Position numbers and translations under genes: made by a program
The notes under the pieces: model-generated
What the model saw: only the letters and a program-made list of their open reading frames with translations
What the model was told of the DNA's origin: nothing
Databases searched by the model: none
Source of the DNA: Clostridiales bacterium
GTDB taxonomy: Bacteria; Bacillota; Clostridia; Lachnospirales; Lachnospiraceae
Length of the DNA stretch: 64,000 bases
Assembly: GCA_012839295.1 (NCBI GenBank)
Contig: DUNO01000005.1
Coordinates: 1-64,000 of the forward strand
Reading direction: 5' to 3'
Shown here: in pieces, positions 1 through 64,000 of the stretch
Numbering within the stretch: the stretch's first letter is position 1
Layout of the letters: each line of letters begins with the position of its first letter

Positions 1-68
1 CAATGAAAATCTATTTCTGGATCCCATGTGGGAGACCCATATTTTTAGAATTTTCAGGGTTGTTTTAC

Positions 69-201
69 TGTTCAATTATCAAGGTTCATATTGCTGCCAC
101 GCCTTCAACACGCCTTCAAACTGTCAACTCATATTTCGAAGTTGTTTGTCGTTTACCGCGTCAGCAAAAAGAAGTATATCACAGTAAAAAACCTTTGTCA
201 A
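69..201 (-). promoter_or_regulatory. Probable rRNA operon promoter and leader (transcribes leftward out of window)
   Basis: On the minus strand a -35 TTGACA (196-201) and -10 TATACT (173-178) are separated by exactly 17 bp and preceded by long A/T tracts (202-250) resembling an UP element. About 90 nt downstream is a boxA-like leader segment (69-86; minus strand reads CCTTGATAATTGAACAGT), a sequence typical of the leader just before 16S rRNA in Firmicutes. No protein start follows before the window edge. The inference is that an rRNA operon begins within a few hundred bases to the left; the 16S itself is not visible. A second TTGACA (122-127) has no good -10. Bases 202-344 hold only A/T-rich sequence and no gene. 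Confidence 0.7.
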
Positions 202-344
202 CAACTTTTTGATTTAAATTTTTCAATTTTTTAAAAAAATATATTTAAATCACACAATCTCCCCATAAAACCGCATTTTGCGTCATTGTTAAAATAGCTA
301 AAAAACCCTGAAAACAAGGCTTTCCAGCTATCTTCCCTTTTAAG

Positions 345-596
345 CTATGAAACTATATAAAACTCCAAATTGTTTTCTAAGAAATTTATTTTTATAGCTT
401 TTTCCTCAAAATATCCCGTAATAACATTTTTCATTTCTTCATAGCCCCCATCACCAGCACTGCCCCTTAAAGGTTCTATGGTAAAGCTTTGACTGCTACA
501 GGTATCATGTAAATGCAATTTAAACCCTAAAGCCTTCTTATCCAATCTCTGGTTTATCTCATATACATCGTTATAAGTTAAAATTATTTTTCCCAT
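345..596 (-). CDS. Small conserved hypothetical protein, RDAC-like
   Basis: 83 residues, no signal peptide or membrane segment. A good Shine-Dalgarno (AAAGGAG, 7-8 nt before ATG) supports translation. The central stretch HLHDTCSSQSFTIEPL resembles, from memory, the short Lachnospiraceae family annotated as RDAC proteins, named for an R-D-A-C motif; here it reads H-D-T-C followed by a conserved S-x-x-I-E. The function of that family is unknown and I could not verify the match. It sits alone, co-oriented with tRNA-Ser but separated from it by a strong terminator, so it probably has its own promoter. It could be any small cytoplasmic protein; no role is proposed. Confidence 0.6.
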   Translation of the reverse strand: MGKIILTYNDVYEINQRLDKKALGFKLHLHDTCSSQSFTIEPLRGSAGDGGYEEMKNVITGYFEEKAIKINFLENNLEFYIVS

Positions 597-647
597 CTAA
601 TCCTACTCCTTTACCAGTATTCTCTTGCTTCTTATTTTTTTGAAAAT

Positions 648-684
648 GCAAAAAAGCCAACCGCAACAGCAATTGACTTTTTTT
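648..684 (-). terminator. Rho-independent terminator after tRNA-Ser
   Basis: A 12-bp stem (with G-U pairs) between 653-664 and 669-680, loop AACA, has T-runs on both sides: AAAAAA at 648-653 (U-run on the minus strand) and TTTTTTT on the plus side. It lies 15 nt past the 3' end of tRNA-Ser and is likely to end its transcript. Confidence 0.8.
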
Positions 685-698
685 GATAAAAAATATAA

Positions 699-786
699 CG
701 GAGAAAGAGGGATTTGAACCCTCGCGCCGGTTGCCCGACCTACACCCTTAGCAGGGGCGCCTCTTCGGCCTCTTGAGTATTTCTCC
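699..786 (-). tRNA. tRNA-Ser (anticodon GCT)
   Basis: The minus strand folds as a class II tRNA of 88 nt including the discriminator: acceptor GGAGAAA pairs perfectly with TTTCTCC, discriminator G, anticodon loop CT-GCT-AA, long variable arm, and a T-arm containing GGTTCAAATCC. CCA is not encoded. Reads AGC/AGU codons. It is followed by its own terminator. Confidence 0.95.
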
Positions 787-930
787 AAAAGCAGAACTGA
801 ATGTTCTTTATTTAATTTACCCTTAGATGGATCCTTTCATGCTAAATTTCATTGAATCCTCTATTTTGGCAGGTTTGACCCCTTGTTTCTCACGAGGCAA
901 AATCTAGTATAACAAATGACTTTTATTTTG

Positions 931-1473
931 TCAACTGCTTTGCAAAACTATTTCGTACAAATTATTTCCTTTTGAATCAATAACGACAATAACAGGAAAG
1001 TCCTCCACATATAGCTCACGGATGGCTTCCGTACCGAGATCATCATATGCAATAACCTTGGATGCTTTTATTTTCTTGGAAAGAAGGGCTCCTGCACCGC
1101 CCACTGCCGCAAAATAAACCGCTTTATTCTTGACCATTGATTCCACTACTTCTTTGCTTCTTTTCCCTTTACCGATCATGCCCTTTAAGCCATTATCTAA
1201 CAATAGGGGGGTATACTTATCCATCCTGCTGCTGGTGGTCGGCCCGGCAGATCCGATAACCTGTCCCTCCCTTGCCGGTGTTGGTCCAAGATAATACAAA
1301 ATACTGTCCTTTAGGTCAAAGGGTATCTCTTTTCCTTCCTCCATGGCCTGATACATTCTCTGATGGGCCGCATCCCTGGCCGTATAAATGGTCCCTGTAA
1401 TATAAACATAGTCCCCTGCCTGCAGACCTTTGACCTTATCCATTGTCAGCGGAGTATTTATATATTGATCCAT
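931..1473 (-). CDS. Class I (Fe-S) fumarate hydratase, beta subunit / C-terminal domain
   Basis: 180 residues, matching the stand-alone beta subunit of two-gene class I fumarase / L(+)-tartrate dehydratase. It carries the family signature GPTTSSRMD (about residues 77-85) and KGMIGKG (about 97-103), which contribute to substrate binding at the interface with the cluster-bearing alpha subunit. Reaction: reversible fumarate + water to malate, cytoplasmic, oxygen-sensitive. It lies 39 nt downstream of the alpha subunit and has its own Shine-Dalgarno (AGGGAGG), so the two form an operon. Tartrate dehydratase is the main alternative and cannot be excluded by sequence inspection; the fumarase call is more likely as a housekeeping gene beside gyrA. 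Confidence 0.88.
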   Translation of the reverse strand: MDQYINTPLTMDKVKGLQAGDYVYITGTIYTARDAAHQRMYQAMEEGKEIPFDLKDSILYYLGPTPAREGQVIGSAGPTTSSRMDKYTPLLLDNGLKGMIGKGKRSKEVVESMVKNKAVYFAAVGGAGALLSKKIKASKVIAYDDLGTEAIRELYVEDFPVIVVIDSKGNNLYEIVLQSS

Positions 1474-1512
1474 CGAAAATCCTCCCTTATTTTTGCTATA
1501 GGTAATTGTGAA

Positions 1513-2355
1513 TCATAAAACCCTGCTCACATGCCTGTTTACATGGCAGCAAATATTAATGGCGACCGGTAAGCCTGCAATGTGGGTCGGGTATGTCTCG
1601 ATATTTACTCCAAGGGCTGTAACCTTTCCGCCAAAACCGCCGGGTCCAATGCCAAGCTGATTAATCTCAAGCAGCAATTCATCCTCCAATTCCCTGATAT
1701 GCTCTATCGGGGAGGAAGTATCCATGCTTCTGGTTAAGGCTTTTTTTGATAGAACTGCGCATTTCTCAAAGCTGCCCCCAATACCTACACCCACCACAAT
1801 AGGAGGACAGGCGTTTGGGCCTGCTAATTTAACCGTCTCAAGAACCGCCCTTTTAACACCTTCCACACCATCCGAAGGCTTCAGCATATAGACACGGCTC
1901 ATATTTTCACTTCCAAAGCCCTTTGGGGCAACGGTAATTTCAACCCTATCCCCGGCTACGATCTCATAATGGATAATTCCCGGTGTATTATCCTTTGTAT
2001 TGATCCTAATTAAAGGATCTCCCACTACTGATTTCCGGAGATAGCCTTCCTCATAGCCCTGGCGGATCCCTTCATTAACCGCATCCTCCAGGTCCATCCC
2101 TTCAATATGGACGTCCTGTCCTAATTTTATAAATATAATTGCCATACCTGTATCCTGGCAGATCGGTATGGAATCCTCCGAGGCAATATCTAAATTCTCG
2201 GCCAACTGGCCTAAAATCTGCTTTCCCAGCGCGGTGGCCTCCTGGTCATAGGCTCCCCGAACCCTCTCTTCTACATCAGAAGCCAACTTATAGTTGGCTT
2301 CGATGCACATTTCTTTTATATTTTTGATGATTTCATCGGTATGCAGGTTTCTCAT
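1513..2355 (-). CDS. Class I (Fe-S) fumarate hydratase, alpha subunit / N-terminal domain
   Basis: 280 residues, normal length for the alpha subunit. Three conserved cysteines that ligate the catalytic [4Fe-4S] cluster are visible: PICQDTG (C about 65), GPNACPP (C about 184) and GSFEKCAVLSKKAL (C about 205). The enzyme needs the downstream beta subunit and would be confined to an anaerobic cytoplasm. ATG start has AAGGAG 6 nt upstream. It starts 77 nt beyond the gyrA stop, so transcription from the gyr operon could read into it. Like the beta subunit, it might act on tartrate; fumarate is favoured from context. Confidence 0.9.
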   Translation of the reverse strand: MRNLHTDEIIKNIKEMCIEANYKLASDVEERVRGAYDQEATALGKQILGQLAENLDIASEDSIPICQDTGMAIIFIKLGQDVHIEGMDLEDAVNEGIRQGYEEGYLRKSVVGDPLIRINTKDNTPGIIHYEIVAGDRVEITVAPKGFGSENMSRVYMLKPSDGVEGVKRAVLETVKLAGPNACPPIVVGVGIGGSFEKCAVLSKKALTRSMDTSSPIEHIRELEDELLLEINQLGIGPGGFGGKVTALGVNIETYPTHIAGLPVAINICCHVNRHVSRVL

Positions 2356-2432
2356 CGTAACTCCTTATATGAGTGCTGTTTACTGAAATATATCGAAACG
2401 CTGATATTCTTTCTGTCACGGATTATTTATAC

Positions 2433-5090
2433 TTACTCTTCAGAAGGCCTTTCTGCCTGGTCTTCTTCCCCGTCCTCCCCAGGATCTGTGTCTTCCTCTT
2501 CCTGGTCAACGGCAGGCTCTTCATCACCGGGTATATCATCAAAATCATCGGCCTCGGAATAATCTACCGGTTCAACCGGCAGGTTCTCCTCATCCAGCTC
2601 TTTTTCCAGATTCTTAATTAACTCCTCATCAGAGGTGGAGGTATTGCTCTCCCTTACCTTTGCAAAGCTGGCAACCTTAATATCGGTCTCCGCATTAATT
2701 GACATTAATTTTACACCGGAGGTGATACGTCCAAGAACTGAAATATCACTCACTATCAGACGGATTATGATTCCCTCCGTTGTAATCAGCATTACTTCAT
2801 TCTCATCATTTACCGCCTTAACACCTATGACATCACCGGTCTTTTCTGTGATCTTATAGCATTTCACACCTTTTCCGCCCCGGCGTTGTACGGTGAATTC
2901 TTCAATATCCGTACGCTTACCCATGCCATTTTCAGAAACAATTAATAAATACTTACCCTGGGTATGCATCTGCATTCCCACAATCTGGTCCTCACCTGTC
3001 AGCGTCATACCGATTACGCCCATAGAGGTCCTGCCGGTGGGGCGCACATCCCGCTCATTAAAGCGGATACACATACCGTTCTTTGTCACCAGGAAGATAT
3101 CCTTCTGGTTGTTAGTTGATTTTACCTCAATCAGCTCATCATCTTCCCTTAAGTTGATGGCCTGCAGGCCTGATTTCCTGATATTCTCATATTCACGGAT
3201 CGGTGTTTTCTTTACAATACCATTCTTCGTCGCCATGAAAAGGAATCTGTTATCCTGATATTCCTTCAGCGGAATAATGGCAGTGATCCGTTCCTCCGGC
3301 AGTAGCTGCAGCAGATTTACAATTGCCGTACCCCTGGCAGTCCTTCCTGCCTCCGGAATCTCATATGCCTTGAGACGGTATACCCGGCCCTTATTTGTAA
3401 AGAACATGATATAGTGATGGTTGGTTGTCATCAATAAATCTTCGATAAAGTCCTCTTCAATGGTCTGCATTCCCTTAATGCCCTTACCACCCCGGTGCTG
3501 GCTCTTAAAATTATCAACGGTCATCCTCTTGATATAGCCCAGCCTGGTCTTGGCAATTACCGTATTTTCATTAGGGATCAGGTCCTCCATGGAAATGTCA
3601 AACTCATCAAAGCCGATGGAGGTTCTTCTGTCATCACCGTATTTATCACGGATTACTGTGATTTCATCCCTGATGACACCAAGTAACAGCTTCTCATCTG
3701 CAAGGATTGCTTTATATTCCGCAATCTTCGCCTGCAGCTCTGCATATTCGTTCTCCAGCCTCTCCCTTTCCAACCCGGTAAGAGCACGGAGCCTCATATC
3801 AATGATGGCCTGGGCCTGTACATCGGTTAAGCCAAAACGTTCGATTAAGCGTTCCTTCGCTATATTACCGTTTTGTGAGGACCGTATGATTGAGATTACC
3901 TCGTCAATATTATCAAGGGCAATCAGCAAGCCCTGTAAAATGTGGGCCCTTTCCTCAGCTTTATTTAAATCGTATTTTGTACGTCTGGTTACAACTTCTT
4001 TTTGATGCTGTAAGTAATAATTCAGCATCTGGTGCAGGTTCAGGATGCGGGGCTCATTATTTACCAGTGCAAGCATAATTACGCCGAAGGTATCCTGCAG
4101 CTGCGTATGCTTATAGAGCTGGTTCAACATGACATTCGCATTTACATCCCTGCGGAGCTCAATTACGATTCTCATGCCGGTACGGTCCGATTCGTCACGG
4201 AGCTCTGTGATCCCGTCAATCTTCTTTTCCTTTACAAGGTCTGCTATTTTCTCAATTAAGCGGGCCTTATTCACCATGTAGGGCAGCTCCGTTACTATGA
4301 TACGGTTCTTGCCATTTGCCATAGGCTCAATATCGGTGACGGCCCGGACACGGACCTTTCCTCTTCCTGTACGGTATGCCTCTTCAATACCGGCGGTTCC
4401 CAGTATCTCTGCACCTGTAGGGAAATCCGGTCCTTTGATGATCTGAAGCAGCTCTTCAATTTCCGTATCCCGGTCCTCCTCGATATGGTTATTGATGATT
4501 TTTAAGACACCATTAATAACCTCACGTAAATTGTGGGGAGGAATATTGGTAGCCATACCTACCGCGATACCGGAGGTACCGTTCACCAGCAGATTCGGAT
4601 ATCTGGAGGGCAGTACGCTGGGTTCCTTTTCTGTTTCGTCAAAGTTTGGATTAAAATCAACGGTATCTTTATTGATGTCCGACAGCATTTCCATGGAAAT
4701 CTTGCTCAGACGGGCCTCAGTATAACGCATCGCTGCCGCACTATCACCGTCAACGGAGCCGAAGTTTCCATGTCCATCAATTAACGGGTATCTGGTAGAG
4801 AAATCCTGCGCCAGCTTTACCAATGCCTCATATATGGAGCTGTCTCCATGAGGATGGTACTTACCCATGGTATCACCTACAATACGCGCACATTTACGGT
4901 GCGGCTTGTCGGGACCATTGTTCAACTCAATCATTGCATATAAAATTCTTCTCTGTACCGGTTTTAAACCGTCCCTTACATCGGGCAGGGCGCGTGCCGC
5001 AATAACAGACATGGCATAATCGATATAGGATGTTTCCATCGTCTTTCTTAAATCGACGTCATGCACCTTGTCGAAGATATTCTCTTCCAT
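2433..5090 (-). CDS. gyrA: DNA gyrase subunit A
   Basis: 885 residues from the ATG at 5090, chosen because GGAGGA lies 7 nt upstream; a TTG 18 nt earlier is less likely. N-terminal breakage-reunion domain has the catalytic Tyr in AMRYTEARL (about residue 121), and the quinolone-determining region reads [10 protein letters not shown], with Ser and Glu at the classic resistance positions (wild-type Gram-positive pattern). The C-terminal beta-pinwheel has GyrA boxes QHRGGKG and QRRGGKG. It ends in a long acidic tail rich in Glu/Asp, common in Firmicutes GyrA. Works with GyrB as A2B2 to introduce negative supercoils. It lies 58 nt after gyrB in the dnaA-dnaN-yaaA-recF-gyrB-gyrA arm. Confidence 0.98.
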
Positions 5091-5148
5091 TACTCTTCCT
5101 CCGTTCAAACTTCCATAAATGCAGCCGCTCTAGGGCATATGGAATAGT

Positions 5149-7161
<2,013 letters not shown>

Positions 7162-7173
7162 CTTTACAATAAA

Positions 7174-8268
7174 TTATATTGTTCTTTCCAAACTGTTTAC
7201 AGTTCCTTCCACTACCTGAAACACCTTATCATAAGCAAATCTATGATTCACAAATTCCTCCAGCCCGGTACAGGTAATCATTGTCTGGATATCCCCGATG
7301 CTGTTTAGAAGATAATTCTGGCGCTGCCTGTCTAATTCTGATAAAACGTCATCCAGCAAAAGGATTGGATTTTCCTTAATGATGGACTTCACCAAATCAA
7401 TTTCCGCCAGCTTACAGGATAATGCGGCGGTCCTTTGCTGTCCTTGGGAACCATATTTACGGATATCAATGTCACCAAGCAAAAACCCCAGGTCATCCCT
7501 GTGGGGGCCCGTATTTGTCATTTTTAATGAAAGGTCTTTCTCCCTGGTTCTTTTTAAGCTTCCTCCAAAATCTGCGGCCCTCACATTTGGCTCATATTGA
7601 AGTATTAACTGCTCCTTACCGCCTGTCAGCCTCTTATGTATCTCTCCCACTAAAGCATTCAGCCTTATTACAAACTCTTCCCTCGTTTTTATAATCTTAC
7701 AACCATATTCCAGAAGCTTTTCATCCCAGACCGTGAGGGTATCAATCAGACTCCGGTTCAGGGCGATCTGCTTTAAAAGGTTATTGCGCTGTGCCAAAAC
7801 CTTATTGTAATTGCCAAGCTGGCTTAAATATATCTTGTCTAACTGGCAAAGCTCCAGGTCCAAAAACCTTCTTCTTTCTGCCGGCCCATTTTTTATAATA
7901 TATAAATCCTCCGGAGAAAAAAACACAAGGTTAAGCATTCCAAATAATTCACCTTGTCTTTTGATGGGAATACCATCTATGGCAACTCCCTTAGCTTTAT
8001 TCTTCTTCAGATGTAAATCAATTCTGTGGGGAATCTGATTTTTTTCAAGAATAACTCTGACGTGGGCCTCTTCTTCAGTAAAACTGACCATTTCTTTATC
8101 CTTGCTTCCCCGGTGGGACTTGGTCGTTCCGCAGAGATAAATAGCCTCAAGTATATTTGTCTTTCCCTGGGCATTCTCGCCGTACAAAATATTGGTACCG
8201 CTCGAAAATTGCATATTCAGATGGTTATAGTTGCGGTAATCCTTTAGTTCTAATGACTTTACAATCAT
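7174..8268 (-). CDS. recF: DNA replication/repair protein RecF
   Basis: 364 residues, full length. SMC-like ATPase with Walker A GENAQGKTN (about residues 30-38), ABC-type signature GSQGQQRT (about 275) and Walker B ILLLDDVLSELD (about 302-313). RecF with RecO and RecR loads RecA at gapped DNA. Located in the standard order between yaaA and gyrB; start ATG preceded by a modest AGAAGGA. The predicted protein ends about 115 nt before gyrB, with the Shine-Dalgarno array filling that spacer. No anomalies. Confidence 0.97.
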   Translation of the reverse strand: MIVKSLELKDYRNYNHLNMQFSSGTNILYGENAQGKTNILEAIYLCGTTKSHRGSKDKEMVSFTEEEAHVRVILEKNQIPHRIDLHLKKNKAKGVAIDGIPIKRQGELFGMLNLVFFSPEDLYIIKNGPAERRRFLDLELCQLDKIYLSQLGNYNKVLAQRNNLLKQIALNRSLIDTLTVWDEKLLEYGCKIIKTREEFVIRLNALVGEIHKRLTGGKEQLILQYEPNVRAADFGGSLKRTREKDLSLKMTNTGPHRDDLGFLLGDIDIRKYGSQGQQRTAALSCKLAEIDLVKSIIKENPILLLDDVLSELDRQRQNYLLNSIGDIQTMITCTGLEEFVNHRFAYDKVFQVVEGTVNSLERTI

Positions 8269-8312
8269 AGCTGCACCAACGGTTCCTTCTGCGTAATAAT
8301 ACCTGCGATCTC

Positions 8313-8522
8313 TTATTTTATAATTTTAATCTGCTCACCATTATATTCCACCATATCTCCATCGTGGAGCTTCTTGCCCCTTTGGACCTCTACAACTCCA
8401 TTGACCTTTACCAATCCGTCAAGGATCTCATTTTTGGCATCCACGCCGGAACCAACGAAACCGGCAGCCTTTAATGCCTGCCCCAGCTTGATATATTCTT
8501 CCCTAAGCTTAATCTGATGCAT
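8313..8522 (-). CDS. yaaA: S4-domain RNA-binding protein YaaA/RlbA type
   Basis: 69 residues, almost entirely a single S4 RNA-binding fold: LKAAGFVGSGVDAKNEILDG-type first half and VEVQRGKKLHDGDMVEYNG second half. Conserved between dnaN and recF in Firmicutes; exact RNA target not established. ATG has AAAGGA 9 nt upstream. It is separated from dnaN by a 104-bp spacer full of inverted repeats, so its expression may be partly uncoupled from dnaN. Confidence 0.92.
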   Translation of the reverse strand: MHQIKLREEYIKLGQALKAAGFVGSGVDAKNEILDGLVKVNGVVEVQRGKKLHDGDMVEYNGEQIKIIK

Positions 8523-8543
8523 CTAATACATCCTTTCCAGTAT

Positions 8544-8597
8544 ACTGCCTCCGGCAGTGCACTTACTGCGGGCCTCGGTATCCGGCCCCACCGCAGT
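8544..8597 (-). other. Stem-loops between dnaN and yaaA
   Basis: Two consecutive perfect inverted repeats: ACTGCC/GGCAGT (8544-8549, 8553-8558) and ACTGCGG/CCGCAGT (8565-8571, 8591-8597). The second encloses further complementary GGCC segments. No T-run follows on the minus strand, so a processing site or attenuator is more likely than a full terminator. Function inferred only. Confidence 0.5.
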
Positions 8598-8626
8598 CAC
8601 ACAAGCAGGTACCGGATATCATATCG

Positions 8627-9736
8627 TTACGCAGCAACATTAATATTAACAGGTAAAATCAAATAAATATAGGACTGGTCCTTATCGCGGATAAAGCAGG
8701 GTGCTTTTGCATTTATCAGATAAATGTCAACATTCTCATCGTCAATTACGCGCAGGGCATCCAGCAGGAATTTTGGATTAAAACCGATAACGATATCCTT
8801 GCCTTCCAAAGTAATATCGATCTCTTCATTCATGGAACCGATGGCTGTATTAATCTTTAATTCAAAATTATTATTCTTTATATCGATGATAATCGGCTTC
8901 TTGTCCGTCTCCCTGATCAGCAGGGATGCTCTTTCAATACAATTTTGGAGCTCTTTTTTATTGATTGTAACCTTTGTCTCATAATCACTGGAGAGCATCT
9001 GGTCAATGCGGTAGTACTCTCCTTCGATCAGCCTGGTCAAAACCACGGTATCATCAAATTCAAATAATGCATGCTTATCCGTAAAAAAGATGTTCACTAA
9101 GGAGCTAACCTCGCCGGATAATATCTTGCTTATTTCATTTAAGGTCTTTCCTGGTACGATAACCTTCCTGTCCTCATAGGAGTCCTTCATAAATACCTTC
9201 CGGATCGAAATCCTGTGTCCATCCAAGGAGATAACCCTTAATTCATTATTCTTTATTTCAAACAGCTCTCCCGTCATGATCTTGTTGCTTTCATTATCGG
9301 AGATGGAAAATACAGTCTGTCTAATGATTTCCTTTAAGGTGAACTGGGACAGGACTATCGGGTTTTCCTTTTCAACCTTAGGAAGGCTTGGGAATTCCTC
9401 ACCGGATCTTCCTGAAATGGAGAACTTCGCTTTTTCACAGTTAATCTCCGTCATATAGGAGTCGTCCGTCAGTATGCTGACTTCATTTTCCGGAAGCCTT
9501 CTTACGATTTCAGAAAATATCTTTGCATTGAGGGCAACTGTGCCCTTTTCTATAATTGTTCCCTTAACAAAGGTTTCAATTCCAAGTTCCATATCATTTG
9601 CCGTTAATTTTATTCCTAAATCGGATGCTTCTATAATGAGACATTCTAAAATAGGCATGGTAGATTTAACAGGTACTGCTTTTAATACAATATTAACACC
9701 ATTCAAAAGATCCGCTTTCTGGCATTGGATTTTCAT
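8627..9736 (-). CDS. dnaN: DNA polymerase III beta subunit (sliding clamp)
   Basis: 369 residues, normal for the three-domain clamp. Diagnostic segments include the N-terminal MKIQCQKADLLNGVNIVLKAV, PILECLIIEA, SGRSGEEFPSLP and a C-terminal DENVDIYLINAKAPCFIRD with final LPVNI, which forms the clamp's protein-binding region. Forms a dimeric ring that tethers polymerase III and many partners. The ribosome site GGGAGA lies 10 nt before ATG, and a perfect DnaA box (TTATACACA, 9738-9746) lies between them, suggesting DnaA can influence dnaN expression. Confidence 0.97.
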   Translation of the reverse strand: MKIQCQKADLLNGVNIVLKAVPVKSTMPILECLIIEASDLGIKLTANDMELGIETFVKGTIIEKGTVALNAKIFSEIVRRLPENEVSILTDDSYMTEINCEKAKFSISGRSGEEFPSLPKVEKENPIVLSQFTLKEIIRQTVFSISDNESNKIMTGELFEIKNNELRVISLDGHRISIRKVFMKDSYEDRKVIVPGKTLNEISKILSGEVSSLVNIFFTDKHALFEFDDTVVLTRLIEGEYYRIDQMLSSDYETKVTINKKELQNCIERASLLIRETDKKPIIIDIKNNNFELKINTAIGSMNEEIDITLEGKDIVIGFNPKFLLDALRVIDDENVDIYLINAKAPCFIRDKDQSYIYLILPVNINVAA

Positions 9737-10096
9737 CTGTGTATAATCTCCCTTCGCGTATAATATATAAATATATTAAAGATTTTTAGTACTCGTCTTA
9801 ATAAGGATTGTGAATTTGTTGATATAGCCCCTCAGCACTACAAAATCAAGGGCTTAAGGGCTAGGATAACTTGTATGATAACAGCAGGTTTTCCTGTGGA
9901 CAAGATCATGATAAATAACATACAGAAATTGTAATATTTTTTATGAACAGTGTATCAACCATTTATCAACCCTGTATCAACAGAAAATCAACTAAAGTAT
10001 GCCCAGCGGTATCAGCTGTCAAAAGTATTTTAATAAAATACTCAGGAAAAGAATGATCAGATTCAGTTTCTTCTATATTAATAGTACATCATTAAT
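9737..10096 (-). promoter_or_regulatory. dnaA-dnaN intergenic region with DnaA boxes (possible second half of a bipartite origin)
   Basis: This 360-bp spacer holds a perfect DnaA box TTATACACA on the minus strand (9738-9746) directly upstream of the dnaN ATG. A one-mismatch box TTGTCCACA lies near 9894-9902 and several looser TATCAAC-type sites between about 9955 and 9990. Much of the rest is A/T rich (9758-9785, 9925-9950). In Bacillus the dnaA-dnaN spacer carries the unwinding half of a bipartite origin; a similar role here is inferred. No gene was found in it. Confidence 0.6.
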
Positions 10097-11449
10097 TTAT
10101 TCCGGATTAATCTTCTTTATTAACACGTCAATCGTATTATGTACCGCAGGATCCTGCGCAATATCACCTAATACCTTTTCATAACCATGAAGAACCGTTG
10201 AATGATCCCGGTTGCCAAGGGTTTTACCAATCTCAGTAACAGACATCTCAGTTAGCCGGCGGCATAGATACATAACAATCTGCCTTGGATAGGATACATT
10301 CCTGCTTTTGTCTTTAGAATAAATGTCAGCCGGAGTTATGTTATGGTGCTCAGCGACAACCTCTATAATTAACTCAGCTGTAATAACCTTCTTTTCATTT
10401 GGTGAAATAATGTCTTTTAGAGCTTCCTCTGCAAGTAACAGGTTCAGCTCCCTTTTCTTAAGGCGGGAGAAGGCAACAATCTTGGTTAAGGCCCCTTCCA
10501 GCTCACGGATATTGGATTTAATGTTGGTCGCTATATAACGGAGAACCTCTTCGTCTACCTTTAAGCCGTCCAGCTCCTCTTTTTTACGGAGGATTGCCAT
10601 CCTGGTTTCATAATCAGGAGACTGGATGTCCGCCAGCAGGCCATGCTCAAAACGGGAGCGGAGCCTGTCCTCTAAGGTAAGCATTTCCTTCGGAGGGCGG
10701 TCACTGGAGATAATAATTTGCCTCTTGGATTCATGCAGGGTATTAAAGGTATGGAAAAACTCCTCCTGGGTTCGTTCCTTACCTATAATAAATTGGATAT
10801 CATCAATTAACAGGATATCGATTGACCTGTATTTTTCCCTGAATTGGGTTGTCGTATTCTTTTGGATTGCGTCAATCAATTCATTGGTAAATTTCTCACT
10901 GGTAACATAGAGCACCTTTGTGTCCGGGTTCTGACCCAATACAAAATGGGCGATAGAATGCATCAAGTGTGTTTTACCAAGACCTACGCCCCCGTAAATG
11001 AAAAGCGGATTGTAGATTTCACCCGGGTTTTCAGCAACAGCGAGAGCCGCTGCCCTTGCAAATTCATTATTTCCTCCGACAACGAAGGTGTCAAAAGTAT
11101 ATCTGGCATTTAAAAATGTCGGTCCATTATTTTTCTTCTTGGAAATCGCGGGCTCCGGAGCTTTTTTCTCCTGATCTATCTGGCTTTTGAGAACAAACCT
11201 GATCTCATAAGGCTCGTTCATGATCTCTTCTATCGATACCTTTAATAATAATTCGTATTTATTGCGAATAATATTAATGCTTGGAGGTCCAATGCGTTCA
11301 TCATTAATAAGAATCGTAATAACATGGTCAACTACATCATATACCTTAAGTGGCTTTAGCCAGGTATTGTAGGACACGTCTGTTATTCCGTATTCTGCGA
11401 TCAAATATTTTAAAATGTCATCCCATTTTGATTGAATTAAGCTCTTCAT
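10097..11449 (-). CDS. dnaA: Chromosomal replication initiator protein DnaA
   Basis: 450 residues from the ATG at 11449 (GGAGG 6 nt upstream); an in-frame GTG 12 nt earlier overlaps that site and is rejected. Domain I (about 1-85) includes YNTWLKPLK; a linker follows; AAA+ domain III has Walker A GGVGLGKTH (about 150) and Walker B ILLIDDIQF (about 210), with sensor and arginine-finger region DRLRSRFEHGL; domain IV ends with the DNA-binding signature RDHSTVLHGYEK. Binds DnaA boxes clustered just upstream and opens the origin. Likely autoregulated, since DnaA boxes lie within 130-290 bp upstream of its promoter. Confidence 0.98.
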   Translation of the reverse strand: MKSLIQSKWDDILKYLIAEYGITDVSYNTWLKPLKVYDVVDHVITILINDERIGPPSINIIRNKYELLLKVSIEEIMNEPYEIRFVLKSQIDQEKKAPEPAISKKKNNGPTFLNARYTFDTFVVGGNNEFARAAALAVAENPGEIYNPLFIYGGVGLGKTHLMHSIAHFVLGQNPDTKVLYVTSEKFTNELIDAIQKNTTTQFREKYRSIDILLIDDIQFIIGKERTQEEFFHTFNTLHESKRQIIISSDRPPKEMLTLEDRLRSRFEHGLLADIQSPDYETRMAILRKKEELDGLKVDEEVLRYIATNIKSNIRELEGALTKIVAFSRLKKRELNLLLAEEALKDIISPNEKKVITAELIIEVVAEHHNITPADIYSKDKSRNVSYPRQIVMYLCRRLTEMSVTEIGKTLGNRDHSTVLHGYEKVLGDIAQDPAVHNTIDVLIKKINPE

Positions 11450-11481
11450 TGTTTCCTCCACGAATACTCACTAAGATATAT

Positions 11482-11508
11482 ATTATAACAAAAGTATTAA
11501 ATTTTCAA
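11482..11508 (-). promoter_or_regulatory. dnaA promoter
   Basis: Minus strand -10 TATAAT (11482-11487) with a possible -35 TTGAAA (11503-11508); the 15-bp spacer is short, so the -35 is uncertain. It lies 33 nt upstream of the dnaA ATG. Confidence 0.6.
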
Positions 11509-11763
11509 TGGTTAATATGCCTAACTTTACGAAGCCAATGATTTATTGGCTTTATTGCCGCATTTGTGGAAGGGTGGATAAGAATTTAAACATTACCCAC
11601 AATCTCAAAATGTTAATAAAATGCCATAAAATATGAACCTTCAGGGCTTTTTGGGAACATTTTATCCACAAAATGCGAAAAGTTATCAACAATTGTGTAT
11701 ATATATAAGGAAAGAATATATTTTTGTGGATTGTGGATAAGAGGCAAAAATCAAAAGATTTAC
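11509..11763. other. oriC: oriC: DnaA-box cluster between dnaA and rpmH
   Basis: Two perfect DnaA boxes: TTATCCACA plus strand at 11662-11670 and minus strand at 11732-11740. One-mismatch boxes: 11573-11581 (minus, TTATCCACC), 11593-11601 (plus, TTACCCACA), 11683-11691 (plus, TTATCAACA), 11694-11702 (minus, ATATACACA). A/T-rich blocks at 11461-11520 and 11695-11730 could unwind. Position between divergent dnaA and rpmH is the standard Firmicutes origin. Coding direction flips here, with all genes pointing away from it, as expected for leading-strand bias. Confidence 0.9.
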
Positions 11764-11792
11764 TTGACGTGGACATGTATTGCGAATATAAT
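11764..11792 (+). promoter_or_regulatory. rpmH promoter
   Basis: Near-consensus sigma-A promoter: -35 TTGACG (11764-11769), 17-bp spacer, -10 TATAAT (11787-11792). It gives an untranslated leader of about 80 nt before rpmH. Confidence 0.85.
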
Positions 11793-11878
11793 AGACGTGA
11801 TATTCCAAAATACCAAAAATAAAATAGATAAAGTTCGCTTATCAGTTTGCACGGTGCAATTAAAGGAGGTGCAGAGCA

Positions 11879-12013
11879 ATGAAAATGACATTCCAACCGA
11901 AAAAGAGATCACATGCAAGAGTGCATGGTTTCAGAGCAAGAATGGCAACAGCAAATGGCAGAAAAGTATTAGCTGCCAGAAGAGCAAAGGGAAGAAAAAG
12001 ATTATCCGCATAG
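11879..12013 (+). CDS. rpmH: 50S ribosomal protein L34
   Basis: 44 residues, too short for many gene finders. The sequence is the almost invariant L34: [19 protein letters not shown] and a basic C-terminus ending in GRKRLSA. AAAGGAGG lies 9 nt before ATG. Opens the rpmH-rnpA-yidD-yidC-jag cluster beside oriC, as in most bacteria. Confidence 0.98.
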
Positions 12014-12336
12014 GTCGCAATTATGTGACCTTTTCTTCTATTTTTGCATGGCCGGCGAAAGGCCGTGGGGGAACACAGGTAGTGTGTTCGTAATTTTAGT
12101 AATGTTTTAGGTAGGAAATTGCATCATTCATTTGTATGGTGGAAATAGTACTGTGGTAATAGTACTGAAGTACTAGTGAATTTTGAACAAGTGAAATGAT
12201 TGCGGAGCGATAATGTAATGTCTGATTCACGATTTCATTTAATGAATAAAACATTGCACCGGGTTTACCCGGTCGTTTCGTTTTCATTCACTTGTAGATT
12301 AATTCATGCAGTTCATAGGAAAAGGCTAATTTTAAC
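12014..12336 (+). other. rpmH-rnpA spacer with a perfect hairpin
   Basis: No gene is visible in these 323 bp, an unusually long gap for rpmH-rnpA. It contains a perfect inverted repeat ACCGGG-ttta-CCCGGT (12258-12273) followed by a T-rich stretch (CGTTTCGTTTTC), which may be an attenuator or terminator separating very highly expressed rpmH from rnpA. Flanking ACAAGTGAA (about 12188) and TTCACTTGT (about 12288) are complementary and could enclose the region in a larger stem. Confidence 0.5.
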
Positions 12337-12687
12337 ATGAAATATTCCGAAGCGTTGAAAAAGAACGAGGATTTTAAAGAAATTTACCGTACCGGGAAAT
12401 CATATGCGAATAAATATTTGATTATGTATGTGAAAAAGAATAATACTAATAGTAACCGGATTGGAATATCGGTCAGTAAAAAGGTAGGTAATAGCGTTAT
12501 CCGGCATCGGATAACCAGGCTGATAAGGGAGAGCTATCGATTATCTGAGGATAGCTTTATAAACGGTTTGGATATAATCGTTGTGGCAAGAGTCGGTGCC
12601 AAGGGGAAAGACTACAGTGAGATTCAAAGTGCATTGTTACACCTGATGAAACTCCATAAAATAGGGAAAGAAACGGGTAAAACCTGA
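12337..12687 (+). CDS. rnpA: Ribonuclease P protein component
   Basis: 116 residues, usual size. The RNase P protein signature is present: NRIGISVSKKVGNSVIRHRITRLIRESYR (split here as NRIGISVSKKVGN and RHRITRLIRESYR), the RNR-like basic helix that contacts the catalytic RNA. Assists processing of the 5' ends of precursor tRNAs. Weak ribosome site (AGGAAAAGG). Downstream spacing to yidD is 49 nt, consistent with one transcript. Confidence 0.96.
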   Translation: MKYSEALKKNEDFKEIYRTGKSYANKYLIMYVKKNNTNSNRIGISVSKKVGNSVIRHRITRLIRESYRLSEDSFINGLDIIVVARVGAKGKDYSEIQSALLHLMKLHKIGKETGKT

Positions 12688-12736
12688 TACTAATCTGATT
12701 ACAAATAAGGAGAATCAGTGTAGGAGTATAGAATAG

Positions 12737-12949
12737 ATGGTTAAGAAAATAATCATATTAATGGTAAAATTTTATCGTAAATATATTTCGCCTCTTAAGA
12801 GGCCAAGCTGTATCTATACGCCTACTTGCTCTTTATATGCTTTGGAAGCGTTGGAAAAGTATGGAGCAATTAAGGGAACATATTTAGCTGTGAGAAGAAT
12901 TCTAAGGTGTCATCCATTTCATCGGGGTGGATATGATCCAGTACCGTAA
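12737..12949 (+). CDS. yidD: Membrane protein insertion efficiency factor YidD
   Basis: 70 residues with the full YidD pattern: [32 protein letters not shown] and the C-terminal [17 protein letters not shown]. The three conserved cysteines are present. It helps YidC-dependent insertion and sits in its normal place between rnpA and yidC, 67 nt before yidC. Confidence 0.96.
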
Positions 12950-13016
12950 AATATCTGGGAATACCGGATGCTAATTATAATGTCGCTTAGACAGCAGCTC
13001 TAAGGAGGAAAAATAA

Positions 13017-14279
13017 TTGTTTATTACTTTATTGACTAAAACAGGAGGGTGGTTAGGACCCTTCGCTTACATTTTTGGTTTGATCATGAATGGAATATAC
13101 GAATTTTTTTCTATATTCGGTATCCAAAATATAGCCCTATCCATTATTATATTTACGTTCATTACCAGGGCATTAATGATTCCCTTAACAATTAAGCAGC
13201 AAAAATTTACGAAGCTCTCATCCATTATGAACCCTGAGATCCAAAAGGTACAGGCGAAATATAAGGGTAAAAAAGATGAAGCCTCCATGAGGAAACAGCA
13301 GGAAGAAACCCAGGCTATTTACGAGAAATACGGTGCTAACCCGACTGCAGGTTGTTTGCCAATGTTAGTAACCCTTCCGATCATGTTCGCATTATATGCC
13401 GTAATTAATAATATTCCTGCTTATGTAGATCCGGTTTATAAGTTATACGAATATATTGCAGTACAGGTTATGCAGGTACCAGATTATGCAGGAACCTTGG
13501 GAACCCTGGCAGAGGGGCTTAAAAATGTAAGAATGTCCGCTGATATGACGACGGTACCGGCTGTTATTGATGTATTAAAGCATTTTAATGCAAATACCTG
13601 GGCCGAATTTGCGACGAGCTTTCCTGGTATCCAGAGCAGTATTGTAGATGGAAATGCCTTGACGGTTGCAGATACCATAAAGAATATCGGTAATGTAAAC
13701 GGCTTTTTAGGTCTTAATATTTCAAATCCTCCGGGCTGGAGATTCCCTGCAATCCTGATTCCGATTCTGGCAGGCGGATTGCAATTTGTACAGACAAAAC
13801 AAATACAGGTAAAGACTGATAACAAGGATAATCCGATGGCAGCTTCCATGAATTCAATGAATGTTGTAATGCCGATTATGTCCGCGCTCTTTGCTGTGAC
13901 CTTCCCTATCGGTATTGGCCTTTACTGGATTACCGGTAGTGTATTTGCAATTATCCAGCAGTATTTTGTAAATAAGTATATGCAGAGGGTGGATGTAAAT
14001 GAGCTGATTCAGAAAAATCTTACAAAGCAAAGTAAGAAGCAGGGTAAGAGGAAGGCTTATCTGGAGTCAAAGGGTCTCTCTATGGCTGACCTGGCAAGAA
14101 CCCAGACTAAGAATATTGAAAGTTCCGCAAAGGAGAAGGCGGAAACAACTGATTCTAATGAAGATGAGAAAGGCAATGTGGGAAGTGTAAGCCAAAAGAG
14201 TAAATCCTCAAATGGTTCCAAAAGTATCTCTGATATCGCGAACATTTTGAACAGCAGAAATGAAAAGGGGGATAAATAG
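13017..14279 (+). CDS. yidC: Membrane protein insertase YidC/Oxa1 family
   Basis: 420 residues starting at TTG (13017), chosen because TAAGGAGG lies 8-9 nt upstream. Five hydrophobic segments are apparent, including ALSIIIFTFITRALMIPL (about 42-60), LPMLVTLPIMFALYAV (about 118), and two near the C-terminus (FPAILIPILAGGL and PIMSALFAVTFPIGIGLYW). The cytoplasmic loop KQQKFTKLSSIMNPEIQ and the hydrophilic Lys/Ser-rich tail after residue 330 fit Oxa1-type YidC. Unlike proteobacterial YidC it has no large periplasmic domain, but an extended loop (about 140-235) separates the second and third helices, a Clostridia feature. Confidence 0.95.
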   Translation: MFITLLTKTGGWLGPFAYIFGLIMNGIYEFFSIFGIQNIALSIIIFTFITRALMIPLTIKQQKFTKLSSIMNPEIQKVQAKYKGKKDEASMRKQQEETQAIYEKYGANPTAGCLPMLVTLPIMFALYAVINNIPAYVDPVYKLYEYIAVQVMQVPDYAGTLGTLAEGLKNVRMSADMTTVPAVIDVLKHFNANTWAEFATSFPGIQSSIVDGNALTVADTIKNIGNVNGFLGLNISNPPGWRFPAILIPILAGGLQFVQTKQIQVKTDNKDNPMAASMNSMNVVMPIMSALFAVTFPIGIGLYWITGSVFAIIQQYFVNKYMQRVDVNELIQKNLTKQSKKQGKRKAYLESKGLSMADLARTQTKNIESSAKEKAETTDSNEDEKGNVGSVSQKSKSSNGSKSISDIANILNSRNEKGDK

Positions 14280-14280
14280 G

Positions 14281-15117
14281 ATGGATTGGAAAGAAATATC
14301 CGGTAAAACAGTGGATGAAGCAATCACGGCTGCCATGCTTGAATTGGGAACTGCAATCGAAAATATGGAATACGAAGTGATTGAAAAAGAGACAAGCGGT
14401 TTTCTTGGTATATTCGGGAAACCTGCGAGAATACGTGCAAGGATTAAAGCCACTAAGCAGGGTACCACAAAGAAATTTCTTGAGGATGTTTTCCATGCAA
14501 TGGGTATTGAAGCAACTGCCAATGTTAATTTCGATGAGGAGAATTCAACTATTGAGGTTAATATTGATGGTGATGAGATGGGTGTCCTCATTGGTAAGAG
14601 AGGACAAACCCTGGATTCCCTCCAGTATTTGATCAGCCTTGTTGTTAATAAAAACAGTGATAACTATATTAAAGTTAAATTAGATACAGAAAATTATAGG
14701 GCAAGAAGAAAGGAAACCCTTGAGAACCTGGCAAAGAATATTGCCTATAAGGTTAAGAGAACAAGGAAGCCCGTATCTTTGGAGCCTATGAACCCTTATG
14801 AAAGAAGAATTATACATTCCGCTTTACAGAATGATAAATATGTAGAGACCTATTCTGAGGGTGAGGAGCCTTACCGCAAGGTTGTTATTAATGTGAAAAA
14901 AGGCTTGAATGATAAGAAATATTCAAATAATAATAACCGGAATTATAGCGGAGGCGGGTACCGTAAGGATAGTGCGGTTACGAACAAGAATTATAAGAAG
15001 CCTTATAATACAAGCAAGAGCGGATACAACAAAAACTATAGCGCTGATTATAAGAAGGACTATGAGAAGTATAAGGAAAGCAAGGAAAAGAAGGAAGAGA
15101 CAATTGAGTCAGTGTAA
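14281..15117 (+). CDS. jag: RNA-binding protein Jag/KhpB (Jag_N-KH-R3H)
   Basis: 278 residues from ATG 14281, directly after the yidC stop; GGGGG lies about 10 nt upstream. Jag_N domain occupies about residues 1-50 (ISGKTVDEAITAAMLELG, TSGFLGIFGKPA), KH domain about 75-150 with IGKRGQTLDSLQYL, R3H domain about 150-210 (RRKETLENLAKNIAYKV, PMNPYERRIIHSAL). The last 75 residues are low complexity, rich in Asn, Tyr, Lys and Gly, unusual in extent and probably disordered. KhpB partners with KhpA in RNA binding and affects division and cell elongation in other Firmicutes. Confidence 0.95.
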   Translation: MDWKEISGKTVDEAITAAMLELGTAIENMEYEVIEKETSGFLGIFGKPARIRARIKATKQGTTKKFLEDVFHAMGIEATANVNFDEENSTIEVNIDGDEMGVLIGKRGQTLDSLQYLISLVVNKNSDNYIKVKLDTENYRARRKETLENLAKNIAYKVKRTRKPVSLEPMNPYERRIIHSALQNDKYVETYSEGEEPYRKVVINVKKGLNDKKYSNNNNRNYSGGGYRKDSAVTNKNYKKPYNTSKSGYNKNYSADYKKDYEKYKESKEKKEETIESV

Positions 15118-15202
15118 AATAGAAGGTTCTCTTTAAGAGACAGAAAAAGTTTGTCTTATGGATAAACTTTGTAAATTGTATGTTTTTGTATGTTTAAGAA
15201 GG

Positions 15203-15240
15203 GGTGTTTTAAAGTAGGGCATACTTTAAAACACCTTTTC
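15203..15240 (+). terminator. Terminator after jag
   Basis: Perfect 14-bp inverted repeat (15203-15216 with 15222-15235), loop GGGCA, followed by TTTTC. Ends the rpmH-jag transcription unit before mnmE. Confidence 0.9.
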
Positions 15241-15265
15241 GTGATATAGGTATTGTAATGGAGGG

Positions 15266-16648
15266 ATGATGGTGAATACGGATACGATAGCGGCAGTTGC
15301 TACTGGTATGAGCAATGCAGGAATAAGCATAGTCAGGATTAGCGGTGATCATGCATTTAAGATCATAGATCAGATCTATCAGTCGAAGTCCGGTAAGAAA
15401 AGACTGTCCCAGGAAAAAAGCCACACCCTGCATTATGGATATCTTGTGGATGAGGGCCAGATGCTTGATGAAGTGATGGTTGCCATTATGAGGGCTCCCT
15501 CCACCTATACCAGGGAGGATACGGTGGAAATAAACTGCCATGGTGGGGTCGTGGTAACCAGAAGGGTATTGGAGGCGGTCCTTAAGCATGGTGCAAGAAT
15601 TGCTGAGCCCGGTGAATTTACAAAACGAGCATTCTTAAATGGAAGGATCGACTTGTCCCAGGCGGAAGCAGTATGTGATATCATCCATGCGAAAAATGAT
15701 TTGGCGTTAAAGAACTCTTTAAACCAGCTGAGAGGAAATGTGCTTGAGCTGATTAAATCCCTAAGGGAGAAAATACTCCGGGATATTGCATTTATAGAAG
15801 CGGCTTTGGACGATCCTGAGCATATCAGCTTAGAGGGCTTTGATTCGGAGTTAATGCAGCACCTGGAGGAGGAATACAAAGAAATAGACCGTCTGGTCCG
15901 GGAATCCAGGAATGGTAAAATCATTAAGGAAGGAATAAAAACCGTAATTGTAGGTAAGCCGAATGCGGGCAAATCAAGCCTGTTAAACAGCCTTGTGGGT
16001 GAGGACCGGGCAATTGTCACGGATATTGCGGGAACAACCAGGGATACCCTGGAGGAGACAATTAACCTGAATGGAATTATTCTAAATGTGATTGATACAG
16101 CTGGAATCCGGGATACGGAGGATGTGATAGAGAAAATGGGCGTGGATAAGGCCCTGCGTATCGTATCAGAGGCTGATTTAATCATTTTTGTATTAGATTC
16201 CTCTACGGATATGGATGAGAATGATATCACAATCCTTGAAATGCTGCATGATAAAAAAGCTATCCTGCTTTTAAATAAATCTGACCTGGAAGCGAAAATT
16301 ACAGCAGAGGATATTCTTAAGAAAACCAAGCATCCTGTCATTAGTGTTTCCATTAAGGAAAATACGGGCTTGGATGAATTTCAAAGGGTAATTAAGGAGA
16401 TGTTCTTCGGAGGAGAGCTATCCTTTAATGATGATATTTATATTACCAATGAGAGGCATAGGGAGGCATTACTCGATACCTTGGAAAGCATTAAGCTTGT
16501 AAAAAGCAGTATTGAGGCAGGAATGCCGGAGGACTTTTATTCGATTGACCTGATGAATGCCTACGAGGCCCTTGGGAGGATTATTGGTGAGAATGTGGAA
16601 GAGGATCTGGTTAATATGATTTTCAAAGAATTCTGTATGGGTAAATAG
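15266..16648 (+). CDS. mnmE: tRNA uridine-5-carboxymethylaminomethyl modification GTPase MnmE
   Basis: 460 residues. N-terminal tetrahydrofolate-binding domain (about 1-120) begins DTIAAVATGMSNAGISIVRISG. The inserted G domain has P-loop GKPNAGKSS (about 230), switch TDIAGTTRD, DTAG, and NKSD. The C-terminus is FCMGK, matching the conserved catalytic Cys-Gly-Lys end (C at -4). With MnmG it installs cmnm5U34 on tRNAs. GGAGG before ATG ATG; the second ATG could also serve. mnmG follows after a 382-bp spacer that contains a palindromic repeat. Confidence 0.97.
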   Translation: MMVNTDTIAAVATGMSNAGISIVRISGDHAFKIIDQIYQSKSGKKRLSQEKSHTLHYGYLVDEGQMLDEVMVAIMRAPSTYTREDTVEINCHGGVVVTRRVLEAVLKHGARIAEPGEFTKRAFLNGRIDLSQAEAVCDIIHAKNDLALKNSLNQLRGNVLELIKSLREKILRDIAFIEAALDDPEHISLEGFDSELMQHLEEEYKEIDRLVRESRNGKIIKEGIKTVIVGKPNAGKSSLLNSLVGEDRAIVTDIAGTTRDTLEETINLNGIILNVIDTAGIRDTEDVIEKMGVDKALRIVSEADLIIFVLDSSTDMDENDITILEMLHDKKAILLLNKSDLEAKITAEDILKKTKHPVISVSIKENTGLDEFQRVIKEMFFGGELSFNDDIYITNERHREALLDTLESIKLVKSSIEAGMPEDFYSIDLMNAYEALGRIIGENVEEDLVNMIFKEFCMGK

Positions 16649-16714
16649 TTTGAAGGAAAGTCACTTTCAAACTATTTATTAAGGCCTATTCACTTTTTGA
16701 ATAGGTCATCAAAA
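16647..16714 (+). terminator. Two stem-loops after mnmE
   Basis: AGTTTGAA (16647-16654) pairs with TTCAAACT (16666-16673), overlapping the mnmE stop codon and followed by ATTTATT. A second stem pairs CCTATTCA with TGAATAGG about 16684-16707. Together they probably stop or stabilise the mnmE transcript. Confidence 0.65.
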
Positions 16715-16774
16715 AGTAAAAGGCACGGGTATAGATATGAATTTAGTGATAGATGGAAGAGATTTAAGGGGTGA

Positions 16775-16897
16775 GGTGAATCTGAGTGCATCGATATCCA
16801 CCTAGGATTGACTTTAACAACCCATGATCGCCAAGTGCAGGCAATCACGGGAGGCCCGGTCTGCGCCCAGATGGATACCGATGCACCCAGGTTCACC
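16775..16897 (+). repeat. Dispersed 123-bp imperfect palindrome, copy A
   Basis: Outer arms of 33 nt (from GGTGAATCTGAG at 16775, to CCCAGGTTCACC ending 16897) pair at about 28 of 33 positions. An inner stem flanks the loop motif AAGTGCA followed by GGCAATCA. It matches copy C (52340-52462) without indels, and both are exactly 123 bp. Similarity continues outside (upstream GATTTAAGGGGTGA, downstream CTTTTTGTTAGG), so the full element may be about 180 bp. It has no open reading frame. It resembles ERIC-type repeats in size and shape but is not related in sequence as far as I can tell. Confidence 0.85.
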
Positions 16898-17030
16898 ACG
16901 TTGGTCTTTGGTATGATGAGGCTTTTTGTTAGGTAAAGTATAGGAGTGTTTAGGTGGCATATGCTGTGATTGAGTATGACTTGGTTATGAAGATGGGCCA
17001 GGAAGGGTATGGAAAAGAAATGGAGGAAGT

Positions 17031-18944
17031 ATGTCTTATATATATGAAGATTATGATGTTATAGTTGTGGGGGCCGGACATGCTGGATGTGAGGCAGCCC
17101 TTGCTGCTGCGCGTTTATCCTTAAATACCTTGATGTTTACGGTGAGTGTTGACAGTATTGCGTTAATGCCCTGTAATCCTAATATCGGAGGAACCTCAAA
17201 GGGTCATTTAGTGCGTGAAATAGATGCCCTTGGCGGTGAAATGGGAAAGAATATCGACAGAACCTATATTCAGTCAAAGATGCTCAATGTATCGAAAGGA
17301 CCGGCGGTCCATTCCCTGCGTGCCCAGGCGGATAAGCGGGAATATTCAAGTTATATGAGAAAGGTATTGGAAAATACGCCGAAGCTGACCATAAAGCAGG
17401 CAGAGGTTACGGAGATTCTTGCCCAGGATAACCGGATTACCGGTGTAAAAACCTTCTCAGGTGCGACCTATCCCTGTAAGGCAGTTGTCCTATGTACAGG
17501 TACCTATTTAAATGCAAGATGTATTTATGGGGATGTGGTGAGCCATACAGGTCCTAATGGGCTGCAGGCGGCCACTCATTTAACGGAATCCCTAAAAGCC
17601 CTTGGGATTGAAATGTACCGGTTTAAGACCGGAACGCCTGCGAGGATTGACCGGCGCTCCATCGATTTTTCCAAGATGGAGGAGCAATTCGGTGATGAAA
17701 AGGTCGTGCCATTTTCCTTTACTACGGATCCGGAGGCCTTGAAGAAGGAACAGGTTTCCTGCTGGCTGACCTATACGAATGAGAAGACCCACGAGATTAT
17801 CCGTGCGAATATAGACAGGTCACCCCTATATTCGGGAGATATTAAAGGTACCGGCGCAAGGTATTGCCCCTCCATTGAGGATAAGGTCGTAAGGTTTGCT
17901 GATAAGGAGAGGCATCAGGTATTCATTGAACCGGAGGGTATGTATACAAATGAGATGTATATAGCCGGTATGTCAAGCTCTTTGCCGGAGGATGTCCAGC
18001 ACCAGATGTACCGCTCCGTTCCGGGGCTTGAGAATGCAAATATTGTCCGGAATGCTTACGCCATTGAATATGATTGTATTAATCCCATGCAATTAAAGCC
18101 TTCCCTGGAATTTAAAGAGATAGAAGGTTTATTTGCGGGAGGGCAGTTCAATGGCAGCTCAGGATATGAGGAAGCTGCGGCCCAGGGTCTGGTTGCCGGT
18201 ATTAATGCAGCAATGAAAATATTAGGGAGGGAGCCTTTGATCATTGACCGGTCTGAAGCATATATTGGTGTGCTGATTGATGACCTTGTGACTAAGGAAA
18301 CCAATGAACCCTACCGGATGATGACATCCAGGGCGGAATACAGGTTATTGCTGCGCCAGGATAATGCGGATATCAGGTTGACCAGGAAGGGATATGAAAT
18401 AGGCCTTATCAGCGAGGAGCGTTACCAAAGGCTTAAGCTGAAGGAGGATGAAATAGAAAAAGAGATTGCACGGCTGGAAAGAACGGTGGTCGGAGCCGGT
18501 AAGGAGGTTCAGAAGCTGTTGGAAAGCCATGGAAGTTCCCCTCTTAATACAGCATCAACACTGGCTGACCTGATACGCAGGCCTGAATTATCCTATGAAA
18601 TATTGGAAGCCATTGATAAGGACCGGATAAAGCTGGATGATGATGTGATTGAACAGGTTAATATTAATATAAAATATGATGGGTACATTAAGCGCCAGCT
18701 CAGGCAGGTAGAGCAGTTTAAAAAGCTGGAAAACAGAAAAATTCCGGAGGACATCGATTATATAGCGGTGCCGAGCCTCAGGATAGAGGCAAGGCAGAAA
18801 TTAATCAAGTTTAAGCCAATATCCATTGGACAGGCTTCCAGGATATCAGGTGTCTCCCCCGCTGATATATCTATATTGCTGGTTTATTTAACCCAGTATA
18901 AGGTAAAGGAGAAAATGCCGGCTGCGGGAGGGGTTCAGAGTTAA
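17031..18944 (+). CDS. mnmG: tRNA uridine-5-carboxymethylaminomethyl modification enzyme MnmG (GidA)
   Basis: 637 residues, full length. FAD-binding dinucleotide fold [14 protein letters not shown] at residues 10-23; conserved [14 protein letters not shown] (about 47-60) and [17 protein letters not shown] (about 365-381). C-terminal helical domain binds MnmE. Forms the MnmE2-MnmG2 complex that modifies wobble uridine. GGAGG lies 6 nt before ATG. The spacer to mnmE is larger than usual because of the repeat element. No anomalies. Confidence 0.98.
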
Positions 18945-19276
18945 AATTAGGGTCATAGTAAAGAGTAAGGTTAAAGCAAAATTAAAGTAAAAAATAGGTT
19001 ATTTGATAGGCTGTTGCATTATAACATAAAGTGCTTTGATGCTATATTTATGTAATTTTTGCGGCAGTCTTTTTTAAAAGGAGGATTGCCGAAACAGTGC
19101 TTTCTAAAATTGTGCTTAATAAGATATACTTGATAAATTATATTTAATAAAATATACTTAAAAAATATATTTAATGAAATATTACATTAAATATTAAAAA
19201 AACACTTAATTTAAATGAAAAAGTATGATATAACAATATATAGCAATATATTACAAAAACAAGAAGTGGAGAGCAT
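18945..19276 (+). other. mnmG-rsmG spacer
   Basis: No gene seen in 332 bp. It has an 8-bp stem CGGCAGTC/GATTGCCG (about 19052-19089) enclosing T6 and AAAAGGAGG. The rest (about 19110-19260) is extremely A/T rich with repeated ATATACTTRATAAA-like and TATTTAATRAAATAT-like segments. Confidence 0.4.
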
Positions 19277-20005
19277 ATGGAGTATAATCAATATCCTGAA
19301 ATTCATGAGTTTTATGCTGGATTGGAGGAGCTTGGAATTAGCTTGACAGAGAAGCAGATACAGCAGTTTATCGACTATTATGAGCTGTTAGTGGAAAGAA
19401 ACAAGGTAATGAACCTGACTGCAATCACGGAATTTAGGGAAGTAATTATAAAGCATTTTATTGACAGCCTTTCCATTGTTAAATTCAGGCCGTTAACAAA
19501 TGAAAGGATACTGGATGTAGGTACAGGGGCCGGATTTCCCGGGATACCCTTAAAAATTGTATATCCAGATATTGAATTGGTATTATTGGACTCCTTAAAT
19601 AAAAGATTAGTTTTCTTAAAGGATGTAATTGAAAAGCTTGGGTTGGATAAGGTGCAGACACTTCATGGAAGGGCGGAGGACTACGGGAAAGACACGAAGC
19701 ATAGGGAAAAATACGATTTATGCCTGTCGAGGGCAGTAGCTAAACTGTCATCTTTAGTAGAATATTGTCTTCCATATGTGAAAAAAGGCGGATTTTTTAT
19801 CTCTTATAAATCTGGTATAATAGCAGAGGAGCTGTCTTTTTCAAAAAATGCGTTAAACATACTTGGTGGAACCTTAGACCAGGTTAAGGAGTTTATTCTA
19901 CCTGGAACAGACATAGAGCGTTCCTTAGTTGTTATACGCAAGACAAGTCCCACACCAAAAAATTATCCAAGAAGTGCCGGTAAGCCATCAAAGGAACCAT
20001 TATAA
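19277..20005 (+). CDS. rsmG: 16S rRNA (guanine-527-N7)-methyltransferase RsmG
   Basis: 242 residues. The SAM-binding motif DVGTGAGFPGIPLKI (about 76-90) and preceding MNLTAITEFREVIIKHFIDSL are diagnostic of RsmG/GidB. Methylates G527 of 16S rRNA; loss gives low-level streptomycin resistance in other bacteria. GTGGAGAG before ATG. Continues the conserved origin-proximal gene order after mnmG; a GNAT gene follows 19 nt later, likely co-transcribed. Confidence 0.96.
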   Translation: MEYNQYPEIHEFYAGLEELGISLTEKQIQQFIDYYELLVERNKVMNLTAITEFREVIIKHFIDSLSIVKFRPLTNERILDVGTGAGFPGIPLKIVYPDIELVLLDSLNKRLVFLKDVIEKLGLDKVQTLHGRAEDYGKDTKHREKYDLCLSRAVAKLSSLVEYCLPYVKKGGFFISYKSGIIAEELSFSKNALNILGGTLDQVKEFILPGTDIERSLVVIRKTSPTPKNYPRSAGKPSKEPL

Positions 20006-20024
20006 GAGGATATGAGGTGTAATC

Positions 20025-20519
20025 ATGCTAATACAAGGAAAATTATTATGCTATGGGGATGACTTGTCAGAGGTTATGGACATACGTAGAAAGGTTTTTG
20101 TGGAAGAATTCGGGATGTCCGAGGAATTGGAATTTGACGGATTGGATCTTGAAGCAATGCATGTAATTGTTTATGAAGAAGGTCAAAGCGTGAAGGAAGA
20201 GTCTGGGGAAGCTTTGAAAATACCTGTGGCAACCGGACGGATCATATATGACGGAACATTATGTATGATAGAGAAGGTGGCTGTTCTAAAGGAATACCGT
20301 GGGAAGCAGTACGGAGATTTTACAGTTAGAATGCTTTTAACGAAGGCCTTTACATCAGGTATTGATGAAGTGACCGTGAAAACATTTCCTGAATCGGAGG
20401 ATTTTTTCAGGACAATCGGTTTTGTGAAGCATAAAGAATATACTGAGCAGGGAATCAGATTTTCAGATATGTTTATGAAGCAGAGCGACTTAATAAAATT
20501 ATGTGCGAAATGTAAGTGA
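20025..20519 (+). CDS. GNAT-family N-acetyltransferase
   Basis: 164 residues. N-terminal DLSEVMDIRRKVFVEEFGMSEELEFDGLD matches the entry strand-helix of GNAT proteins of the ElaA/YjcF type. The acetyl-CoA-binding region is MIEKVAVLKEYRGKQYG (about 84-100), which corresponds to V-x-x-x-x-R-G-x-x-x-G/A. The substrate is unknown. It follows rsmG by 19 nt and is probably read from the same transcript. GAGGTG lies about 7 nt upstream of the ATG. No membrane segments. Confidence 0.85.
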   Translation: MLIQGKLLCYGDDLSEVMDIRRKVFVEEFGMSEELEFDGLDLEAMHVIVYEEGQSVKEESGEALKIPVATGRIIYDGTLCMIEKVAVLKEYRGKQYGDFTVRMLLTKAFTSGIDEVTVKTFPESEDFFRTIGFVKHKEYTEQGIRFSDMFMKQSDLIKLCAKCK

Positions 20520-20766
20520 TAATACGATTGAATTAGGTGGGATTGGAGTCAGGGTAAATTATAAGGATGTATCTAGCCTTATAGTTGTTCCAGCATGCAT
20601 ATGCTGAAGATAGTATCAGATAATATGTGCGACATTTAAAGTTTGATTGCCAGACTATAAAGTAATATGACAGAATATATAAAATAGCAGAGTTTAGATA
20701 GATTTCGTTATATTTCTTTGGCCCGGGAATGTTATAGTATGAAATGAGCGTGGGAAGGAAGCTTAT

Positions 20767-21879
20767 ATGATGTATGATGAGAATAAAAATACTGAAGATA
20801 AGAAAAAGAAACTAATTGAAGAACGAAAGGCCTCTGCGATTTTATTACGGGACATGGCTGTAGATTTTGAAGAGCAGCTTTATTCAGTGAAAGTGGACTT
20901 AAAATCAAAGCTAAGCTTATTAGAGGACAAAGAGCTTGAATTAAGTGAAAAGGAGAGGACAAAGAACCATAACCGGGATGTATTTACCCCCTTATACAGT
21001 AAGGCGTTGGATACAAGTGAATTGGTACAGGAAATTGACCAATTAAGGAAAGAAATTGATTTGATCATTGAAAACAAGGATAAGCTAAACCAAAAGATTC
21101 AAGGGTTAAAATCAGCAGCCCAAAGTATTGATACATTGGTTTCGGAAGAGGAGAGCATGCTTGCTGAATCCGATAACCGCCAAAAGATCATTGACAAGGG
21201 CTTAAGCCTATTGGAGGCCCAGGAGCTGGAGAGGCAAAGAATAGCAAGGGATCTGCATGACACAACGGTTCAGAATTTGACCAGCTTGGTGCATAAATCA
21301 GAATTGTGTGCAAAACTGATTGATATCGACACAATACGTGCAAAGCTAGAGCTAAATACGATGTCCAATACGATAAAATCTGTAATAAATGATATGCGTG
21401 GAATTATTTATAATTTAAAGCCCATGACTCTTGATGATCTGGGGTTAACGATTACTGTGCAGCGCTATGCCAATAAGCTTATGGATTTGAATAATATTCA
21501 GGTCAAGGTCCAGGCAAACGAGGAAAAAAAGGATGTTTTACCGGTTATCCGGCTCACTCTATTCCGTATTATTCAAGAAGCATGCAATAATATTTTAAAG
21601 CACGCAAATGCTTCTTTGATAAATATAGATATTACTTATGATGAAAATAGGATTAACCTTAAAATTAAAGATAATGGGTCTGGATTTATTATTGATAATG
21701 TCCGTACAAATTCTCCAGAACATCCATCAAGCTTTGGGTTATCCTTTATGAGAGAAAGAACCTCATTGTTGTCGGGAACATTTGAAATACAATCTGATAA
21801 GGGAAAGGGAACAACAATTATGGTTTCAGTACCTTTTACAAAATGCGAGGAGGAAGAGGAAAATGAACAAACCGATTAG
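20767..21879 (+). CDS. Cytoplasmic sensor histidine kinase, DegS/NarL-partner type (HisKA_3)
   Basis: 370 residues without transmembrane segments. Residues 1-150 are long, charged, heptad-like helices (coiled coil), as in DegS. The phospho-acceptor motif is RQRIARDLHDTTVQN (His about 167). The HATPase_c domain includes IIQEACNNILKHA (N box), IKDNGSGF and SFGLSFMRERTSLLSG. The C-terminus is acidic. It overlaps the response regulator start by 17 nt, so translation is coupled. The likely signal is intracellular; DegS is the best-known relative, but orthology is not shown. Confidence 0.9.
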   Translation: MMYDENKNTEDKKKKLIEERKASAILLRDMAVDFEEQLYSVKVDLKSKLSLLEDKELELSEKERTKNHNRDVFTPLYSKALDTSELVQEIDQLRKEIDLIIENKDKLNQKIQGLKSAAQSIDTLVSEEESMLAESDNRQKIIDKGLSLLEAQELERQRIARDLHDTTVQNLTSLVHKSELCAKLIDIDTIRAKLELNTMSNTIKSVINDMRGIIYNLKPMTLDDLGLTITVQRYANKLMDLNNIQVKVQANEEKKDVLPVIRLTLFRIIQEACNNILKHANASLINIDITYDENRINLKIKDNGSGFIIDNVRTNSPEHPSSFGLSFMRERTSLLSGTFEIQSDKGKGTTIMVSVPFTKCEEEEENEQTD

Positions 21880-22513
21880 TGTTATGATCGCGGATGATCA
21901 TTCAATGGTCAGGGAAGGAATTAAGCAATTGTTGGAGTTGGATGGTGATATTGTTGTAACTGCTGAGGCAAGTAACGGAAAACAGTGTATTGAGATCCTG
22001 GATGAAAAGCAAACGGATGTTCTTCTTCTTGATATTAATATGCCTAACATGAATGGCCTTCAGGTATTACAGCATATCAGGGAGACAAAGAAAAAGGTTA
22101 AGGTATTAATTTTAACGATTCATAATGAAGTAGAATATTTAATTAGGGCTGTTGAAATAGGGGTGGATGGATATGTACTGAAGGATTCGGATTCATCTTT
22201 GTTAAAGAAGGCAATCTTTAATATTTATCGCGGTGAGACTTTTATTCAACCGGAGCTTGCACCTTTGTTGAGGGCAAAGCTGGATGAAAAGAAAAATATG
22301 CCAGGTACGGACGATGCGCTGACGAAGAGGGAAATAGAGGTTTTGAAGCTTTTAGCTGAGGGATTGTTTAATAAAGAGATTGCGTATATGTTGGCTATTA
22401 GTGAAAAGACTGTTAAGAACCATGTTTCTAATATATTTAAGAAGATAAATGTGTCTGATCGTACTCAGGCGGCGGTTTATGCTATTAAGAATAATTTTGT
22501 TGATCTGTTGTAA
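21863..22513 (+). CDS. LuxR/NarL-family response regulator (DegU-like)
   Basis: 216 residues from the ATG at 21863, chosen since GAGGAAGAGG precedes it and the receiver domain begins at once (MNKPISVMIADDHSMVREG). Receiver Asp lies in VLLLDINMPN (about 57), with the conserved Thr/Lys region ILTIHNEVEYLIRAVEIGVDGYVLKD. C-terminal LuxR HTH: LTKREIEVLKLLAEG, KEIAYMLAISEKTVKNHVSNIFKK. Cognate regulator of the overlapping kinase. Its transcript probably ends at the parS palindrome 28 nt downstream, which is followed by a T-run. Confidence 0.95.
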   Translation: MNKPISVMIADDHSMVREGIKQLLELDGDIVVTAEASNGKQCIEILDEKQTDVLLLDINMPNMNGLQVLQHIRETKKKVKVLILTIHNEVEYLIRAVEIGVDGYVLKDSDSSLLKKAIFNIYRGETFIQPELAPLLRAKLDEKKNMPGTDDALTKREIEVLKLLAEGLFNKEIAYMLAISEKTVKNHVSNIFKKINVSDRTQAAVYAIKNNFVDLL

Positions 22514-22541
22514 ATTATATAAAGGGTTTCTTACTCAAAGA

Positions 22542-22557
22542 TGTTTCACGTGAAACA
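22542..22557. promoter_or_regulatory. parS: parS site 1, also a plausible terminator
   Basis: Perfect TGTTTCACGTGAAACA, the consensus ParB nucleation site. The palindrome extends to 22 bp and is followed by TTTTTG, so it also has the form of a Rho-independent terminator for the kinase/regulator operon. Confidence 0.95.
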
Positions 22558-22594
22558 TCTTTTTGTTTTGTGTAGAGGGGGTTAAAGGTTGTGA

Positions 22595-22727
22595 GGTAAA
22601 TCTGAGGGAAGAGATATCCACCTGGGCTTGTCTTTAACATCCCGTGATTGCCAAGTGCAGGCAATCAAGTGCGCGCAATCATGCGAGACCTGGTCGGTGT
22701 CATCATATAGATGAGCTCGCATTCACT
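22595..22727 (+). repeat. Dispersed palindrome, decayed copy B
   Basis: The left 75 bp match copies A and C closely (GGTAAATCTGAG, GATATCCACCTGGGC, GATTGCCAAGTGCAGGCAA). The right half carries a duplicated GCAATCA segment and substitutions, so the outer arms no longer pair well, though the end ATTCACTGCG is still recognisable. Downstream ATTTTTGT also aligns with the CTTTTTGTT of the other copies. Confidence 0.7.
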
Positions 22728-23244
22728 GCGATGGTTATAGAAAGATTTTTGTCGCTGGAAGAATATTATAAGTAATAATGTAAAGTAAAATATGCAATGA
22801 TTTAAGTTATAGTATAGGTAATAGCATAGGTAATAATCTTAAGTGATAATATAGGAACTACTAAAATAAAAAGTACATCACTTTCAAAAATCGTTGAATT
22901 ACTATAGCTAAAACATTTAGTTTAAAAATTCATGAAGGAAATGTAATATCTAGAATATAAATAAAAGTCAAAGTAGAAGTAAAATTCATGCGGATCTAAT
23001 TAAAATTTTAAATGAAGATCCTATGTAAAATTAGAGCGGGAGCAGTAAAACATAAAAATGTTTCACGTGAAACATTTTATTTTAGAAAACGGCAATTTTG
23101 TTATCTAGAAAAACTAAAATACTATAGCTATAAAATATAAATAGTGATATAATAAGTTTTGTGTAAATTCAGTTGGATATGGATTTTTTATTTTATTGAA
23201 TTTCTTGTAACCTATTATAATAACACTGGAAGGATGGAGGAATT
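22728..23244 (+). other. A/T-rich parA upstream region
   Basis: No gene visible. Low-complexity A/T-rich sequence with repeats such as GTAATA and AGTAAAAT; it contains parS site 2 at 23059-23074. A TATAAT at 23216-23221 could be the -10 of the parA promoter, but no good -35 was found at the right spacing. Confidence 0.5.
23059..23074. promoter_or_regulatory. parS: parS site 2
   Basis: Perfect TGTTTCACGTGAAACA, 171 bp upstream of parA. The palindrome extends by AAA/TTT on each side and is followed by TATTTTAG, again hairpin plus T-rich tract. Confidence 0.95.
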
Positions 23245-24054
23245 GTGGCTAGGATTATTGCAATTGCAAACCAAAAAGGTGGAGTAGGTAAGACGACTAC
23301 GGCAATTAATTTATCGGCTTGTCTTGCTGAAAAGAGAAAAAAGGTTCTTACAATTGATATTGATCCTCAGGGAAATACCTCAAGCGGTCTTGGGATAGAG
23401 AAGAATAAGCTGACAAATACAATATATCAGATGATTATTGGGGAATGCTCCTTAGAGGAATGCAGAATACATACGGCAATTGAGAACTTGGATATTTTAC
23501 CTTCCAATGTTAATTTGGCAGGAGCTGAAATTGAGCTGATTGGTATTGAGGGTCGTGAATTTATTTTAAAAAAGCATATTGAAAGAATAAGGGATGAATA
23601 TGATTTTATTATCATTGATTGTCCTCCTTCTTTGAATACTTTAACGGTAAATGCGATGACTACTGCGGATACTGTATTGGTACCTATACAATGCGAATTT
23701 TATGCGCTGGAGGGATTAACACAATTACTGCATACAATTAATCTTGTGAAACAAAGGTTAAATCCTAAGCTTGAAATGGAAGGTGTTGTGTTTACAATGT
23801 ATGATGCGAGAACAAATCTTTCCTTGCAGGTTGTGGAGAATGTAAAGAGTAATTTGAGACAAAATATATACAAAACCATAATACCCAGAAATGTCAGGCT
23901 GGCGGAAGCGCCGAGCCATGGGCTGCCGATTAATATTTATGATTCAAAATCGGCTGGGGCAGACGGATATCGTCAGTTGGCGATTGAGGTTATTGAAAAA
24001 GAAGAAGCTGATGAATATGAGAAAAATGAAGTTCATGAATTAAGATATAGATAA
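23245..24054 (+). CDS. parA: Chromosome partitioning ATPase ParA/Soj
   Basis: 269 residues starting at GTG (23245) with GGAGG 5 nt upstream. Deviant Walker A KGGVGKTTTAIN at residues 10-21, Walker A' region IDIDPQGNTSSGLG (about 38-51), and Walker B FIIIDCPPSLNTLT (about 117-130). Bacterial Soj-type length with no N-terminal HTH. Acts with ParB/parS in origin segregation and, in Bacillus, in DnaA control. It lies about 11.7 kb from oriC with two parS sites upstream and one inside parB. Confidence 0.96.
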   Translation: MARIIAIANQKGGVGKTTTAINLSACLAEKRKKVLTIDIDPQGNTSSGLGIEKNKLTNTIYQMIIGECSLEECRIHTAIENLDILPSNVNLAGAEIELIGIEGREFILKKHIERIRDEYDFIIIDCPPSLNTLTVNAMTTADTVLVPIQCEFYALEGLTQLLHTINLVKQRLNPKLEMEGVVFTMYDARTNLSLQVVENVKSNLRQNIYKTIIPRNVRLAEAPSHGLPINIYDSKSAGADGYRQLAIEVIEKEEADEYEKNEVHELRYR

Positions 24055-24162
24055 GAACGAAAAGAGAATTGAATTTAAAGTGTTAATAATGGATAAAAGA
24101 TAGTAGAAAAACTATAGTAGATAAAAAGTATTGTTTTAGATGTTTAAAAACGGGAGGACTAT

Positions 24163-25047
24163 ATGTCTGTTAAAAAAGGTTTGGGCAGGGGTCTGGATAT
24201 TATGATCCCGGAGAAGATTGTTGAGATAGATAATAAGAAAGAAGATAATGTTTCACGTGAAACATTTATACAGGTAAATAAGATTGAACCTAATAGGTCT
24301 CAGCCCAGAAAACGGTTTGATGAGGATGCCTTACAGGAATTAGCGGATTCAATAAAGCAATATGGAGTCATTCAGCCGCTGATTTTACAGAAAAAGAATA
24401 AATTTTATGAAATAATTGCCGGCGAAAGAAGATGGAGAGCCGCCAGGCTGGCCGGATTAAAAGAGGTTCCGGCAATTATTAAGGATTATACGCCTCAGGA
24501 AGTAGTAGAGATTGCACTAATTGAGAATATACAGCGGGAAGATCTGAATGCTATTGAGGAGGCTCAGACATATCAGCGCTTAATTCAGGATTTTGATTTA
24601 AAGCAGGATGAAGTTGCTGAGAGAGTATCAAAAAGCAGGGCTGCAGTTACTAATTCCATGAGACTTCTGAAATTGGATCAACGTGTGCAGCAGATGATTA
24701 TTGATGAAATGATAACAAGCGGACATGCCCGTGCCCTGCTCGCCATTGACGATAATGAAAAGCAATATAATACGGCCTGTAGGATTTTTGATGAAAAACT
24801 GAGTGTAAGAGAAACAGAAAAGTTAGTAAAACAAATTTTATCCGATAAACCCCAAAAGGAAAATGAAGGGAAAAAAGAGGATGATTTTATCTACCGAAAT
24901 TTAGAGGATAGAATTAGAAAGATTATCGGGACTAAGGTGGCGATACGTAGAAAGCAGAATAATAAGGGATCTATTGAGATTGAATATTATTCAAATGAAG
25001 AGCTGGAAAGACTAATTGAGATGTTCGACTCGATACCTCAAGAATAA
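24163..25047 (+). CDS. parB: Chromosome partitioning protein ParB/Spo0J
   Basis: 294 residues. The ParB/Spo0J N-terminal CTPase domain holds IEPNRSQPRKRFD, IQPLILQ and GERRWRAARLAGLKEVPAI (the GERR motif). HTH: QDEVAERVSKSRAAVTNSMRLLKL. C-terminal dimerisation region IEIEYYSNEELERLIEMFD. Binds parS and spreads as a CTP-dependent clamp. A perfect parS site is embedded at codons for NVSRET near residue 30, so the gene is its own loading site. GGGAGGA precedes ATG. Confidence 0.97.
   Translation: MSVKKGLGRGLDIMIPEKIVEIDNKKEDNVSRETFIQVNKIEPNRSQPRKRFDEDALQELADSIKQYGVIQPLILQKKNKFYEIIAGERRWRAARLAGLKEVPAIIKDYTPQEVVEIALIENIQREDLNAIEEAQTYQRLIQDFDLKQDEVAERVSKSRAAVTNSMRLLKLDQRVQQMIIDEMITSGHARALLAIDDNEKQYNTACRIFDEKLSVRETEKLVKQILSDKPQKENEGKKEDDFIYRNLEDRIRKIIGTKVAIRRKQNNKGSIEIEYYSNEELERLIEMFDSIPQE
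24249..24264. promoter_or_regulatory. parS: parS site 3 inside parB
   Basis: Perfect TGTTTCACGTGAAACA inside the parB coding sequence, translated as VSRET in context. An intragenic parS in parB/spo0J is also known in Bacillus subtilis. Confidence 0.95.
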
Positions 25048-25300
25048 GTAAATATATGTAAAGAACAAGATTGGAAATAAGATAAAGGACAAGAAAAAGA
25101 ACAAAATAAGGGCAAAAAAAAGAACAAGATAAGGGCAAAAAAAAGAACAGGATAAGGGTAAGATAAAGAACAAAATAAAAGGGCAAGATAAAGAAGAAAA
25201 TAAAAGAACAAGAAAAAAGGACAAGACAAAGAAGAAGATAAAAGTAAGGTAAAGAATATAATAAAAGGATAAGATAAAAAGATAAAGAATTGATATACGG
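25048..25300 (+). repeat. Purine-rich low-complexity tandem repeat after parB
   Basis: About 240 bp composed almost wholly of A and G on the plus strand, with imperfect reiterations of AAAGAACAAGATAAGGGCA at 20-30 bp periods. There is no convincing start/Shine-Dalgarno pair. The hydrophobic Leu/Phe/Ser-rich frames on the minus strand are artefacts of this composition. It could form a purine-rich single-stranded or triplex structure, or reflect slippage expansion. Confidence 0.8.
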
Positions 25301-25319
25301 CAGGATGGAGGATTTTAGA

Positions 25320-25832
25320 ATGGACTTTATTGAATTAATCAGCAGTAACGCAGTCTACTTTATTTTGGGAATTGGGGCTTTTGTTGTACTGATTCTGGTT
25401 TATAACATTATTTTAACCGTAAAGCTAAGTAAACTGAACAAAAAATATAAAAAATTTATGACCGGAGCTACTGGGGAAAATTTAGAAAGTCAAGTCCTGT
25501 CGAGATTTGCTGATATAGATAATCTGAAGACAGAAGCAGCAAGCATGAATAAGGAATTAGGAAAGGTTAAAGAGAATTTGCTGACTACCTATCAAAAGAT
25601 AGGGGTGGTGAAATACGATGCCTTCAAGGAAATGGGCGGAAAGCTGAGCTTTGTATTGGCTCTGTTGGATAAAAATAATAATGGGATTTTACTGAACTCA
25701 GTACATAGCAGTAGGGAAGGCTGTTATACTTATTTAAAGGAAATCATTAAGGGAGAGTCCTTCTTGGAATTGTCCGAGGATGAGAGAAACGCTTTGGATA
25801 TGGCAAGGAATAGCAATAATTATATGGAATAA
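25320..25832 (+). CDS. DUF4446 family membrane-anchored protein
   Basis: 170 residues from ATG 25320 (GGAGGA 7 nt upstream). One N-terminal membrane helix, YFILGIGAFVVLILVYNIIL (about 11-30), then KLSKLNKKYKKFM and a cytoplasmic domain with the family-typical VVKYDAFKEMGGKLSFVLALLDKNNNGILLNS and a conserved SREGCYTYLKEI. DUF4446 proteins commonly sit near parB in Clostridia; function unknown. It ends 44 nt before a strong bidirectional terminator. Confidence 0.85.
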   Translation: MDFIELISSNAVYFILGIGAFVVLILVYNIILTVKLSKLNKKYKKFMTGATGENLESQVLSRFADIDNLKTEAASMNKELGKVKENLLTTYQKIGVVKYDAFKEMGGKLSFVLALLDKNNNGILLNSVHSSREGCYTYLKEIIKGESFLELSEDERNALDMARNSNNYME

Positions 25833-25876
25833 GAGAAGTAAAGACAACTTCTGATAACTTATATTACCATCATAAC

Positions 25877-25920
25877 AGAACGGATACCATTCTAAAATGA
25901 ACTAGAATGGTATCCGTTCT
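25877..25920. terminator. Bidirectional terminator between DUF4446 gene and adhE
   Basis: Perfect 18-bp inverted repeat (25877-25894 with 25903-25920), 8-nt loop, flanked by TATTTATA on the plus side. It serves two convergent genes. Confidence 0.9.
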
Positions 25921-25955
25921 TATTTATACACTAATTCCTGAGGAAAGTTAAAAAG

Positions 25956-28577
25956 CTATTTTCCATTCTTGGGCAAATTCCCCTTGCCATAGTAAGCAAG
26001 CAGGTAAAGCTCTTCTAATTCAGATACTAATGGCATTCTTGGATTGGCAGTCGTACACTGGTCTCCAAAGGCTAGGTCAGCAAGGGCAGGTACCTTATAT
26101 GAGAAGTCTTTTTCATCAATTCCATATTCCATTAAGGTTGCAGGAATTCCAAGGTGACGGTTCAGGTTTTCAATTTCCTGTGCCAGCAGCTCTACTGCAT
26201 CTGCCTTTGTCTTAGGATTTCTACCAAGCTTCTTCATTAATTCAAAAATTTTATCAGATACAATATAGCTTTCATATTTCGGGAAGGAAGTAAACTTAGT
26301 AGGGCACTCAACACCGTTGTAGCGTACAACATGGGGCAACAGGATGGCATTTGCACAGCCGTGGGGGATATGGTATTCACCACCAAGCTTATGCGCTAAG
26401 GAATGGTTGATGCCAAGGAAGGCATTTGTAAAGGCCATACCTGCGATAGTAGAGGCATTATGCATCTTTTCGCGGGCAATAGGGCTGTCACCGCCTTTGT
26501 CATAGGATTCCTTCAAGTATTTGAACACCAGGTCAATTGCATGGATGGCTAAGGCATCCGTATAGTCGGAGGCAAGTACGGAGATGTATGCTTCAATAGC
26601 ATGTGTTAATACGTCCATACCGGTCCATGCAGTAGACTTCTTAGGTACGCTCATTACAAAGTCAGGGTCAATAATTGCAACATCCGGGGTCAGCTCATAG
26701 TCAGCCAGAGGATATTTTTTATTTTCTACCTTGTCTGAAATAACCGCGAAGGAGGTTACCTCGGAGCCGGTACCGGAGGTCGTAGGAATCGCTACAAATT
26801 GAGCCTTTTTACCTAAGATAGGGAATTTATAGGTTCTCTTGCGGATATCCAGGAACTTGAGTGACATGTTCTTGAAATCAGCAGTAGGGTCTTCATAGAA
26901 GAGCCACATACCCTTTGCGGCATCAATGGCAGAACCGCCACCGAGTGCTATGATTACGTCAGGGTTGAACTTATTCATGGCATCCACACCCTTTAAAATT
27001 GTTTCAAGGCTTGGATCAGGCTCAACCTGGTCAAAAATCTCACAGTGTACATAATCAACACGCTTTCTCAATTGATACAATACTTTATTTACATATCCAA
27101 GCTGGGTAATGGACGGGTCGGTTACGATGAACGCCTTTGAAATATTCGGCATTTTTGATAAATATGCGGTTGAACCAGACTCAAAATAAATTTTACCAGG
27201 AATTTTAAACCACTGCATATTTACCCTCCTCTTTGCTACACGCTTATAATTTACTAAGTCTACAGCGGATACATTGTGGGTTGTGGAGTTTCCGCCATAA
27301 GAACCACAGCCTAAGGTAAGGGAAGGCATATTCGTATTATATAAATCACCGATTGCACCATGGGTAGAAGGTGAGTTAACAAGGATACGTCCGGTTTTCA
27401 TCCTTGCGGAGAAGGCCTTAATAACCTCATCATCCATGGAATGAAGAACGGAGGAGTGTCCCAGGCCGCCAAGCTCTACCATTTTCTCACAAAGCTTTAA
27501 GCCCTTCTCAAGATTAGCCGCCTTTATTACAGCGAGGACGGGAGACAGTTTCTCCTTTGATAAGGGGTATTCCGGTCCAACACCTTCCAGCTCAGTACAT
27601 AAAATCTTAGTGTCAGCAGGGATCTTGATACCGGCCAAGGCAGCGATATCAACAGGGGATTTACCAACAATACCAGGATTAACGGCACCGGTATTTACAT
27701 TGATGACCACAGGCTCCAGTAATTTGATCTCTTCCTTGGTAGCGAAGTAGCAGCCGGACTTTTTCATTAAATCAACAACTTCATTATATATAGGAGCTTC
27801 GATGATGGCAGCCTGCTCTGAAGCACAGATCATACCGTTGTCAAAGGATTTGGACATAACCAGGTCGGTTACAGCACGCCTTAAATTAGCTGTTTTTTCA
27901 ATAAAGCAAGGAACATTACCTGGGCCAACACCGAGTGCAGGCTTTCCGCAGGAATATGCCTGCCTTACCATTCCGGAGCCTCCTGTTGCGAGAATCATGG
28001 ATACATCCGGGTGGTTCATCAATTCCCTTGTTGCATCAATGGAAGGATACTCAATCCATTGGATACAGTTCTTTGGGGCACCGGCCTTTACTGCAGCATC
28101 CAGCAAGGTCTTGGCGGCCTCCCTGGAGCAGTTTTGTGCACTTGGGTGGAAGCCGAAGATGATGGGATTTCTTGTCTTAATACAGGTAAGGCTTTTAAAC
28201 ATGGTGGTGGAGGTAGGATTTGTTACCGGTGTAACACCGGCTACGATACCTACGGGCTCGGCAACGGTCATGTAATCCTCTTCTTCATTATCTTCAATAA
28301 TGCCTACGGTTTTTTGGTTTTTAACCGAATGCCAGATATATTCAGTAGCAAAAATATTCTTTGTAATTTTGTCCTCGTAAATGCCACGGCCAGTTTCTTC
28401 AACTGCCATTTTAGCAAGCAACTGCTGCTTGGCAAGACCTGCTAAAGCCATTTCATGAACAATATTATCGATGGTTTCTTGATCTAGGGATAAAAACTCG
28501 TCTAACGCAACCATTGCGTTTTTAACTAGCTGGTCAACATGCTCTTTAGGGGTCGGTTGTTGTAATTCTTTTGACAT
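25956..28577 (-). CDS. adhE: Bifunctional acetaldehyde-CoA/alcohol dehydrogenase AdhE
   Basis: 873 residues, full length for the fused enzyme. The N-terminal aldehyde dehydrogenase half has VGPGNVPCFIE and the catalytic Cys in FDNGMICASEQ (about 245). A linker (about 440-460) leads to an iron-type alcohol dehydrogenase half with GGGSAIDAAKGMW, and metal ligands in MDVLTHAIEAYIS and GINHSLAHKLGGEYHIPHG. Converts acetyl-CoA to ethanol with two NADH and forms spirosomes. ATG preceded by GAGGAGG. Two Rex operator-like sites lie 18-103 bp upstream, implying induction at high NADH/NAD. Confidence 0.98.
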   Translation of the reverse strand: MSKELQQPTPKEHVDQLVKNAMVALDEFLSLDQETIDNIVHEMALAGLAKQQLLAKMAVEETGRGIYEDKITKNIFATEYIWHSVKNQKTVGIIEDNEEEDYMTVAEPVGIVAGVTPVTNPTSTTMFKSLTCIKTRNPIIFGFHPSAQNCSREAAKTLLDAAVKAGAPKNCIQWIEYPSIDATRELMNHPDVSMILATGGSGMVRQAYSCGKPALGVGPGNVPCFIEKTANLRRAVTDLVMSKSFDNGMICASEQAAIIEAPIYNEVVDLMKKSGCYFATKEEIKLLEPVVINVNTGAVNPGIVGKSPVDIAALAGIKIPADTKILCTELEGVGPEYPLSKEKLSPVLAVIKAANLEKGLKLCEKMVELGGLGHSSVLHSMDDEVIKAFSARMKTGRILVNSPSTHGAIGDLYNTNMPSLTLGCGSYGGNSTTHNVSAVDLVNYKRVAKRRVNMQWFKIPGKIYFESGSTAYLSKMPNISKAFIVTDPSITQLGYVNKVLYQLRKRVDYVHCEIFDQVEPDPSLETILKGVDAMNKFNPDVIIALGGGSAIDAAKGMWLFYEDPTADFKNMSLKFLDIRKRTYKFPILGKKAQFVAIPTTSGTGSEVTSFAVISDKVENKKYPLADYELTPDVAIIDPDFVMSVPKKSTAWTGMDVLTHAIEAYISVLASDYTDALAIHAIDLVFKYLKESYDKGGDSPIAREKMHNASTIAGMAFTNAFLGINHSLAHKLGGEYHIPHGCANAILLPHVVRYNGVECPTKFTSFPKYESYIVSDKIFELMKKLGRNPKTKADAVELLAQEIENLNRHLGIPATLMEYGIDEKDFSYKVPALADLAFGDQCTTANPRMPLVSELEELYLLAYYGKGNLPKNGK

Positions 28578-28594
28578 ATTGGTTCCTCCTCTTA

Positions 28595-28612
28595 TTGTTA
28601 AAAAATTAACAC
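28595..28612. promoter_or_regulatory. Rex operator upstream of adhE (proximal)
   Basis: TTGTTAAAAAATTAACAC differs from the Rex consensus TTGTTAAnnnnTTAACAA at one position. Rex represses fermentation genes when NADH is low. Confidence 0.8.
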
Positions 28613-28662
28613 AATCACTATGCTAAAAATATAACAGAAAAAATTTAGTTTGTAAATAGGTT

Positions 28663-28680
28663 TTGTTAAAAAAATAACAA
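28663..28680. promoter_or_regulatory. Rex operator upstream of adhE (distal)
   Basis: TTGTTAAAAAAATAACAA has one mismatch to the Rex consensus. It lies 68 bp from the first site and probably brackets the adhE promoter. Confidence 0.75.
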
Positions 28681-28866
28681 TCAAAAAATACACTTTAACT
28701 TAAATCAAATTATATAAATTACACAATAAAAATAATTATGTGTGAAAAGGTTTGTAATTATGTATAGGATCATAGGGATAAAGAATCAAAATATTGTATT
28801 TTTATATAAGATACTTTTGTGGTATAGTTATAAGTAGTAGGATAGTATTTTGGAAAGGACATTTGT

Positions 28867-29931
28867 ATGAGAATTATCTCATTAGATACAGTGAAAGGAA
28901 ATGAATTGCTCGCTAAGGATATTATCAGCAGTAGTGATTCGGTACTAATGACGGCAGGAACTGTCGTTAAAAAAGAGTATGTTAAGAGGTTAAAGGCCTT
29001 AAATATAGAATATATCTATGTGGAGGATGAGATTGGGCAGGGCGTGAACTTAACTGGAAGCCTGGAGCTGCAGCTTCAGGATCAATGCCAGGAGGCAGTA
29101 CGTAATATTTTGTTAAAGTATTCCTACCAGCACGAATCCGAATTAGAAGAGATTAAATTAGTCGCTGAGGAGATAATCCGGGATATTATGGAGGAGCCGG
29201 GAGTCATCTATAATTTATCCAGCATACGTAACAGAAGCGGCAGCACCTACTCCCATTCCATTAATGTATGTGCTATGTCCGTAATCCTGGCTTTTAAACT
29301 AAAGCTGTCCAAGTCAAAAATTAAGGATATTGCCGTTGGCTGCCTTCTCCATGACATTGGATTTACTTCGATTGCCCTGGATTACTATGGCCTGACGCTT
29401 GAAACCTGCTCCGCAAAGGAGCTGAAGGAGATCAAAAAACATATAATATATGGATATACTGCAGTGGAGAAGATGGAATGGCTTTCCCCTGTATCAAAGG
29501 ATATTATTTTAAGCCATCATGAAAGAATGGATGGCTCAGGGTATCCATTCCATATTAAAGAAGACCGTATTAAGATTGGAAGCCGTATTGCGGCCGTATG
29601 TGATGAATTTGATAGTAGGGTTTATGGGAACCTTACAAAAAGGATGAAGGTCCATGATGCAATTGATTATATTGTAAGCCAGGCAGGCGTATTATTTGAT
29701 TTTACAGTGGTTAAAGCATTTGTGGACTCAGTAGCTGCATATCCTACAGGGACGCTGGTGATTACCAACCAGGATGAGACGGGAATTGTATTGCGGCAGA
29801 ATGCACAGTGTCCGACCCGGCCGGTGATCCGCATTATAAAGGATCAGGATGGCAGTAAGCCCAAGGAGTGGATTGAAAAGGATCTGACCAAGGAATTGAC
29901 CTTGTTTATTGTGGATACGATTATGGAATAA
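28867..29931 (+). CDS. HD-GYP domain protein, predicted c-di-GMP phosphodiesterase
   Basis: 354 residues. The N-terminal region (about 1-60) resembles the DUF3391-like or PilZ-like leader found before HD-GYP domains. The HD domain has YSHSINVC (His), CLLHDIGFTS (HD; usual HDIGK has F here), HIIYGYTAVEK, and the GYP signature HHERMDGSGYPFHI (about 219-232). The C-terminal 70 residues form an additional small domain of the kind often following HD-GYP. Cytoplasmic. Replacement of Lys by Phe in HDIGK may matter, since that Lys is highly conserved. It probably degrades c-di-GMP. Confidence 0.88.
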   Translation: MRIISLDTVKGNELLAKDIISSSDSVLMTAGTVVKKEYVKRLKALNIEYIYVEDEIGQGVNLTGSLELQLQDQCQEAVRNILLKYSYQHESELEEIKLVAEEIIRDIMEEPGVIYNLSSIRNRSGSTYSHSINVCAMSVILAFKLKLSKSKIKDIAVGCLLHDIGFTSIALDYYGLTLETCSAKELKEIKKHIIYGYTAVEKMEWLSPVSKDIILSHHERMDGSGYPFHIKEDRIKIGSRIAAVCDEFDSRVYGNLTKRMKVHDAIDYIVSQAGVLFDFTVVKAFVDSVAAYPTGTLVITNQDETGIVLRQNAQCPTRPVIRIIKDQDGSKPKEWIEKDLTKELTLFIVDTIME

Positions 29932-30218
29932 TAATATAGATATAACAGAAAGAATATGATACCATATCATGTGGCTTGTACATGATAGTATAAGGAAGAC
30001 TGGGAAGAGGACCTTGACGAGCGGGGAATAATGGATAGCTTGGCAGGGTTTTCTTAAGTTCCAGGAATAGATATCCTTGTTTTAAACTGGAACAGCCTTG
30101 TTTTGCCCTGGCTACTTGCTATTGAAAGTAAAATATGTTATAAATAATTATTACATGAATTGTAACTGATCGGCGTAAAATATAAAGAGTTTACCGGTTA
30201 TGAATGGAAGTGAAGAAT

Positions 30219-31112
30219 ATGCATAGTTATTTAAGAGCAATAGGGTTTAGTAACATTAACAATAGAATGGAATTAAATCAATTATTGGAGGTAATCACGG
30301 AGCACTCCACAAAAAAGCGCACCGTGGAGTTAGGCAGCCGAGGCAGCTTAACAGAGATCACGATGGAATTTGGTGAGGGAATAGGTGTCACGCTCCGCGG
30401 CGAGGTTGATGAAGCCGGTAAATTCCATATGGAGCATTATTTCCCCTGCTTGTATGGCCAATATATAAGCACGAGGGAAGAGGTAGGAATAAATAAGAGG
30501 GTGGATTCCGAAGCTTATACAGGAATGTGTGATGATTTCCGCCTGGGGGTTTCCCTGATATTTTACCTACAGAATGTCATCGAGTTTTTAGAGAAGAAGA
30601 ATCAGAATATGCCAATGGGCACGCCCTTTCCTATTACGCTGGCAGCATTATCCCTGGAGGGAAGAATTCTGCTCCCGATTGAGATGGATGAGGTTCAGGT
30701 CCGTAATATTTCAGCGGAGACGAAATACCGCAACCAGTTGATTGCGGAAGCGAAGAAGGGGAACCAGGAGGCCATTGACAGCCTGACCATTGATGATATT
30801 GATACCTACGCGATGATTTCAAGGAGGGCAAAAAAGGAGGATATTTATTCTATTGTAGACACCTCATTCATCCCCTTTGGGTCAGAGTCAGATAATTATA
30901 GTGTTATTGCTACAATTACGGAATGCAGTATTATTGAAAATACCATGACGAAGGAAGAGCTGTACGATATGCAGCTGGTCTGTAATGATATTACCTTCCG
31001 CCTGTGCATTAATAAGGCGGATCTGGTGGGAGAGCCTTCGGTCGGAAGGAGATTTAAAGGAAATATCTGGATGCAGGGAAGTATAGCCTTTGCGGATCAG
31101 GTCAAGGAATAA
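30219..31112 (+). CDS. DUF3881 family protein
   Basis: 297 residues from the ATG at 30219, chosen because MHSYLRAIGFSNI is the usual family N-terminus; an ATG 15 nt earlier is possible. DUF3881 proteins are cytoplasmic, almost restricted to Lachnospiraceae, and of unknown function. Visible features: acidic, no membrane segments, conserved-looking YFPCLYGQYIS, MCDDFRLGVSLIFYLQN and a C-terminal RRFKGNIWMQGSIAF. The 287-bp spacer before it contains GTTCCAG/CTGGAAC and ATCATGT/ACATGAT inverted repeats, but no gene. Confidence 0.85.
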   Translation: MHSYLRAIGFSNINNRMELNQLLEVITEHSTKKRTVELGSRGSLTEITMEFGEGIGVTLRGEVDEAGKFHMEHYFPCLYGQYISTREEVGINKRVDSEAYTGMCDDFRLGVSLIFYLQNVIEFLEKKNQNMPMGTPFPITLAALSLEGRILLPIEMDEVQVRNISAETKYRNQLIAEAKKGNQEAIDSLTIDDIDTYAMISRRAKKEDIYSIVDTSFIPFGSESDNYSVIATITECSIIENTMTKEELYDMQLVCNDITFRLCINKADLVGEPSVGRRFKGNIWMQGSIAFADQVKE

Positions 31113-31220
31113 TTTGGGGTGGAGCAGGTTATTATTATGCGGATCCTTAAATATGCTTAGGGGTAAAAATTAGAAATAAGAAACAGAGATAAAAGGCAGA
31201 AATAAGAGACAGGGATAAAA

Positions 31221-31254
31221 TAGCGCTGGTACTTTGGTACAGCGTTATTTTTTT
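31221..31254 (+). terminator. Terminator after DUF3881 gene
   Basis: Stem TAGCGCTG-g-TAC with GTACAGCGTTA (one bulged G), loop TTTG, followed by TTTTTTT. Confidence 0.85.
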
Positions 31255-31302
31255 GCCCCGGGCATAGGAATACCCGGTTGTATTTTAATAATTTAAATAG
31301 AT

Positions 31303-31319
31303 TTTACATAATGTTTACA
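31303..31319 (+). promoter_or_regulatory. Two PhoP-like half-sites upstream of the EAL/GGDEF gene
   Basis: TTTACA at 31303-31308 and 31314-31319, with 5-bp spacing (11-bp period), the arrangement of Bacillus-type PhoP boxes and of the stronger box before pstS in this window. Only two half-sites are clear, and function is inferred. Confidence 0.4.
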
Positions 31320-31444
31320 TGATTATGTAGGAAGTTACATTTTAATTTGATTAAGATAAAGATAGATGCAGATAGCAGGGTTTTTGTGCTGTGCAGCTTA
31401 GTTACAAAAGATAGTTTATTTCCTGCAATGAAAAGGGGATTGTT

Positions 31445-33208
31445 ATGAGGGATGAAAGGAAAGAGGCGCTGGATGCTGTTATTGATAATAAGCAGATTAA
31501 AACAGTATTCCAACCTATTATTTCGCTAAAGGATGGCAGTCTTTTAGGGCATGAGGCATTGAGCAGGATTACCGGTACCAGCCTGATAAAGGATCCGGAA
31601 ATGCTGTTTTCCATAGCCGGTGAGTATAGCAGGCTATGGGATCTGGAGCTGCTATGCAGGACAAGGGCCTTTGAAACGGCCTATCATTTAATGGTACCGC
31701 CCTATGATAAAATGCTGTTTATTAATGTGAATCCTAATATTATGCACGATGAAAAATTTATCCGCGGTTTTACAAAGGATTTTTTAATGGAATTTAATAT
31801 TGAGCCTAAGAACGTAATCTTCGAAATTACGGAACGCAATGTAATTGTGGACATGGGAGGCTTTTTATCGACCATTAGCCATTACCGCAGCCAGAATTAT
31901 AAGATTGCCATTGATGATGCAGGGGCAGGCTATTCCGGCTTAAATTTAATTAGCGATATTAACCCGAATTACATTAAGCTGGATATGAAGCTAATCCGGA
32001 ATGTGGATACGGATAACCTAAAGTATGCCTTAATTAAGGGGATGGTGGAGCTGTCCAGGGAGTCACAGATCAGCTTGATCGCAGAAGGGATCGAAACCCG
32101 GGAGGAGCTGTCCACCCTGGTACAGCTTGGGGTCCAATACGGACAGGGCTACTATATACAAAGACCCTCGGAGGAAATCCGTGATATAAGACATAGGCTG
32201 ATCCACGAAATTTATGAAATAAATTATCAGAAGGATTCCAGGAGGAAGGGAAAGGTGCCGAAGGAGGCAGTCATCAATGTATGTAAGTATACCGGAATTG
32301 TAGCGCCGGGGGTGACAGCCGACTATGTTTATAACGTCTTTATGCAAAACCCGGATTTTTTCGGGCTATCGGTGGTGGAAAATGAAATGCCTCTGGGAAT
32401 TATTACACGCGAAAAGCTGGCATTAAAAATGAGCGGCCATTATGGCTATTCACTATATCAGAATAAACCGATTGCAGACCTGATGGACCGTGATTTCCTG
32501 GCCGTGGACTATCAGACACCCATTAATGTGGTTTCGTACCTGGCAATGTCCAGACCCAATGATAAATTATACGATTTTATTGTGGTAACTGAAAATGACA
32601 GGTATACCGGCACGGTGACAATTAAAGATTTACTTCAAAAAGCAACTGAAATTGAGGTTGATAATGCAAAGGACCAAAACCCGCTGTCCGGTCTTCCAGG
32701 TAATCTCATGGTGGAGCAGCAATTAACCCAATGTGTACATGATAATGAGAAATATAGTGTGGTTTATATTGATATTGATAATTTTAAAGCCTTCAACGAT
32801 GTGTATGGGTTTGAAAATGGAGATTTAATTATTAAACTGCTGGCAGCAATTTTAAAAAAGAACATCCCTTATAATAATTTCATCGGGCATATCGGTGGGG
32901 ACGATTTTGTAGTTATCATCTATGATCATATAACGGAGCAATATTTTGATGATATTATAGCACAGTTTGAGGAAAAGGCCTTAAAGTATTACAGCCGGGA
33001 GGATAGGGCTAAGGGGTATATAATAACGGCAAACAGAAAGGGTGAGCTGGAGCATTACCCATTGCTGTCAATTACAATAGCGGCGGTTAGTAACCAAAAG
33101 GAAGAATTTACAGATGTATACCGGATGACGGAGCAATTGGCAAAAAAGAAAAAGGAAGCAAAGCAGAAAAAAATGAAAACTATTTTAAATAAGCTGGCAT
33201 TTATCTAG
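31445..33208 (+). CDS. EAL-CBS-GGDEF c-di-GMP signalling protein
   Basis: 587 residues, cytoplasmic. EAL domain about 15-255: FQPIISLKDGSLLGHEALSR, FEITERN, AIDDAGAGYSGLN (the usual DDFG reads DDAG), KLD, AEGIET and QGYYIQRP, so most metal and catalytic residues are kept. A CBS pair spans about 275-400 (TADYVYNVFMQNPDFFGLSVVEN, PLGIITREKLALKM, GTVTIKDLLQKATE). The GGDEF domain (about 415-580) has signature HIGGDDFVVI. Either activity could dominate; CBS domains may bind an adenine nucleotide. It is 56 nt upstream of a chemoreceptor gene in the same direction, suggesting linked motility control. Confidence 0.9.
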   Translation: MRDERKEALDAVIDNKQIKTVFQPIISLKDGSLLGHEALSRITGTSLIKDPEMLFSIAGEYSRLWDLELLCRTRAFETAYHLMVPPYDKMLFINVNPNIMHDEKFIRGFTKDFLMEFNIEPKNVIFEITERNVIVDMGGFLSTISHYRSQNYKIAIDDAGAGYSGLNLISDINPNYIKLDMKLIRNVDTDNLKYALIKGMVELSRESQISLIAEGIETREELSTLVQLGVQYGQGYYIQRPSEEIRDIRHRLIHEIYEINYQKDSRRKGKVPKEAVINVCKYTGIVAPGVTADYVYNVFMQNPDFFGLSVVENEMPLGIITREKLALKMSGHYGYSLYQNKPIADLMDRDFLAVDYQTPINVVSYLAMSRPNDKLYDFIVVTENDRYTGTVTIKDLLQKATEIEVDNAKDQNPLSGLPGNLMVEQQLTQCVHDNEKYSVVYIDIDNFKAFNDVYGFENGDLIIKLLAAILKKNIPYNNFIGHIGGDDFVVIIYDHITEQYFDDIIAQFEEKALKYYSREDRAKGYIITANRKGELEHYPLLSITIAAVSNQKEEFTDVYRMTEQLAKKKKEAKQKKMKTILNKLAFI

Positions 33209-33282
33209 GGATATATAGAGGGACTATAATATAAAGGAGGGGTGGACGCTACCTCTACAAAGGGGTGTGTTCAAAAAAACAA

Positions 33283-35295
33283 ATGAAAAGTATTAAAACT
33301 AAGTTAATTATATCCTGTGCGTTACTGGTATTATCCGTGGCCATAATTATTGGCTGTGTAGCTATTGGGATAGGCTACCAGTCCATAAAGGAGAAATCGG
33401 AGCATTCACTGGAGTTATTATCCGCTGAGAGTGCAAAATTAGTTGAAAGCAGGATGGAAGCTGTGGTTTCCACCCTGACAATGATTTCAATGAAAAAAGA
33501 GATCATAGAAATGGGCTGGGAGGTTGATGTAAGTGTTCTAAAAGAGGAGCTGGGAAAAACGGAGTTTTTGGATATCGGCTATGTGCTGCCAAACGGTTAT
33601 ACCCATTATGCGGATGGTACGGTAAGATTAATGAGTGACCGGAATTATGTGGAGGCTGCCTTAAAGGGTACCTCTAAGATATCGGACGTGATCCTAAGCA
33701 GGGTTACAAGGAGGCCGGAGATAGAGGTGGCAGTGCCGGTCCTTAAGGATAAGAAAGTGGTAGGAGCCCTGGTTGCGAGAATGGAGGCTGACTCCTTAAG
33801 CAATATCACAAAGGATATCGGTTATGGTGAGAGAGGCTACTCCTTTATGATAAACAGCAAAGGAGCAGTCATTGCCCATCCGGATACAGAGAAAGTGGTA
33901 CAGGGCTTTAACCCGGTGGTAAAGGCGCAGGAGCAGCCGGAGTTAAAAGAGCTGGCGGCTGCTTACCAGACAATATTGGATAATAAATCCGGGCTGGTCC
34001 AGTATGAATATGAAGGGAATAAGCTGTTTTCTGCATATGCACCCATTGAAGGGACGGACTGGAGCTTTGTCATAACGGCATATGAGGATGAGATCCTGGA
34101 GGCCATACCCAGAATGGTGCGTATTATTCTGACCATAATAGTATTAACGCTGCTGGGAAGCACCGGTGTGGTAGTAATTCTTGATTCATCCTTAACCACA
34201 CCACTGATCTCTATTACAAGACAATCGGAAAGAATAGGGGAGCTGGATATCAGGGCGGATATCCCGGAGGTATACCGAAAACAGAAGGATGAGATTGGAA
34301 TATTAGCCAGAACCTTTCAGATATTAACGGAGAACCTGCGTGATATAATCACGGAGCTGGGTGAATCTGCCGTCCAAGTCACAGGGACGGCTCAGGAATT
34401 GACAGAGACCTCAGGGCAATCGGCCCAGGTTTCAGAGGAAATTTCACTCACGCTGGAGGAAATAGCAAGGAGCGCCTATGAGCAGGCTAAGAAAACGGAA
34501 GCAGGCTTATCCCAGGCCGCAATCCTGGATGAAAAGATGGAGGTAAACCACCGGCAGATGCTAAGGCTGAATGAAACTACCGGGATGGTGATCCAGTTGG
34601 TTCAGGCAGGGCTTAAGGAAATAGAGAGGTTGAAGCTTATCACCCAGGAAAATAATTTGGCTGCCCGGAATATCTGTCAAGTGGTTATGGAAATGAAGAA
34701 AAGCTCTGAGCAGATTGGGGAGGCCAGCCGGTTTATCTCTGAAATTGCAAGGGAAACCAACCTATTGGCCTTAAATGCTACAATTGAGGCAGCAAGGGCC
34801 GGTGAATGGGGCCGGGGCTTTGCCGTAGTTGCCGCTGAGATCCAGAGGCTGGCAGACCAATCCTCGCAGTCTACCAGCCATATTGATGGGATTATTTCCG
34901 TGCTGCAGTTCAATATTGAGCACTCGGTAGAAAGCATGAAGCACATTACCAGGACCTCTGAGGATCAGCATAAAAGCGTATCGGAAACCATACAGAAATA
35001 CCAGGATATTTCTGAGGCGATGGAAGATTCGGAGAGTGTGGTAGATAAATTAAATGAATCGGAAGAGGAAATGCAGAAAGCAAATAATGAGATAAGAACC
35101 ATGTTAAAGGCCTTGGCTAATATAGCGGAGCAGAATGCGGCGGGAACCCAGCAGTCTGTTGCCACGATGGAGGAGCAGGCTGCCTCCATGCAAATTATAG
35201 CGAATGTTACTGACCGCCTGAAGGTATTGGCGGAGAGCTTAAGGGCAACAGTGGGCAGATTCCAGGTAAGTGTGATGGATGAAACCAATGTCTAA
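33283..35295 (+). CDS. Methyl-accepting chemotaxis protein (dCache-HAMP-MCP)
   Basis: 670 residues from ATG 33283; a GTG at 33265 would add six residues, and neither start has an ideally spaced ribosome site. Transmembrane helix 1 is [23 protein letters not shown] (about 9-30); an extracellular dCache-like domain follows (about 35-275, with [24 protein letters not shown]); helix 2 is [23 protein letters not shown]; then HAMP and the signalling domain. The hairpin tip is [38 protein letters not shown] in family terms (seen as [17 protein letters not shown] and GFAVVAAEI). Ligand unknown. A hairpin may mask the upstream AAAGGAGGGG at 33233-33242. Confidence 0.92.
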
Positions 35296-35330
35296 GAACA
35301 AAAGGGTAGATTTTAGCTAATTTAGCTTCC

Positions 35331-35383
35331 AGACAAACTGCTTCTAAAGATTAAGTTTTGAAGCAAGTTTGTCTCTTTTTTTG
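35331..35383 (+). terminator. Terminator after the chemoreceptor gene
   Basis: AGACAAACT-GCTTC (35331-35344) pairs with GAAGCAAGTTTGTCT (about 35360-35374, one bulge), followed by CTTTTTTTG. Confidence 0.9.
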
Positions 35384-35440
35384 TTTAAAAATATATTTGT
35401 TTGAAAATATATTCGTTTGAAAATATATTCGTTTGAAAAT
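35383..35440. repeat. 16-bp tandem repeat, about 3.6 copies
   Basis: GTTTGAAAATATATTC repeated head to tail (units at 35383, 35399, 35415 and a partial at 35431), with 1-2 changes in the first unit. It lies between the chemoreceptor terminator and a convergent regulator gene, so it may be a variable-number locus. Confidence 0.85.
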
Positions 35441-35466
35441 TATAAATGATGCCATCCTTTTTATAT

Positions 35467-36114
35467 TCAGGCATTTATATAGTTATAGATTGTAAAACGG
35501 GAAATACCAAGATGATCTGCGACGGTCTCAGCAGATTTTTTGATTAGGAAGGCTCCCTTTTCATCCAGGTATTTGACAATATTGATACGGTCTTCTTTGG
35601 AAAGGCTGTTAATATCTTTTCCTGTTTTTGCAATGGCTTCCTGGAGCAGGAGATCAATCAATTCATCAACATTTTTTGCGAAAATCTCATGCTCTGGTTT
35701 CTGGTTTTCTTTATTTCCGGCTGTTTCAAAGCCCGTAATCTGGTAAAGGGCATTTTGCATGGAAACAAGCTCGGTAATATCATAATTGATGCACAGACTC
35801 CCTACAATTTGTCCGGTTTTATCCCGGTAATATTTGCTGGACGACCGAAGCATCCGGCCGGAATCGGAATAATTAATGTAACAATATTCGTCCTCCTCCT
35901 TTGAGGTACCGCGCAAAATGGCAAGTCCCCTGTCGGTGCCGCTGTCGCCTACCTTCCTGCCTGTCACATGTCCGTTGTAAATAGCGACGATGGTATTATT
36001 ATAGGGTCTCGTCAAATCATGGAGGACGACCTCACAATTGGGACCAAATTGTTCCGCAATACATTTTGCTGTTTCGGATAGGATTTCAAAATGCTCCATT
36101 ATAAAACTGCTCAT
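35467..36114 (-). CDS. YheO-PAS/HTH transcriptional regulator (DauR-like)
   Basis: 215 residues. The N-terminal YheO-like PAS domain (about 5-125) has FGPNCEVVLHDLTRPYNNTIVAI and GLAILRGT. The C-terminal HTH_22-type region has EDRINIVKYLDEKGAFLIKKSAETVADHLGISRFTIYNYI. DauR of Pseudomonas, a family member, represses D-arginine utilisation. The gene is divergent from the RidA-ABC-amidohydrolase cluster and shares a 364-bp intergenic region with repeated TTCAACAAAATGTTAT motifs, so it is the likely local regulator. Effector unknown; a D-amino acid or related compound is an inference from family and neighbours. Confidence 0.85.
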   Translation of the reverse strand: MSSFIMEHFEILSETAKCIAEQFGPNCEVVLHDLTRPYNNTIVAIYNGHVTGRKVGDSGTDRGLAILRGTSKEEDEYCYINYSDSGRMLRSSSKYYRDKTGQIVGSLCINYDITELVSMQNALYQITGFETAGNKENQKPEHEIFAKNVDELIDLLLQEAIAKTGKDINSLSKEDRINIVKYLDEKGAFLIKKSAETVADHLGISRFTIYNYINA

Positions 36115-36176
36115 ATATACCTCTCTCTATTTATAAATAAATGTTGAAATTAATATCTGAGGTTATCATAAGACAA

Positions 36177-36386
36177 TATCAACAAAATGTCAATATTGAA
36201 AACAGCTGAGGCCTACTAAAAATGAAAAATAATATACAAAATAGATAAAAATGATAAAAATTAAAAAAAATGTTTAAAAACTTGTTGATAATTTCAACAA
36301 AACGTGATTTAATATGACTATGATACATTAGAATTTCAACAGAATGTTATACAAAATAACGAAAATGCTTCAACAAAATGTTATAT
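36177..36386. promoter_or_regulatory. Repeated operator-like motif between regulator and RidA operon
   Basis: Copies of TTCAACAAAATGTTAT or close variants occur at about 36177-36194, 36281-36306 (as the palindrome TTGTTGAtaatTTCAACAA), 36333-36350 and 36368-36386. An inverted GTTGAAATTAATATC lies at about 36142. The spacing and divergent setting suggest binding sites for the YheO-type regulator. No other gene lies in 36115-36478. Confidence 0.6.
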
Positions 36387-36478
36387 AACCCAGCTGGGAT
36401 ATTTTAAAATACGATTTGTTATAGCGGGGCCTTCATTGAAATTCCAGATGTAAAATAAAAAAATAGGAGAATAAAGTT

Positions 36479-36949
36479 ATGTCAGATGTTTATCAGAACA
36501 TGAAGGAGAAGGGGATTGTACTTCCGGCACCCCCAGCGAAAGGAGGGGTGTACAGCCCGGTTATAAGCTTTTCAGGAAATTTAGTATACTGCTCCGGATG
36601 CGGATGTGATCTTGGAGATGGGAATTCTGTCATGGGTAAGCTTGGAGAGGGAGTTTCCATTGAGGAAGGGCAGAAAGCAGCTTATAATTGTGTGCTGAAT
36701 TTACTGGCAAACCTGGATAAGCAGCTTGGAGATTTGAACCGGATTAAAAGGTTTGTTAAAATGCTTGCGTTTGTCAACAGTACGGATAGTTTTGACAAAC
36801 AGCCCTTGGTAGTTGACGGGGGCTCACAGCTGCTGTTAGATATCTTTGGAAGTGAGGCGGGGCTGCCCGCAAGGTCGGCAATCGGCTGCAATACACTTCC
36901 CGGAGGCATTGCCTGTGAAATAGAGGTTCTGCTTGAAATAGTAAGGTAA
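36479..36949 (+). CDS. RidA family reactive-imine deaminase
   Basis: 156 residues, slightly longer than the 125-130 typical of RidA because of N-terminal additions, resembling the YjgF-like subgroup with an extended N-terminus. Key segments: PAKGGVYSPVISFSGNLVYCSG, AYNCVLNLLANLDKQLGDL, RFVKMLAFVNS and the active-site Arg in GLPARSAIGCNTLPGGIACEIEVLLEI. RidA hydrolyses enamine/imine products of PLP ammonia-lyases, which fits the SelA-like lyase at the far end of the cluster. AGGAGA precedes ATG; the transporter gene follows 33 nt later. Confidence 0.9.
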   Translation: MSDVYQNMKEKGIVLPAPPAKGGVYSPVISFSGNLVYCSGCGCDLGDGNSVMGKLGEGVSIEEGQKAAYNCVLNLLANLDKQLGDLNRIKRFVKMLAFVNSTDSFDKQPLVVDGGSQLLLDIFGSEAGLPARSAIGCNTLPGGIACEIEVLLEIVR

Positions 36950-36982
36950 AGCAAAAAACAAAATATAAGGAGGAAAAGAGTG

Positions 36983-38368
36983 ATGTTAAAGAGGTTTTTA
37001 GCAATTGTTTTGTCGGGGATGATGATGGTATCTATGCTTACCGGATGTGCAGGCACGGCGCAGAAAGAGGATACAACGAAGGACACAGCAACAGATGCAA
37101 TAACAGATGCGGCAAGCGACACCACAGAGAGTGTAAAGACAACAGAAGTACCGGAGGGGCCGGTAACGGTGACCGTTTTTTGTGCATATGCCAGTGAGGA
37201 TCCTCATGGACAGTATGTGTACAAGTATGCAGAAAATTATATGGCACAGCATCCAAATGTGAAAATTGAGATTACGGCAATCAGCAGCAATGATATATAC
37301 ACGAAGCTGGCAGCCATGGCGACATCACCGGATGACCTGCCGACGCTTTTTTTCACAAGTGCTGACCAGGCTCCGACCCTGTATGATTTAGGGATGACAG
37401 AGGATTTGAACAATTGGCTGGACAATGCGGATAAAGCTGATTTTGCCAATGGAGTTGTGGAAGCTTGTACCTTGGATAATACAATGGCATTTTATCCAAT
37501 TGATGTGCAGCCGTCTGCCATTATTTACAGACAGGACTGGTTTGATGGAAAAAATCTAAAGGCGCCTACGACCTGGGAAGAGTTCTTAAACTGTGCCAAG
37601 GCACTTACAGAGGATACGAACAAGGACGGTGAGGTGGACCGTTGGGGCTTTTCTATGGTAGGCTCTAATAATTCATCAGGACAAAGCCGCTTTATGAGTT
37701 ACTTATGGAGCAATGGATATGATTTAATAAGTGAGCAGGCGGATGGCACCTGGAAAAACGGGTTGGACGAGGATGGTTTCCTTAAGGCATTTTCTTTCTG
37801 GAGAGATTTGAATAATGTCCACCATGTGGTTCCAAACGGCATCACAGAGGTTGACTATGCAACAGCAGCCAATTACTTTGCAATGGAATATACAGGAATG
37901 ATGCTTTCCGGTTCAAATGCAATCGGGGTTGCTTATGCCAATAATCCGAATTTAAAAGGAAAGATCGGTTCCTTCAGAATCCCGGGAGATGCGCCCGGAA
38001 CAATGTTAAATACAGAGGGGTATGCAATTTGCAATAAAGCAAGTGATGAGGAAAAAGCAGTTGCAATTGACTATTTGAAATTCTTTATCTCAAATGACAA
38101 GGATCAAATGTTCTGGCAGTCAAGCGGCAAAATACCGTCTACCCTTGAGGGACAGAAGGCAGCTTATATTTCCGGACCGGACTATGCAGGATATCTTGAC
38201 ACAATCGCAAAGGGCTGCAGGCCGACCGTAAACTTTGCTGGCATGGCAGGCTTAAAGACTATTTTAGGTGATGGATATTCTTCTGTATTCAGTGGAGAGA
38301 AGACGAATGAGGAAGCGGTAAAGAAGATGGAAGCAGATCTGGATACCCTGCTGGAGGATTATAATTAA
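36983..38368 (+). CDS. ABC transporter substrate-binding lipoprotein (family 1, carbohydrate type)
   Basis: 461 residues from ATG 36983 (AAGGAGG 9 nt upstream; an adjacent GTG at 36980 is also possible). A lipoprotein signal peptide ends in the lipobox LTGC (about 18-21), followed by a Thr/Asp-rich linker. The mature part has family 1 features: VTVFCAYASEDPHGQY, MAQHPNVKIEI, TWEEFLNCAKALTEDTNKDGEVDRWGF and a C-terminal EEAVKKMEADLDTLL. The family usually binds sugars or oligosaccharides; here N-acylated amino acids or sugar-acid amides are equally thinkable from the enzymes encoded. Confidence 0.9.
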   Translation: MLKRFLAIVLSGMMMVSMLTGCAGTAQKEDTTKDTATDAITDAASDTTESVKTTEVPEGPVTVTVFCAYASEDPHGQYVYKYAENYMAQHPNVKIEITAISSNDIYTKLAAMATSPDDLPTLFFTSADQAPTLYDLGMTEDLNNWLDNADKADFANGVVEACTLDNTMAFYPIDVQPSAIIYRQDWFDGKNLKAPTTWEEFLNCAKALTEDTNKDGEVDRWGFSMVGSNNSSGQSRFMSYLWSNGYDLISEQADGTWKNGLDEDGFLKAFSFWRDLNNVHHVVPNGITEVDYATAANYFAMEYTGMMLSGSNAIGVAYANNPNLKGKIGSFRIPGDAPGTMLNTEGYAICNKASDEEKAVAIDYLKFFISNDKDQMFWQSSGKIPSTLEGQKAAYISGPDYAGYLDTIAKGCRPTVNFAGMAGLKTILGDGYSSVFSGEKTNEEAVKKMEADLDTLLEDYN

Positions 38369-38468
38369 GGATTAGGGGATACACAGGGAGAGGCGCTGTC
38401 CTTCCCCTGTGTATAAAAAAAGCTGTTGGTAGCAGTTGGAATACAAAGAAATTGAGAGGGTTATTTAT

Positions 38469-39371
38469 ATGCGGACTGAAATAGGCACAAAAGTGTCTCG
38501 GGGCAAGGTTAAAAATAAAGAGAGGGCAGGTTATTGGTTTATTTTTCCGGCTGCGCTTGCCATGTTTGGCTTGATTATATATCCTATGTTTTATGGCTTG
38601 TATCTGAGCTTTTATAATACAAACCTGGTGAATAAATGGAAGTTCGTGGGGATGAAATATTACATCCAGGCCATCGTAAAGCCGGAGTTTTATTCCTCCG
38701 TTTTACTTACATTTGGATTCATGCTTCTGGTTGTAGCAGGGCATTTCCTGTTTGGCATTTTATTGGCCAGTTTCCTGAACAAAGAATTTGCAGGGAGAAC
38801 TGTTTTCCGTGTGATTTTTATGCTTCCGTGGCTGTTCCCGGAATCGGTTATTGCATTGCTCTTTACCTGGATTATGAACCCTATGTATGGGGTTTTAAAT
38901 TCCATATTGAAGGATATCGGAATTATTTCAGAGAATATTTCGTGGCTTGGATCGGCAAAGTTTGCATTCCCGGCCGTGGTATTTGCCTGTATATGGAAGG
39001 GGTACCCGCTGGTTATGACTATGGTCTTGTCCGGCATGCAGAGTATTTCCCAGGATCATTATGAAGCGGCTGAGATTGATGGGGCAAATAAATGGAAACA
39101 GTTTTTGAACATTACCTTGCCGGGCCTTCGGCCGGTCCTCGTTACAACGTTAATTCTTGACAGCGTTTGGTGGTTTAAGCAGTATACGCTGGTGTACACC
39201 ATGACAAACGGAGGGCCTGGAAACGCGACGAATTTAATTAGCTTGAATATTTATGGAACTGCTTTTAATGATTTGCAATTTGGAAAGGCTGCGGCATGGG
39301 GAATTATTGTATTTGTGATTTGTTATGTCATCAGCAGGATATATAGGATGGTGCTAAAAGATGAAGAATAA
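38469..39371 (+). CDS. ABC transporter permease (MalF/UgpA type)
   Basis: 300 residues from ATG 38469; a TTG 33 nt earlier is possible, and ribosome sites are weak for both. Six hydrophobic segments: AALAMFGLIIYPMFYGLYL, SVLLTFGFMLLVVAGHFLFG, VFRVIFMLPWLFPESVIALLF and others. The EAA loop that docks the ATPase is HYEAAEIDGANKWKQFLNITLPGLRP (seen as EAAEIDGANKWKQFLNI). It overlaps the next permease by 11 nt. No ATPase gene is in the cluster, so a shared MsmX-type ATPase is probable. Confidence 0.93.
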   Translation: MRTEIGTKVSRGKVKNKERAGYWFIFPAALAMFGLIIYPMFYGLYLSFYNTNLVNKWKFVGMKYYIQAIVKPEFYSSVLLTFGFMLLVVAGHFLFGILLASFLNKEFAGRTVFRVIFMLPWLFPESVIALLFTWIMNPMYGVLNSILKDIGIISENISWLGSAKFAFPAVVFACIWKGYPLVMTMVLSGMQSISQDHYEAAEIDGANKWKQFLNITLPGLRPVLVTTLILDSVWWFKQYTLVYTMTNGGPGNATNLISLNIYGTAFNDLQFGKAAAWGIIVFVICYVISRIYRMVLKDEE

Positions 39372-40218
39372 AATGGGTATTGGCAAAAAGCAAAAACAGA
39401 GGGTGAATGGGGCACTCCGGTATATCGTCCTGGTTGTACTTTCTTTGTTTATCGTGGTTCCGGTCTTATGGATGATTTCTACCGCATTTAAGCCGGAGGC
39501 ACAGACCTATTCACCGACACCAATTTGGATACCGGATCCTGTTTCTTTTGAATCCTTTAAAAAGTTTTGGGGTCTGTATAATTTCGGGAAGATGACGATG
39601 AATAGCCTGGCTACCTGTCTTGGGGCGGTTGTGCTCTGTGTTGCATTTTCCTGCCTGGCAGGTTATGGCATCACAAGATTTAAGTTTAAAGGAAACAAGC
39701 AATTTATGGGCTTTCTGCTGATCACGCAGATGTTTCCAAGCGTTATGCTTGTCGTGCCTTTTTATGCCGTGCTTACGACCTACCGGCTGACAAATTCTTT
39801 ACTTGGCTTAGTAATCGTGTATGCGGCAACAAATATTGCGTTCAGCACTTGGATGATGGTATCCTACTTTAAGACAATACCTGTTGAGCTGGATGAGGCG
39901 GCCCGTGTAGACGGGGCGTCTAATTTCAGGATATTCTGGAAGATTATTTTGCCGCTGACGGTTCCGGGGATTGCTGCTGTTGCTATTTTTGTCCTGATTA
40001 ACGGATGGAATGAGTATATGTTTTCTTCCGTACTCATATCAAAGGATTCATTAAAGACATTGACCGTAGGAATCGTGGCCCTGAATACGCAAAATCAGGT
40101 TCACTGGAATGATATGATGGCAGCTTCTTCGGTATCCTGCCTGCCGCTTATTGTATTATTCCTTTGCTTCCAAAAATATTTTATTGCCGGTATGACTGGC
40201 GGTGCGGTGAAGAATTAA
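39361..40218 (+). CDS. ABC transporter permease (MalG/UgpE type)
   Basis: 285 residues. N-terminal helix ALRYIVLVVLSLFIVVPVLWMIS, then a typical MalG extracellular start (FKPEAQTYSPTPIWIPDP) and five further helices. The EAA loop is ELDEAARVDGASNFRIFWKIILPLTVPG in family terms (visible as DEAARVDGASNFRIFWKI). It partners with the overlapping upstream permease. The following dehydratase gene starts 12 nt after its stop with AAGGAGG, so transport and catabolism are one operon. Confidence 0.94.
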   Translation: MKNKMGIGKKQKQRVNGALRYIVLVVLSLFIVVPVLWMISTAFKPEAQTYSPTPIWIPDPVSFESFKKFWGLYNFGKMTMNSLATCLGAVVLCVAFSCLAGYGITRFKFKGNKQFMGFLLITQMFPSVMLVVPFYAVLTTYRLTNSLLGLVIVYAATNIAFSTWMMVSYFKTIPVELDEAARVDGASNFRIFWKIILPLTVPGIAAVAIFVLINGWNEYMFSSVLISKDSLKTLTVGIVALNTQNQVHWNDMMAASSVSCLPLIVLFLCFQKYFIAGMTGGAVKN

Positions 40219-40230
40219 GGAGGAAAGGAT

Positions 40231-41445
40231 ATGGAGACAATTACAATTCGCGATATAAAGGTATTTGTGACGGCTCCTCATAATATTAACCTGGTTGTTG
40301 TAAAGGTTCTGACGAGTGAGCCGGAGCTTTATGGGCTTGGCTGCGCCACTTTTACCTGGAGGCATAAGGCAGTGGTAACGGCAATCGAAGAATATCTTCG
40401 GCCCTTTTTGATTGGGAAAAATGTTGCAAATATTGAAGATATCTGGCAGTCCGCAATGGGCAGCTCCTATTGGAGAAACGGCCCTGTTTTAAACAATGCG
40501 CTTTCCGGGGTGGACGAGGCACTTTGGGATATCAAGGGGAAGCTGGCAAAAATGCCCTTGTATGATTTATTTGGCGGAAAATGCAGGGAAGGGATTGCGG
40601 TTTACCGCCATGCGGATGGAAACAGCATAGAGGAAGTGAAAGAAAAGATCCGCGGCTTTATGGAGGAGGGCTATCGTTATATCCGCTGCCATATGGGAAC
40701 CTATGGAGGAAATTTTGACGGGACAATCCAGCAAATGGTTCATCCGGCGGGTGCTCCGGCGGGTGCTTATTATTCTCCGAAAGCTTATATGAGAAGTGTG
40801 GTCGGCCTGATGGAGGAAATCAGGAGCGATATCGGCTGGGACTTGGAAATTATGCATGATGTACATGAACGGTTGTCCCTGGTGGATACGCTGGATTTTG
40901 CAAAGGAGATGGAAGCCTTTAAGCTCTTCTTTTTGGAGGACTGCCTGCCGCCTGAGCAGTATTCCTACTTTGAATATTTAAGAAAGCAGACAAGTACTCC
41001 TTTTGCAATGGGAGAACTGCTGACCAATCCTGTGGAGTGGAGAACAATGGTACAAAACCAGTGGATTGACTTTATAAGGTGCCATTTAAGTGATATCGGA
41101 GGTTTAACTCCTGCCAGAAAGCTGGCGGCCTTTTGTGAAGCTTACCAGGTCCGGACTGCATGGCACGGGCCAAATGATCTATCTCCAATCGGAATGGCGG
41201 CACAAATGCATTTGGACTACTCCAGCCCTAATTTTGGGATACAGGAATTTGCCGGATTTAATGAGGGGGAAGAAGAAGTATTTCCGGGATGTCCGGCGGT
41301 GGACAGGGGCTATGCTTATTTAAATGGGAAGCCGGGAATCGGAGTGGATTTTGACGAGGAAAAAGCAAAAAAATATCCCTGCGTGGAAATGGATTTTAGC
41401 TGGCTTTACAGCAGGCTGCCGGATGGAACGGCGGTAAGGCCATAG
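40231..41445 (+). CDS. Enolase-superfamily dehydratase, ManD/RspA-like
   Basis: 404 residues, usual for mannonate dehydratase/RspA. Recognised by VYRHADGNSIEEV, EIMHDVHERLSLVDTLDFAKEM (metal ligand and acid/base region), FFLEDCLPPEQ, MGELLTNPVEW and RCHLSDIGGLTPARKLAAF, and by AWHGPNDLSPIG near the C-terminus. The family dehydrates D-mannonate or D-gluconate, but many members with low activity act on unknown acid sugars. Here it sits with an amidohydrolase and a PLP lyase rather than uronate genes, so substrate is uncertain; a sugar acid linked to an amino compound is one possibility. Confidence 0.88.
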   Translation: METITIRDIKVFVTAPHNINLVVVKVLTSEPELYGLGCATFTWRHKAVVTAIEEYLRPFLIGKNVANIEDIWQSAMGSSYWRNGPVLNNALSGVDEALWDIKGKLAKMPLYDLFGGKCREGIAVYRHADGNSIEEVKEKIRGFMEEGYRYIRCHMGTYGGNFDGTIQQMVHPAGAPAGAYYSPKAYMRSVVGLMEEIRSDIGWDLEIMHDVHERLSLVDTLDFAKEMEAFKLFFLEDCLPPEQYSYFEYLRKQTSTPFAMGELLTNPVEWRTMVQNQWIDFIRCHLSDIGGLTPARKLAAFCEAYQVRTAWHGPNDLSPIGMAAQMHLDYSSPNFGIQEFAGFNEGEEEVFPGCPAVDRGYAYLNGKPGIGVDFDEEKAKKYPCVEMDFSWLYSRLPDGTAVRP

Positions 41446-41471
41446 CCTTGCAAAAGGAGGAGAAGACGGAA

Positions 41472-43049
41472 ATGGATATCTTAATTAAAAATGGATTAAT
41501 TGTAGATGGAAGCGGAAAAGCCCCTTACATAGCGGATATCGCAGTTAGCCGGGACCGGATTTGTAAAATTGGACAGCTGGAGGAAGAAGGGGCGGACTAT
41601 GTGATTGATGCAGGAGGAAAGATGGTTACGCCCGGGTTTATTGACGGGCATACCCATGCGGAGCTGAGCCTGCTAAAGAACAGACAAGGCCCTAATTTCA
41701 TTTATCAGGGAGTTTCCACGGTGGTAACAGGACAGTGCGGGTTGGGCTTTGCCCCCCTCCCGGAGGACCAGTTTGAGGATTCGCTCCGGGTGAATTCGGG
41801 GATTTTTGGGGAATACAGGCACTATGCAAAGCCTTGGGGCTCCTTTGGGGAGCTTTTGGCACAGCTTGACGGCTGTGCGGTCAATGTGGCGGCCAATGTC
41901 TCCCATAATGCGATAAGGCAGTCGGCATTGGGTTTTGATGACAAGCCGCTGACCGGAAAGGCATTAGAGACAGCAAAAGCGAGGCTGCGGGAGGCCATGG
42001 AGGAAGGAGCCCTTGGCTTGTCTCTTGGATTGTCTTATTATCCAGGGGGATACAGCGATACAGAAGAGCTGATTGAGCTTTGTAAGGTGGTTAAGGAGTA
42101 TGACGGGCTGCTTTGCACCCATCTGCGGCTGAATGACGGACAGATTCCGTTAACGCCGGCACAGGAGATGGCGGAGGTCGTGAAGGGAAGCGGGGTCCGT
42201 CTGAATATGCTCCATTACCGGACAGGGGGATTTGAGGATACGAAGACCCTGTTTGAACCGTTTGAAACGCTGGAGAAGGAGGGAGCCGATATTCATTATG
42301 AATATTATCCTTATCTGGTGGGAGCGGGATTACTGCTGGCGCTTGTACCGGGATGGGTGCAGGAAGGCGGCTATAAGAAGATTATGGAGCGGCTTCAGTC
42401 GGTGGGGCTTCGCAAAGAGCTGCTGGAAGCGATGGAGGCAAGGCATTCCTATTTCTTCGGGAAAGGCCAGACGGCAGTGATTAATATTACAAAGGATATG
42501 TATGCGAAGGAAATCGGAAAATCTGTCGATGAAATTGCAGAAGAGAATAAGGAAAGCTTTTCGGAAACCGTCATCCGGCTATTGGTTGAGAATGAATTGC
42601 AGGTTGGCTTTATCGGGGTGGAAAACCAGACGGAGGAATTGAAGCAAAAGCTGTATGAGGATCAGTATAAGCTGTTTATGGACAGACGGTATACCATGGG
42701 CAGCGACACAATTTCGGAAGGGGTGGTGTGCCACCCGAGAGCCTTTGGCAGTTTTTCAAAGACCATACGGCAAATGAGGGAAAGGGGCGTGAAGCCGGAA
42801 TTTATTATCCGGAAATTGACCTCTATGCCAGCACAGCTTTACCACCTAAAGGACAGGGGGCTGCTTGAGGTTGGCAAAAAAGCGGACATTTGCATTATGG
42901 ATTACGACAGGGTGGAGGACATGGCCTCCTTTTCTGATCCCAGAAGGCAGTCGAAAGGAATTGACACGCTTCTGGTAAATGGGCTTCCGGTTATGACAAA
43001 GGGTGTCCTAACCGGCATATTAAGCGGCCAGGCCTTAAAAAAAGAATAA
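41472..43049 (+). CDS. D-aminoacylase / N-acyl-D-amino-acid deacylase family amidohydrolase
   Basis: 525 residues from ATG 41472 (AAAGGAGGA about 10 nt upstream). Amidohydrolase metal site GFIDGHTHAEL (about 56-66), followed by the D-aminoacylase pattern VVTGQCGLGFAP (Cys ligand), SHNAIRQ, ALGLSLGLSYYPGGYSDTEEL, CTHLR, SDTISEG and HPRAFGSFSK, with a terminal KKADICIMD. These enzymes deacylate N-acyl-D-amino acids or related N-carbamoyl/N-acyl compounds in the cytoplasm. Starts 26 nt after the ManD-like gene. Dihydroorotase-like relatives are possible, but the H-P-R-A-F-G motif supports D-aminoacylase. Confidence 0.88.
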   Translation: MDILIKNGLIVDGSGKAPYIADIAVSRDRICKIGQLEEEGADYVIDAGGKMVTPGFIDGHTHAELSLLKNRQGPNFIYQGVSTVVTGQCGLGFAPLPEDQFEDSLRVNSGIFGEYRHYAKPWGSFGELLAQLDGCAVNVAANVSHNAIRQSALGFDDKPLTGKALETAKARLREAMEEGALGLSLGLSYYPGGYSDTEELIELCKVVKEYDGLLCTHLRLNDGQIPLTPAQEMAEVVKGSGVRLNMLHYRTGGFEDTKTLFEPFETLEKEGADIHYEYYPYLVGAGLLLALVPGWVQEGGYKKIMERLQSVGLRKELLEAMEARHSYFFGKGQTAVINITKDMYAKEIGKSVDEIAEENKESFSETVIRLLVENELQVGFIGVENQTEELKQKLYEDQYKLFMDRRYTMGSDTISEGVVCHPRAFGSFSKTIRQMRERGVKPEFIIRKLTSMPAQLYHLKDRGLLEVGKKADICIMDYDRVEDMASFSDPRRQSKGIDTLLVNGLPVMTKGVLTGILSGQALKKE

Positions 43050-43065
43050 AGAGGGAGGAGAGCCT

Positions 43066-44190
43066 ATGAACTTTTATGAGAAGATGGGAATAAAGCCTAT
43101 TATAAACGCGAGCGAGACCTACACGGTCTTGGGCGGCTCCCTTATGGAAGAGCAGACAGTGCAGGCAATGGCGGAGGCGGCTTCACATTTTATTAATTTG
43201 TAGGAGCTTTTGGACGCAGTCTGCCAAAGGGCAGCGTGCCTGACAAAGAATGATGCGGCCTTTGTTACCTCCGGGGCGGCGGGAGGCCTTATCCTGTCCG
43301 TGGCTGCTTGTATTTGCGGGGATGATACGGAGAAGATGGAGATGCTTCCTAATGTGGAAGGGCTCCCCAAAAATGAAGTTTTAATATATGACGGGGCATT
43401 CCATGAGCTGGCGCCATACTGGAAGCTGATCCGTCTGACCGGGGCGAGGCTTGTATTTGTCCCGCCCTCTGTTGATGCAATTAAAGGGGCTGTTAATGAG
43501 CATACGGCTGCATTCGTCCTCTTTCCCGCCTCGCTGTATGAAAAGGGGATTCCAACCTGTGAGGAGAGCATCCCTGAGCTGAAAAGATTGGGTGTGCCGG
43601 TTATTGTCGATGCGGCGGCACAGCTGCCGCCGATATCCAACCTGTGGTATTATACGAAAGAGCTTGGCTGTAATGCGGCGGTTTTCAGCGGTGGAAAGCA
43701 TATAAGGGGACCCCAAAGCACAGGGCTTATTGTAGGGGAACCCAAGCTGCTCCAAAATTGCAGGAAGCTGGCAAGTCCAAATTGCAGAATCGGACGGGCC
43801 TTTAAAACAGGAAAAGAGGAGCTGGCAGCCTTCATTACAGCGTTAGAGCTGTTTATAGCGGAGCCGGAGGAGCTTAAATTTGGTAGACAGCTTGCAATTC
43901 TTACAAAAATGCAAAAGAGGTTTTCAAGTAAGACAGAATTAAAACAGCAGATGAACTCCGAAGGAAGGCTTGGCACATATCAGCCTTTGCTGCTGGTGAC
44001 TTTGCCGGAAGGAAAAACAGCGAAGGAATGCAATGCATTTACAAGAAGCTATGGGACACCGGTTGATATCGGTGTGTATCCTCCGGAATTTGACATGCCT
44101 GACAATGTAATATTTCTGAATGCCTATAATTTGAAAGAAGAGGAGGCGGATATTGTTGTGGATGCGGTTTTGGCATATCTGGCGGATTAA
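43066..44190 (+). pseudogene. SelA-like PLP-dependent ammonia-lyase (DgaE family) with in-frame amber codon
   Basis: Read through, 374 codons give a full SelA-like/D-glucosaminate-6-phosphate ammonia-lyase family protein. ATG 43066 has GGGAGGAG 5-6 nt upstream; the N-terminus is MNFYEKMGIKPIINASETYT. Codon 46 is TAG (43201-43203), between FINL and ELLDAVCQRA. After it the frame continues undisturbed through FVTSGAAGGLILSVAACI, IVDAAAQLPP, the PLP lysine region FSGGKHIRGPQSTGLIVG, to a normal end. The family eliminates ammonia from D-amino acids or amino sugar acids. Either a recent nonsense mutation (a CAG or GAG codon changed once), a sequencing error, or readthrough. Restart at TTG 43210 would lose 48 residues. 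Confidence 0.85.
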
Positions 44191-44297
44191 TCTTTTGGAT
44201 ACCCATGACCATAAGCAAGCAGTTTTGTCTTTGGCTATTCAAAAAATGCGGGGAATATAACAAAATGTGCAGCCTTTAGCAAGGCTAACTTTGCTGC

Positions 44298-44528
44298 TTG
44301 CTGCCAGGCAGCAAGGGTGCCTTGAAAGACAAGCCCAAAATCTTCATAGCCGGCACCGCTATCCGCAATGCAGTGCTGATGATTGATGATGTCCTGGCTG
44401 ATGAAAGGGAACCTGGTGCGATGGTGGAGACCACTATATATCTACTTAAGTATACGGGTGAACCAATGATAGGAGTCAATATATTTATTGTGAGTTCTTT
44501 TTGTGTGTATGTAATAGCAGAAGCTTAG
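44298..44528 (+). CDS. Unrecognised short open frame, possibly a gene remnant
   Basis: 76 residues, ATG 44298 without a clear Shine-Dalgarno. The inner part KIFIAGTAIRNAVLMIDDVLADER, followed by GAMVETTIYLLKYTGEPMIG, looks protein-like in composition and suggests a fragment of a larger enzyme, but I do not recognise the family. The preceding sequence (44270-44325) has an imperfect hairpin, GCTGCTTGCTGCC-AGGCAGCAAGG. It lies between the PLP-lyase pseudogene and tRNA-Arg, a zone that also holds a chemoreceptor remnant. Confidence 0.3.
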   Translation: MLPGSKGALKDKPKIFIAGTAIRNAVLMIDDVLADEREPGAMVETTIYLLKYTGEPMIGVNIFIVSSFCVYVIAEA

Positions 44529-44895
44529 GAATAGAAAATATACAAGAAGAATAATAATACATGTTAACAGCATAGATATCACTCCTTTAAAAAATCTGTG
44601 ATACTATTATAAAGTAATCGTTGTCTGACAAATACCATGATTAGGTTAATAATATGTAAAATTTATATTCGGCAGTAAAGACAAGCTTAAGTGTACCTAG
44701 TACCTGATAAGAGAAAAAAGATTTAAAAAGTATAAAGGAAAGAATAAGAATAATAAGATTAAAAAAAAGAAACATAGATCTTGACTTAAGAGGGAGGAAA
44801 TAGTAGAATATATACGTTGCGTATAACGGATTAACACAAGGTGATATTTGTTTTGTTCCATTATACAATTGAATTACATTTATTTATTCCTATGT
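44529..44895. other. A/T-rich spacer before tRNA-Arg
   Basis: No gene, strong promoter or repeat recognised in these 367 bp. Confidence 0.4.
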
Positions 44896-44967
44896 GCCCT
44901 CATAGTTAAATGGATATAACAAGCCCCTCCTAAGGGCTAGTTGCAGGTTCGATTCCTGCTGAGGGTG
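44896..44967 (+). tRNA. tRNA-Arg (anticodon CCT)
   Basis: 72 nt including discriminator G. Acceptor GCCCTCA pairs with TGAGGGT (terminal G-U), anticodon loop CT-CCT-AA within a GCCC/GGGC stem, and T-arm GCAGG-TTCGATT-CCTGC. CCA not encoded. Reads AGG codons. A terminator follows directly. Confidence 0.93.
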
Positions 44968-44969
44968 TT

Positions 44970-44998
44970 AAAAAAAGCCTTTTTCAAGGCTTTTTTTA
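44970..44998 (+). terminator. Terminator after tRNA-Arg
   Basis: AAAAAAAGCCTT-tttc-AAGGCTTTTTTT, perfect stem with a T-run, 3 nt after the tRNA. Confidence 0.9.
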
Positions 44999-45076
44999 TT
45001 TTGGGGATAATTTGAACCTGTAGTAATTATAGGGATGATAAGGTCTAACAAAATCCAAGATTTCTTTTTGGATGAT

Positions 45077-45343
45077 CTATGAATTCAGTTGATATTTTCC
45101 AACCTCCTCATGTAATATAGCAGCTTGTGCGGACATCTCTTCGCTTGCGGCGGGATTTTCTTCTGCGGTGGCGGCATTCGTCTGGACAACAGCGGAAACA
45201 TGGGTGAGACCTAGCCTGATTTGTTCAATGGCGCCAGCCTGTTCGGCAGAAACCTGTTTAATTTTCGTAAAATCTTCTATTATTCCCTGGGAACTTGCTT
45301 CTATAGCCTTCAGGTTTTGCACAGTTTGGGTTGTAATTTGCAT
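45077..45343 (-). pseudogene. Remnant of a methyl-accepting chemotaxis protein (C-terminal end)
   Basis: 88 residues matching only the last part of an MCP signalling domain: KIKQVSAEQAGAIEQIRLGLTHVSAVVQTNAATAEENPAASEEMSAQ and a terminal LHEEVGKYQL (shown here in pieces, e.g. AIEQIRLGLTHVSAVVQ and TAEENPAASEEMSAQA). The sensor, membrane and hairpin-tip regions are missing. A stop lies in frame three codons before the ATG, no Shine-Dalgarno is evident, and the usual EENAAASEE has a Pro. This is a 5'-truncated pseudogene next to a tRNA, suggesting deletion or excision at this boundary. Confidence 0.8.
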
Positions 45344-45429
45344 GCCCTCTGATCAAGGGATTCCCTTAATTATAAACCACTTGCCTTTCTCTTAACAAGA
45401 GGTCATCAGTTTCTTTGAACCGGTGCCGC

Positions 45430-45457
45430 TTTACATAAACTTTACAAAAACTGAACA
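45430..45457 (+). promoter_or_regulatory. PhoP/PhoB-type box upstream of pstS
   Basis: Three direct repeats with an 11-bp period: TTTACA (45430-45435), TTTACA (45441-45446), TGAACA (45452-45457), the layout of Gram-positive PhoP boxes (TTWACA, 5-bp spacers). A weak -10 (TATGGT, 45463-45468) follows. The cognate regulator is probably the PhoB/PhoP-like protein encoded at 50187. Confidence 0.85.
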
Positions 45458-45545
45458 TTACTATGGTATTAAGGAACATGAATTAATGTTATTTTTGTAG
45501 TGTAAGAAATGAAGAGAATGTAACGAGATGAAAAGGAGAGTTAAA

Positions 45546-46484
45546 ATGAGGAGAACAATTAAAGGAATAGCAGCGCTTTTATTAATGATGATTTTCGTAA
45601 TAGGTACCTTTACTGCATGTGCAGGAAAGGGTTCAGAGGAGAATAAGGACCAAAATACTGCTACTGAAACACCTGATACCACAACGGATGGAGCAACAGA
45701 TGCCGGCACAGATGCATCAGAGGATACATCAAATAACACGGCAGACTTAAGCGGGGCAATTACCCTGGCAGGCTCCACTTCCATGGAGAAGATCGCCAAT
45801 GCAGCCGCAGAAGCATTTATGGAAAAATATCCAGATGTTATCGTAACACCACAGTTCACAGGTTCCAGCGCAGGTATCGAGGCATTATTGGCAGGGACAG
45901 TTGATATCGGCAATTCCTCCAGAAATTTAAAGGATACAGAGATTAGTTCAGGTGCCGTAGAAAATATTGTAGCAATTGACGGTATTGCGGTAATCACGGA
46001 CAAGTCAAATGCAGTAGCAGACTTAACAAAGGACCAGCTGGTCCAGATCTTTACCGGTGCAATCACTAACTGGAGTGAGCTGGGCGGAAATAGCCAGCCA
46101 ATCGTTGTAATCGGCAGGGAAGCAGGATCCGGTACAAGAGGAGCCTTTGAAGAGCTTCTGGAGATCGAGGATGCATGCAAGTATTCCAATGAAATTAACA
46201 GCACCGGCGGTGTTATGGCAAAGGTAGCATCTACCCCTGGGGCAATCGGATATGTATCCCTGGATGTTGTAGATGATTCCGTTGGAGCAATGAAGCTGGA
46301 TGGTGTAGAGCCTACGGAAGAGAATATTAAGGCAGGTTCCTATTTACTCAGCAGGCCTTTCGTAATGGCCACAAAAGGAGCTATCGCAGACCAGAAGGAA
46401 TTGGTCCAGGCCTTCCTCAACTACATGTTATCAGCAGAAGGCCAGGAATTAGTAAAAAGCGTTGGATTAATCACAGTGGAATAA
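45546..46484 (+). CDS. pstS: Phosphate ABC transporter substrate-binding lipoprotein PstS
   Basis: 312 residues from ATG 45546 (AAGGAGA 6 nt upstream; an ATG 18 nt earlier lies before that site). Lipoprotein signal peptide with lipobox FTAC, then a Thr/Asp-rich linker. Phosphate-binding motifs: LAGSTSMEKIA, FTGSSAGIEALLAGTVDIGNSSR (in parts: TGSSAGIEAL and DIGNSSR), GREAGSGTRGAFEE and STGGVMAKVASTPGAIGYVSL. High-affinity phosphate capture at the outer face of the membrane. First gene of pstSCAB-phoU, under a PhoP box; an intercistronic stem-loop follows and may favour higher PstS levels. Confidence 0.96.
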   Translation: MRRTIKGIAALLLMMIFVIGTFTACAGKGSEENKDQNTATETPDTTTDGATDAGTDASEDTSNNTADLSGAITLAGSTSMEKIANAAAEAFMEKYPDVIVTPQFTGSSAGIEALLAGTVDIGNSSRNLKDTEISSGAVENIVAIDGIAVITDKSNAVADLTKDQLVQIFTGAITNWSELGGNSQPIVVIGREAGSGTRGAFEELLEIEDACKYSNEINSTGGVMAKVASTPGAIGYVSLDVVDDSVGAMKLDGVEPTEENIKAGSYLLSRPFVMATKGAIADQKELVQAFLNYMLSAEGQELVKSVGLITVE

Positions 46485-46510
46485 TTTACAGTTAAGATGA
46501 AACAGGGTAC

Positions 46511-46566
46511 AGGAAGAGCTAGATCTGTGGTGTATGTTTTCAGGCACACACGGGGAAGCTCTTCCT
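46511..46566 (+). other. Intercistronic hairpin between pstS and pstC
   Basis: AGGAAGAGCT (46511-46520) and AGCTCTTCCT (46557-46566) form a perfect 10-bp stem enclosing a further GTGT/CACA pairing. No T-run follows. A 3' stabiliser or partial attenuator for pstS is likely, since binding proteins are usually made in excess. Confidence 0.65.
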
Positions 46567-46613
46567 AAAGCTGTTATTATATATACTGATTTTTATCTAT
46601 AAAAGGAGTCTAT

Positions 46614-47552
46614 ATGAGTGATAAGAGCATCTCTATCATAGGTAGTTATAAAACAAAAAAGACAGTGGAAAAAGTAGCGGGCTATATTTTTACCGCCTGT
46701 GCTTTCTTTACTGTTTTAGCTGTCTTCTCAATTACCTTATATATGTTTATCAGCGGAACCCCCGCAATTTTTGAGGTGGGGCTGAAGGATATTTTATTTA
46801 GCACCCTGTGGAAGCCCACTGCTTCAGAGCCGAGCTACGGTATTTTATATGTAATCCTGACCTCCCTTATTGGTACCGCCATGGCAATCCTAATCGGTGT
46901 TCCCATTGGCGTATTGACTGCGGTTTTCCTGGCGGAAACAGCGCCAAAGAGGCTGGCGGGTATTGTACGCCCGGCGGTGGAATTGCTGGCCGGTATTCCC
47001 TCCGTAATTTACGGATTACTAGGTATTCTCATTTTATGTCCCTTCATTTATAAAATAGAAATGAATATATTCAAAGATTCGGCCACCCACCAGTTTACCG
47101 GTGGATCCAATATGATATCAGCCGTTCTTGTACTGGCGATCATGATACTGCCAACCGTCATTAATATAAGCGAAGCGGCCCTAAAGGCGGTCCCGGGCCA
47201 CTATAAGCACGCATCCCTGGCCCTGGGAGCCACAAAAATACAAACTATTTTTAAGGTAATACTGCCGGCAGCCAAATCCGGTATTGTTACAGCAATCGTC
47301 CTGGGTGTGGGCAGGGCAATTGGCGAAGCAATGGCCATCAGCCTGGTTGCGGGAAATAGCACTAATTTACCGATACCCTTTAATTCTGTCCGGTTTTTGA
47401 CTACGGCAGTTGTCAGTGAGATGTCCTATGCGGCAGATACCCATAAAAGAGTATTATTTACCATTGGTTTGATATTATTCTTATTTATTATGATTATAAA
47501 CCTGATTTTAAACAGGGTAATGAAGGGAGGAGAAAAGGATGGCAACAGCTAG
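46614..47552 (+). CDS. pstC: Phosphate ABC transporter permease PstC
   Basis: 312 residues with six predicted membrane helices; the first is IFTACAFFTVLAVFSITLYMFI. Conserved segments: ELLAGIPSVIYGLLGI and the EAA-like loop ALKAVPGHYKHASLALGATKIQTIFKVILPAAKSGI in family terms (visible as HASLALGATKIQTIFKVILP). Followed by GRAIGEAMAISLVAGN. Overlaps pstA by 14 nt, so translation is coupled. AAGGAG before ATG. Confidence 0.96.
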   Translation: MSDKSISIIGSYKTKKTVEKVAGYIFTACAFFTVLAVFSITLYMFISGTPAIFEVGLKDILFSTLWKPTASEPSYGILYVILTSLIGTAMAILIGVPIGVLTAVFLAETAPKRLAGIVRPAVELLAGIPSVIYGLLGILILCPFIYKIEMNIFKDSATHQFTGGSNMISAVLVLAIMILPTVINISEAALKAVPGHYKHASLALGATKIQTIFKVILPAAKSGIVTAIVLGVGRAIGEAMAISLVAGNSTNLPIPFNSVRFLTTAVVSEMSYAADTHKRVLFTIGLILFLFIMIINLILNRVMKGGEKDGNS

Positions 47553-48417
47553 TATTTATCATAAGAAATTCAGGCCCTTAGACATGCTTATCCATGCTAT
47601 CATATATATATGTGCGTCGATCTCGATTGTTATCCTGGCGGTTATCGTCGGGTATGTAACCTTCCGGGGTATCTCGGCTGTAAGCTGGTCCTTCCTGACC
47701 CATGTACCCAGCATGCTGAAAGGAACCTTTGGTATTGCGGGTAATATTGTGAATACCCTGTATCTTATTATTCTTACCTTAATTATAGTAATCCCTTTGG
47801 GTGTGGGAGCGGCAATCTATTTAAATGAATATGCGAGACCCGGTAAGGTGGTCCGGTTAATCGAATTTACAACAGAGACGCTGGCCGGTATCCCTTCCAT
47901 TATCTTTGGTTTGTTTGGATATGTATTTTTCGGAATAACCTTAAAGCTGGGCTATTCCGTTTTAACCGGCTCCTTGACGCTCACCTTAATGGTACTTCCA
48001 TTAATTACGAGAAATACCCAGGAAGCCTTGAAGACGGTGCCCGTCAGCTACCGCAGCGGCGCCCTGGGTATCGGCGCCACCAAATGGTATATGATACGGA
48101 CAATCCTGTTGCCTTCTGCCATGCCGGGCATTATTACGGGTATTATCCTTGCCATAGGCCGTATTGTTGGGGAATCTGCGGCACTGCTCTTTACCGCCGG
48201 AAGTGGTTATCTGTTACCGAAGCTTGGGGAGTATGGTGAAGGATTGCTGGAAAAGATCCTTCAGCCGGGGGGGACCCTGACGATACAGATGTACCTTAAG
48301 ATGGAGGAAGGAAAATATGATATTTCCTTTGGAATCGCATTCGTATTGCTTGTAATTGTGCTTGGTATCAATATATTGACAAAGTATTTATCCAGGAAGC
48401 TGGATGTAAATAAGTAA
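47539..48417 (+). CDS. pstA: Phosphate ABC transporter permease PstA
   Basis: 292 residues, six membrane helices. Diagnostic: [54 protein letters not shown] and [29 protein letters not shown] (in pieces: [31 protein letters not shown]). Ends shortly before pstB, leaving an 89-bp spacer. Pairs with PstC. Confidence 0.96.
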
Positions 48418-48506
48418 TTCATCATAAGGCCGATTACTATGGGCAAAACCGGCGCCAGCCGGCAGAGAGAAAAAGGCTCCGTCAAAGGGACGGATTGGAG
48501 GAAGCT

Positions 48507-49265
48507 ATGATTAAAGATAAAATCATTACAAAGGACTTGAATTTATACTACGGTACGAACCATGCGCTGAAAAACGTAGCTATGAATATTAAGGAAAAAT
48601 CGATTACGGCATTTATCGGGCCGTCTGGCTGTGGAAAATCAACCTTTTTAAAGACTTTAAATAGAATGAATGATTTAATTCCCAGTGTTAAAATTGAGGG
48701 AGTGGTAACCCTTGACGGAGAAAATATCTATGACCCAAGGGTGGATACGACCTTACTCCGCAAAAAAATAGGTATGGTATTCCAGCAGCCAAATCCATTC
48801 CCTATGTCCATCTATGATAATGTTGCTTACGGGCCAAGAATCCATGGAATTAAATCGAAGGCTAAGCTTGATGAGCTTGTGGAGGAGAGCTTAAGGGGAG
48901 CGGCTTTATTTGATGAAGTAAAGGACCGTTTGAAAAAATCTGCCCTGGGGCTGTCCGGAGGACAGCAGCAAAGACTCTGTATTGCAAGGGCGCTGGCCGT
49001 GGAGCCGGAGGTGTTATTAATGGATGAGCCCACCTCTGCGCTGGATCCTATTTCAACCCTAAAGATCGAGGACCTGATGTCCGAGCTGAAGGAAAAATAC
49101 ACGGTGGCCATCGTAACCCATAACATGCAACAAGCGGCGCGTATTTCCGATTACACCGCATTTTTCCTGGTAGGGGAAGTGGTGGAATTTGCATCAACGG
49201 ATGCTTTATTTACCCGGCCATCGGATAAGAGGACAGAGGATTATATTACCGGTAGGTTCGGCTGA
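48507..49265 (+). CDS. pstB: Phosphate ABC transporter ATP-binding protein PstB
   Basis: 252 residues from ATG 48507 (GGAGG 5 nt upstream). Walker [11 protein letters not shown] (about 35-44), Q-loop [21 protein letters not shown], signature [16 protein letters not shown], Walker [13 protein letters not shown], His switch [13 protein letters not shown]. Full length for PstB. Energises PstCA. Confidence 0.98.
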
Positions 49266-49414
49266 TACCGTATTTTATGGATGGCGGCAGAAACAGCATA
49301 AGCTGTGGGCTGCTTCATCCCGTTTGACACGGATTAACCGGAAGACTATAATTATATTTAATATTATGAAAAATCTTTGATCGATTTCTTTGTGGTCAAT
49401 AAAAGGAGGTTTTT

Positions 49415-50077
49415 ATGACAGCCAGATTAACGTTTGAACATGAATTGTCACTGCTTAGGGATAACTTGACTGAGATGGGACATTTGATCGAAAATGCGAT
49501 AGATAAGACCTTGAAAGCCTTTGAAAGCGAGGATGAAGAGCTTGCGAAGGAGATTATCCAGGGAGACCGTAACATTAATGATATTGAAAAAACAATTGAA
49601 TCCAGGTGCCTTTCCCTGATCCTAAAGCAGCAGCCTGTGGCGAGGGACCTGCGGGTTGTTACAACTGCCCTGAAGGTGGTGACGGACATGGAGCGCATCG
49701 GTGACCATGCTGCTGATATTGCAGAATTAATTGTCCGCGAGAAGCGGGAGCCAATCTACAATCTTGTAAAGCATATTCCTGAGATGGGCAAGGTAGCGAA
49801 GGAAATGGTGCATGATGCCGTTGTTGCATTTACTACCTTGGACATTGACATGGCAAGAAGGATTATTAGGCAGGACGACGTGGTAGATGACCTGTTTGAC
49901 AAGGTAAAGGAAGAGGTTGCGTCCATGCTCAGAACCTCGAATGAGCATGTGGACCAGTGCGTGGATATTTTGATGATAGCAAAATACTTTGAACGGATTG
50001 GGGACCACGCAGTTAACCTATGTGAGTGGACCGAGTTTAATGAGACAGGATCCGTAAATAATATCAGAATATTATAA
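49415..50077 (+). CDS. phoU: Phosphate transport regulator PhoU
   Basis: 220 residues of two PhoU three-helix repeats, each with the metal-binding E/D-rich motif: DMERIGDHAADIAEL (about 89-103) and YFERIGDHAVNLCEW (about 190-204). Couples transporter status to the PhoR-like kinase and limits uptake. AAAGGAGG before ATG, 149 nt after pstB. Confidence 0.97.
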   Translation: MTARLTFEHELSLLRDNLTEMGHLIENAIDKTLKAFESEDEELAKEIIQGDRNINDIEKTIESRCLSLILKQQPVARDLRVVTTALKVVTDMERIGDHAADIAELIVREKREPIYNLVKHIPEMGKVAKEMVHDAVVAFTTLDIDMARRIIRQDDVVDDLFDKVKEEVASMLRTSNEHVDQCVDILMIAKYFERIGDHAVNLCEWTEFNETGSVNNIRIL

Positions 50078-50117
50078 GCAAGAGGAAGACAGGTTAAAAG
50101 AAATAAAGTAAATGAGC

Positions 50118-50192
50118 GAAGGGAGGAACCGGATCCATGCCAGCACTTTCATGGCAGTTTGTGCAAGGAGGGGCATGGACATATACATGGAG
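50118..50192 (+). repeat. Shared hairpin leader, copy 1 (before the phoB-like gene)
   Basis: GAAGGGAGGAACCGG-ATCCATGCC-AGCACTTT...GCAGTTTGTGCA then GGGGCATGGACATA. TCCATGCC (50133-50140) is complementary to GGCATGGA (50173-50180), and GCAC pairs with GTGC inside. The fold would cover AAGGAGG (50165-50171) and the ATG at 50175. It is clearly homologous to the segment before trmB at 55507-55599. Confidence 0.7.
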
Positions 50193-50873
50193 AAAATATA
50201 TGTTATTGAGGATGATGAGAGTATACGCGAGCTGCTGAGGGTTGCCCTGGAGGGCTTCGGATATATGATAAGGGTCTATGAAGCAGCTGAGCCTGCCCTT
50301 CTGGATATGAAAGAGGATAAGCCGGATCTTGCATTATTTGACGTGATGCTGCCGGGAATGGACGGACTGGCTGCAATTAGGTTACTCCGCCAGGATGCCC
50401 AATTAAAGAATGTTCCGGTGATTTGCCTTACTGCGAAGGATAAGGAGCTGGATAAGGTCATGGGGCTTGACGTTGGAGCCGATGACTATATTACAAAGCC
50501 TTTTGGCGTGCTGGAGCTGGCGGCAAGGATCAGGTCCCTGCTGCGCAGGTCAAACAGGGAGGATAGTCCGGATATCATCCGGTTCCTGACGCTGGTCATT
50601 AATCCGGCGACCCGTGAAGTGCGCAACAACGGAGTTTTGGTGGAGCTGACCTATAAGGAATATGAGCTTTTACTTTATCTGATCGAGCATAATAACCGTG
50701 TCGTGACAAGGGATGAGCTGCTGAACCATATCTGGGGCTATGAATATGACGGTGAGACCAGGACCCTGGACATCCATATCCGTACATTGAGACAAAAGCT
50801 GGGCAATATAGGGGCTGACTGCATCAAGACAGTGAGAAGCGTGGGCTACCGTTTTGCCAAGCCGGAATATTAA
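50187..50873 (+). CDS. OmpR/PhoB-family response regulator, probable phosphate regulator
   Basis: 228 residues from ATG 50187, where the receiver domain begins (MEKIYVIEDDESIREL); ATG 50175 with AAGGAGG 3 nt away is an alternative. Receiver Asp in LALFDVMLPGMDG (about 52), Thr/Lys in CLTAKDKELDKVMGLDVGADDYITKPF (in parts: CLTAKD, DDYITKPF). C-terminal winged helix: ELTYKEYELLLYLIEHNNRVVTRDELLNHIWGY (in parts: LTYKEYELLLYL, VTRDELLNHIWGY) and RTLDIHIRTLRQKLG. Directly after phoU and before the kinase, so it most likely binds the PhoP box ahead of pstS. The start region overlaps the shared hairpin leader. Confidence 0.93.
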   Translation: MEKIYVIEDDESIRELLRVALEGFGYMIRVYEAAEPALLDMKEDKPDLALFDVMLPGMDGLAAIRLLRQDAQLKNVPVICLTAKDKELDKVMGLDVGADDYITKPFGVLELAARIRSLLRRSNREDSPDIIRFLTLVINPATREVRNNGVLVELTYKEYELLLYLIEHNNRVVTRDELLNHIWGYEYDGETRTLDIHIRTLRQKLGNIGADCIKTVRSVGYRFAKPEY

Positions 50874-50903
50874 ATAAATATGTAACGGGAAGGTGGGGTT
50901 TTC

Positions 50904-52310
50904 TTGAAAAAAGCAATTTTTCGAAGATTTGTGCTCATTATAGCCCTGGCAATCATTTTAAGCTGCGGCATTTTTGGTGTGGCAATCGGCAATATTATCC
51001 TGGCAAGATCGGAGGAGAGTATGCTTTATACGGTCCGGATAGCAGACCATGGGCTGGATTATAACGGTGATTTGAAAGCGCAGGTGGATTTGCTGAGGAA
51101 TGTAAAAGGAAATGAATCGACCCGTTTTACTATTATAGATATGGATGGGGATGTAATTGCGGACAGCAATGTGGAAAATAGCGCCGTAATGGAGAACCAT
51201 CTGGACAGGGAAGAGGTACAGGAGGCTTTGAGATCCGGATTGGGCTATGCCATCCGCAAGTCGGAGACCTTAAACTATTCCATGCTTTATGTGGCATCCA
51301 TGTCGGAAAGCGGGGACTATATCCTAAGGATTGCCGTTCCCTTCTCGGGCATGGAGCAATATATCGGGATACTGGTTCCTGCCATATTGGCCAGCATCAG
51401 CATTACCCTGATAGTATCCCTTATTCTGGCAAACCGGTTCTCCCGCTCCGTGACCAGCCCCTTGCTTGAGATAGCGGATGAGATGCGGAAGTTAAAGGAT
51501 AAAAATCCGGAGTTCCATTTTAACCGTTACCAATATGATGAGATGAATGTGATTGCCGACACGACCTTACAGATGTCTAAGGCGGTAGAGGAATCCATGG
51601 ACCGAATCGAGTTTGAAAAATTAATACGCCAGGAGTTCTTCTCCAATGCTTCCCATGAGCTTAAGACACCGCTGACCTCCATCCGCGGGTATATTGAGCT
51701 GCTGCAGAATGGTATGGCTGCGGATGAGGGCATGAAGAAGGAGTTTCTTTCAAGAATTAAGCTGGAAGCGGATAATATGACGAACCTGATTAATGATATC
51801 CTGATGATTTCCCGGTTGGAAACGAAGGAGGCTGAGGTGGTTAGATCGGAGGTCCGGATCAGCCCGCTGCTGCAGGAGGTATGCAGGACCTTGAGGCCCC
51901 TTGCCCAGGAATACCAGGTGGAGCTTAAGACCAGCTGCAGGCCCCTGTCCATGACGGCTAATATGCAGCAGTTAAGGGAGCTGCTTAGTAATTTAATTAA
52001 TAACGCTATTAAATATAATAAGCCTGGCGGTAAGGTAGAAATTACGGTGACCTCGGAGGCCCAGGAAATGGTGGTTACCGTTGCGGATACGGGTGTAGGG
52101 ATAGCACAGGAGGATCTTCAGCGGATCTTTGAACGCTTTTACCGGGTTGATAAGGGAAGGAGCAAGAAGGTGGGAGGAACCGGATTGGGTCTTTCTATTG
52201 TAAAGCATATTGTGAATTATTATGACGGGTCAATTCAGGTGGAGAGTAAATTAGGAGAAGGGACGAAGTTTACGGTTCGTTTGCCGTTAAAGAGGGAAGC
52301 CTTGGAGTGA
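50904..52310 (+). CDS. PhoR-type sensor histidine kinase
   Basis: 468 residues, TTG start with AAGGTGGGG upstream. Two transmembrane helices: FVLIIALAIILSCGIFGVAIG (about 8-28) and IGILVPAILASISITLIVSLIL (about 153-174), with a short extracellular sensor between. HAMP-like linker, phosphoacceptor FFSNASHELKTPLTSIRGYIE (His about 252), N box LLSNLINNAIKYNKPGG, VADTGVGIAQEDLQRIF, and GGTGLGLSIVKHIV. It is 30 nt downstream of the response regulator. Called PhoR by context. Confidence 0.93.
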   Translation: MKKAIFRRFVLIIALAIILSCGIFGVAIGNIILARSEESMLYTVRIADHGLDYNGDLKAQVDLLRNVKGNESTRFTIIDMDGDVIADSNVENSAVMENHLDREEVQEALRSGLGYAIRKSETLNYSMLYVASMSESGDYILRIAVPFSGMEQYIGILVPAILASISITLIVSLILANRFSRSVTSPLLEIADEMRKLKDKNPEFHFNRYQYDEMNVIADTTLQMSKAVEESMDRIEFEKLIRQEFFSNASHELKTPLTSIRGYIELLQNGMAADEGMKKEFLSRIKLEADNMTNLINDILMISRLETKEAEVVRSEVRISPLLQEVCRTLRPLAQEYQVELKTSCRPLSMTANMQQLRELLSNLINNAIKYNKPGGKVEITVTSEAQEMVVTVADTGVGIAQEDLQRIFERFYRVDKGRSKKVGGTGLGLSIVKHIVNYYDGSIQVESKLGEGTKFTVRLPLKREALE

Positions 52311-52339
52311 GATTTAAAGAGGTGAGATTTAGGTGGTGA

Positions 52340-52462
52340 GGTGAATCTGGGCGCCCCTATATCCACCTGGGCTTGCCTTTAACCTCCCATGATTGCCAGG
52401 TGCAGGCAATCATGGGAGGCCCGGTCTGCGCCCAGATGGATATAGAGGCGCCCAGATTCACC
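52340..52462 (+). repeat. Dispersed 123-bp palindrome, copy C (best preserved)
   Basis: Outer arms (52340-52372 and 52430-52462) pair at 31 of 33 positions. The inner stem CCTCCCATGATTGCC (52383-52397) pairs perfectly with GGCAATCATGGGAGG (52405-52419) around loop AGGTGCA. It lies 29 nt after the phoR-like stop codon. Compared with copy A, arm positions 13, 16 and 19 change in both strands so as to keep pairing. Confidence 0.9.
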
Positions 52463-52775
52463 GCGTTAGTATTAAAGAAACGCTTTTTGTTGGGCAGATT
52501 ATTATTTAAGGTGTTTGTTGTGATGCGTTTGTTGTGTTAATGTGGTTATTATATTGGGTGTTTATTATGTTTATAGGGGCGGATATCGGCTTTGGATATT
52601 TTTCTGGGGCAGATATCTTTTTTTATGCATTTTTGTTCCAAAAAGTGATAATTTAGTCTTCTTATTGTTAATTACAGATTGATTTGTATAGGTCTTTTAT
52701 ATTATTATGTATATATATTGATATATCCTGTATACGAGAGAAAAAGCTGATGGATTAGATGGGAGAGCACTGGTT
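52463..52775 (+). other. G/T-rich spacer
   Basis: No gene in 313 bp. The first 40 bp still align with the flank of repeat copy A (CGCTTTTTGTTGGG). The remainder has GTTTGTTGTG-like G/T repeats and two GGGGC(A/G)GATATC segments about 50 bp apart (52577 and 52606). Confidence 0.4.
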
Positions 52776-53639
52776 ATGAAGACGAAGAAAAATATAATTG
52801 CAGTGGGCAGTTGTTTTATTATTACTTTATTGCTTCAGATTTACAGTATAGGATTGGTGGACGTAGGCCCGGCGGTTCCAATAGGACTGGGGATGGTTAC
52901 GGTACTCCTTGGTTATTTTTTTATGGATGAAGTCCGCAAACAGATTGAGCAGGCCAGGAAGGATGACAGGTTTTATTTTGACCAAATGATCGGACATGAA
53001 GCAGAGAAGTCACTTGAGCGCTATACGGAGCTGTTAAATATACAAAAAGCCTCCTATACCGCAACGAAGAAGAATGGGGAGTATCAGGCAAATCAGTTTA
53101 ATGAATTATTATTAAGGCTGGAGGCTCTGGAAAAAAAGCAGGCGGCCTCTTTATATAAGGTAGTTGAGCTGCAGAAAAGGGCTCTTGAGGGACAGAAGAA
53201 GGCGCTTAATCTTGAGATAAACTATGGTAAGGAAAATGCGAAGAGGATAATGGAGCTTCTCCGGGAGACGAAGCAGGATTCACCAGAGGTTCCCTTTGAT
53301 AAGCTTTTGTCCCTGCAGGAAGGCAGCCAGGAGCTTATCAGGGAGCAATTAAAGCTGCTGGAGGAGATAAAGAGCCAGCTGGAGGTATCTAAGGAGCTGG
53401 CAGGGGATTTCTATGGTAAGCTTGAAGCGGTGGATCCCATTAGCCTGCCGGATGGGGAAGAGGCAAAGGAAAATGCCCCAGAGGCTGATTGGCTCTTAGA
53501 AGAGCCGGAGCTTAGGGCAGTTGATGCTGAGGAGGATGCTGTCTCCGGGTCACCGGAGGTGGTCCCGCTTTACAGTGATCCCAATAAGGCATTGACAACG
53601 GATGAGATTGCCAGGCTATTTGCTTCCTTCGGTCAATAG
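52776..53639 (+). CDS. Membrane-anchored coiled-coil protein of unknown function
   Basis: 287 residues. Two N-terminal membrane helices (about 9-25 and 33-50: IIAVGSCFIITLLLQIYSI and VPIGLGMVTVLLGYFFM). Long charged coiled coil, about 55-210, then an acidic low-complexity stretch (about 215-262). It ends in NKALTTDEIARLFASFGQ, a short segment I recall as recurring at C-termini of Lachnospiraceae proteins and that resembles the N-terminal motif of FliM (LSQDEIDALL). It may be a docking peptide. No family recognised. Its stop is one base from the stop of convergent dacF. Confidence 0.75.
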   Translation: MKTKKNIIAVGSCFIITLLLQIYSIGLVDVGPAVPIGLGMVTVLLGYFFMDEVRKQIEQARKDDRFYFDQMIGHEAEKSLERYTELLNIQKASYTATKKNGEYQANQFNELLLRLEALEKKQAASLYKVVELQKRALEGQKKALNLEINYGKENAKRIMELLRETKQDSPEVPFDKLLSLQEGSQELIREQLKLLEEIKSQLEVSKELAGDFYGKLEAVDPISLPDGEEAKENAPEADWLLEEPELRAVDAEEDAVSGSPEVVPLYSDPNKALTTDEIARLFASFGQ

Positions 53640-53640
53640 T

Positions 53641-55101
53641 TTATAAATCCAGGAAATTATCATCATGATATTTCCGGTGGGCACGCTTACGGTAATAGGC
53701 TCTCCTTCTCTTTAAACGGGGGCGTTCAATGATAAAATAGTATAACGCTACGGCTAAGACTAATAAGCCTGCAGCTACGCAAATAATAATAACGAGGGGG
53801 CTCTTTGATTTTTCAGGGGGGCTTGTCTCGGAAGGCGTATCTGCGGGTTTTTCTTCGCTGTCCTGGGTCAACACTAAAGGGTTGGTATTCTTGTACAATA
53901 TATTTGCGCCGCCCACATATTTTCCATCATAGGTATAAGAGATCTTTCCGATGACCTTGTCCCCGGTCTGGGTATTTGTGGAGGGTTTTGCATCGGTGCC
54001 GTCCTGGGGGGAGTAGAAGGTCACTTCCTTTTCAGCGTCCTTAAAGGAAGCAGAATTTGGAAGAATCAGATAGCCATTTTTATCGATGTTAATGGGTGAC
54101 TGGGTATCGCTGAGCAGGGCATTATATTTGGTGAACATGGGTGATTCAGTAACCGCGTCGGGGGCTTCTAAATCGTTGATCGGGTAAATGGAGAAATTAT
54201 CAAAGCCATAGTCAAATAATTTCTGGGTATCCGTATATTGGTGGGCATTACTGTCATCGCGCATTACAACGCAGATCAGCTCGAGGTCACCGCGCTTGGC
54301 AACGGATACCAAAGTGTATTTGGCAATGGAGGTATATCCGGTCTTGCCGCCGATACAATCATTGTACAGGTAATCCTGCTTCAGTACGAAGCGGTGGTGG
54401 TTCCTTAAATACCTGGTTTCGGACTGAATGTTCGTAGGCGGGATCTGGTAGGTCCTTGTATTAAAAATCTTGCGGAAGGTGGCATTTTTCATCGCTTCCC
54501 TGGTGATTAAGGCCATATCGTAGGCACTGGTGTAATGCTTCTCATCGTGAAGGCCGTGGGGATTCACAAAATTGGTATTGACACAGCCGAGGCTTTTTGC
54601 GCGTTCATTCATCATCTCAGCAAAAGCGGGAATGGAGCCGGCCACATGCTCTGCGACAGCATAGGTAACTTCATTTGCAGATTCAAGAAGAATGGCGTAT
54701 AGGCACTGCTGCATGGTAAGCTGTTCACCGACATCAATGCCGATCCGGCTGCTGTCTAAATCCACGTCATAAACTGCGTTCTTCGAAAAGGTAACAATAT
54801 CCCCCATGGAAGAGTTTTCGATAGCCAGAAGGGCAGTCATGATCTTCGTGATACTTGCCGGATAGTGGGTCTTCTGTGCATTTTTTTCATATAAGATTAA
54901 ACCGGTGGAGGCCTCCATGACAATTGCGGCTTCTGCATAAACCGTAGGCCCGGCGGGCCAGGTCACGGAGGAGTCTTCGGTGCTGGAAGCTTCTGTGGCT
55001 GAATTGGCAGTAGCCTCTGCTGCGGCTGCCGTTGTTTGGGGTGAGATGGTACCTAATAGAACACTGGCTATAATAAAAAAAGCAAAAATACGCTGCTTCA
55101 T
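53641..55101 (-). CDS. D-alanyl-D-alanine carboxypeptidase, DacF/PBP5 type
   Basis: 486 residues. Sec signal peptide at 1-27 (IFAFFIIASVLLGTISPQTTA region). Peptidase S11 active-site motifs: SITK (about 86-89, in HYPASITKIMTAL), SAN (about 144), and KTG in CIGGKTGYTSIAK (about 250). Unlike PBP5, its C-terminus has a true membrane helix, VIIICVAAGLLVLAVALYYFII (about 440-461), then a basic tail. Trims pentapeptides in peptidoglycan at the cell surface. AGGAGGA before ATG. In Clostridia this class is often sporulation or envelope associated. Confidence 0.92.
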   Translation of the reverse strand: MKQRIFAFFIIASVLLGTISPQTTAAAAEATANSATEASSTEDSSVTWPAGPTVYAEAAIVMEASTGLILYEKNAQKTHYPASITKIMTALLAIENSSMGDIVTFSKNAVYDVDLDSSRIGIDVGEQLTMQQCLYAILLESANEVTYAVAEHVAGSIPAFAEMMNERAKSLGCVNTNFVNPHGLHDEKHYTSAYDMALITREAMKNATFRKIFNTRTYQIPPTNIQSETRYLRNHHRFVLKQDYLYNDCIGGKTGYTSIAKYTLVSVAKRGDLELICVVMRDDSNAHQYTDTQKLFDYGFDNFSIYPINDLEAPDAVTESPMFTKYNALLSDTQSPINIDKNGYLILPNSASFKDAEKEVTFYSPQDGTDAKPSTNTQTGDKVIGKISYTYDGKYVGGANILYKNTNPLVLTQDSEEKPADTPSETSPPEKSKSPLVIIICVAAGLLVLAVALYYFIIERPRLKRRRAYYRKRAHRKYHDDNFLDL

Positions 55102-55506
55102 AGAATCCTCCTAAGATAGAACAATAAAATCTAAAGACAAGTAATAAAATCTTATGCCATAGCGAAAGGCTCCAGTACTGCCGGGGCAGTGCATTGGCAC
55201 TTCTTACATCATAATGGAAAACCTGGTGGAAATCAATCCATATTTCCAAGGAATAGCTTGCTTGCACGTTCCATTTTACTATAGCTGATTTCTGATGTAA
55301 ATAAGAAAATGGAAACAAATGTGAAACAATTGTGAAAGTTTAAAGCTGGCATTTGTGGAACGCTGGAGCTGCTGCTAAGATTTTTGGCTGGTATGGGAAA
55401 GACAGGCAGGTGCAAACAGAAGAATTGACGAATTCGGGGTGAGACTTTATAATAAGACAGAGCCACCCCGGATATGGGGATATGGACATGCAAACAAAAT
55501 TAATCA
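55102..55506. other. Divergent spacer between dacF and trmB
   Basis: No gene supported in 405 bp. It contains the palindrome ACTGCC-gg-GGCAGT (about 55176-55190). The dacF promoter should lie in its left part, but no clear -35/-10 pair was found. Confidence 0.4.
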
Positions 55507-55599
55507 ATGAAGGGGGGACCGGGTCCATGCTGGCACTTTGGCGATTTGCGCAGTACAGGGGCAATGCCCATAGTGATGGGCATGGACATAAATATGAGA
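55507..55599 (+). repeat. Shared hairpin leader, copy 2 (before trmB)
   Basis: GAAGGGGGGACCGGGTCCAT, TGGCACTTTGG, GATTTGCGCA align with copy 1 at 50118-50192. GTCCATGC (55523-55530) pairs with GCATGGAC (55580-55587). Copy 2 has an extra segment of about 21 bp with its own hairpin GGGCAATGCCCA. The tail, GGGCATGGACATAAATATG, is nearly identical to copy 1 through the second ATG. Confidence 0.7.
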
Positions 55600-56232
55600 T
55601 TAAGAAATATAAGGGGCTCCAGGGAAGTGGTAGCGGCCCATGATTATGTAGTCCATGAGCCGGAGCAGCTAAAGGGGAAATGGCATACCTTATTCGGCAA
55701 TGACCGGGAGATCCATGTAGAGATTGGAATGGGCAAGGGAAGGTTTATCATGGAGCTGGCAAAAATGAATCCCCACATTAATTATATAGGTATTGAGAAG
55801 TATTCCAGCGTGCTTTTGCGGGCATTGGAAAAGAGGGATGAGACTGAGCTGTCCAATCTGTATTTTATACGGTTTGATGCCGAGTACCTGAATGATATCT
55901 TTGGCCCGGAGGAGCTTTCCAGGGTATATCTTAACTTTTCGGATCCCTGGCCAAAGGACCGCCATGCAAAAAGGCGACTTACCTCCAAGGAATTCTTAGG
56001 CCGTTATGACAAATGCCTTAAGAAGGAAGGGGAGGTTATCTTCAAGACGGACAACCGCCCGTTATTTGAATTTTCATTGGAGGAAGTAAAGCTTGCGGGA
56101 TGGGAGCTCAGGGAGGTAACCTTTGACCTGCACCACAGTGAATATGCAGAAGGGAACGTGATGACGGAGTACGAGGAGCGTTTCTCGGCTCTCGGGAATC
56201 CGATCCACAGGCTGGTAGCATACCGTAAATAG
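55594..56232 (+). CDS. trmB: tRNA (guanine-46-N7)-methyltransferase
   Basis: 212 residues from ATG 55594, where the family N-terminus begins (MRLRNIRGSREVVAAHDYV); upstream ATGs at 55576 and 55582 fall in the repeat leader. SAM-binding EIGMGKGRFIMELAKMNP (about 43-60), NYIGIEKYSSVLLRA, and the TrmB signature VYLNFSDPWPKDRHAKRRL, plus EYEERFSALGNPIHRL at the end. Makes m7G46 in tRNAs. Translation start may be occluded by the hairpin leader. Confidence 0.95.
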   Translation: MRLRNIRGSREVVAAHDYVVHEPEQLKGKWHTLFGNDREIHVEIGMGKGRFIMELAKMNPHINYIGIEKYSSVLLRALEKRDETELSNLYFIRFDAEYLNDIFGPEELSRVYLNFSDPWPKDRHAKRRLTSKEFLGRYDKCLKKEGEVIFKTDNRPLFEFSLEEVKLAGWELREVTFDLHHSEYAEGNVMTEYEERFSALGNPIHRLVAYRK

Positions 56233-56307
56233 TTAAAAGCGGGGAATATTGGGACGAAAAGCCTTCTTTAATCATATGATAGTAAAAAGGGTCTGGAAGG
56301 TGTATCC

Positions 56308-56448
56308 ATGAATAAGGGCTGGAAGAGCAAGATTGCAAAGGCGACTGGTGGGAACCGTGAGCTGGATCGCAAGATTATGAGGCTGAAGGCTTCCTGGGAT
56401 GAGGTGGAGGGCTTAATTAACAAGCCTGCCAAAAAGAAGCGAAAATAG
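56308..56448 (+). CDS. Small basic hypothetical protein
   Basis: 46 residues, starting MNKGWKSKIAKATGG and ending NKPAKKKRK. GGAAGG lies 8-9 nt before ATG. Highly basic (about a third Lys/Arg), with no membrane segment or cysteine. It lies between trmB and trxA in the same direction. It could be a nucleic-acid-binding small protein. I do not recognise a family, and the frame could be chance, though composition and ribosome site favour translation. Confidence 0.5.
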   Translation: MNKGWKSKIAKATGGNRELDRKIMRLKASWDEVEGLINKPAKKKRK

Positions 56449-56607
56449 GAAAATGGTAAAACCACTTGTAAAAAATGGCTGTCTGTTGTAATATTTCCTT
56501 GTAAGGCACATAAAAGCAGTATGATGTGAGATACTATAAACGACCGGATAAAATTGGGACATCGTTAGGTATGTTAACCCGGCTCAACTTAGAATGGAGG
56601 AAAACAG

Positions 56608-56925
56608 ATGGCTCTTCAATTTACAGATGCAAATTTTCAAAAAGAAGTATTGGAATCAAACATTCCTGTATTAGTAGATTTTTACGCTGACTGGTGCGGT
56701 CCCTGCAAAATGATTGCTCCCATCGTGGCAGAATTGGCAGAGGAATATAAGGATACATTTAAAATCGGTAAGCTAAATGTGGATGACAGTCCGGAAACAG
56801 CCCAGAAATACCGCGTAATGTCAATACCTACATTAATTATCTTTAAGAACGGGGCTGCAGTAGAAACTGTTGTAGGCGCCGTTCCAAAGAAAGCATTGCA
56901 GGAGAAATTAGACGCACATAAATAA
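56608..56925 (+). CDS. trxA: Thioredoxin
   Basis: 105 residues with the canonical active site WCGPCK (about residues 29-34), PVLVDFYADWCGPCKMIAP, the cis-Pro in VMSIPTLIIFKNG, and GAVPKKAL near the C-terminus. General disulfide reductant in the cytoplasm. AATGGAGGA before ATG. Monocistronic by spacing, with a strong terminator 41 nt after the stop. Confidence 0.98.
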   Translation: MALQFTDANFQKEVLESNIPVLVDFYADWCGPCKMIAPIVAELAEEYKDTFKIGKLNVDDSPETAQKYRVMSIPTLIIFKNGAAVETVVGAVPKKALQEKLDAHK

Positions 56926-56965
56926 TTTTGCAGGAATAAAATGTAACTATTTATACTGATATAGG

Positions 56966-56995
56966 TGAAAAAGCCCTGTTTATAGGGCTTTTTCA
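56966..56995 (+). terminator. Terminator after trxA
   Basis: TGAAAAAGCCCT-gtttat-AGGGCTTTTTCA, perfect 12-bp stem with a U-rich 3' arm; works in both directions. Confidence 0.9.
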
Positions 56996-57045
56996 TAGCT
57001 TAAATGTAAAAAGTGTATATTTTTCAAAAAAAACAAAAAAAATGC

Positions 57046-57074
57046 TTGCAATTTGTTTTCATATTATATATAAT
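57046..57074 (+). promoter_or_regulatory. Promoter of tRNA-Lys
   Basis: -35 TTGCAA (57046-57051), 17-bp spacer, -10 TATAAT (57069-57074), 47 bp before the tRNA. Confidence 0.75.
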
Positions 57075-57121
57075 AATTTTTGCGTTCAGAAATAATAAAA
57101 ACGTAAGACAAAATAGGACAC

Positions 57122-57194
57122 GCGCCTCTAGCTCAGTTGGTAGAGCACCTGACTCTTAATCAGGGTGTCCAGGGTTCGAGCCCCTGGAGGCGCA
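57122..57194 (+). tRNA. tRNA-Lys (anticodon CTT)
   Basis: 73 nt including discriminator A. Acceptor GCGCCTC/GAGGCGC is perfect; D-arm AGCTCAGTTGGTAGAGC; anticodon loop CT-CTT-AA in CTGA/TCAG stem; T-arm CCAGG-GTTCGAG-CCCTGG. CCA not encoded. Reads AAG codons. It is the last core gene before the phage-derived locus and a possible integration site, but no att duplication is visible inside the window. Confidence 0.95.
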
Positions 57195-57203
57195 CTCACA
57201 AAG

Positions 57204-57249
57204 GTATCGGTTTTGCAGACATAAGAGCTGCGGGGTCGGTGCTTTTTTC
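57204..57249 (+). terminator. Terminator after tRNA-Lys
   Basis: A 15-pair stem rich in G-U, from GTATCGGTTTTGCAG to CTGCGGGGTCGGTGC, followed by TTTTTT. Confidence 0.75.
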
Positions 57250-57311
57250 TTGCAGTTCTATGACGGCAATGCTGTCTTGATATAAAGCAGGCCAGCTATC
57301 TATGGTATGTA

Positions 57312-57351
57312 ATTTGCCGCACCACTTGTCTATAAGAAGGGTGCGGCAAAT
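57312..57351. other. Perfect 12-bp stem-loop downstream of the microprotein
   Basis: ATTTGCCGCACC (57312-57323) and GGTGCGGCAAAT (57340-57351), loop of 16 nt. It lies 25 nt past the stop of the minus-strand microprotein gene and could end or stabilise its transcript, although no T-run follows. Confidence 0.6.
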
Positions 57352-57375
57352 GATATAAGAAATTTTTAGTATGTC

Positions 57376-57456
57376 TTAGCAACAGATGCCACATCTGCGT
57401 CTACGACGACAGCGGCTTCTACGATAACGCCCACAACGGCCACATAAACAACACAT
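57376..57456 (-). CDS. 26-residue Cys/Arg-rich microprotein
   Basis: ATG at 57456 with an ideal ribosome site (AAAGGAG, 8 nt spacing) opens a frame of 26 residues starting MCCLCGRC and ending RCGICC. It has 8 Cys (positions 2, 3, 5, 8, 16, 22, 25, 26) and 10 Arg, five of them consecutive at 17-21. A C-x2-C/CC pattern at both ends could bind metal or form disulfides; the basic centre could bind nucleic acid or polyphosphate. Upstream is a sigma-K-like element. A small spore-coat protein is one possibility; this is inference from composition and promoter only. No family recognised. Confidence 0.6.
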   Translation of the reverse strand: MCCLCGRCGRYRRSRCRRRRRCGICC

Positions 57457-57495
57457 ATCAGATTCTCCTTTACAATATTATTCAATTCTCATAAT

Positions 57496-57527
57496 TATTA
57501 TATGACATCCATGTTATATCGTGTCAA
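57496..57527 (-). promoter_or_regulatory. Candidate promoter of the microprotein gene
   Basis: The minus strand reads AC-N16-CATATAATA (CATATAATA at 57496-57504), which fits the sporulation sigma-K pattern AC-N16-CATAnnnTA. A TTGACA (57522-57527) with TATAAT at 19-bp spacing also allows a weak sigma-A reading. Confidence 0.45.
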
Positions 57528-57700
57528 ATTATCATACAAGTCAACAAAAAACCTCCAATTCATTTATTATACGACAAAGAAAAAGGCAAATTTAGGGGAA
57601 ATGAATATATTAATAGTGTCTGTGATCAATGCTCCGGGAGCTTTCCTAATTGCTCCAGGACATGAAATCAGGACATATTAACGGATTAGGAGGAATCAGA

Positions 57701-58162
57701 ATGAGGACGGATACGAAAGGGATTAAATTAATAGAAAAGTTTGAGGGCTGTAAATTGAAAGCATACAAATGTCCCGCCGGAGTATGGACAATCGGAATCG
57801 GCCATACAGGAACGGTTCTGGGAAAAAAGGTTGGACCAGGGATGAAAATAACTTATCCCCACGCAATCAGGATACTGAATACGGACATTAAGAAATTTGA
57901 GACCTATGTAAATCAGTATGTGCAGGTACCGGTCACACAGAACCAGTTTGATGCATTAGTATCCTTCTGCTTTAATGTAGGGCCGGGAAACTTGAAAAAA
58001 TCTACCCTGCTTAAAAAACTGAATAAAAAGGATTATGCCGGGGCAGCTGCTGAGTTTCCAAAATGGAACAAGGGGGATATTGACGGAAGCGGTACTCTTG
58101 TGGCAATTGCAGGGCTGACACGGCGCAGGAAGGCAGAGCAGGAATTATTTAACCTGAAATAA
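57701..58162 (+). CDS. Phage-type lysozyme (glycoside hydrolase family 24)
   Basis: 153 residues from ATG 57701 (TAGGAGGA 7 nt upstream). T4/P22-lysozyme type: catalytic Glu in IEKFEGCKLKAY (about 13), GVWTIGIGHTG with the catalytic Asp/Thr region (about 26-37), QFDALVSFCFNVGPGNLKKSTLLKKLN (in parts: FDALVSFCFNVGPG). No signal peptide, so release would need a holin, which was not seen. Marks the left part of the phage-derived locus; in tail-particle loci such enzymes lyse the producer cell. Confidence 0.92.
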   Translation: MRTDTKGIKLIEKFEGCKLKAYKCPAGVWTIGIGHTGTVLGKKVGPGMKITYPHAIRILNTDIKKFETYVNQYVQVPVTQNQFDALVSFCFNVGPGNLKKSTLLKKLNKKDYAGAAAEFPKWNKGDIDGSGTLVAIAGLTRRRKAEQELFNLK

Positions 58163-58165
58163 AAT

Positions 58166-58217
58166 AATGGATCCCGGAGGAAATAACGCACCGGGTGGTT
58201 ACCTTATCCATTTTTTT
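58166..58217 (+). terminator. Terminator after the lysozyme gene
   Basis: ATGGAT...ATCCAT with inner CCCGG/CCGGG, followed by TTTTTTT. Confidence 0.75.
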
Positions 58218-58258
58218 GGCCGATATCTGTATTAACAAAGAAATCTTAAGGTGATCAT

Positions 58259-58774
58259 ATGATTATAGATATTGATATAAAAATAGCGGACAGCAATGGG
58301 AAGATGCTTCAGCACTTTGTAAAACGGCTTGATAATATTGATGCCGCCGATGACCGGCTAAAATTTAGTCTGGATATCGGTAAAAGCTTCGAGCAGTTCT
58401 TAGCTGAGTATATGTCCTATAGCGGACGCAGAATCCAGGAGAGACTTTTTGCTGACAGCAGGTATCCTTTATCCGGCCAATACGATTTATCCGGTGGGAG
58501 CTACCCGTCTGAAAAATCAGGGAGCCGGGAAATCCAGTACCTTATCCGTGTCGGGAACGGCAGTATTTTCTCCGGTAAATTTCCTGTTAAGCAGCTTATC
58601 GAGGTCAGGGATATGAGGGAACCCCAGGGAGCGGAGCCTGTGAACAGCCATGAGACAGGCTGCGAGGATTTAAATTACTTGATGCAAAAGGCTATAGAAA
58701 AATATGAAACCACATTTTATCACATTGTCCAGGAACAGAACGTCGGGGCAGTGGAGCGGCAGGTAGGAAGCTGA
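58259..58774 (+). CDS. Hypothetical protein of the phage-derived locus
   Basis: 171 residues, acidic, no membrane or signal segments. AAGGTG lies 6-7 nt before ATG. Visible features: alternating hydrophobic N-terminus MIIDIDIKIADSNGK, a middle LSGQYDLSGGSYP, and a C-terminal helix. Not recognised. Position between lysozyme and the immunity genes suggests a phage or host accessory role. Confidence 0.65.
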   Translation: MIIDIDIKIADSNGKMLQHFVKRLDNIDAADDRLKFSLDIGKSFEQFLAEYMSYSGRRIQERLFADSRYPLSGQYDLSGGSYPSEKSGSREIQYLIRVGNGSIFSGKFPVKQLIEVRDMREPQGAEPVNSHETGCEDLNYLMQKAIEKYETTFYHIVQEQNVGAVERQVGS

Positions 58775-58849
58775 AAAAACCATCAGGCTCTTAATTAGAT
58801 GATGGGACGGTTAGAGTAAATGGATCCGAATAGTGGGTGAAAAAAGATG

Positions 58850-58877
58850 CCCCGGTCAGAATTTGAGCTGGCCGGGG
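58850..58877. terminator. Bidirectional terminator between hypothetical gene and immA
   Basis: CCCCGG-t-CAG with CTG-g-CCGGGG. On the minus strand the stem is followed by CATCTTTTTT, a strong terminator for immA. Confidence 0.85.
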
Positions 58878-58882
58878 ATTTC

Positions 58883-59563
58883 TTATAGCCCTCTATAAAG
58901 CCATTGATTTTCCGCTACAAACAGATCTTCGGCCTGGGTGTCATAAATGTTTTTCTCATTCAACAGGGGCTTATCACATTTATGGCAGATGGGTTTATTA
59001 GAGTTGTAGATGATGGTATCACAATAAATGCATTGGGTTTCTTTAAAAATAAATTGCTTCCTGTCCGGGTTATAGAAGTATTGGTACATCTTCCGGTCTA
59101 TGTCGGTCATGCCGTAGGTCTTTACGCTATAGAGCCATCTTTCATAAAATTCCTTGGCGTATTTGGCACACTCAAGGGATATGTTGAATAGATTTGCAAT
59201 CTCCCGTATATTGGTAAGCCTGGAGAAATGCAGGGCGATGGAAGGGCATAAAATATTACTGGAAAATAAATTTGCCTCGGTTTCATTATCCGTATTTAAT
59301 TCAATATGGCCCAGCTCGTGCATCAGCGAGAAACGGATCCTGCGGGGAGACCTCTTGTCATTATAGTAAATAGTGTCACCAATGGTGCAGGAATCCTGGC
59401 TAAGCTCCATGCAGGCCTGGTATTTACTCTCGGAAAGCTGGGAGTATTTTTTACAGGTAAAGCCTTTCTGCGCAAGGAGCTGGAAGCAGTCAAAGGGAAG
59501 CTCTGTTATATTGCATTGCTCATAGATTAAAACGGCGGTATATTTTATTCTGTCATAATCCAT
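58883..59563 (-). CDS. ImmA/IrrE-family metallopeptidase with zinc ribbon
   Basis: 226 residues. Zinc protease motif LMHELGHIELNTDNETEAN (HExxH about 88-92 with downstream Glu). After the peptidase domain a C-terminal zinc ribbon has CIYC (about 178) and CHKC (about 193), an addition that many ImmA proteins have. ImmA of ICEBs1 cleaves the paired phage-type repressor in DNA damage or quorum signalling. It starts 3 nt after the XRE repressor stop, consistent with a repressor/anti-repressor operon controlling the tail locus. Confidence 0.92.
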   Translation of the reverse strand: MDYDRIKYTAVLIYEQCNITELPFDCFQLLAQKGFTCKKYSQLSESKYQACMELSQDSCTIGDTIYYNDKRSPRRIRFSLMHELGHIELNTDNETEANLFSSNILCPSIALHFSRLTNIREIANLFNISLECAKYAKEFYERWLYSVKTYGMTDIDRKMYQYFYNPDRKQFIFKETQCIYCDTIIYNSNKPICHKCDKPLLNEKNIYDTQAEDLFVAENQWLYRGL

Positions 59564-59566
59564 ATC

Positions 59567-59905
59567 CTATTCCTCGTCATCTGATAATATAATTTTAGCC
59601 AGTTTCATTTTTTCCTGGGGCGTTAAGGTGCTTTTACCACGGGTATAAATTTTTATCATTTCATCATATGTAGGCAGCGCTTCCGGTTTTTTGTTTTCTA
59701 GCAAATCTGAATTTTTGACCCCTAACCAATTAGCGATTAACTGGACCTTATCCATACGGGGCAGCTTTTGGCCCGTGCACCAGTTTGATACGGTGGATGA
59801 GCTGACGTTGATAAAATCAACCAGATCCTTCTGTGTTTTGTTTCTTTCCTCTAATAACCGGGTTAAATTTTTTGAAAAAATACTTCTTATTTCATCTTCT
59901 GACAT
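59567..59905 (-). CDS. XRE-family transcriptional repressor (phage immunity type)
   Basis: 112 residues. N-terminal HTH: RLLEERNKTQKDLVDFINVSSSTVSNWCTGQKLPRMDKVQLIANWLGV (in parts: TQKDLVDFINVSSSTVSNWCTG), with a short C-terminal segment ending LAKIILSDDEE that may be the ImmA-sensitive region. Probably represses its own promoter and the rightward promoter at 60010-60037. AAAGGTAGGT precedes ATG. Confidence 0.92.
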   Translation of the reverse strand: MSEDEIRSIFSKNLTRLLEERNKTQKDLVDFINVSSSTVSNWCTGQKLPRMDKVQLIANWLGVKNSDLLENKKPEALPTYDEMIKIYTRGKSTLTPQEKMKLAKIILSDDEE

Positions 59906-59960
59906 AGGGATACCTACCTTTCATTAAGATTATAACATGATATTTGGAAGTTTTGCAAGC

Positions 59961-60037
59961 TTAAAGTGAGTAAAAAGCATTAGAAAGATAAAAAAGTTTA
60001 AGTTTTAGCTTGACAGCTTTCTTAAAGCGAGTATAAT
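59961..60037. promoter_or_regulatory. Divergent control region of the phage-derived locus
   Basis: Direct repeat CTTAAAGYGAGTA at 59961-59973 and 60021-60033, probable operators for the XRE repressor. The rightward promoter is TTGACA (60010-60015), 16-bp spacer, TATAAT (60032-60037); the second operator overlaps its -10. The first operator abuts a leftward -35-like TTGCAA ahead of a TATAAT for the repressor gene. The layout resembles cI/cro control. Confidence 0.75.
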
Positions 60038-60151
60038 GAAAGATACAAATTAAAAATAGAACATATGTTCTAAAAGCTGGAGCGAATTGGACAGTAATAA
60101 TTGTATCGGAGCCAAACAAAATAAGATTACAGGATAAGGAGGAGTTTTAAT

Positions 60152-60592
60152 ATGACAGAATATGAATTAAGCCAATATAGAGCGATCCAAAGGGAGATTG
60201 AAGATCTCAGCCTAAGAATAAAAAAATTTGAAAATATGGGAACGCCTATGGTGTCCGATCGGGTGAAAGGTTCGTCAAGACATTTTCCATATATAGAAAA
60301 GTATTATTATGTGTCCGGTGTTGATACGGAGGCATGTAATAAACGGAAAAAGCTTATTTTGGAGTTGCAGAGGAAGCGTAATGATAAGGTGGAGGAGCTT
60401 CTAAGGATGGAAAATGAAATCCATGATTATATTTACACTATTCCAGATAGCGAGGTTAGGCAGATATTTGTCTTCCGCTATATTGACGGGATGTCCCAGG
60501 AGGAGATAGGGGAAAAGCTACATATGGACCGAAGCGGCGTGTCAAAGAGAATTACAAAGTATCTGGGGGTGACGAAAGCCAGGAGCAGATAG
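60152..60592 (+). CDS. Sigma-70 region-4-like phage transcription activator (ArpU/Xpf type)
   Basis: 146 residues. N-terminal coiled-coil-rich part with a YKS/ArpU-like layout, VSGVDTEACNKRKKLILELQRKRN, and a C-terminal HTH of region-4 type: IPDSEVRQIFVFRYIDGMSQEEIGEKLHMDRSGVSKRITKYLG (in parts: MSQEEIGEKLHMDRSGVSKRITKYL). Such proteins (Xpf of PBSX, ArpU, RinA) activate late genes. AAGGAGGAG before ATG. Three promoters with a shared odd -35 box lie directly downstream, plausible targets. Confidence 0.85.
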   Translation: MTEYELSQYRAIQREIEDLSLRIKKFENMGTPMVSDRVKGSSRHFPYIEKYYYVSGVDTEACNKRKKLILELQRKRNDKVEELLRMENEIHDYIYTIPDSEVRQIFVFRYIDGMSQEEIGEKLHMDRSGVSKRITKYLGVTKARSR

Positions 60593-60656
60593 GTTGAGAG
60601 GTTATATCAATAGGGGTACAGAGGAGGACAAGAATAATTGGGTAAGTCCGAAGTGG

Positions 60657-60823
60657 AACACAAATCACAATAATATCAGTTATAATCGTAGTATGGAAAA
60701 TTATCAGAATTAATTGAATACGAATAAAGCGGTAGTCCAGGGGACTGCTACAAAAACGGAATGCTAAGGTCAGGAAGCTTTAAATCCTATGAGAAACGTT
60801 TTTGTGGCAGTTCTTATTTCTTT
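60657..60823 (+). ncRNA. Tandem promoter-hairpin unit 1 (candidate small RNA)
   Basis: AACACAAATCACAA at the -35 position, TATAAT at 60681-60686 (offset 24), ATG 7 nt after it opening a six-codon frame MENYQN-stop. A 15-bp stem pairs 60744-60758 (ACTGCTACAAAAACG) with 60797-60811, followed by T-rich TTCTTATTTCTTT. Predicted RNA is about 130 nt. See units 2 and 3. Confidence 0.6.
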
Positions 60824-60894
60824 CAATTATTAAGAAAGGATAATCAGGGATATTAAATGGAGCAGGGAATAAACTGATAGCTGAATCCACCTCG

Positions 60895-61058
60895 CACACA
60901 AATCACAAGGGAGGCTGTTATAATAGTATTATGGAAGATTATCAAAATTAATTGGATATGGATAATGAGTTGGTTTAGAGGACTGATGCAAAATGGAATT
61001 TTGAGGATAAGAAATTATATCCCAATGAGAATTGTTTTGCGGAGGCCTCTTTCTTTTA
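60895..61058 (+). ncRNA. Tandem promoter-hairpin unit 2 (candidate small RNA)
   Basis: CACACAAATCACAA, TATAAT at 60919-60924 (offset 24), ATG at 60931 opening MEDYQN-stop. The terminal stem pairs 60978-60994 with about 61031-61049 (internal loops present), followed by TCTTTCTTTT. It begins 238 bp after unit 1. Confidence 0.6.
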
Positions 61059-61125
61059 ATGCCAGCGGAGCCGGAGCAGATATCAAAATAGAAAAAGAAG
61101 ATAAATGATACCCGCATCCATCCTG

Positions 61126-61285
61126 CACACAAATCACAAAAGAAGCTGCTATAATAGTATTATGGAAAGCTATCAAAAATAATTGATAGGCACAAAGAGT
61201 TGACTCAGAAAGCTGTTGCAAAGCAAATGTAAGGATTAAAAAACGAATCCTTATGTTAGATGCTTTGTGGTGGCTTCTTCTTTTA
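61126..61285 (+). ncRNA. Tandem promoter-hairpin unit 3 (candidate small RNA)
   Basis: CACACAAATCACAA, TATAAT at 61150-61155 (offset 24), ATG at 61162 opening MESYQK-stop. Stem AAGCTGTTGCAAAGCA (61210-61225) pairs along all 16 positions (with G-U) with TGCTTTGTGGTGGCTT (61261-61276), plus an inner hairpin AAGGATT/AATCCTT, then CTTCTTTTATAT. It begins 231 bp after unit 2. Bases 61286-61562 hold no recognised gene. Confidence 0.6.
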
Positions 61286-61562
61286 TATGGTTTGGATAAA
61301 ATATGGTTGTGTTATAAACACGGGGGAACGTAATCAGGAAATAATTTGGGGTGGGCATGTGATTACGGTAAAGTAACAGGAAATATGAGAAAAAGCATTC
61401 AATTAGGGAATTCTCAGGTTCATTTACATAATGGCCTAAGATTTATATAAATAATTATTCCAGGTCTTTTTGCCGGCTTGCAGACGTAAAAGAACAAGGC
61501 AGACGCTATATCAGGAGAAGGAACACTCGTAAACACCGTAGATATGGAAGGGAGAGATTAGT

Positions 61563-62132
61563 TTGGAGTATACGAAGCTTTTGGAAGGACAAGGGTTGTC
61601 AGAGGAGCAGATAAAATCAATTGTAAAGGCAATGTGGAAAAACAGGATATTCATTACCCATGAGGAACACTTGGAAGAGAGATACCAGAAAATGAGGCTC
61701 CAAAGGAATCTTCTAAAGAAGAAATTGGAGCTCGCAGAAAAAGCAGTGAAAAATGCCCAGAGGATTATGGAGACACAGGAGGACATTGGGCAAATACGCA
61801 GCTACTATGAAGGAAAAATGAATTCCTTGAAGCAGGAATATGAAGAAAAAATTATCAGAACCAGAATTGATGAAGCCATCAGGACGTCATTAGGGAACAC
61901 CAGGTATCCGGAGCTATTGGCCGCAAAGGTCGACAAATCAAAGGTTACATTTGATATGGATGGTAATTTAACCGGTATAGAAGAGCAACTAATTGCTTTA
62001 CAGAGGGAGTATAAGGAATTTTTTTCAGGGCCGGATAGCTCCGGCAGGGAGAAGGAAAATCCGGGTACCTGCTTTAACCTCATTCTGCAGACTGACCTGC
62101 CAATAAAGACTGCCAGGGGGACAAGTATCTGA
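61563..62132 (+). CDS. Phage GP20-like scaffold protein
   Basis: 189 residues starting at TTG (GGGAGAG 6-7 nt upstream). Central coiled coil (about 30-105). The C-terminal part, RYPELLAAKVDKSKVTFDMDGNLTG and GIEEQLIALQREYKEFF, matches the ending of GP20/DUF4355 minor structural (scaffold) proteins. The last 25 residues are unlike the family. A scaffold normally pairs with a capsid gene, but none follows, so it may be a leftover or have been recruited for tail assembly. Confidence 0.7.
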   Translation: MEYTKLLEGQGLSEEQIKSIVKAMWKNRIFITHEEHLEERYQKMRLQRNLLKKKLELAEKAVKNAQRIMETQEDIGQIRSYYEGKMNSLKQEYEEKIIRTRIDEAIRTSLGNTRYPELLAAKVDKSKVTFDMDGNLTGIEEQLIALQREYKEFFSGPDSSGREKENPGTCFNLILQTDLPIKTARGTSI

Positions 62133-62204
62133 AACAAAAGGATGAAAAATGAAATATGAGACAAACAATGTAATACAAAAAAGGAAAGGAAGTGAATATG
62201 AAGC

Positions 62205-62615
62205 ATGATCAGTGATGTTAAATCGGCAATTACCAGTAAGCTTATGGGGTTATACCCGACAGGCTATGCCATATATGATGAAGAGGCTCCTGAAACAGCT
62301 GCAAAGCCATATTTTCTTATCTCCGTAACAAACCAGACCTACAGCAAGCGGTTTAATAATAAGTATAGCAGCGTGTTATACCTGGATATTGCCTACCATA
62401 GTGACCAGGCGGAGGTCAGGGCTGATGGTATCAGCAAGCAGGAGGCTCTGCTCAGGGATTTTGATTACATAAGCACTTATAAGGTAAGGAATAAAGCCGC
62501 GAAGATAACAGACAATGTGTTGCATTTCACCTTCGATCTCCAATATTACGAGCTGACTAAGGAAGAGTTCACTCTTATGCAACAGCAAACCATTAATACA
62601 AGAGTAAAAATATAA
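62205..62615 (+). CDS. Phage tail terminator-like protein
   Basis: 136 residues of the small-protein class (DUF6838-like) that precedes the sheath gene in contractile-tail clusters. Visible: VKSAITSKLMGLYPTGYAIYDEE, PYFLISVTNQTYSKRFNNKY, and LDIAYHS. Probably caps the tail tube and sheath. It lies 12 nt before the sheath gene. The assignment rests mainly on size, position and partial resemblance. Confidence 0.72.
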   Translation: MISDVKSAITSKLMGLYPTGYAIYDEEAPETAAKPYFLISVTNQTYSKRFNNKYSSVLYLDIAYHSDQAEVRADGISKQEALLRDFDYISTYKVRNKAAKITDNVLHFTFDLQYYELTKEEFTLMQQQTINTRVKI

Positions 62616-62627
62616 AGGAGGCTTATC

Positions 62628-63677
62628 ATGTCAGGAACATGGACCAGTCAAAACAAAATATTACCGGGAGCGTATATTAATTTTCTAACAAATGCTCCAT
62701 TATCCATTACCCCGGGAGACAGAGGCGTAGTGGTATTACTTCAGGAAATGAGTGTTGGAGCTGCAGGAGAAATGTATACTATCACAGCTACTGAAGATAA
62801 TTATCCGGAAGGAATTACCGCCGCGGATAAACTATTGGTAAATGAAGCACTAAAGAATGCGAAGAAAATTGTTTTATACAATCTAGGATCAACCTCCCCG
62901 CATCTCATTTCAACAATCGAAACAGCATTGGCAGCTCTTAAAACAGTGCAATTCAACGTACTTTGCTATCCTTATTCAGCAGAAGAGCATAACAACGAAC
63001 AGGAAACCATTATGACCTGGATTAAGGCTATGCGCGACGATGAAGGGGTTAAGATACAGTACGTTACATCGAATTTCGGAGGTGACCACGAAGCTTGCAT
63101 TAACGTAATGAACGGTGTTGTATTATCGAATGGTACTATATTAACAGCAGCACAGGCAACCGCATGGGTAGCCGGTGCTACTGCTGGAGCAAAGGTCAAC
63201 CAATCTAATACAGGCAAGGCCTATGAAGGTGCGGTAGATGTAGCACCAAGGCTTACGAAATCGGAGATGGAGGCGGCAATTACAGCCGGTAAGTTTATCT
63301 TTAAAGTAAACAGTGCACAGAATGTTAGTGCGGTGTATGATATTAACTCCCTAGTAACCACAACGGTGGATAAAGGCGAAGTATTTAGGAAAAATAGGGT
63401 TGTTCGTACGGTTGATGGCATTAATAATGATATTATTGAAATTTTCGAAGCAAATTACGTTGGTAAAGTAAATAACAATGCGGACGGCAGATCGATGCTT
63501 CGTGCCACGCTGATTGAATATTTCGGTGAATTACAGCAATTGTCCGCCATTCAGAATTTCACGGAAAAGGATATAACAGTAACTGCTGGAACTGACAGCG
63601 ATGCGGTATTGGTGGAATGTAATATTCAACCAGTTGATAGTGTTGAAAAGATTTATATTACTGTCAAGCTGTCTTAA
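62628..63677 (+). CDS. Phage tail sheath protein (XkdK-like)
   Basis: 349 residues. Begins MSGTWTSQNKILPGAYINF, the common N-terminus of short Firmicutes sheaths; NAPLSITPGDRGVVVLLQEM and later SALQNFTEKDI-type end (here LSAIQNFTEKDITVTAGTD) with EYFGELQQ agree. Forms the contractile outer sheath. AAAGGAGG before ATG. Short length is typical of PBSX-like and diffocin-type particles. Confidence 0.93.
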   Translation: MSGTWTSQNKILPGAYINFLTNAPLSITPGDRGVVVLLQEMSVGAAGEMYTITATEDNYPEGITAADKLLVNEALKNAKKIVLYNLGSTSPHLISTIETALAALKTVQFNVLCYPYSAEEHNNEQETIMTWIKAMRDDEGVKIQYVTSNFGGDHEACINVMNGVVLSNGTILTAAQATAWVAGATAGAKVNQSNTGKAYEGAVDVAPRLTKSEMEAAITAGKFIFKVNSAQNVSAVYDINSLVTTTVDKGEVFRKNRVVRTVDGINNDIIEIFEANYVGKVNNNADGRSMLRATLIEYFGELQQLSAIQNFTEKDITVTAGTDSDAVLVECNIQPVDSVEKIYITVKLS

Positions 63678-63696
63678 TTAAGGGAGGGAAGAGTAA

Positions 63697-64000
63697 ATGG
63701 CAAATAATTATACTAGATTATCAGATACAATTACAGCGCAGGAAGGGACTGCCATCATTACAATTGATGGTCAGAACAGAGAGCTGTTTGAAATATCCAG
63801 CTTGAGAGCACAGCTTGATATGGTTGTCCAGGAAAGAAGAATGCTTGGACACAGGATGACACAGCATAAGGTGACAGGTGTCACAGGTACCGGTTCTGCA
63901 ACCTTATATTTCATGAATAGTGAACAATTAAACCTGGCAATTGATTTTATCAAAAATGGAACACGCAGTAATATCAAACTTAAGGTTAAAAACAATGATC
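63697..64000 (+). CDS. Phage tail tube protein (XkdM-like), partial
   Basis: 101 residues visible, truncated by the window edge. ATG 63697 with AAGGGAGGG upstream. N-terminus MANNYTRLSDTITAQEGTA and QERRMLGHRMTQHKVTGVTGTG match the tail tube (core) family found after the sheath. Polymerises into the inner tube. Confidence 0.9.
   Translation, partial: MANNYTRLSDTITAQEGTAIITIDGQNRELFEISSLRAQLDMVVQERRMLGHRMTQHKVTGVTGTGSATLYFMNSEQLNLAIDFIKNGTRSNIKLKVKNND

Follow-up and report, generated by a model that had tools for sequence, protein, structure and literature searches.

Tandem promoter units with terminator-like stems upstream of the tail operon of a headless tailocin

Results

A headless contractile tailocin lies behind a presumed late activator gene

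The window, i.e. the entire 64,000-nucleotide stretch of DNA analysed, ends inside a phage tail operon. Upstream of this operon lies the gene for a presumed late activator of 146 amino acids, with 970 bp separating it from the first operon gene, and this interval contains three tandem promoter-like units followed by a structured operon leader (Table 1). To the left of the activator gene, the minus strand encodes a CI-like repressor and an IrrE-like protease. The box in front of the activator gene is named LexA-type on the basis of GAACN4GTTC, which we take to be the Gram-positive LexA consensus.

Table 1 Features of the activator–tail operon interval and flanking genes (window coordinates).
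Feature	Position	Strand	Evidence and remarks
Consensus sigma-A promoter before the activator gene	60010..60037	+	TTGACA-16-TATAAT; 12/12 matches
LexA/SOS-type box GAACATATGTTC	60059..60070	+	Sole GAACN4GTTC in the 64 kb window
Presumed late activator, phrog_36	60152..60592	+	Sigma-70 region 4 at C-terminus; Pfam, PHROGs, PDB profile search
Unit 1 promoter	60659..60686	+	Operator 60659-60670 at -35; -10 TATAAT 60681-60686
Unit 1 predicted transcript	60693..60813	+	Presumed start at A of ATG, 60693; stem about 60742-60813
Unit 2 promoter	60897..60924	+	Operator 60897-60908; -10 60919-60924
Unit 2 predicted transcript	60931..61049	+	Stem about 60978-61049
Unit 3 promoter	61128..61155	+	Operator 61128-61139; -10 61150-61155
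Unit 3 predicted transcript	61162..61275	+	Stem about 61210-61275
Leader element GTGT..ACACGGGG then GTAATC..GGGTGGGC..GATTAC	61309..61366	+	In 6/8 aligned tailocin leaders
Leader inverted repeat CTCAGGT..GGCCTAAG, then TTTATATA-like stretch	61413..61450	+	8/8 aligned leaders with changes, by eye
GP20-b-like RNA element (RF03003) in tail-operon leader	61471..61540	+	26.4 bits, E 8e-4; gathering score 36.2
First tail-operon gene, phage scaffold/GP20 relic	61563..62132	+	PF06810
Tail terminator, sheath, tube; operon continues beyond window	62205..63999	+	Pfam, PHROGs

Past the window, the operon runs on for ~12 kb with genes for an XkdN-like chaperone, a LysM protein, a YqbQ-like protein, a sheath initiator, baseplate J, a Mu gp48-like protein, a holin and a lysozyme. 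The XkdN-like chaperone, baseplate J, holin and lysozyme are also found with the contractile tail operons of diffocins and PBSX-type tailocins, which the operon resembles in this respect. Neither terminase, portal nor capsid was found among the 18 proteins scanned with Pfam (including 16 of 25 plus-strand frames in the 57.0-76.9 kb region; the tube was assigned by PHROGs), leaving a single scaffold relic as the head component of an otherwise headless contractile tailocin. A head scaffold protein gene is retained at the start of the tail operon across related tailocin loci. Two phage-lysozyme genes flank the tailocin locus (window 57650-58162 and, in the locus denoted L145, 18346-18792).

The structure model of the activator is confident (mean pLDDT 90.4). 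When searched against PDB folds, most matches with a probability near 1 were sigma region 4, with no E-value <0.001, and the same near-1 group also includes LsrR, PhyR, KorA and prefoldin among the matches listed. A viral fold library returned 13 matches at E-values of 0.001 or below, several of them annotated as DUF1492 or sigma-70 region 4. The sigma region 4 matches, together with the absence of Q among the 50 PDB matches listed, suggest the activator looks like an initiation factor. A role as Q-like antiterminator was considered and is unsupported among the best 50 matches listed of each fold search.

The operon leader itself carries a block resembling the GP20-b RNA (RF03003), strongly conserved in 8/8 aligned leaders and located directly 5' of the scaffold relic. 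GP20-b is likewise a leader element preceding a GP20/scaffold gene, although the window match falls below the curated threshold, and the element does not attain the gathering score in three related tailocin loci (L043, L045 and L047). The window copy is located downstream of the three units and is no part of them. Two more conserved, structured-looking elements precede it in the leader. A literature search on GP20 motifs, and on prophage small RNAs combining anti-Shine-Dalgarno sequence and terminase, retrieved nothing.

Three units share an identical promoter geometry

Within region 60600-61290, three units display the same arrangement of CACAAATCACAA, 10 nt, TATAAT, 6 nt and ATG, the TATAAT beginning 22 nt past the start of CACAAATCACAA and the ATG opening at the seventh base past TATAAT in 3/3 cases. 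A preliminary description of this DNA had reported three tandem units with periods of 238 and 231 bp; the exact pattern recurs three times, with these repeat periods reproduced. It had placed the unit starts at 60657, 60895 and 61126, from which TATAAT is indeed 24 nt away, while the motif itself starts 2 nt later. The reported ATG, 7 nt after TATAAT, and the six-codon frames MENYQN, MEDYQN and MESYQK, each closed by TAA, were all reproduced, and the geometry makes a transcription start at the A of the ATG, as was expected, plausible.

This exact pattern occurs 3 times in the 6.36 Mb genome, in plus orientation only and never on the opposite strand, and 33 additional genomes of the genus are without it. 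When a 66-position profile was built from 20 units, those of the window among them, the three units were its only matches in the window (50-65 bits). Hence, the three units are real, are located as listed in Table 1 and do not reflect chance. Outside known tailocin loci, the 20-unit profile retrieved a lone site in one further genome (G027) and a weak match in another (G374). The G027 site (L166, about 1500-1560) is a solitary promoter of this class that follows an endolysin-like gene, with no activator in the 3 kb examined.

The three array promoters are missing from the output of a sigma-70 promoter scan, indicating no match at -35. The -35 position is instead occupied by an operator with CACA..CACA half-sites, followed by an extended TATAAT, and this combination is a candidate activator target (CACACAAATCACA).

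Beyond the promoter, the units are less alike than the near-identity originally described: across eight compared pairs, identity is 69-95% for the promoter and first 20 nt and 35-72% for the remainder. A similar division is seen between units 2 and 3 of the window and the two units of L043, where promoter (76-90%) and start region (90-95%) are well kept while stem and flanks (40-72%) and the upstream flank (40-53%) are not. These values suggest that units 2 and 3 have apparent orthologues in L043.

Stems follow the promoters and covary in the window and its relatives

Each unit does contain a stem, although not some 80 nt on, as first described: the stems begin about 50 nt past the ATG, with their ends near +114 to +121. 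Units 1 and 3 fold better than shuffled sequences (z -3.2 and -4.4, with 0/200 shuffles as good for each), while unit 2 is unconvincing (z -1.65; 10/200). T-tracts behind the stems of all three units are interrupted, and a simple terminator scan found no terminator at any of them. No Rfam family reaches its gathering score over the three units, the only matches being at chance level (E 0.77 and 4.3).

An alignment of 6 sequences, two of which are near-copies, and from which the structure was itself derived, gave a stem covariation score of 0.473 compared to 0.356 in shuffles (0/500 as high) and a maximum of 0.244 in slid controls. In this stem, 90.3% of alignment cells are paired and 8/21 pairs show double changes, a count that 35/500 shuffles reach. 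The covariation thus supports a stem kept by pairing. The earlier claim that the stems keep pairing therefore stands for the window and its relatives, with a score above 500/500 shuffles, but does not extend to every array: in L045 and L047 the promoters are only ~93 nt apart and no terminator-like stem was found between them, which suggests the stem is not the core of the unit. Stems between promoters are also weak in L051 and L123. The last promoter, by rule, is followed by a terminator-like stem in 7/9 tailocin loci, the exceptions being L043 (only weaker hairpins) and L049 (a different hairpin), with the expected stem seen by eye in both. Given that stems between promoters are missing or weak in some loci, the arrays appear to have in common multiple promoters and, ahead of the operon, a terminator-like stem.

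A direct repeat and -10 element are common behind activators of the family

Scans with the activator protein alone found no relative in viral or genome collections. An alignment search with ten proteins retrieved viral loci, of which the best 80 of 100 were used, while a tighter alignment retrieved one locus from genome contigs. The survey set comprises 80 viral loci, 23 genome loci and the window (104 loci, 81 clusters at 90% identity); 80/81 clusters have enough downstream DNA for a promoter test. A 9-bp direct repeat (at least 7/9 positions equal) followed by a -10 element was found near the activator stop in 48/80 clusters, compared to 1.2% of dinucleotide shuffles and 2.1% of random places. 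The repeat often lies inside the final codons of the activator gene. Its sequence varies by locus (CACACAAAT, ACGCATAAA, ACGCAACAA, TAAACCAAT, TTGTCCGTT and others), as expected of cognate sites.

The first operator repeat of the window is imperfect (6/9, below the survey cut-off), with the -10 located 88 bp past the activator stop. Other tailocins score 2-6 in the repeat table, L124 scores 8, and for several the scan had picked another site. The placement of window and tailocins in this class is hence based on position, geometry and half-site, as opposed to the strict repeat score.

Tailocin loci carry 2-7 promoter copies

Tailocin loci were recognised by scaffold, tail terminator, sheath and tube genes directly following, with the exception of L123, which was recognised by scaffold and tail terminator only. 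Nine such loci, including the window, contain a total of 32 units and form 7 clusters: the window has 3 promoters, L043 2, L044 2, L045 2, L047 7, L048 3, L049 6, L051 5 and L123 2. Both L048 and L124 fall within the cluster of L049, and L024 and L051 are one locus obtained from two sources. Left out of the counts were L124 (cut at a contig end) and L046 (interrupted by an insertion). In the latter, an insertion-sequence-like stretch occupies the place of the array behind the activator from position 3022 on. A search for more tailocins with the scaffold protein yielded few new loci.

All 7/7 intact tailocin clusters thus contain 2-7 promoters. Other loci of the activator family mostly have one, near the activator stop, and no second copy was seen in the available DNA of 42/46 other clusters (strict repeat, 1.4 kb downstream), the remaining 4 showing distant partial matches (Fisher 7/7 vs 4/46: 2e-6, kinship ignored). 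When mapped on the activator tree, the tailocin label requires two changes: one clade of ten rows holds 6/7 tailocin clusters, while L051 groups with L050, L053 and L054. Of these sisters, L050 and L054 have one unit each, and no unit was seen near the activator of L053. Arrays therefore occur in two activator lineages, both of them tailocins. The operators are not uniform, as the first units of L048 and L049 are without the CACA..CACA operator and all five of L051 have another one. In L047, 5/7 -10 boxes deviate from TATAAT, suggesting copies may be decaying.

Phage-type leaders are enriched in terminators and an anti-Shine-Dalgarno sequence

Loci in which the tail genes of the window do not directly follow are referred to as phage-type, although there may be further tailocins among L055, L080, L081, L083 and L126, where relatives of some tail genes occur. 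The sample consisted of 47 non-tailocin clusters, each having a strict repeat followed by 300 nt or more of DNA, taken from a second pass with slightly different scoring. A rule-based search called an intrinsic terminator no more than 220 nt from the start in 39/47, while 451 random windows gave 17.5%; when energies were limited to -12 kcal/mol or lower, the corresponding values are 34/47 and 7.1%.

Phage-type leaders are also enriched in CUCC, an anti-Shine-Dalgarno sequence. CTCC precedes the stem in 26/47 units, compared to 9.8 ± 2.6 in shuffles and 8% of random plus-strand windows, and 17/27 of its occurrences fall at +20 to +40. It is absent from the three leaders of the window. GGAA in the start region fails as a class-wide signal (9/47 vs 5.0 expected).

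Eight phage-type leaders and that of the Blautia phage Montmirail, picked by eye, have a GGCUGCC..GGUGGCUGA hairpin in common. In these nine loci (L125, L029, L102, L112, L041, L035, L038, L054 and L149), the hairpin resembles GGCUGCCgGGUGUcaaaGCcCGGuGGCUGA and follows a CUCC-like, C-rich stretch shortly past the activator promoter, and no Rfam family reaches its gathering score at the leader of these nine loci. The shared hairpin might constitute a new phage RNA family.

Comparison with known late-promoter systems

The preliminary description knew of no named family with such a layout, having overlooked the late promoters of Ltr/Alt-type phage activators (PMC13123087). At 146 amino acids, the window activator is within the size of about 130-150 aa typical of Ltr/Alt/RinA-type regulators. 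According to PMC13123087, Ltr of the Staphylococcus aureus phage Phi13 activates the late promoter P23, where three 18-bp repeats plus a partial copy span -107 to -42. We located the three 18-bp repeats in the Phi13 record, with TATAAT at 16054. The likeness to the window comprises a regulator gene immediately preceding the late genes and a TATA box, and Phi13 is induced by mitomycin C. Phi13 also has direct repeats at the 3' end of the regulator gene; repeats near the activator stop are frequent in the activator family (48/80 clusters), and that of the window is imperfect (6/9), with its -10 located 88 bp past the stop. Phi13 differs in its regulator (phrog_1058 vs phrog_36), in repeats that are not at -35, in having one such promoter and in being a true phage. 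The Phi13 sequence (L151, about 1055-1130) also contains a terminator-like hairpin (-9.9 kcal/mol) 34-54 nt past the P23 -10, followed by a T-run and located before the next gene. Its position behind the active P23 suggests a terminator-like hairpin is compatible with late expression; the published reporter reached 50 bp past the start, near the beginning of the T-run, and so may not test the hairpin.

In the Lactococcus phage TP901-1, four 11-mers lie at -76 to -33 when counted from the A at 13073; the match to the published range of -76 to -32 places the start at or next to this A. The start region (TATACT-TGTATT-ATGAAG) has the geometry of the window units almost letter for letter, and TP901-1 likewise has an activator, repeats and a hairpin with T-run (at 13517, before terS). 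It differs in that Alt belongs to phrog_2198, the four 11-bp repeats are upstream of -32 and the promoter is single. Between the window activator and either Alt or Phi13 Ltr there is no detectable homology (different PHROGs; hhalign probabilities 0.1%). By analogy, the activator may nevertheless work as Alt and Phi13 Ltr do, although the protein families differ.

In phage lambda, late transcription from PR' must pass the terminator tR' with the help of Q, and a short RNA results. The window layout of late promoter followed by a terminator-like stem resembles PR'-tR', with no Q among the 50 PDB matches listed for the activator.

In the literature searched, including passages of PMC13123087, PMC12197685 and PMC4243946, we found no description of tandem arrays or terminated leaders at such phage late promoters.

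Discussion

We propose that the three units are tandem activator-dependent late promoters with terminated leaders, belonging to a headless tailocin in which promoter copy number would replace genome replication. Anatomy, conservation, copy number, terminator enrichment and covariation are directly visible in the DNA, and we put the probability of this reading at roughly 0.7. Of the four proposals in the preliminary description, attenuated promoters come nearest to it.

The further steps, from LexA control through binding, start sites, termination and read-through to the dosage argument, are ones we infer. DNA damage would free the LexA-type box, such that the activator is made from its sigma-A promoter. 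The sigma-region-4-like domain of the activator would then bind the CACA..CACA half-sites in the place of a -35 box, allowing sigma-A polymerase to initiate on the A that forms the seventh base past the extended TATAAT. Each start would meet a terminator-like stem within about 120 nt; as every start runs into such a stem, most would presumably give short RNAs. With a terminator separating the promoter from the late genes, a read-through step is implied; the fraction reading through, whether by leakage or antitermination, would enter the GP20-b-like leader and then the tail operon. A phage replicates its genome after induction, and a single late promoter would be multiplied with it. The headless tailocin, presumably non-replicating, would have 2-7 promoter copies side by side instead. 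A point against the proposed reading is that good terminators in series would stop transcription from units 1 and 2 before it reached the operon.

The units could alternatively be small-RNA genes first and foremost, each providing a 5' single-stranded seed (AUGGAARRYURU...) and a terminator, multiplied for RNA dose and targeting host or tailocin mRNAs in trans, with the tail operon needing read-through or another promoter. We consider this unlikely. Small RNAs were among the original proposals, and short RNAs are indeed likely products judging from the layout; conservation of the first 20 nt and of stem pairing, as well as the frequent CTCC before the stem in phage-type units, would fit. However, the leaders of the window are devoid of CTCC, start-region letters shift among tailocins, good conservation between window and L043 is limited to the promoter and first 20 nt, and the closely spaced promoters of L045 and L047 have no stems found between them.

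Neutral tandem duplication of one promoter, with a copy number that is without function, appears improbable. Tandem repeats expand and shrink easily, L047, L049 and L051 each hold copies that by eye seem very similar to one another, and the off-consensus -10 boxes of L047 would be in keeping with such a history; the apparent orthologues of units 2 and 3 kept in L043, and the occurrence of arrays in two activator lineages that are both tailocins, argue against it.

That the leaderless hexapeptides themselves are the products, as had also been suggested, is very improbable. While 32/32 listed tailocin units have ATG, GTG or TTG at the predicted start, followed by GAA or AAA, the listing scan required this pattern, and a start codon 6 or 7 nt past the -10 occurs in only 9/47 phage-type units, which makes hexapeptides unlikely. 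Furthermore, tailocin frames range from 5 to 75 codons with unrelated ends, the unit in L124 is without the frame and TP901-1 has ATGAAGTAA at the equivalent place; we regard the short frames as accidental. Equally remote is the suggestion that the units are decoy sites titrating the activator, as extra operator copies do adjoin its gene but -10 and start region are kept together with the operator, and two to seven sites would presumably titrate little.

Returning to activator-dependent late promoters with terminated leaders, a wider and distinctly tentative extension, which may well not hold, is that late promoters of the sigma-region-4 activator family generally consist of a promoter and a short terminated leader RNA, often anti-Shine-Dalgarno. 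Such an arrangement would be a Gram-positive counterpart of PR'-tR' with a read-through step, and tailocins that have lost genome replication might compensate for the lost promoter copies by tandem arrays. The terminated, often anti-Shine-Dalgarno leaders might then form a class of late phage RNAs that are abundant in Firmicutes phages. For the tailocin, promoter copy number in place of genome copy number suggests how a single-copy locus might make enough particles.
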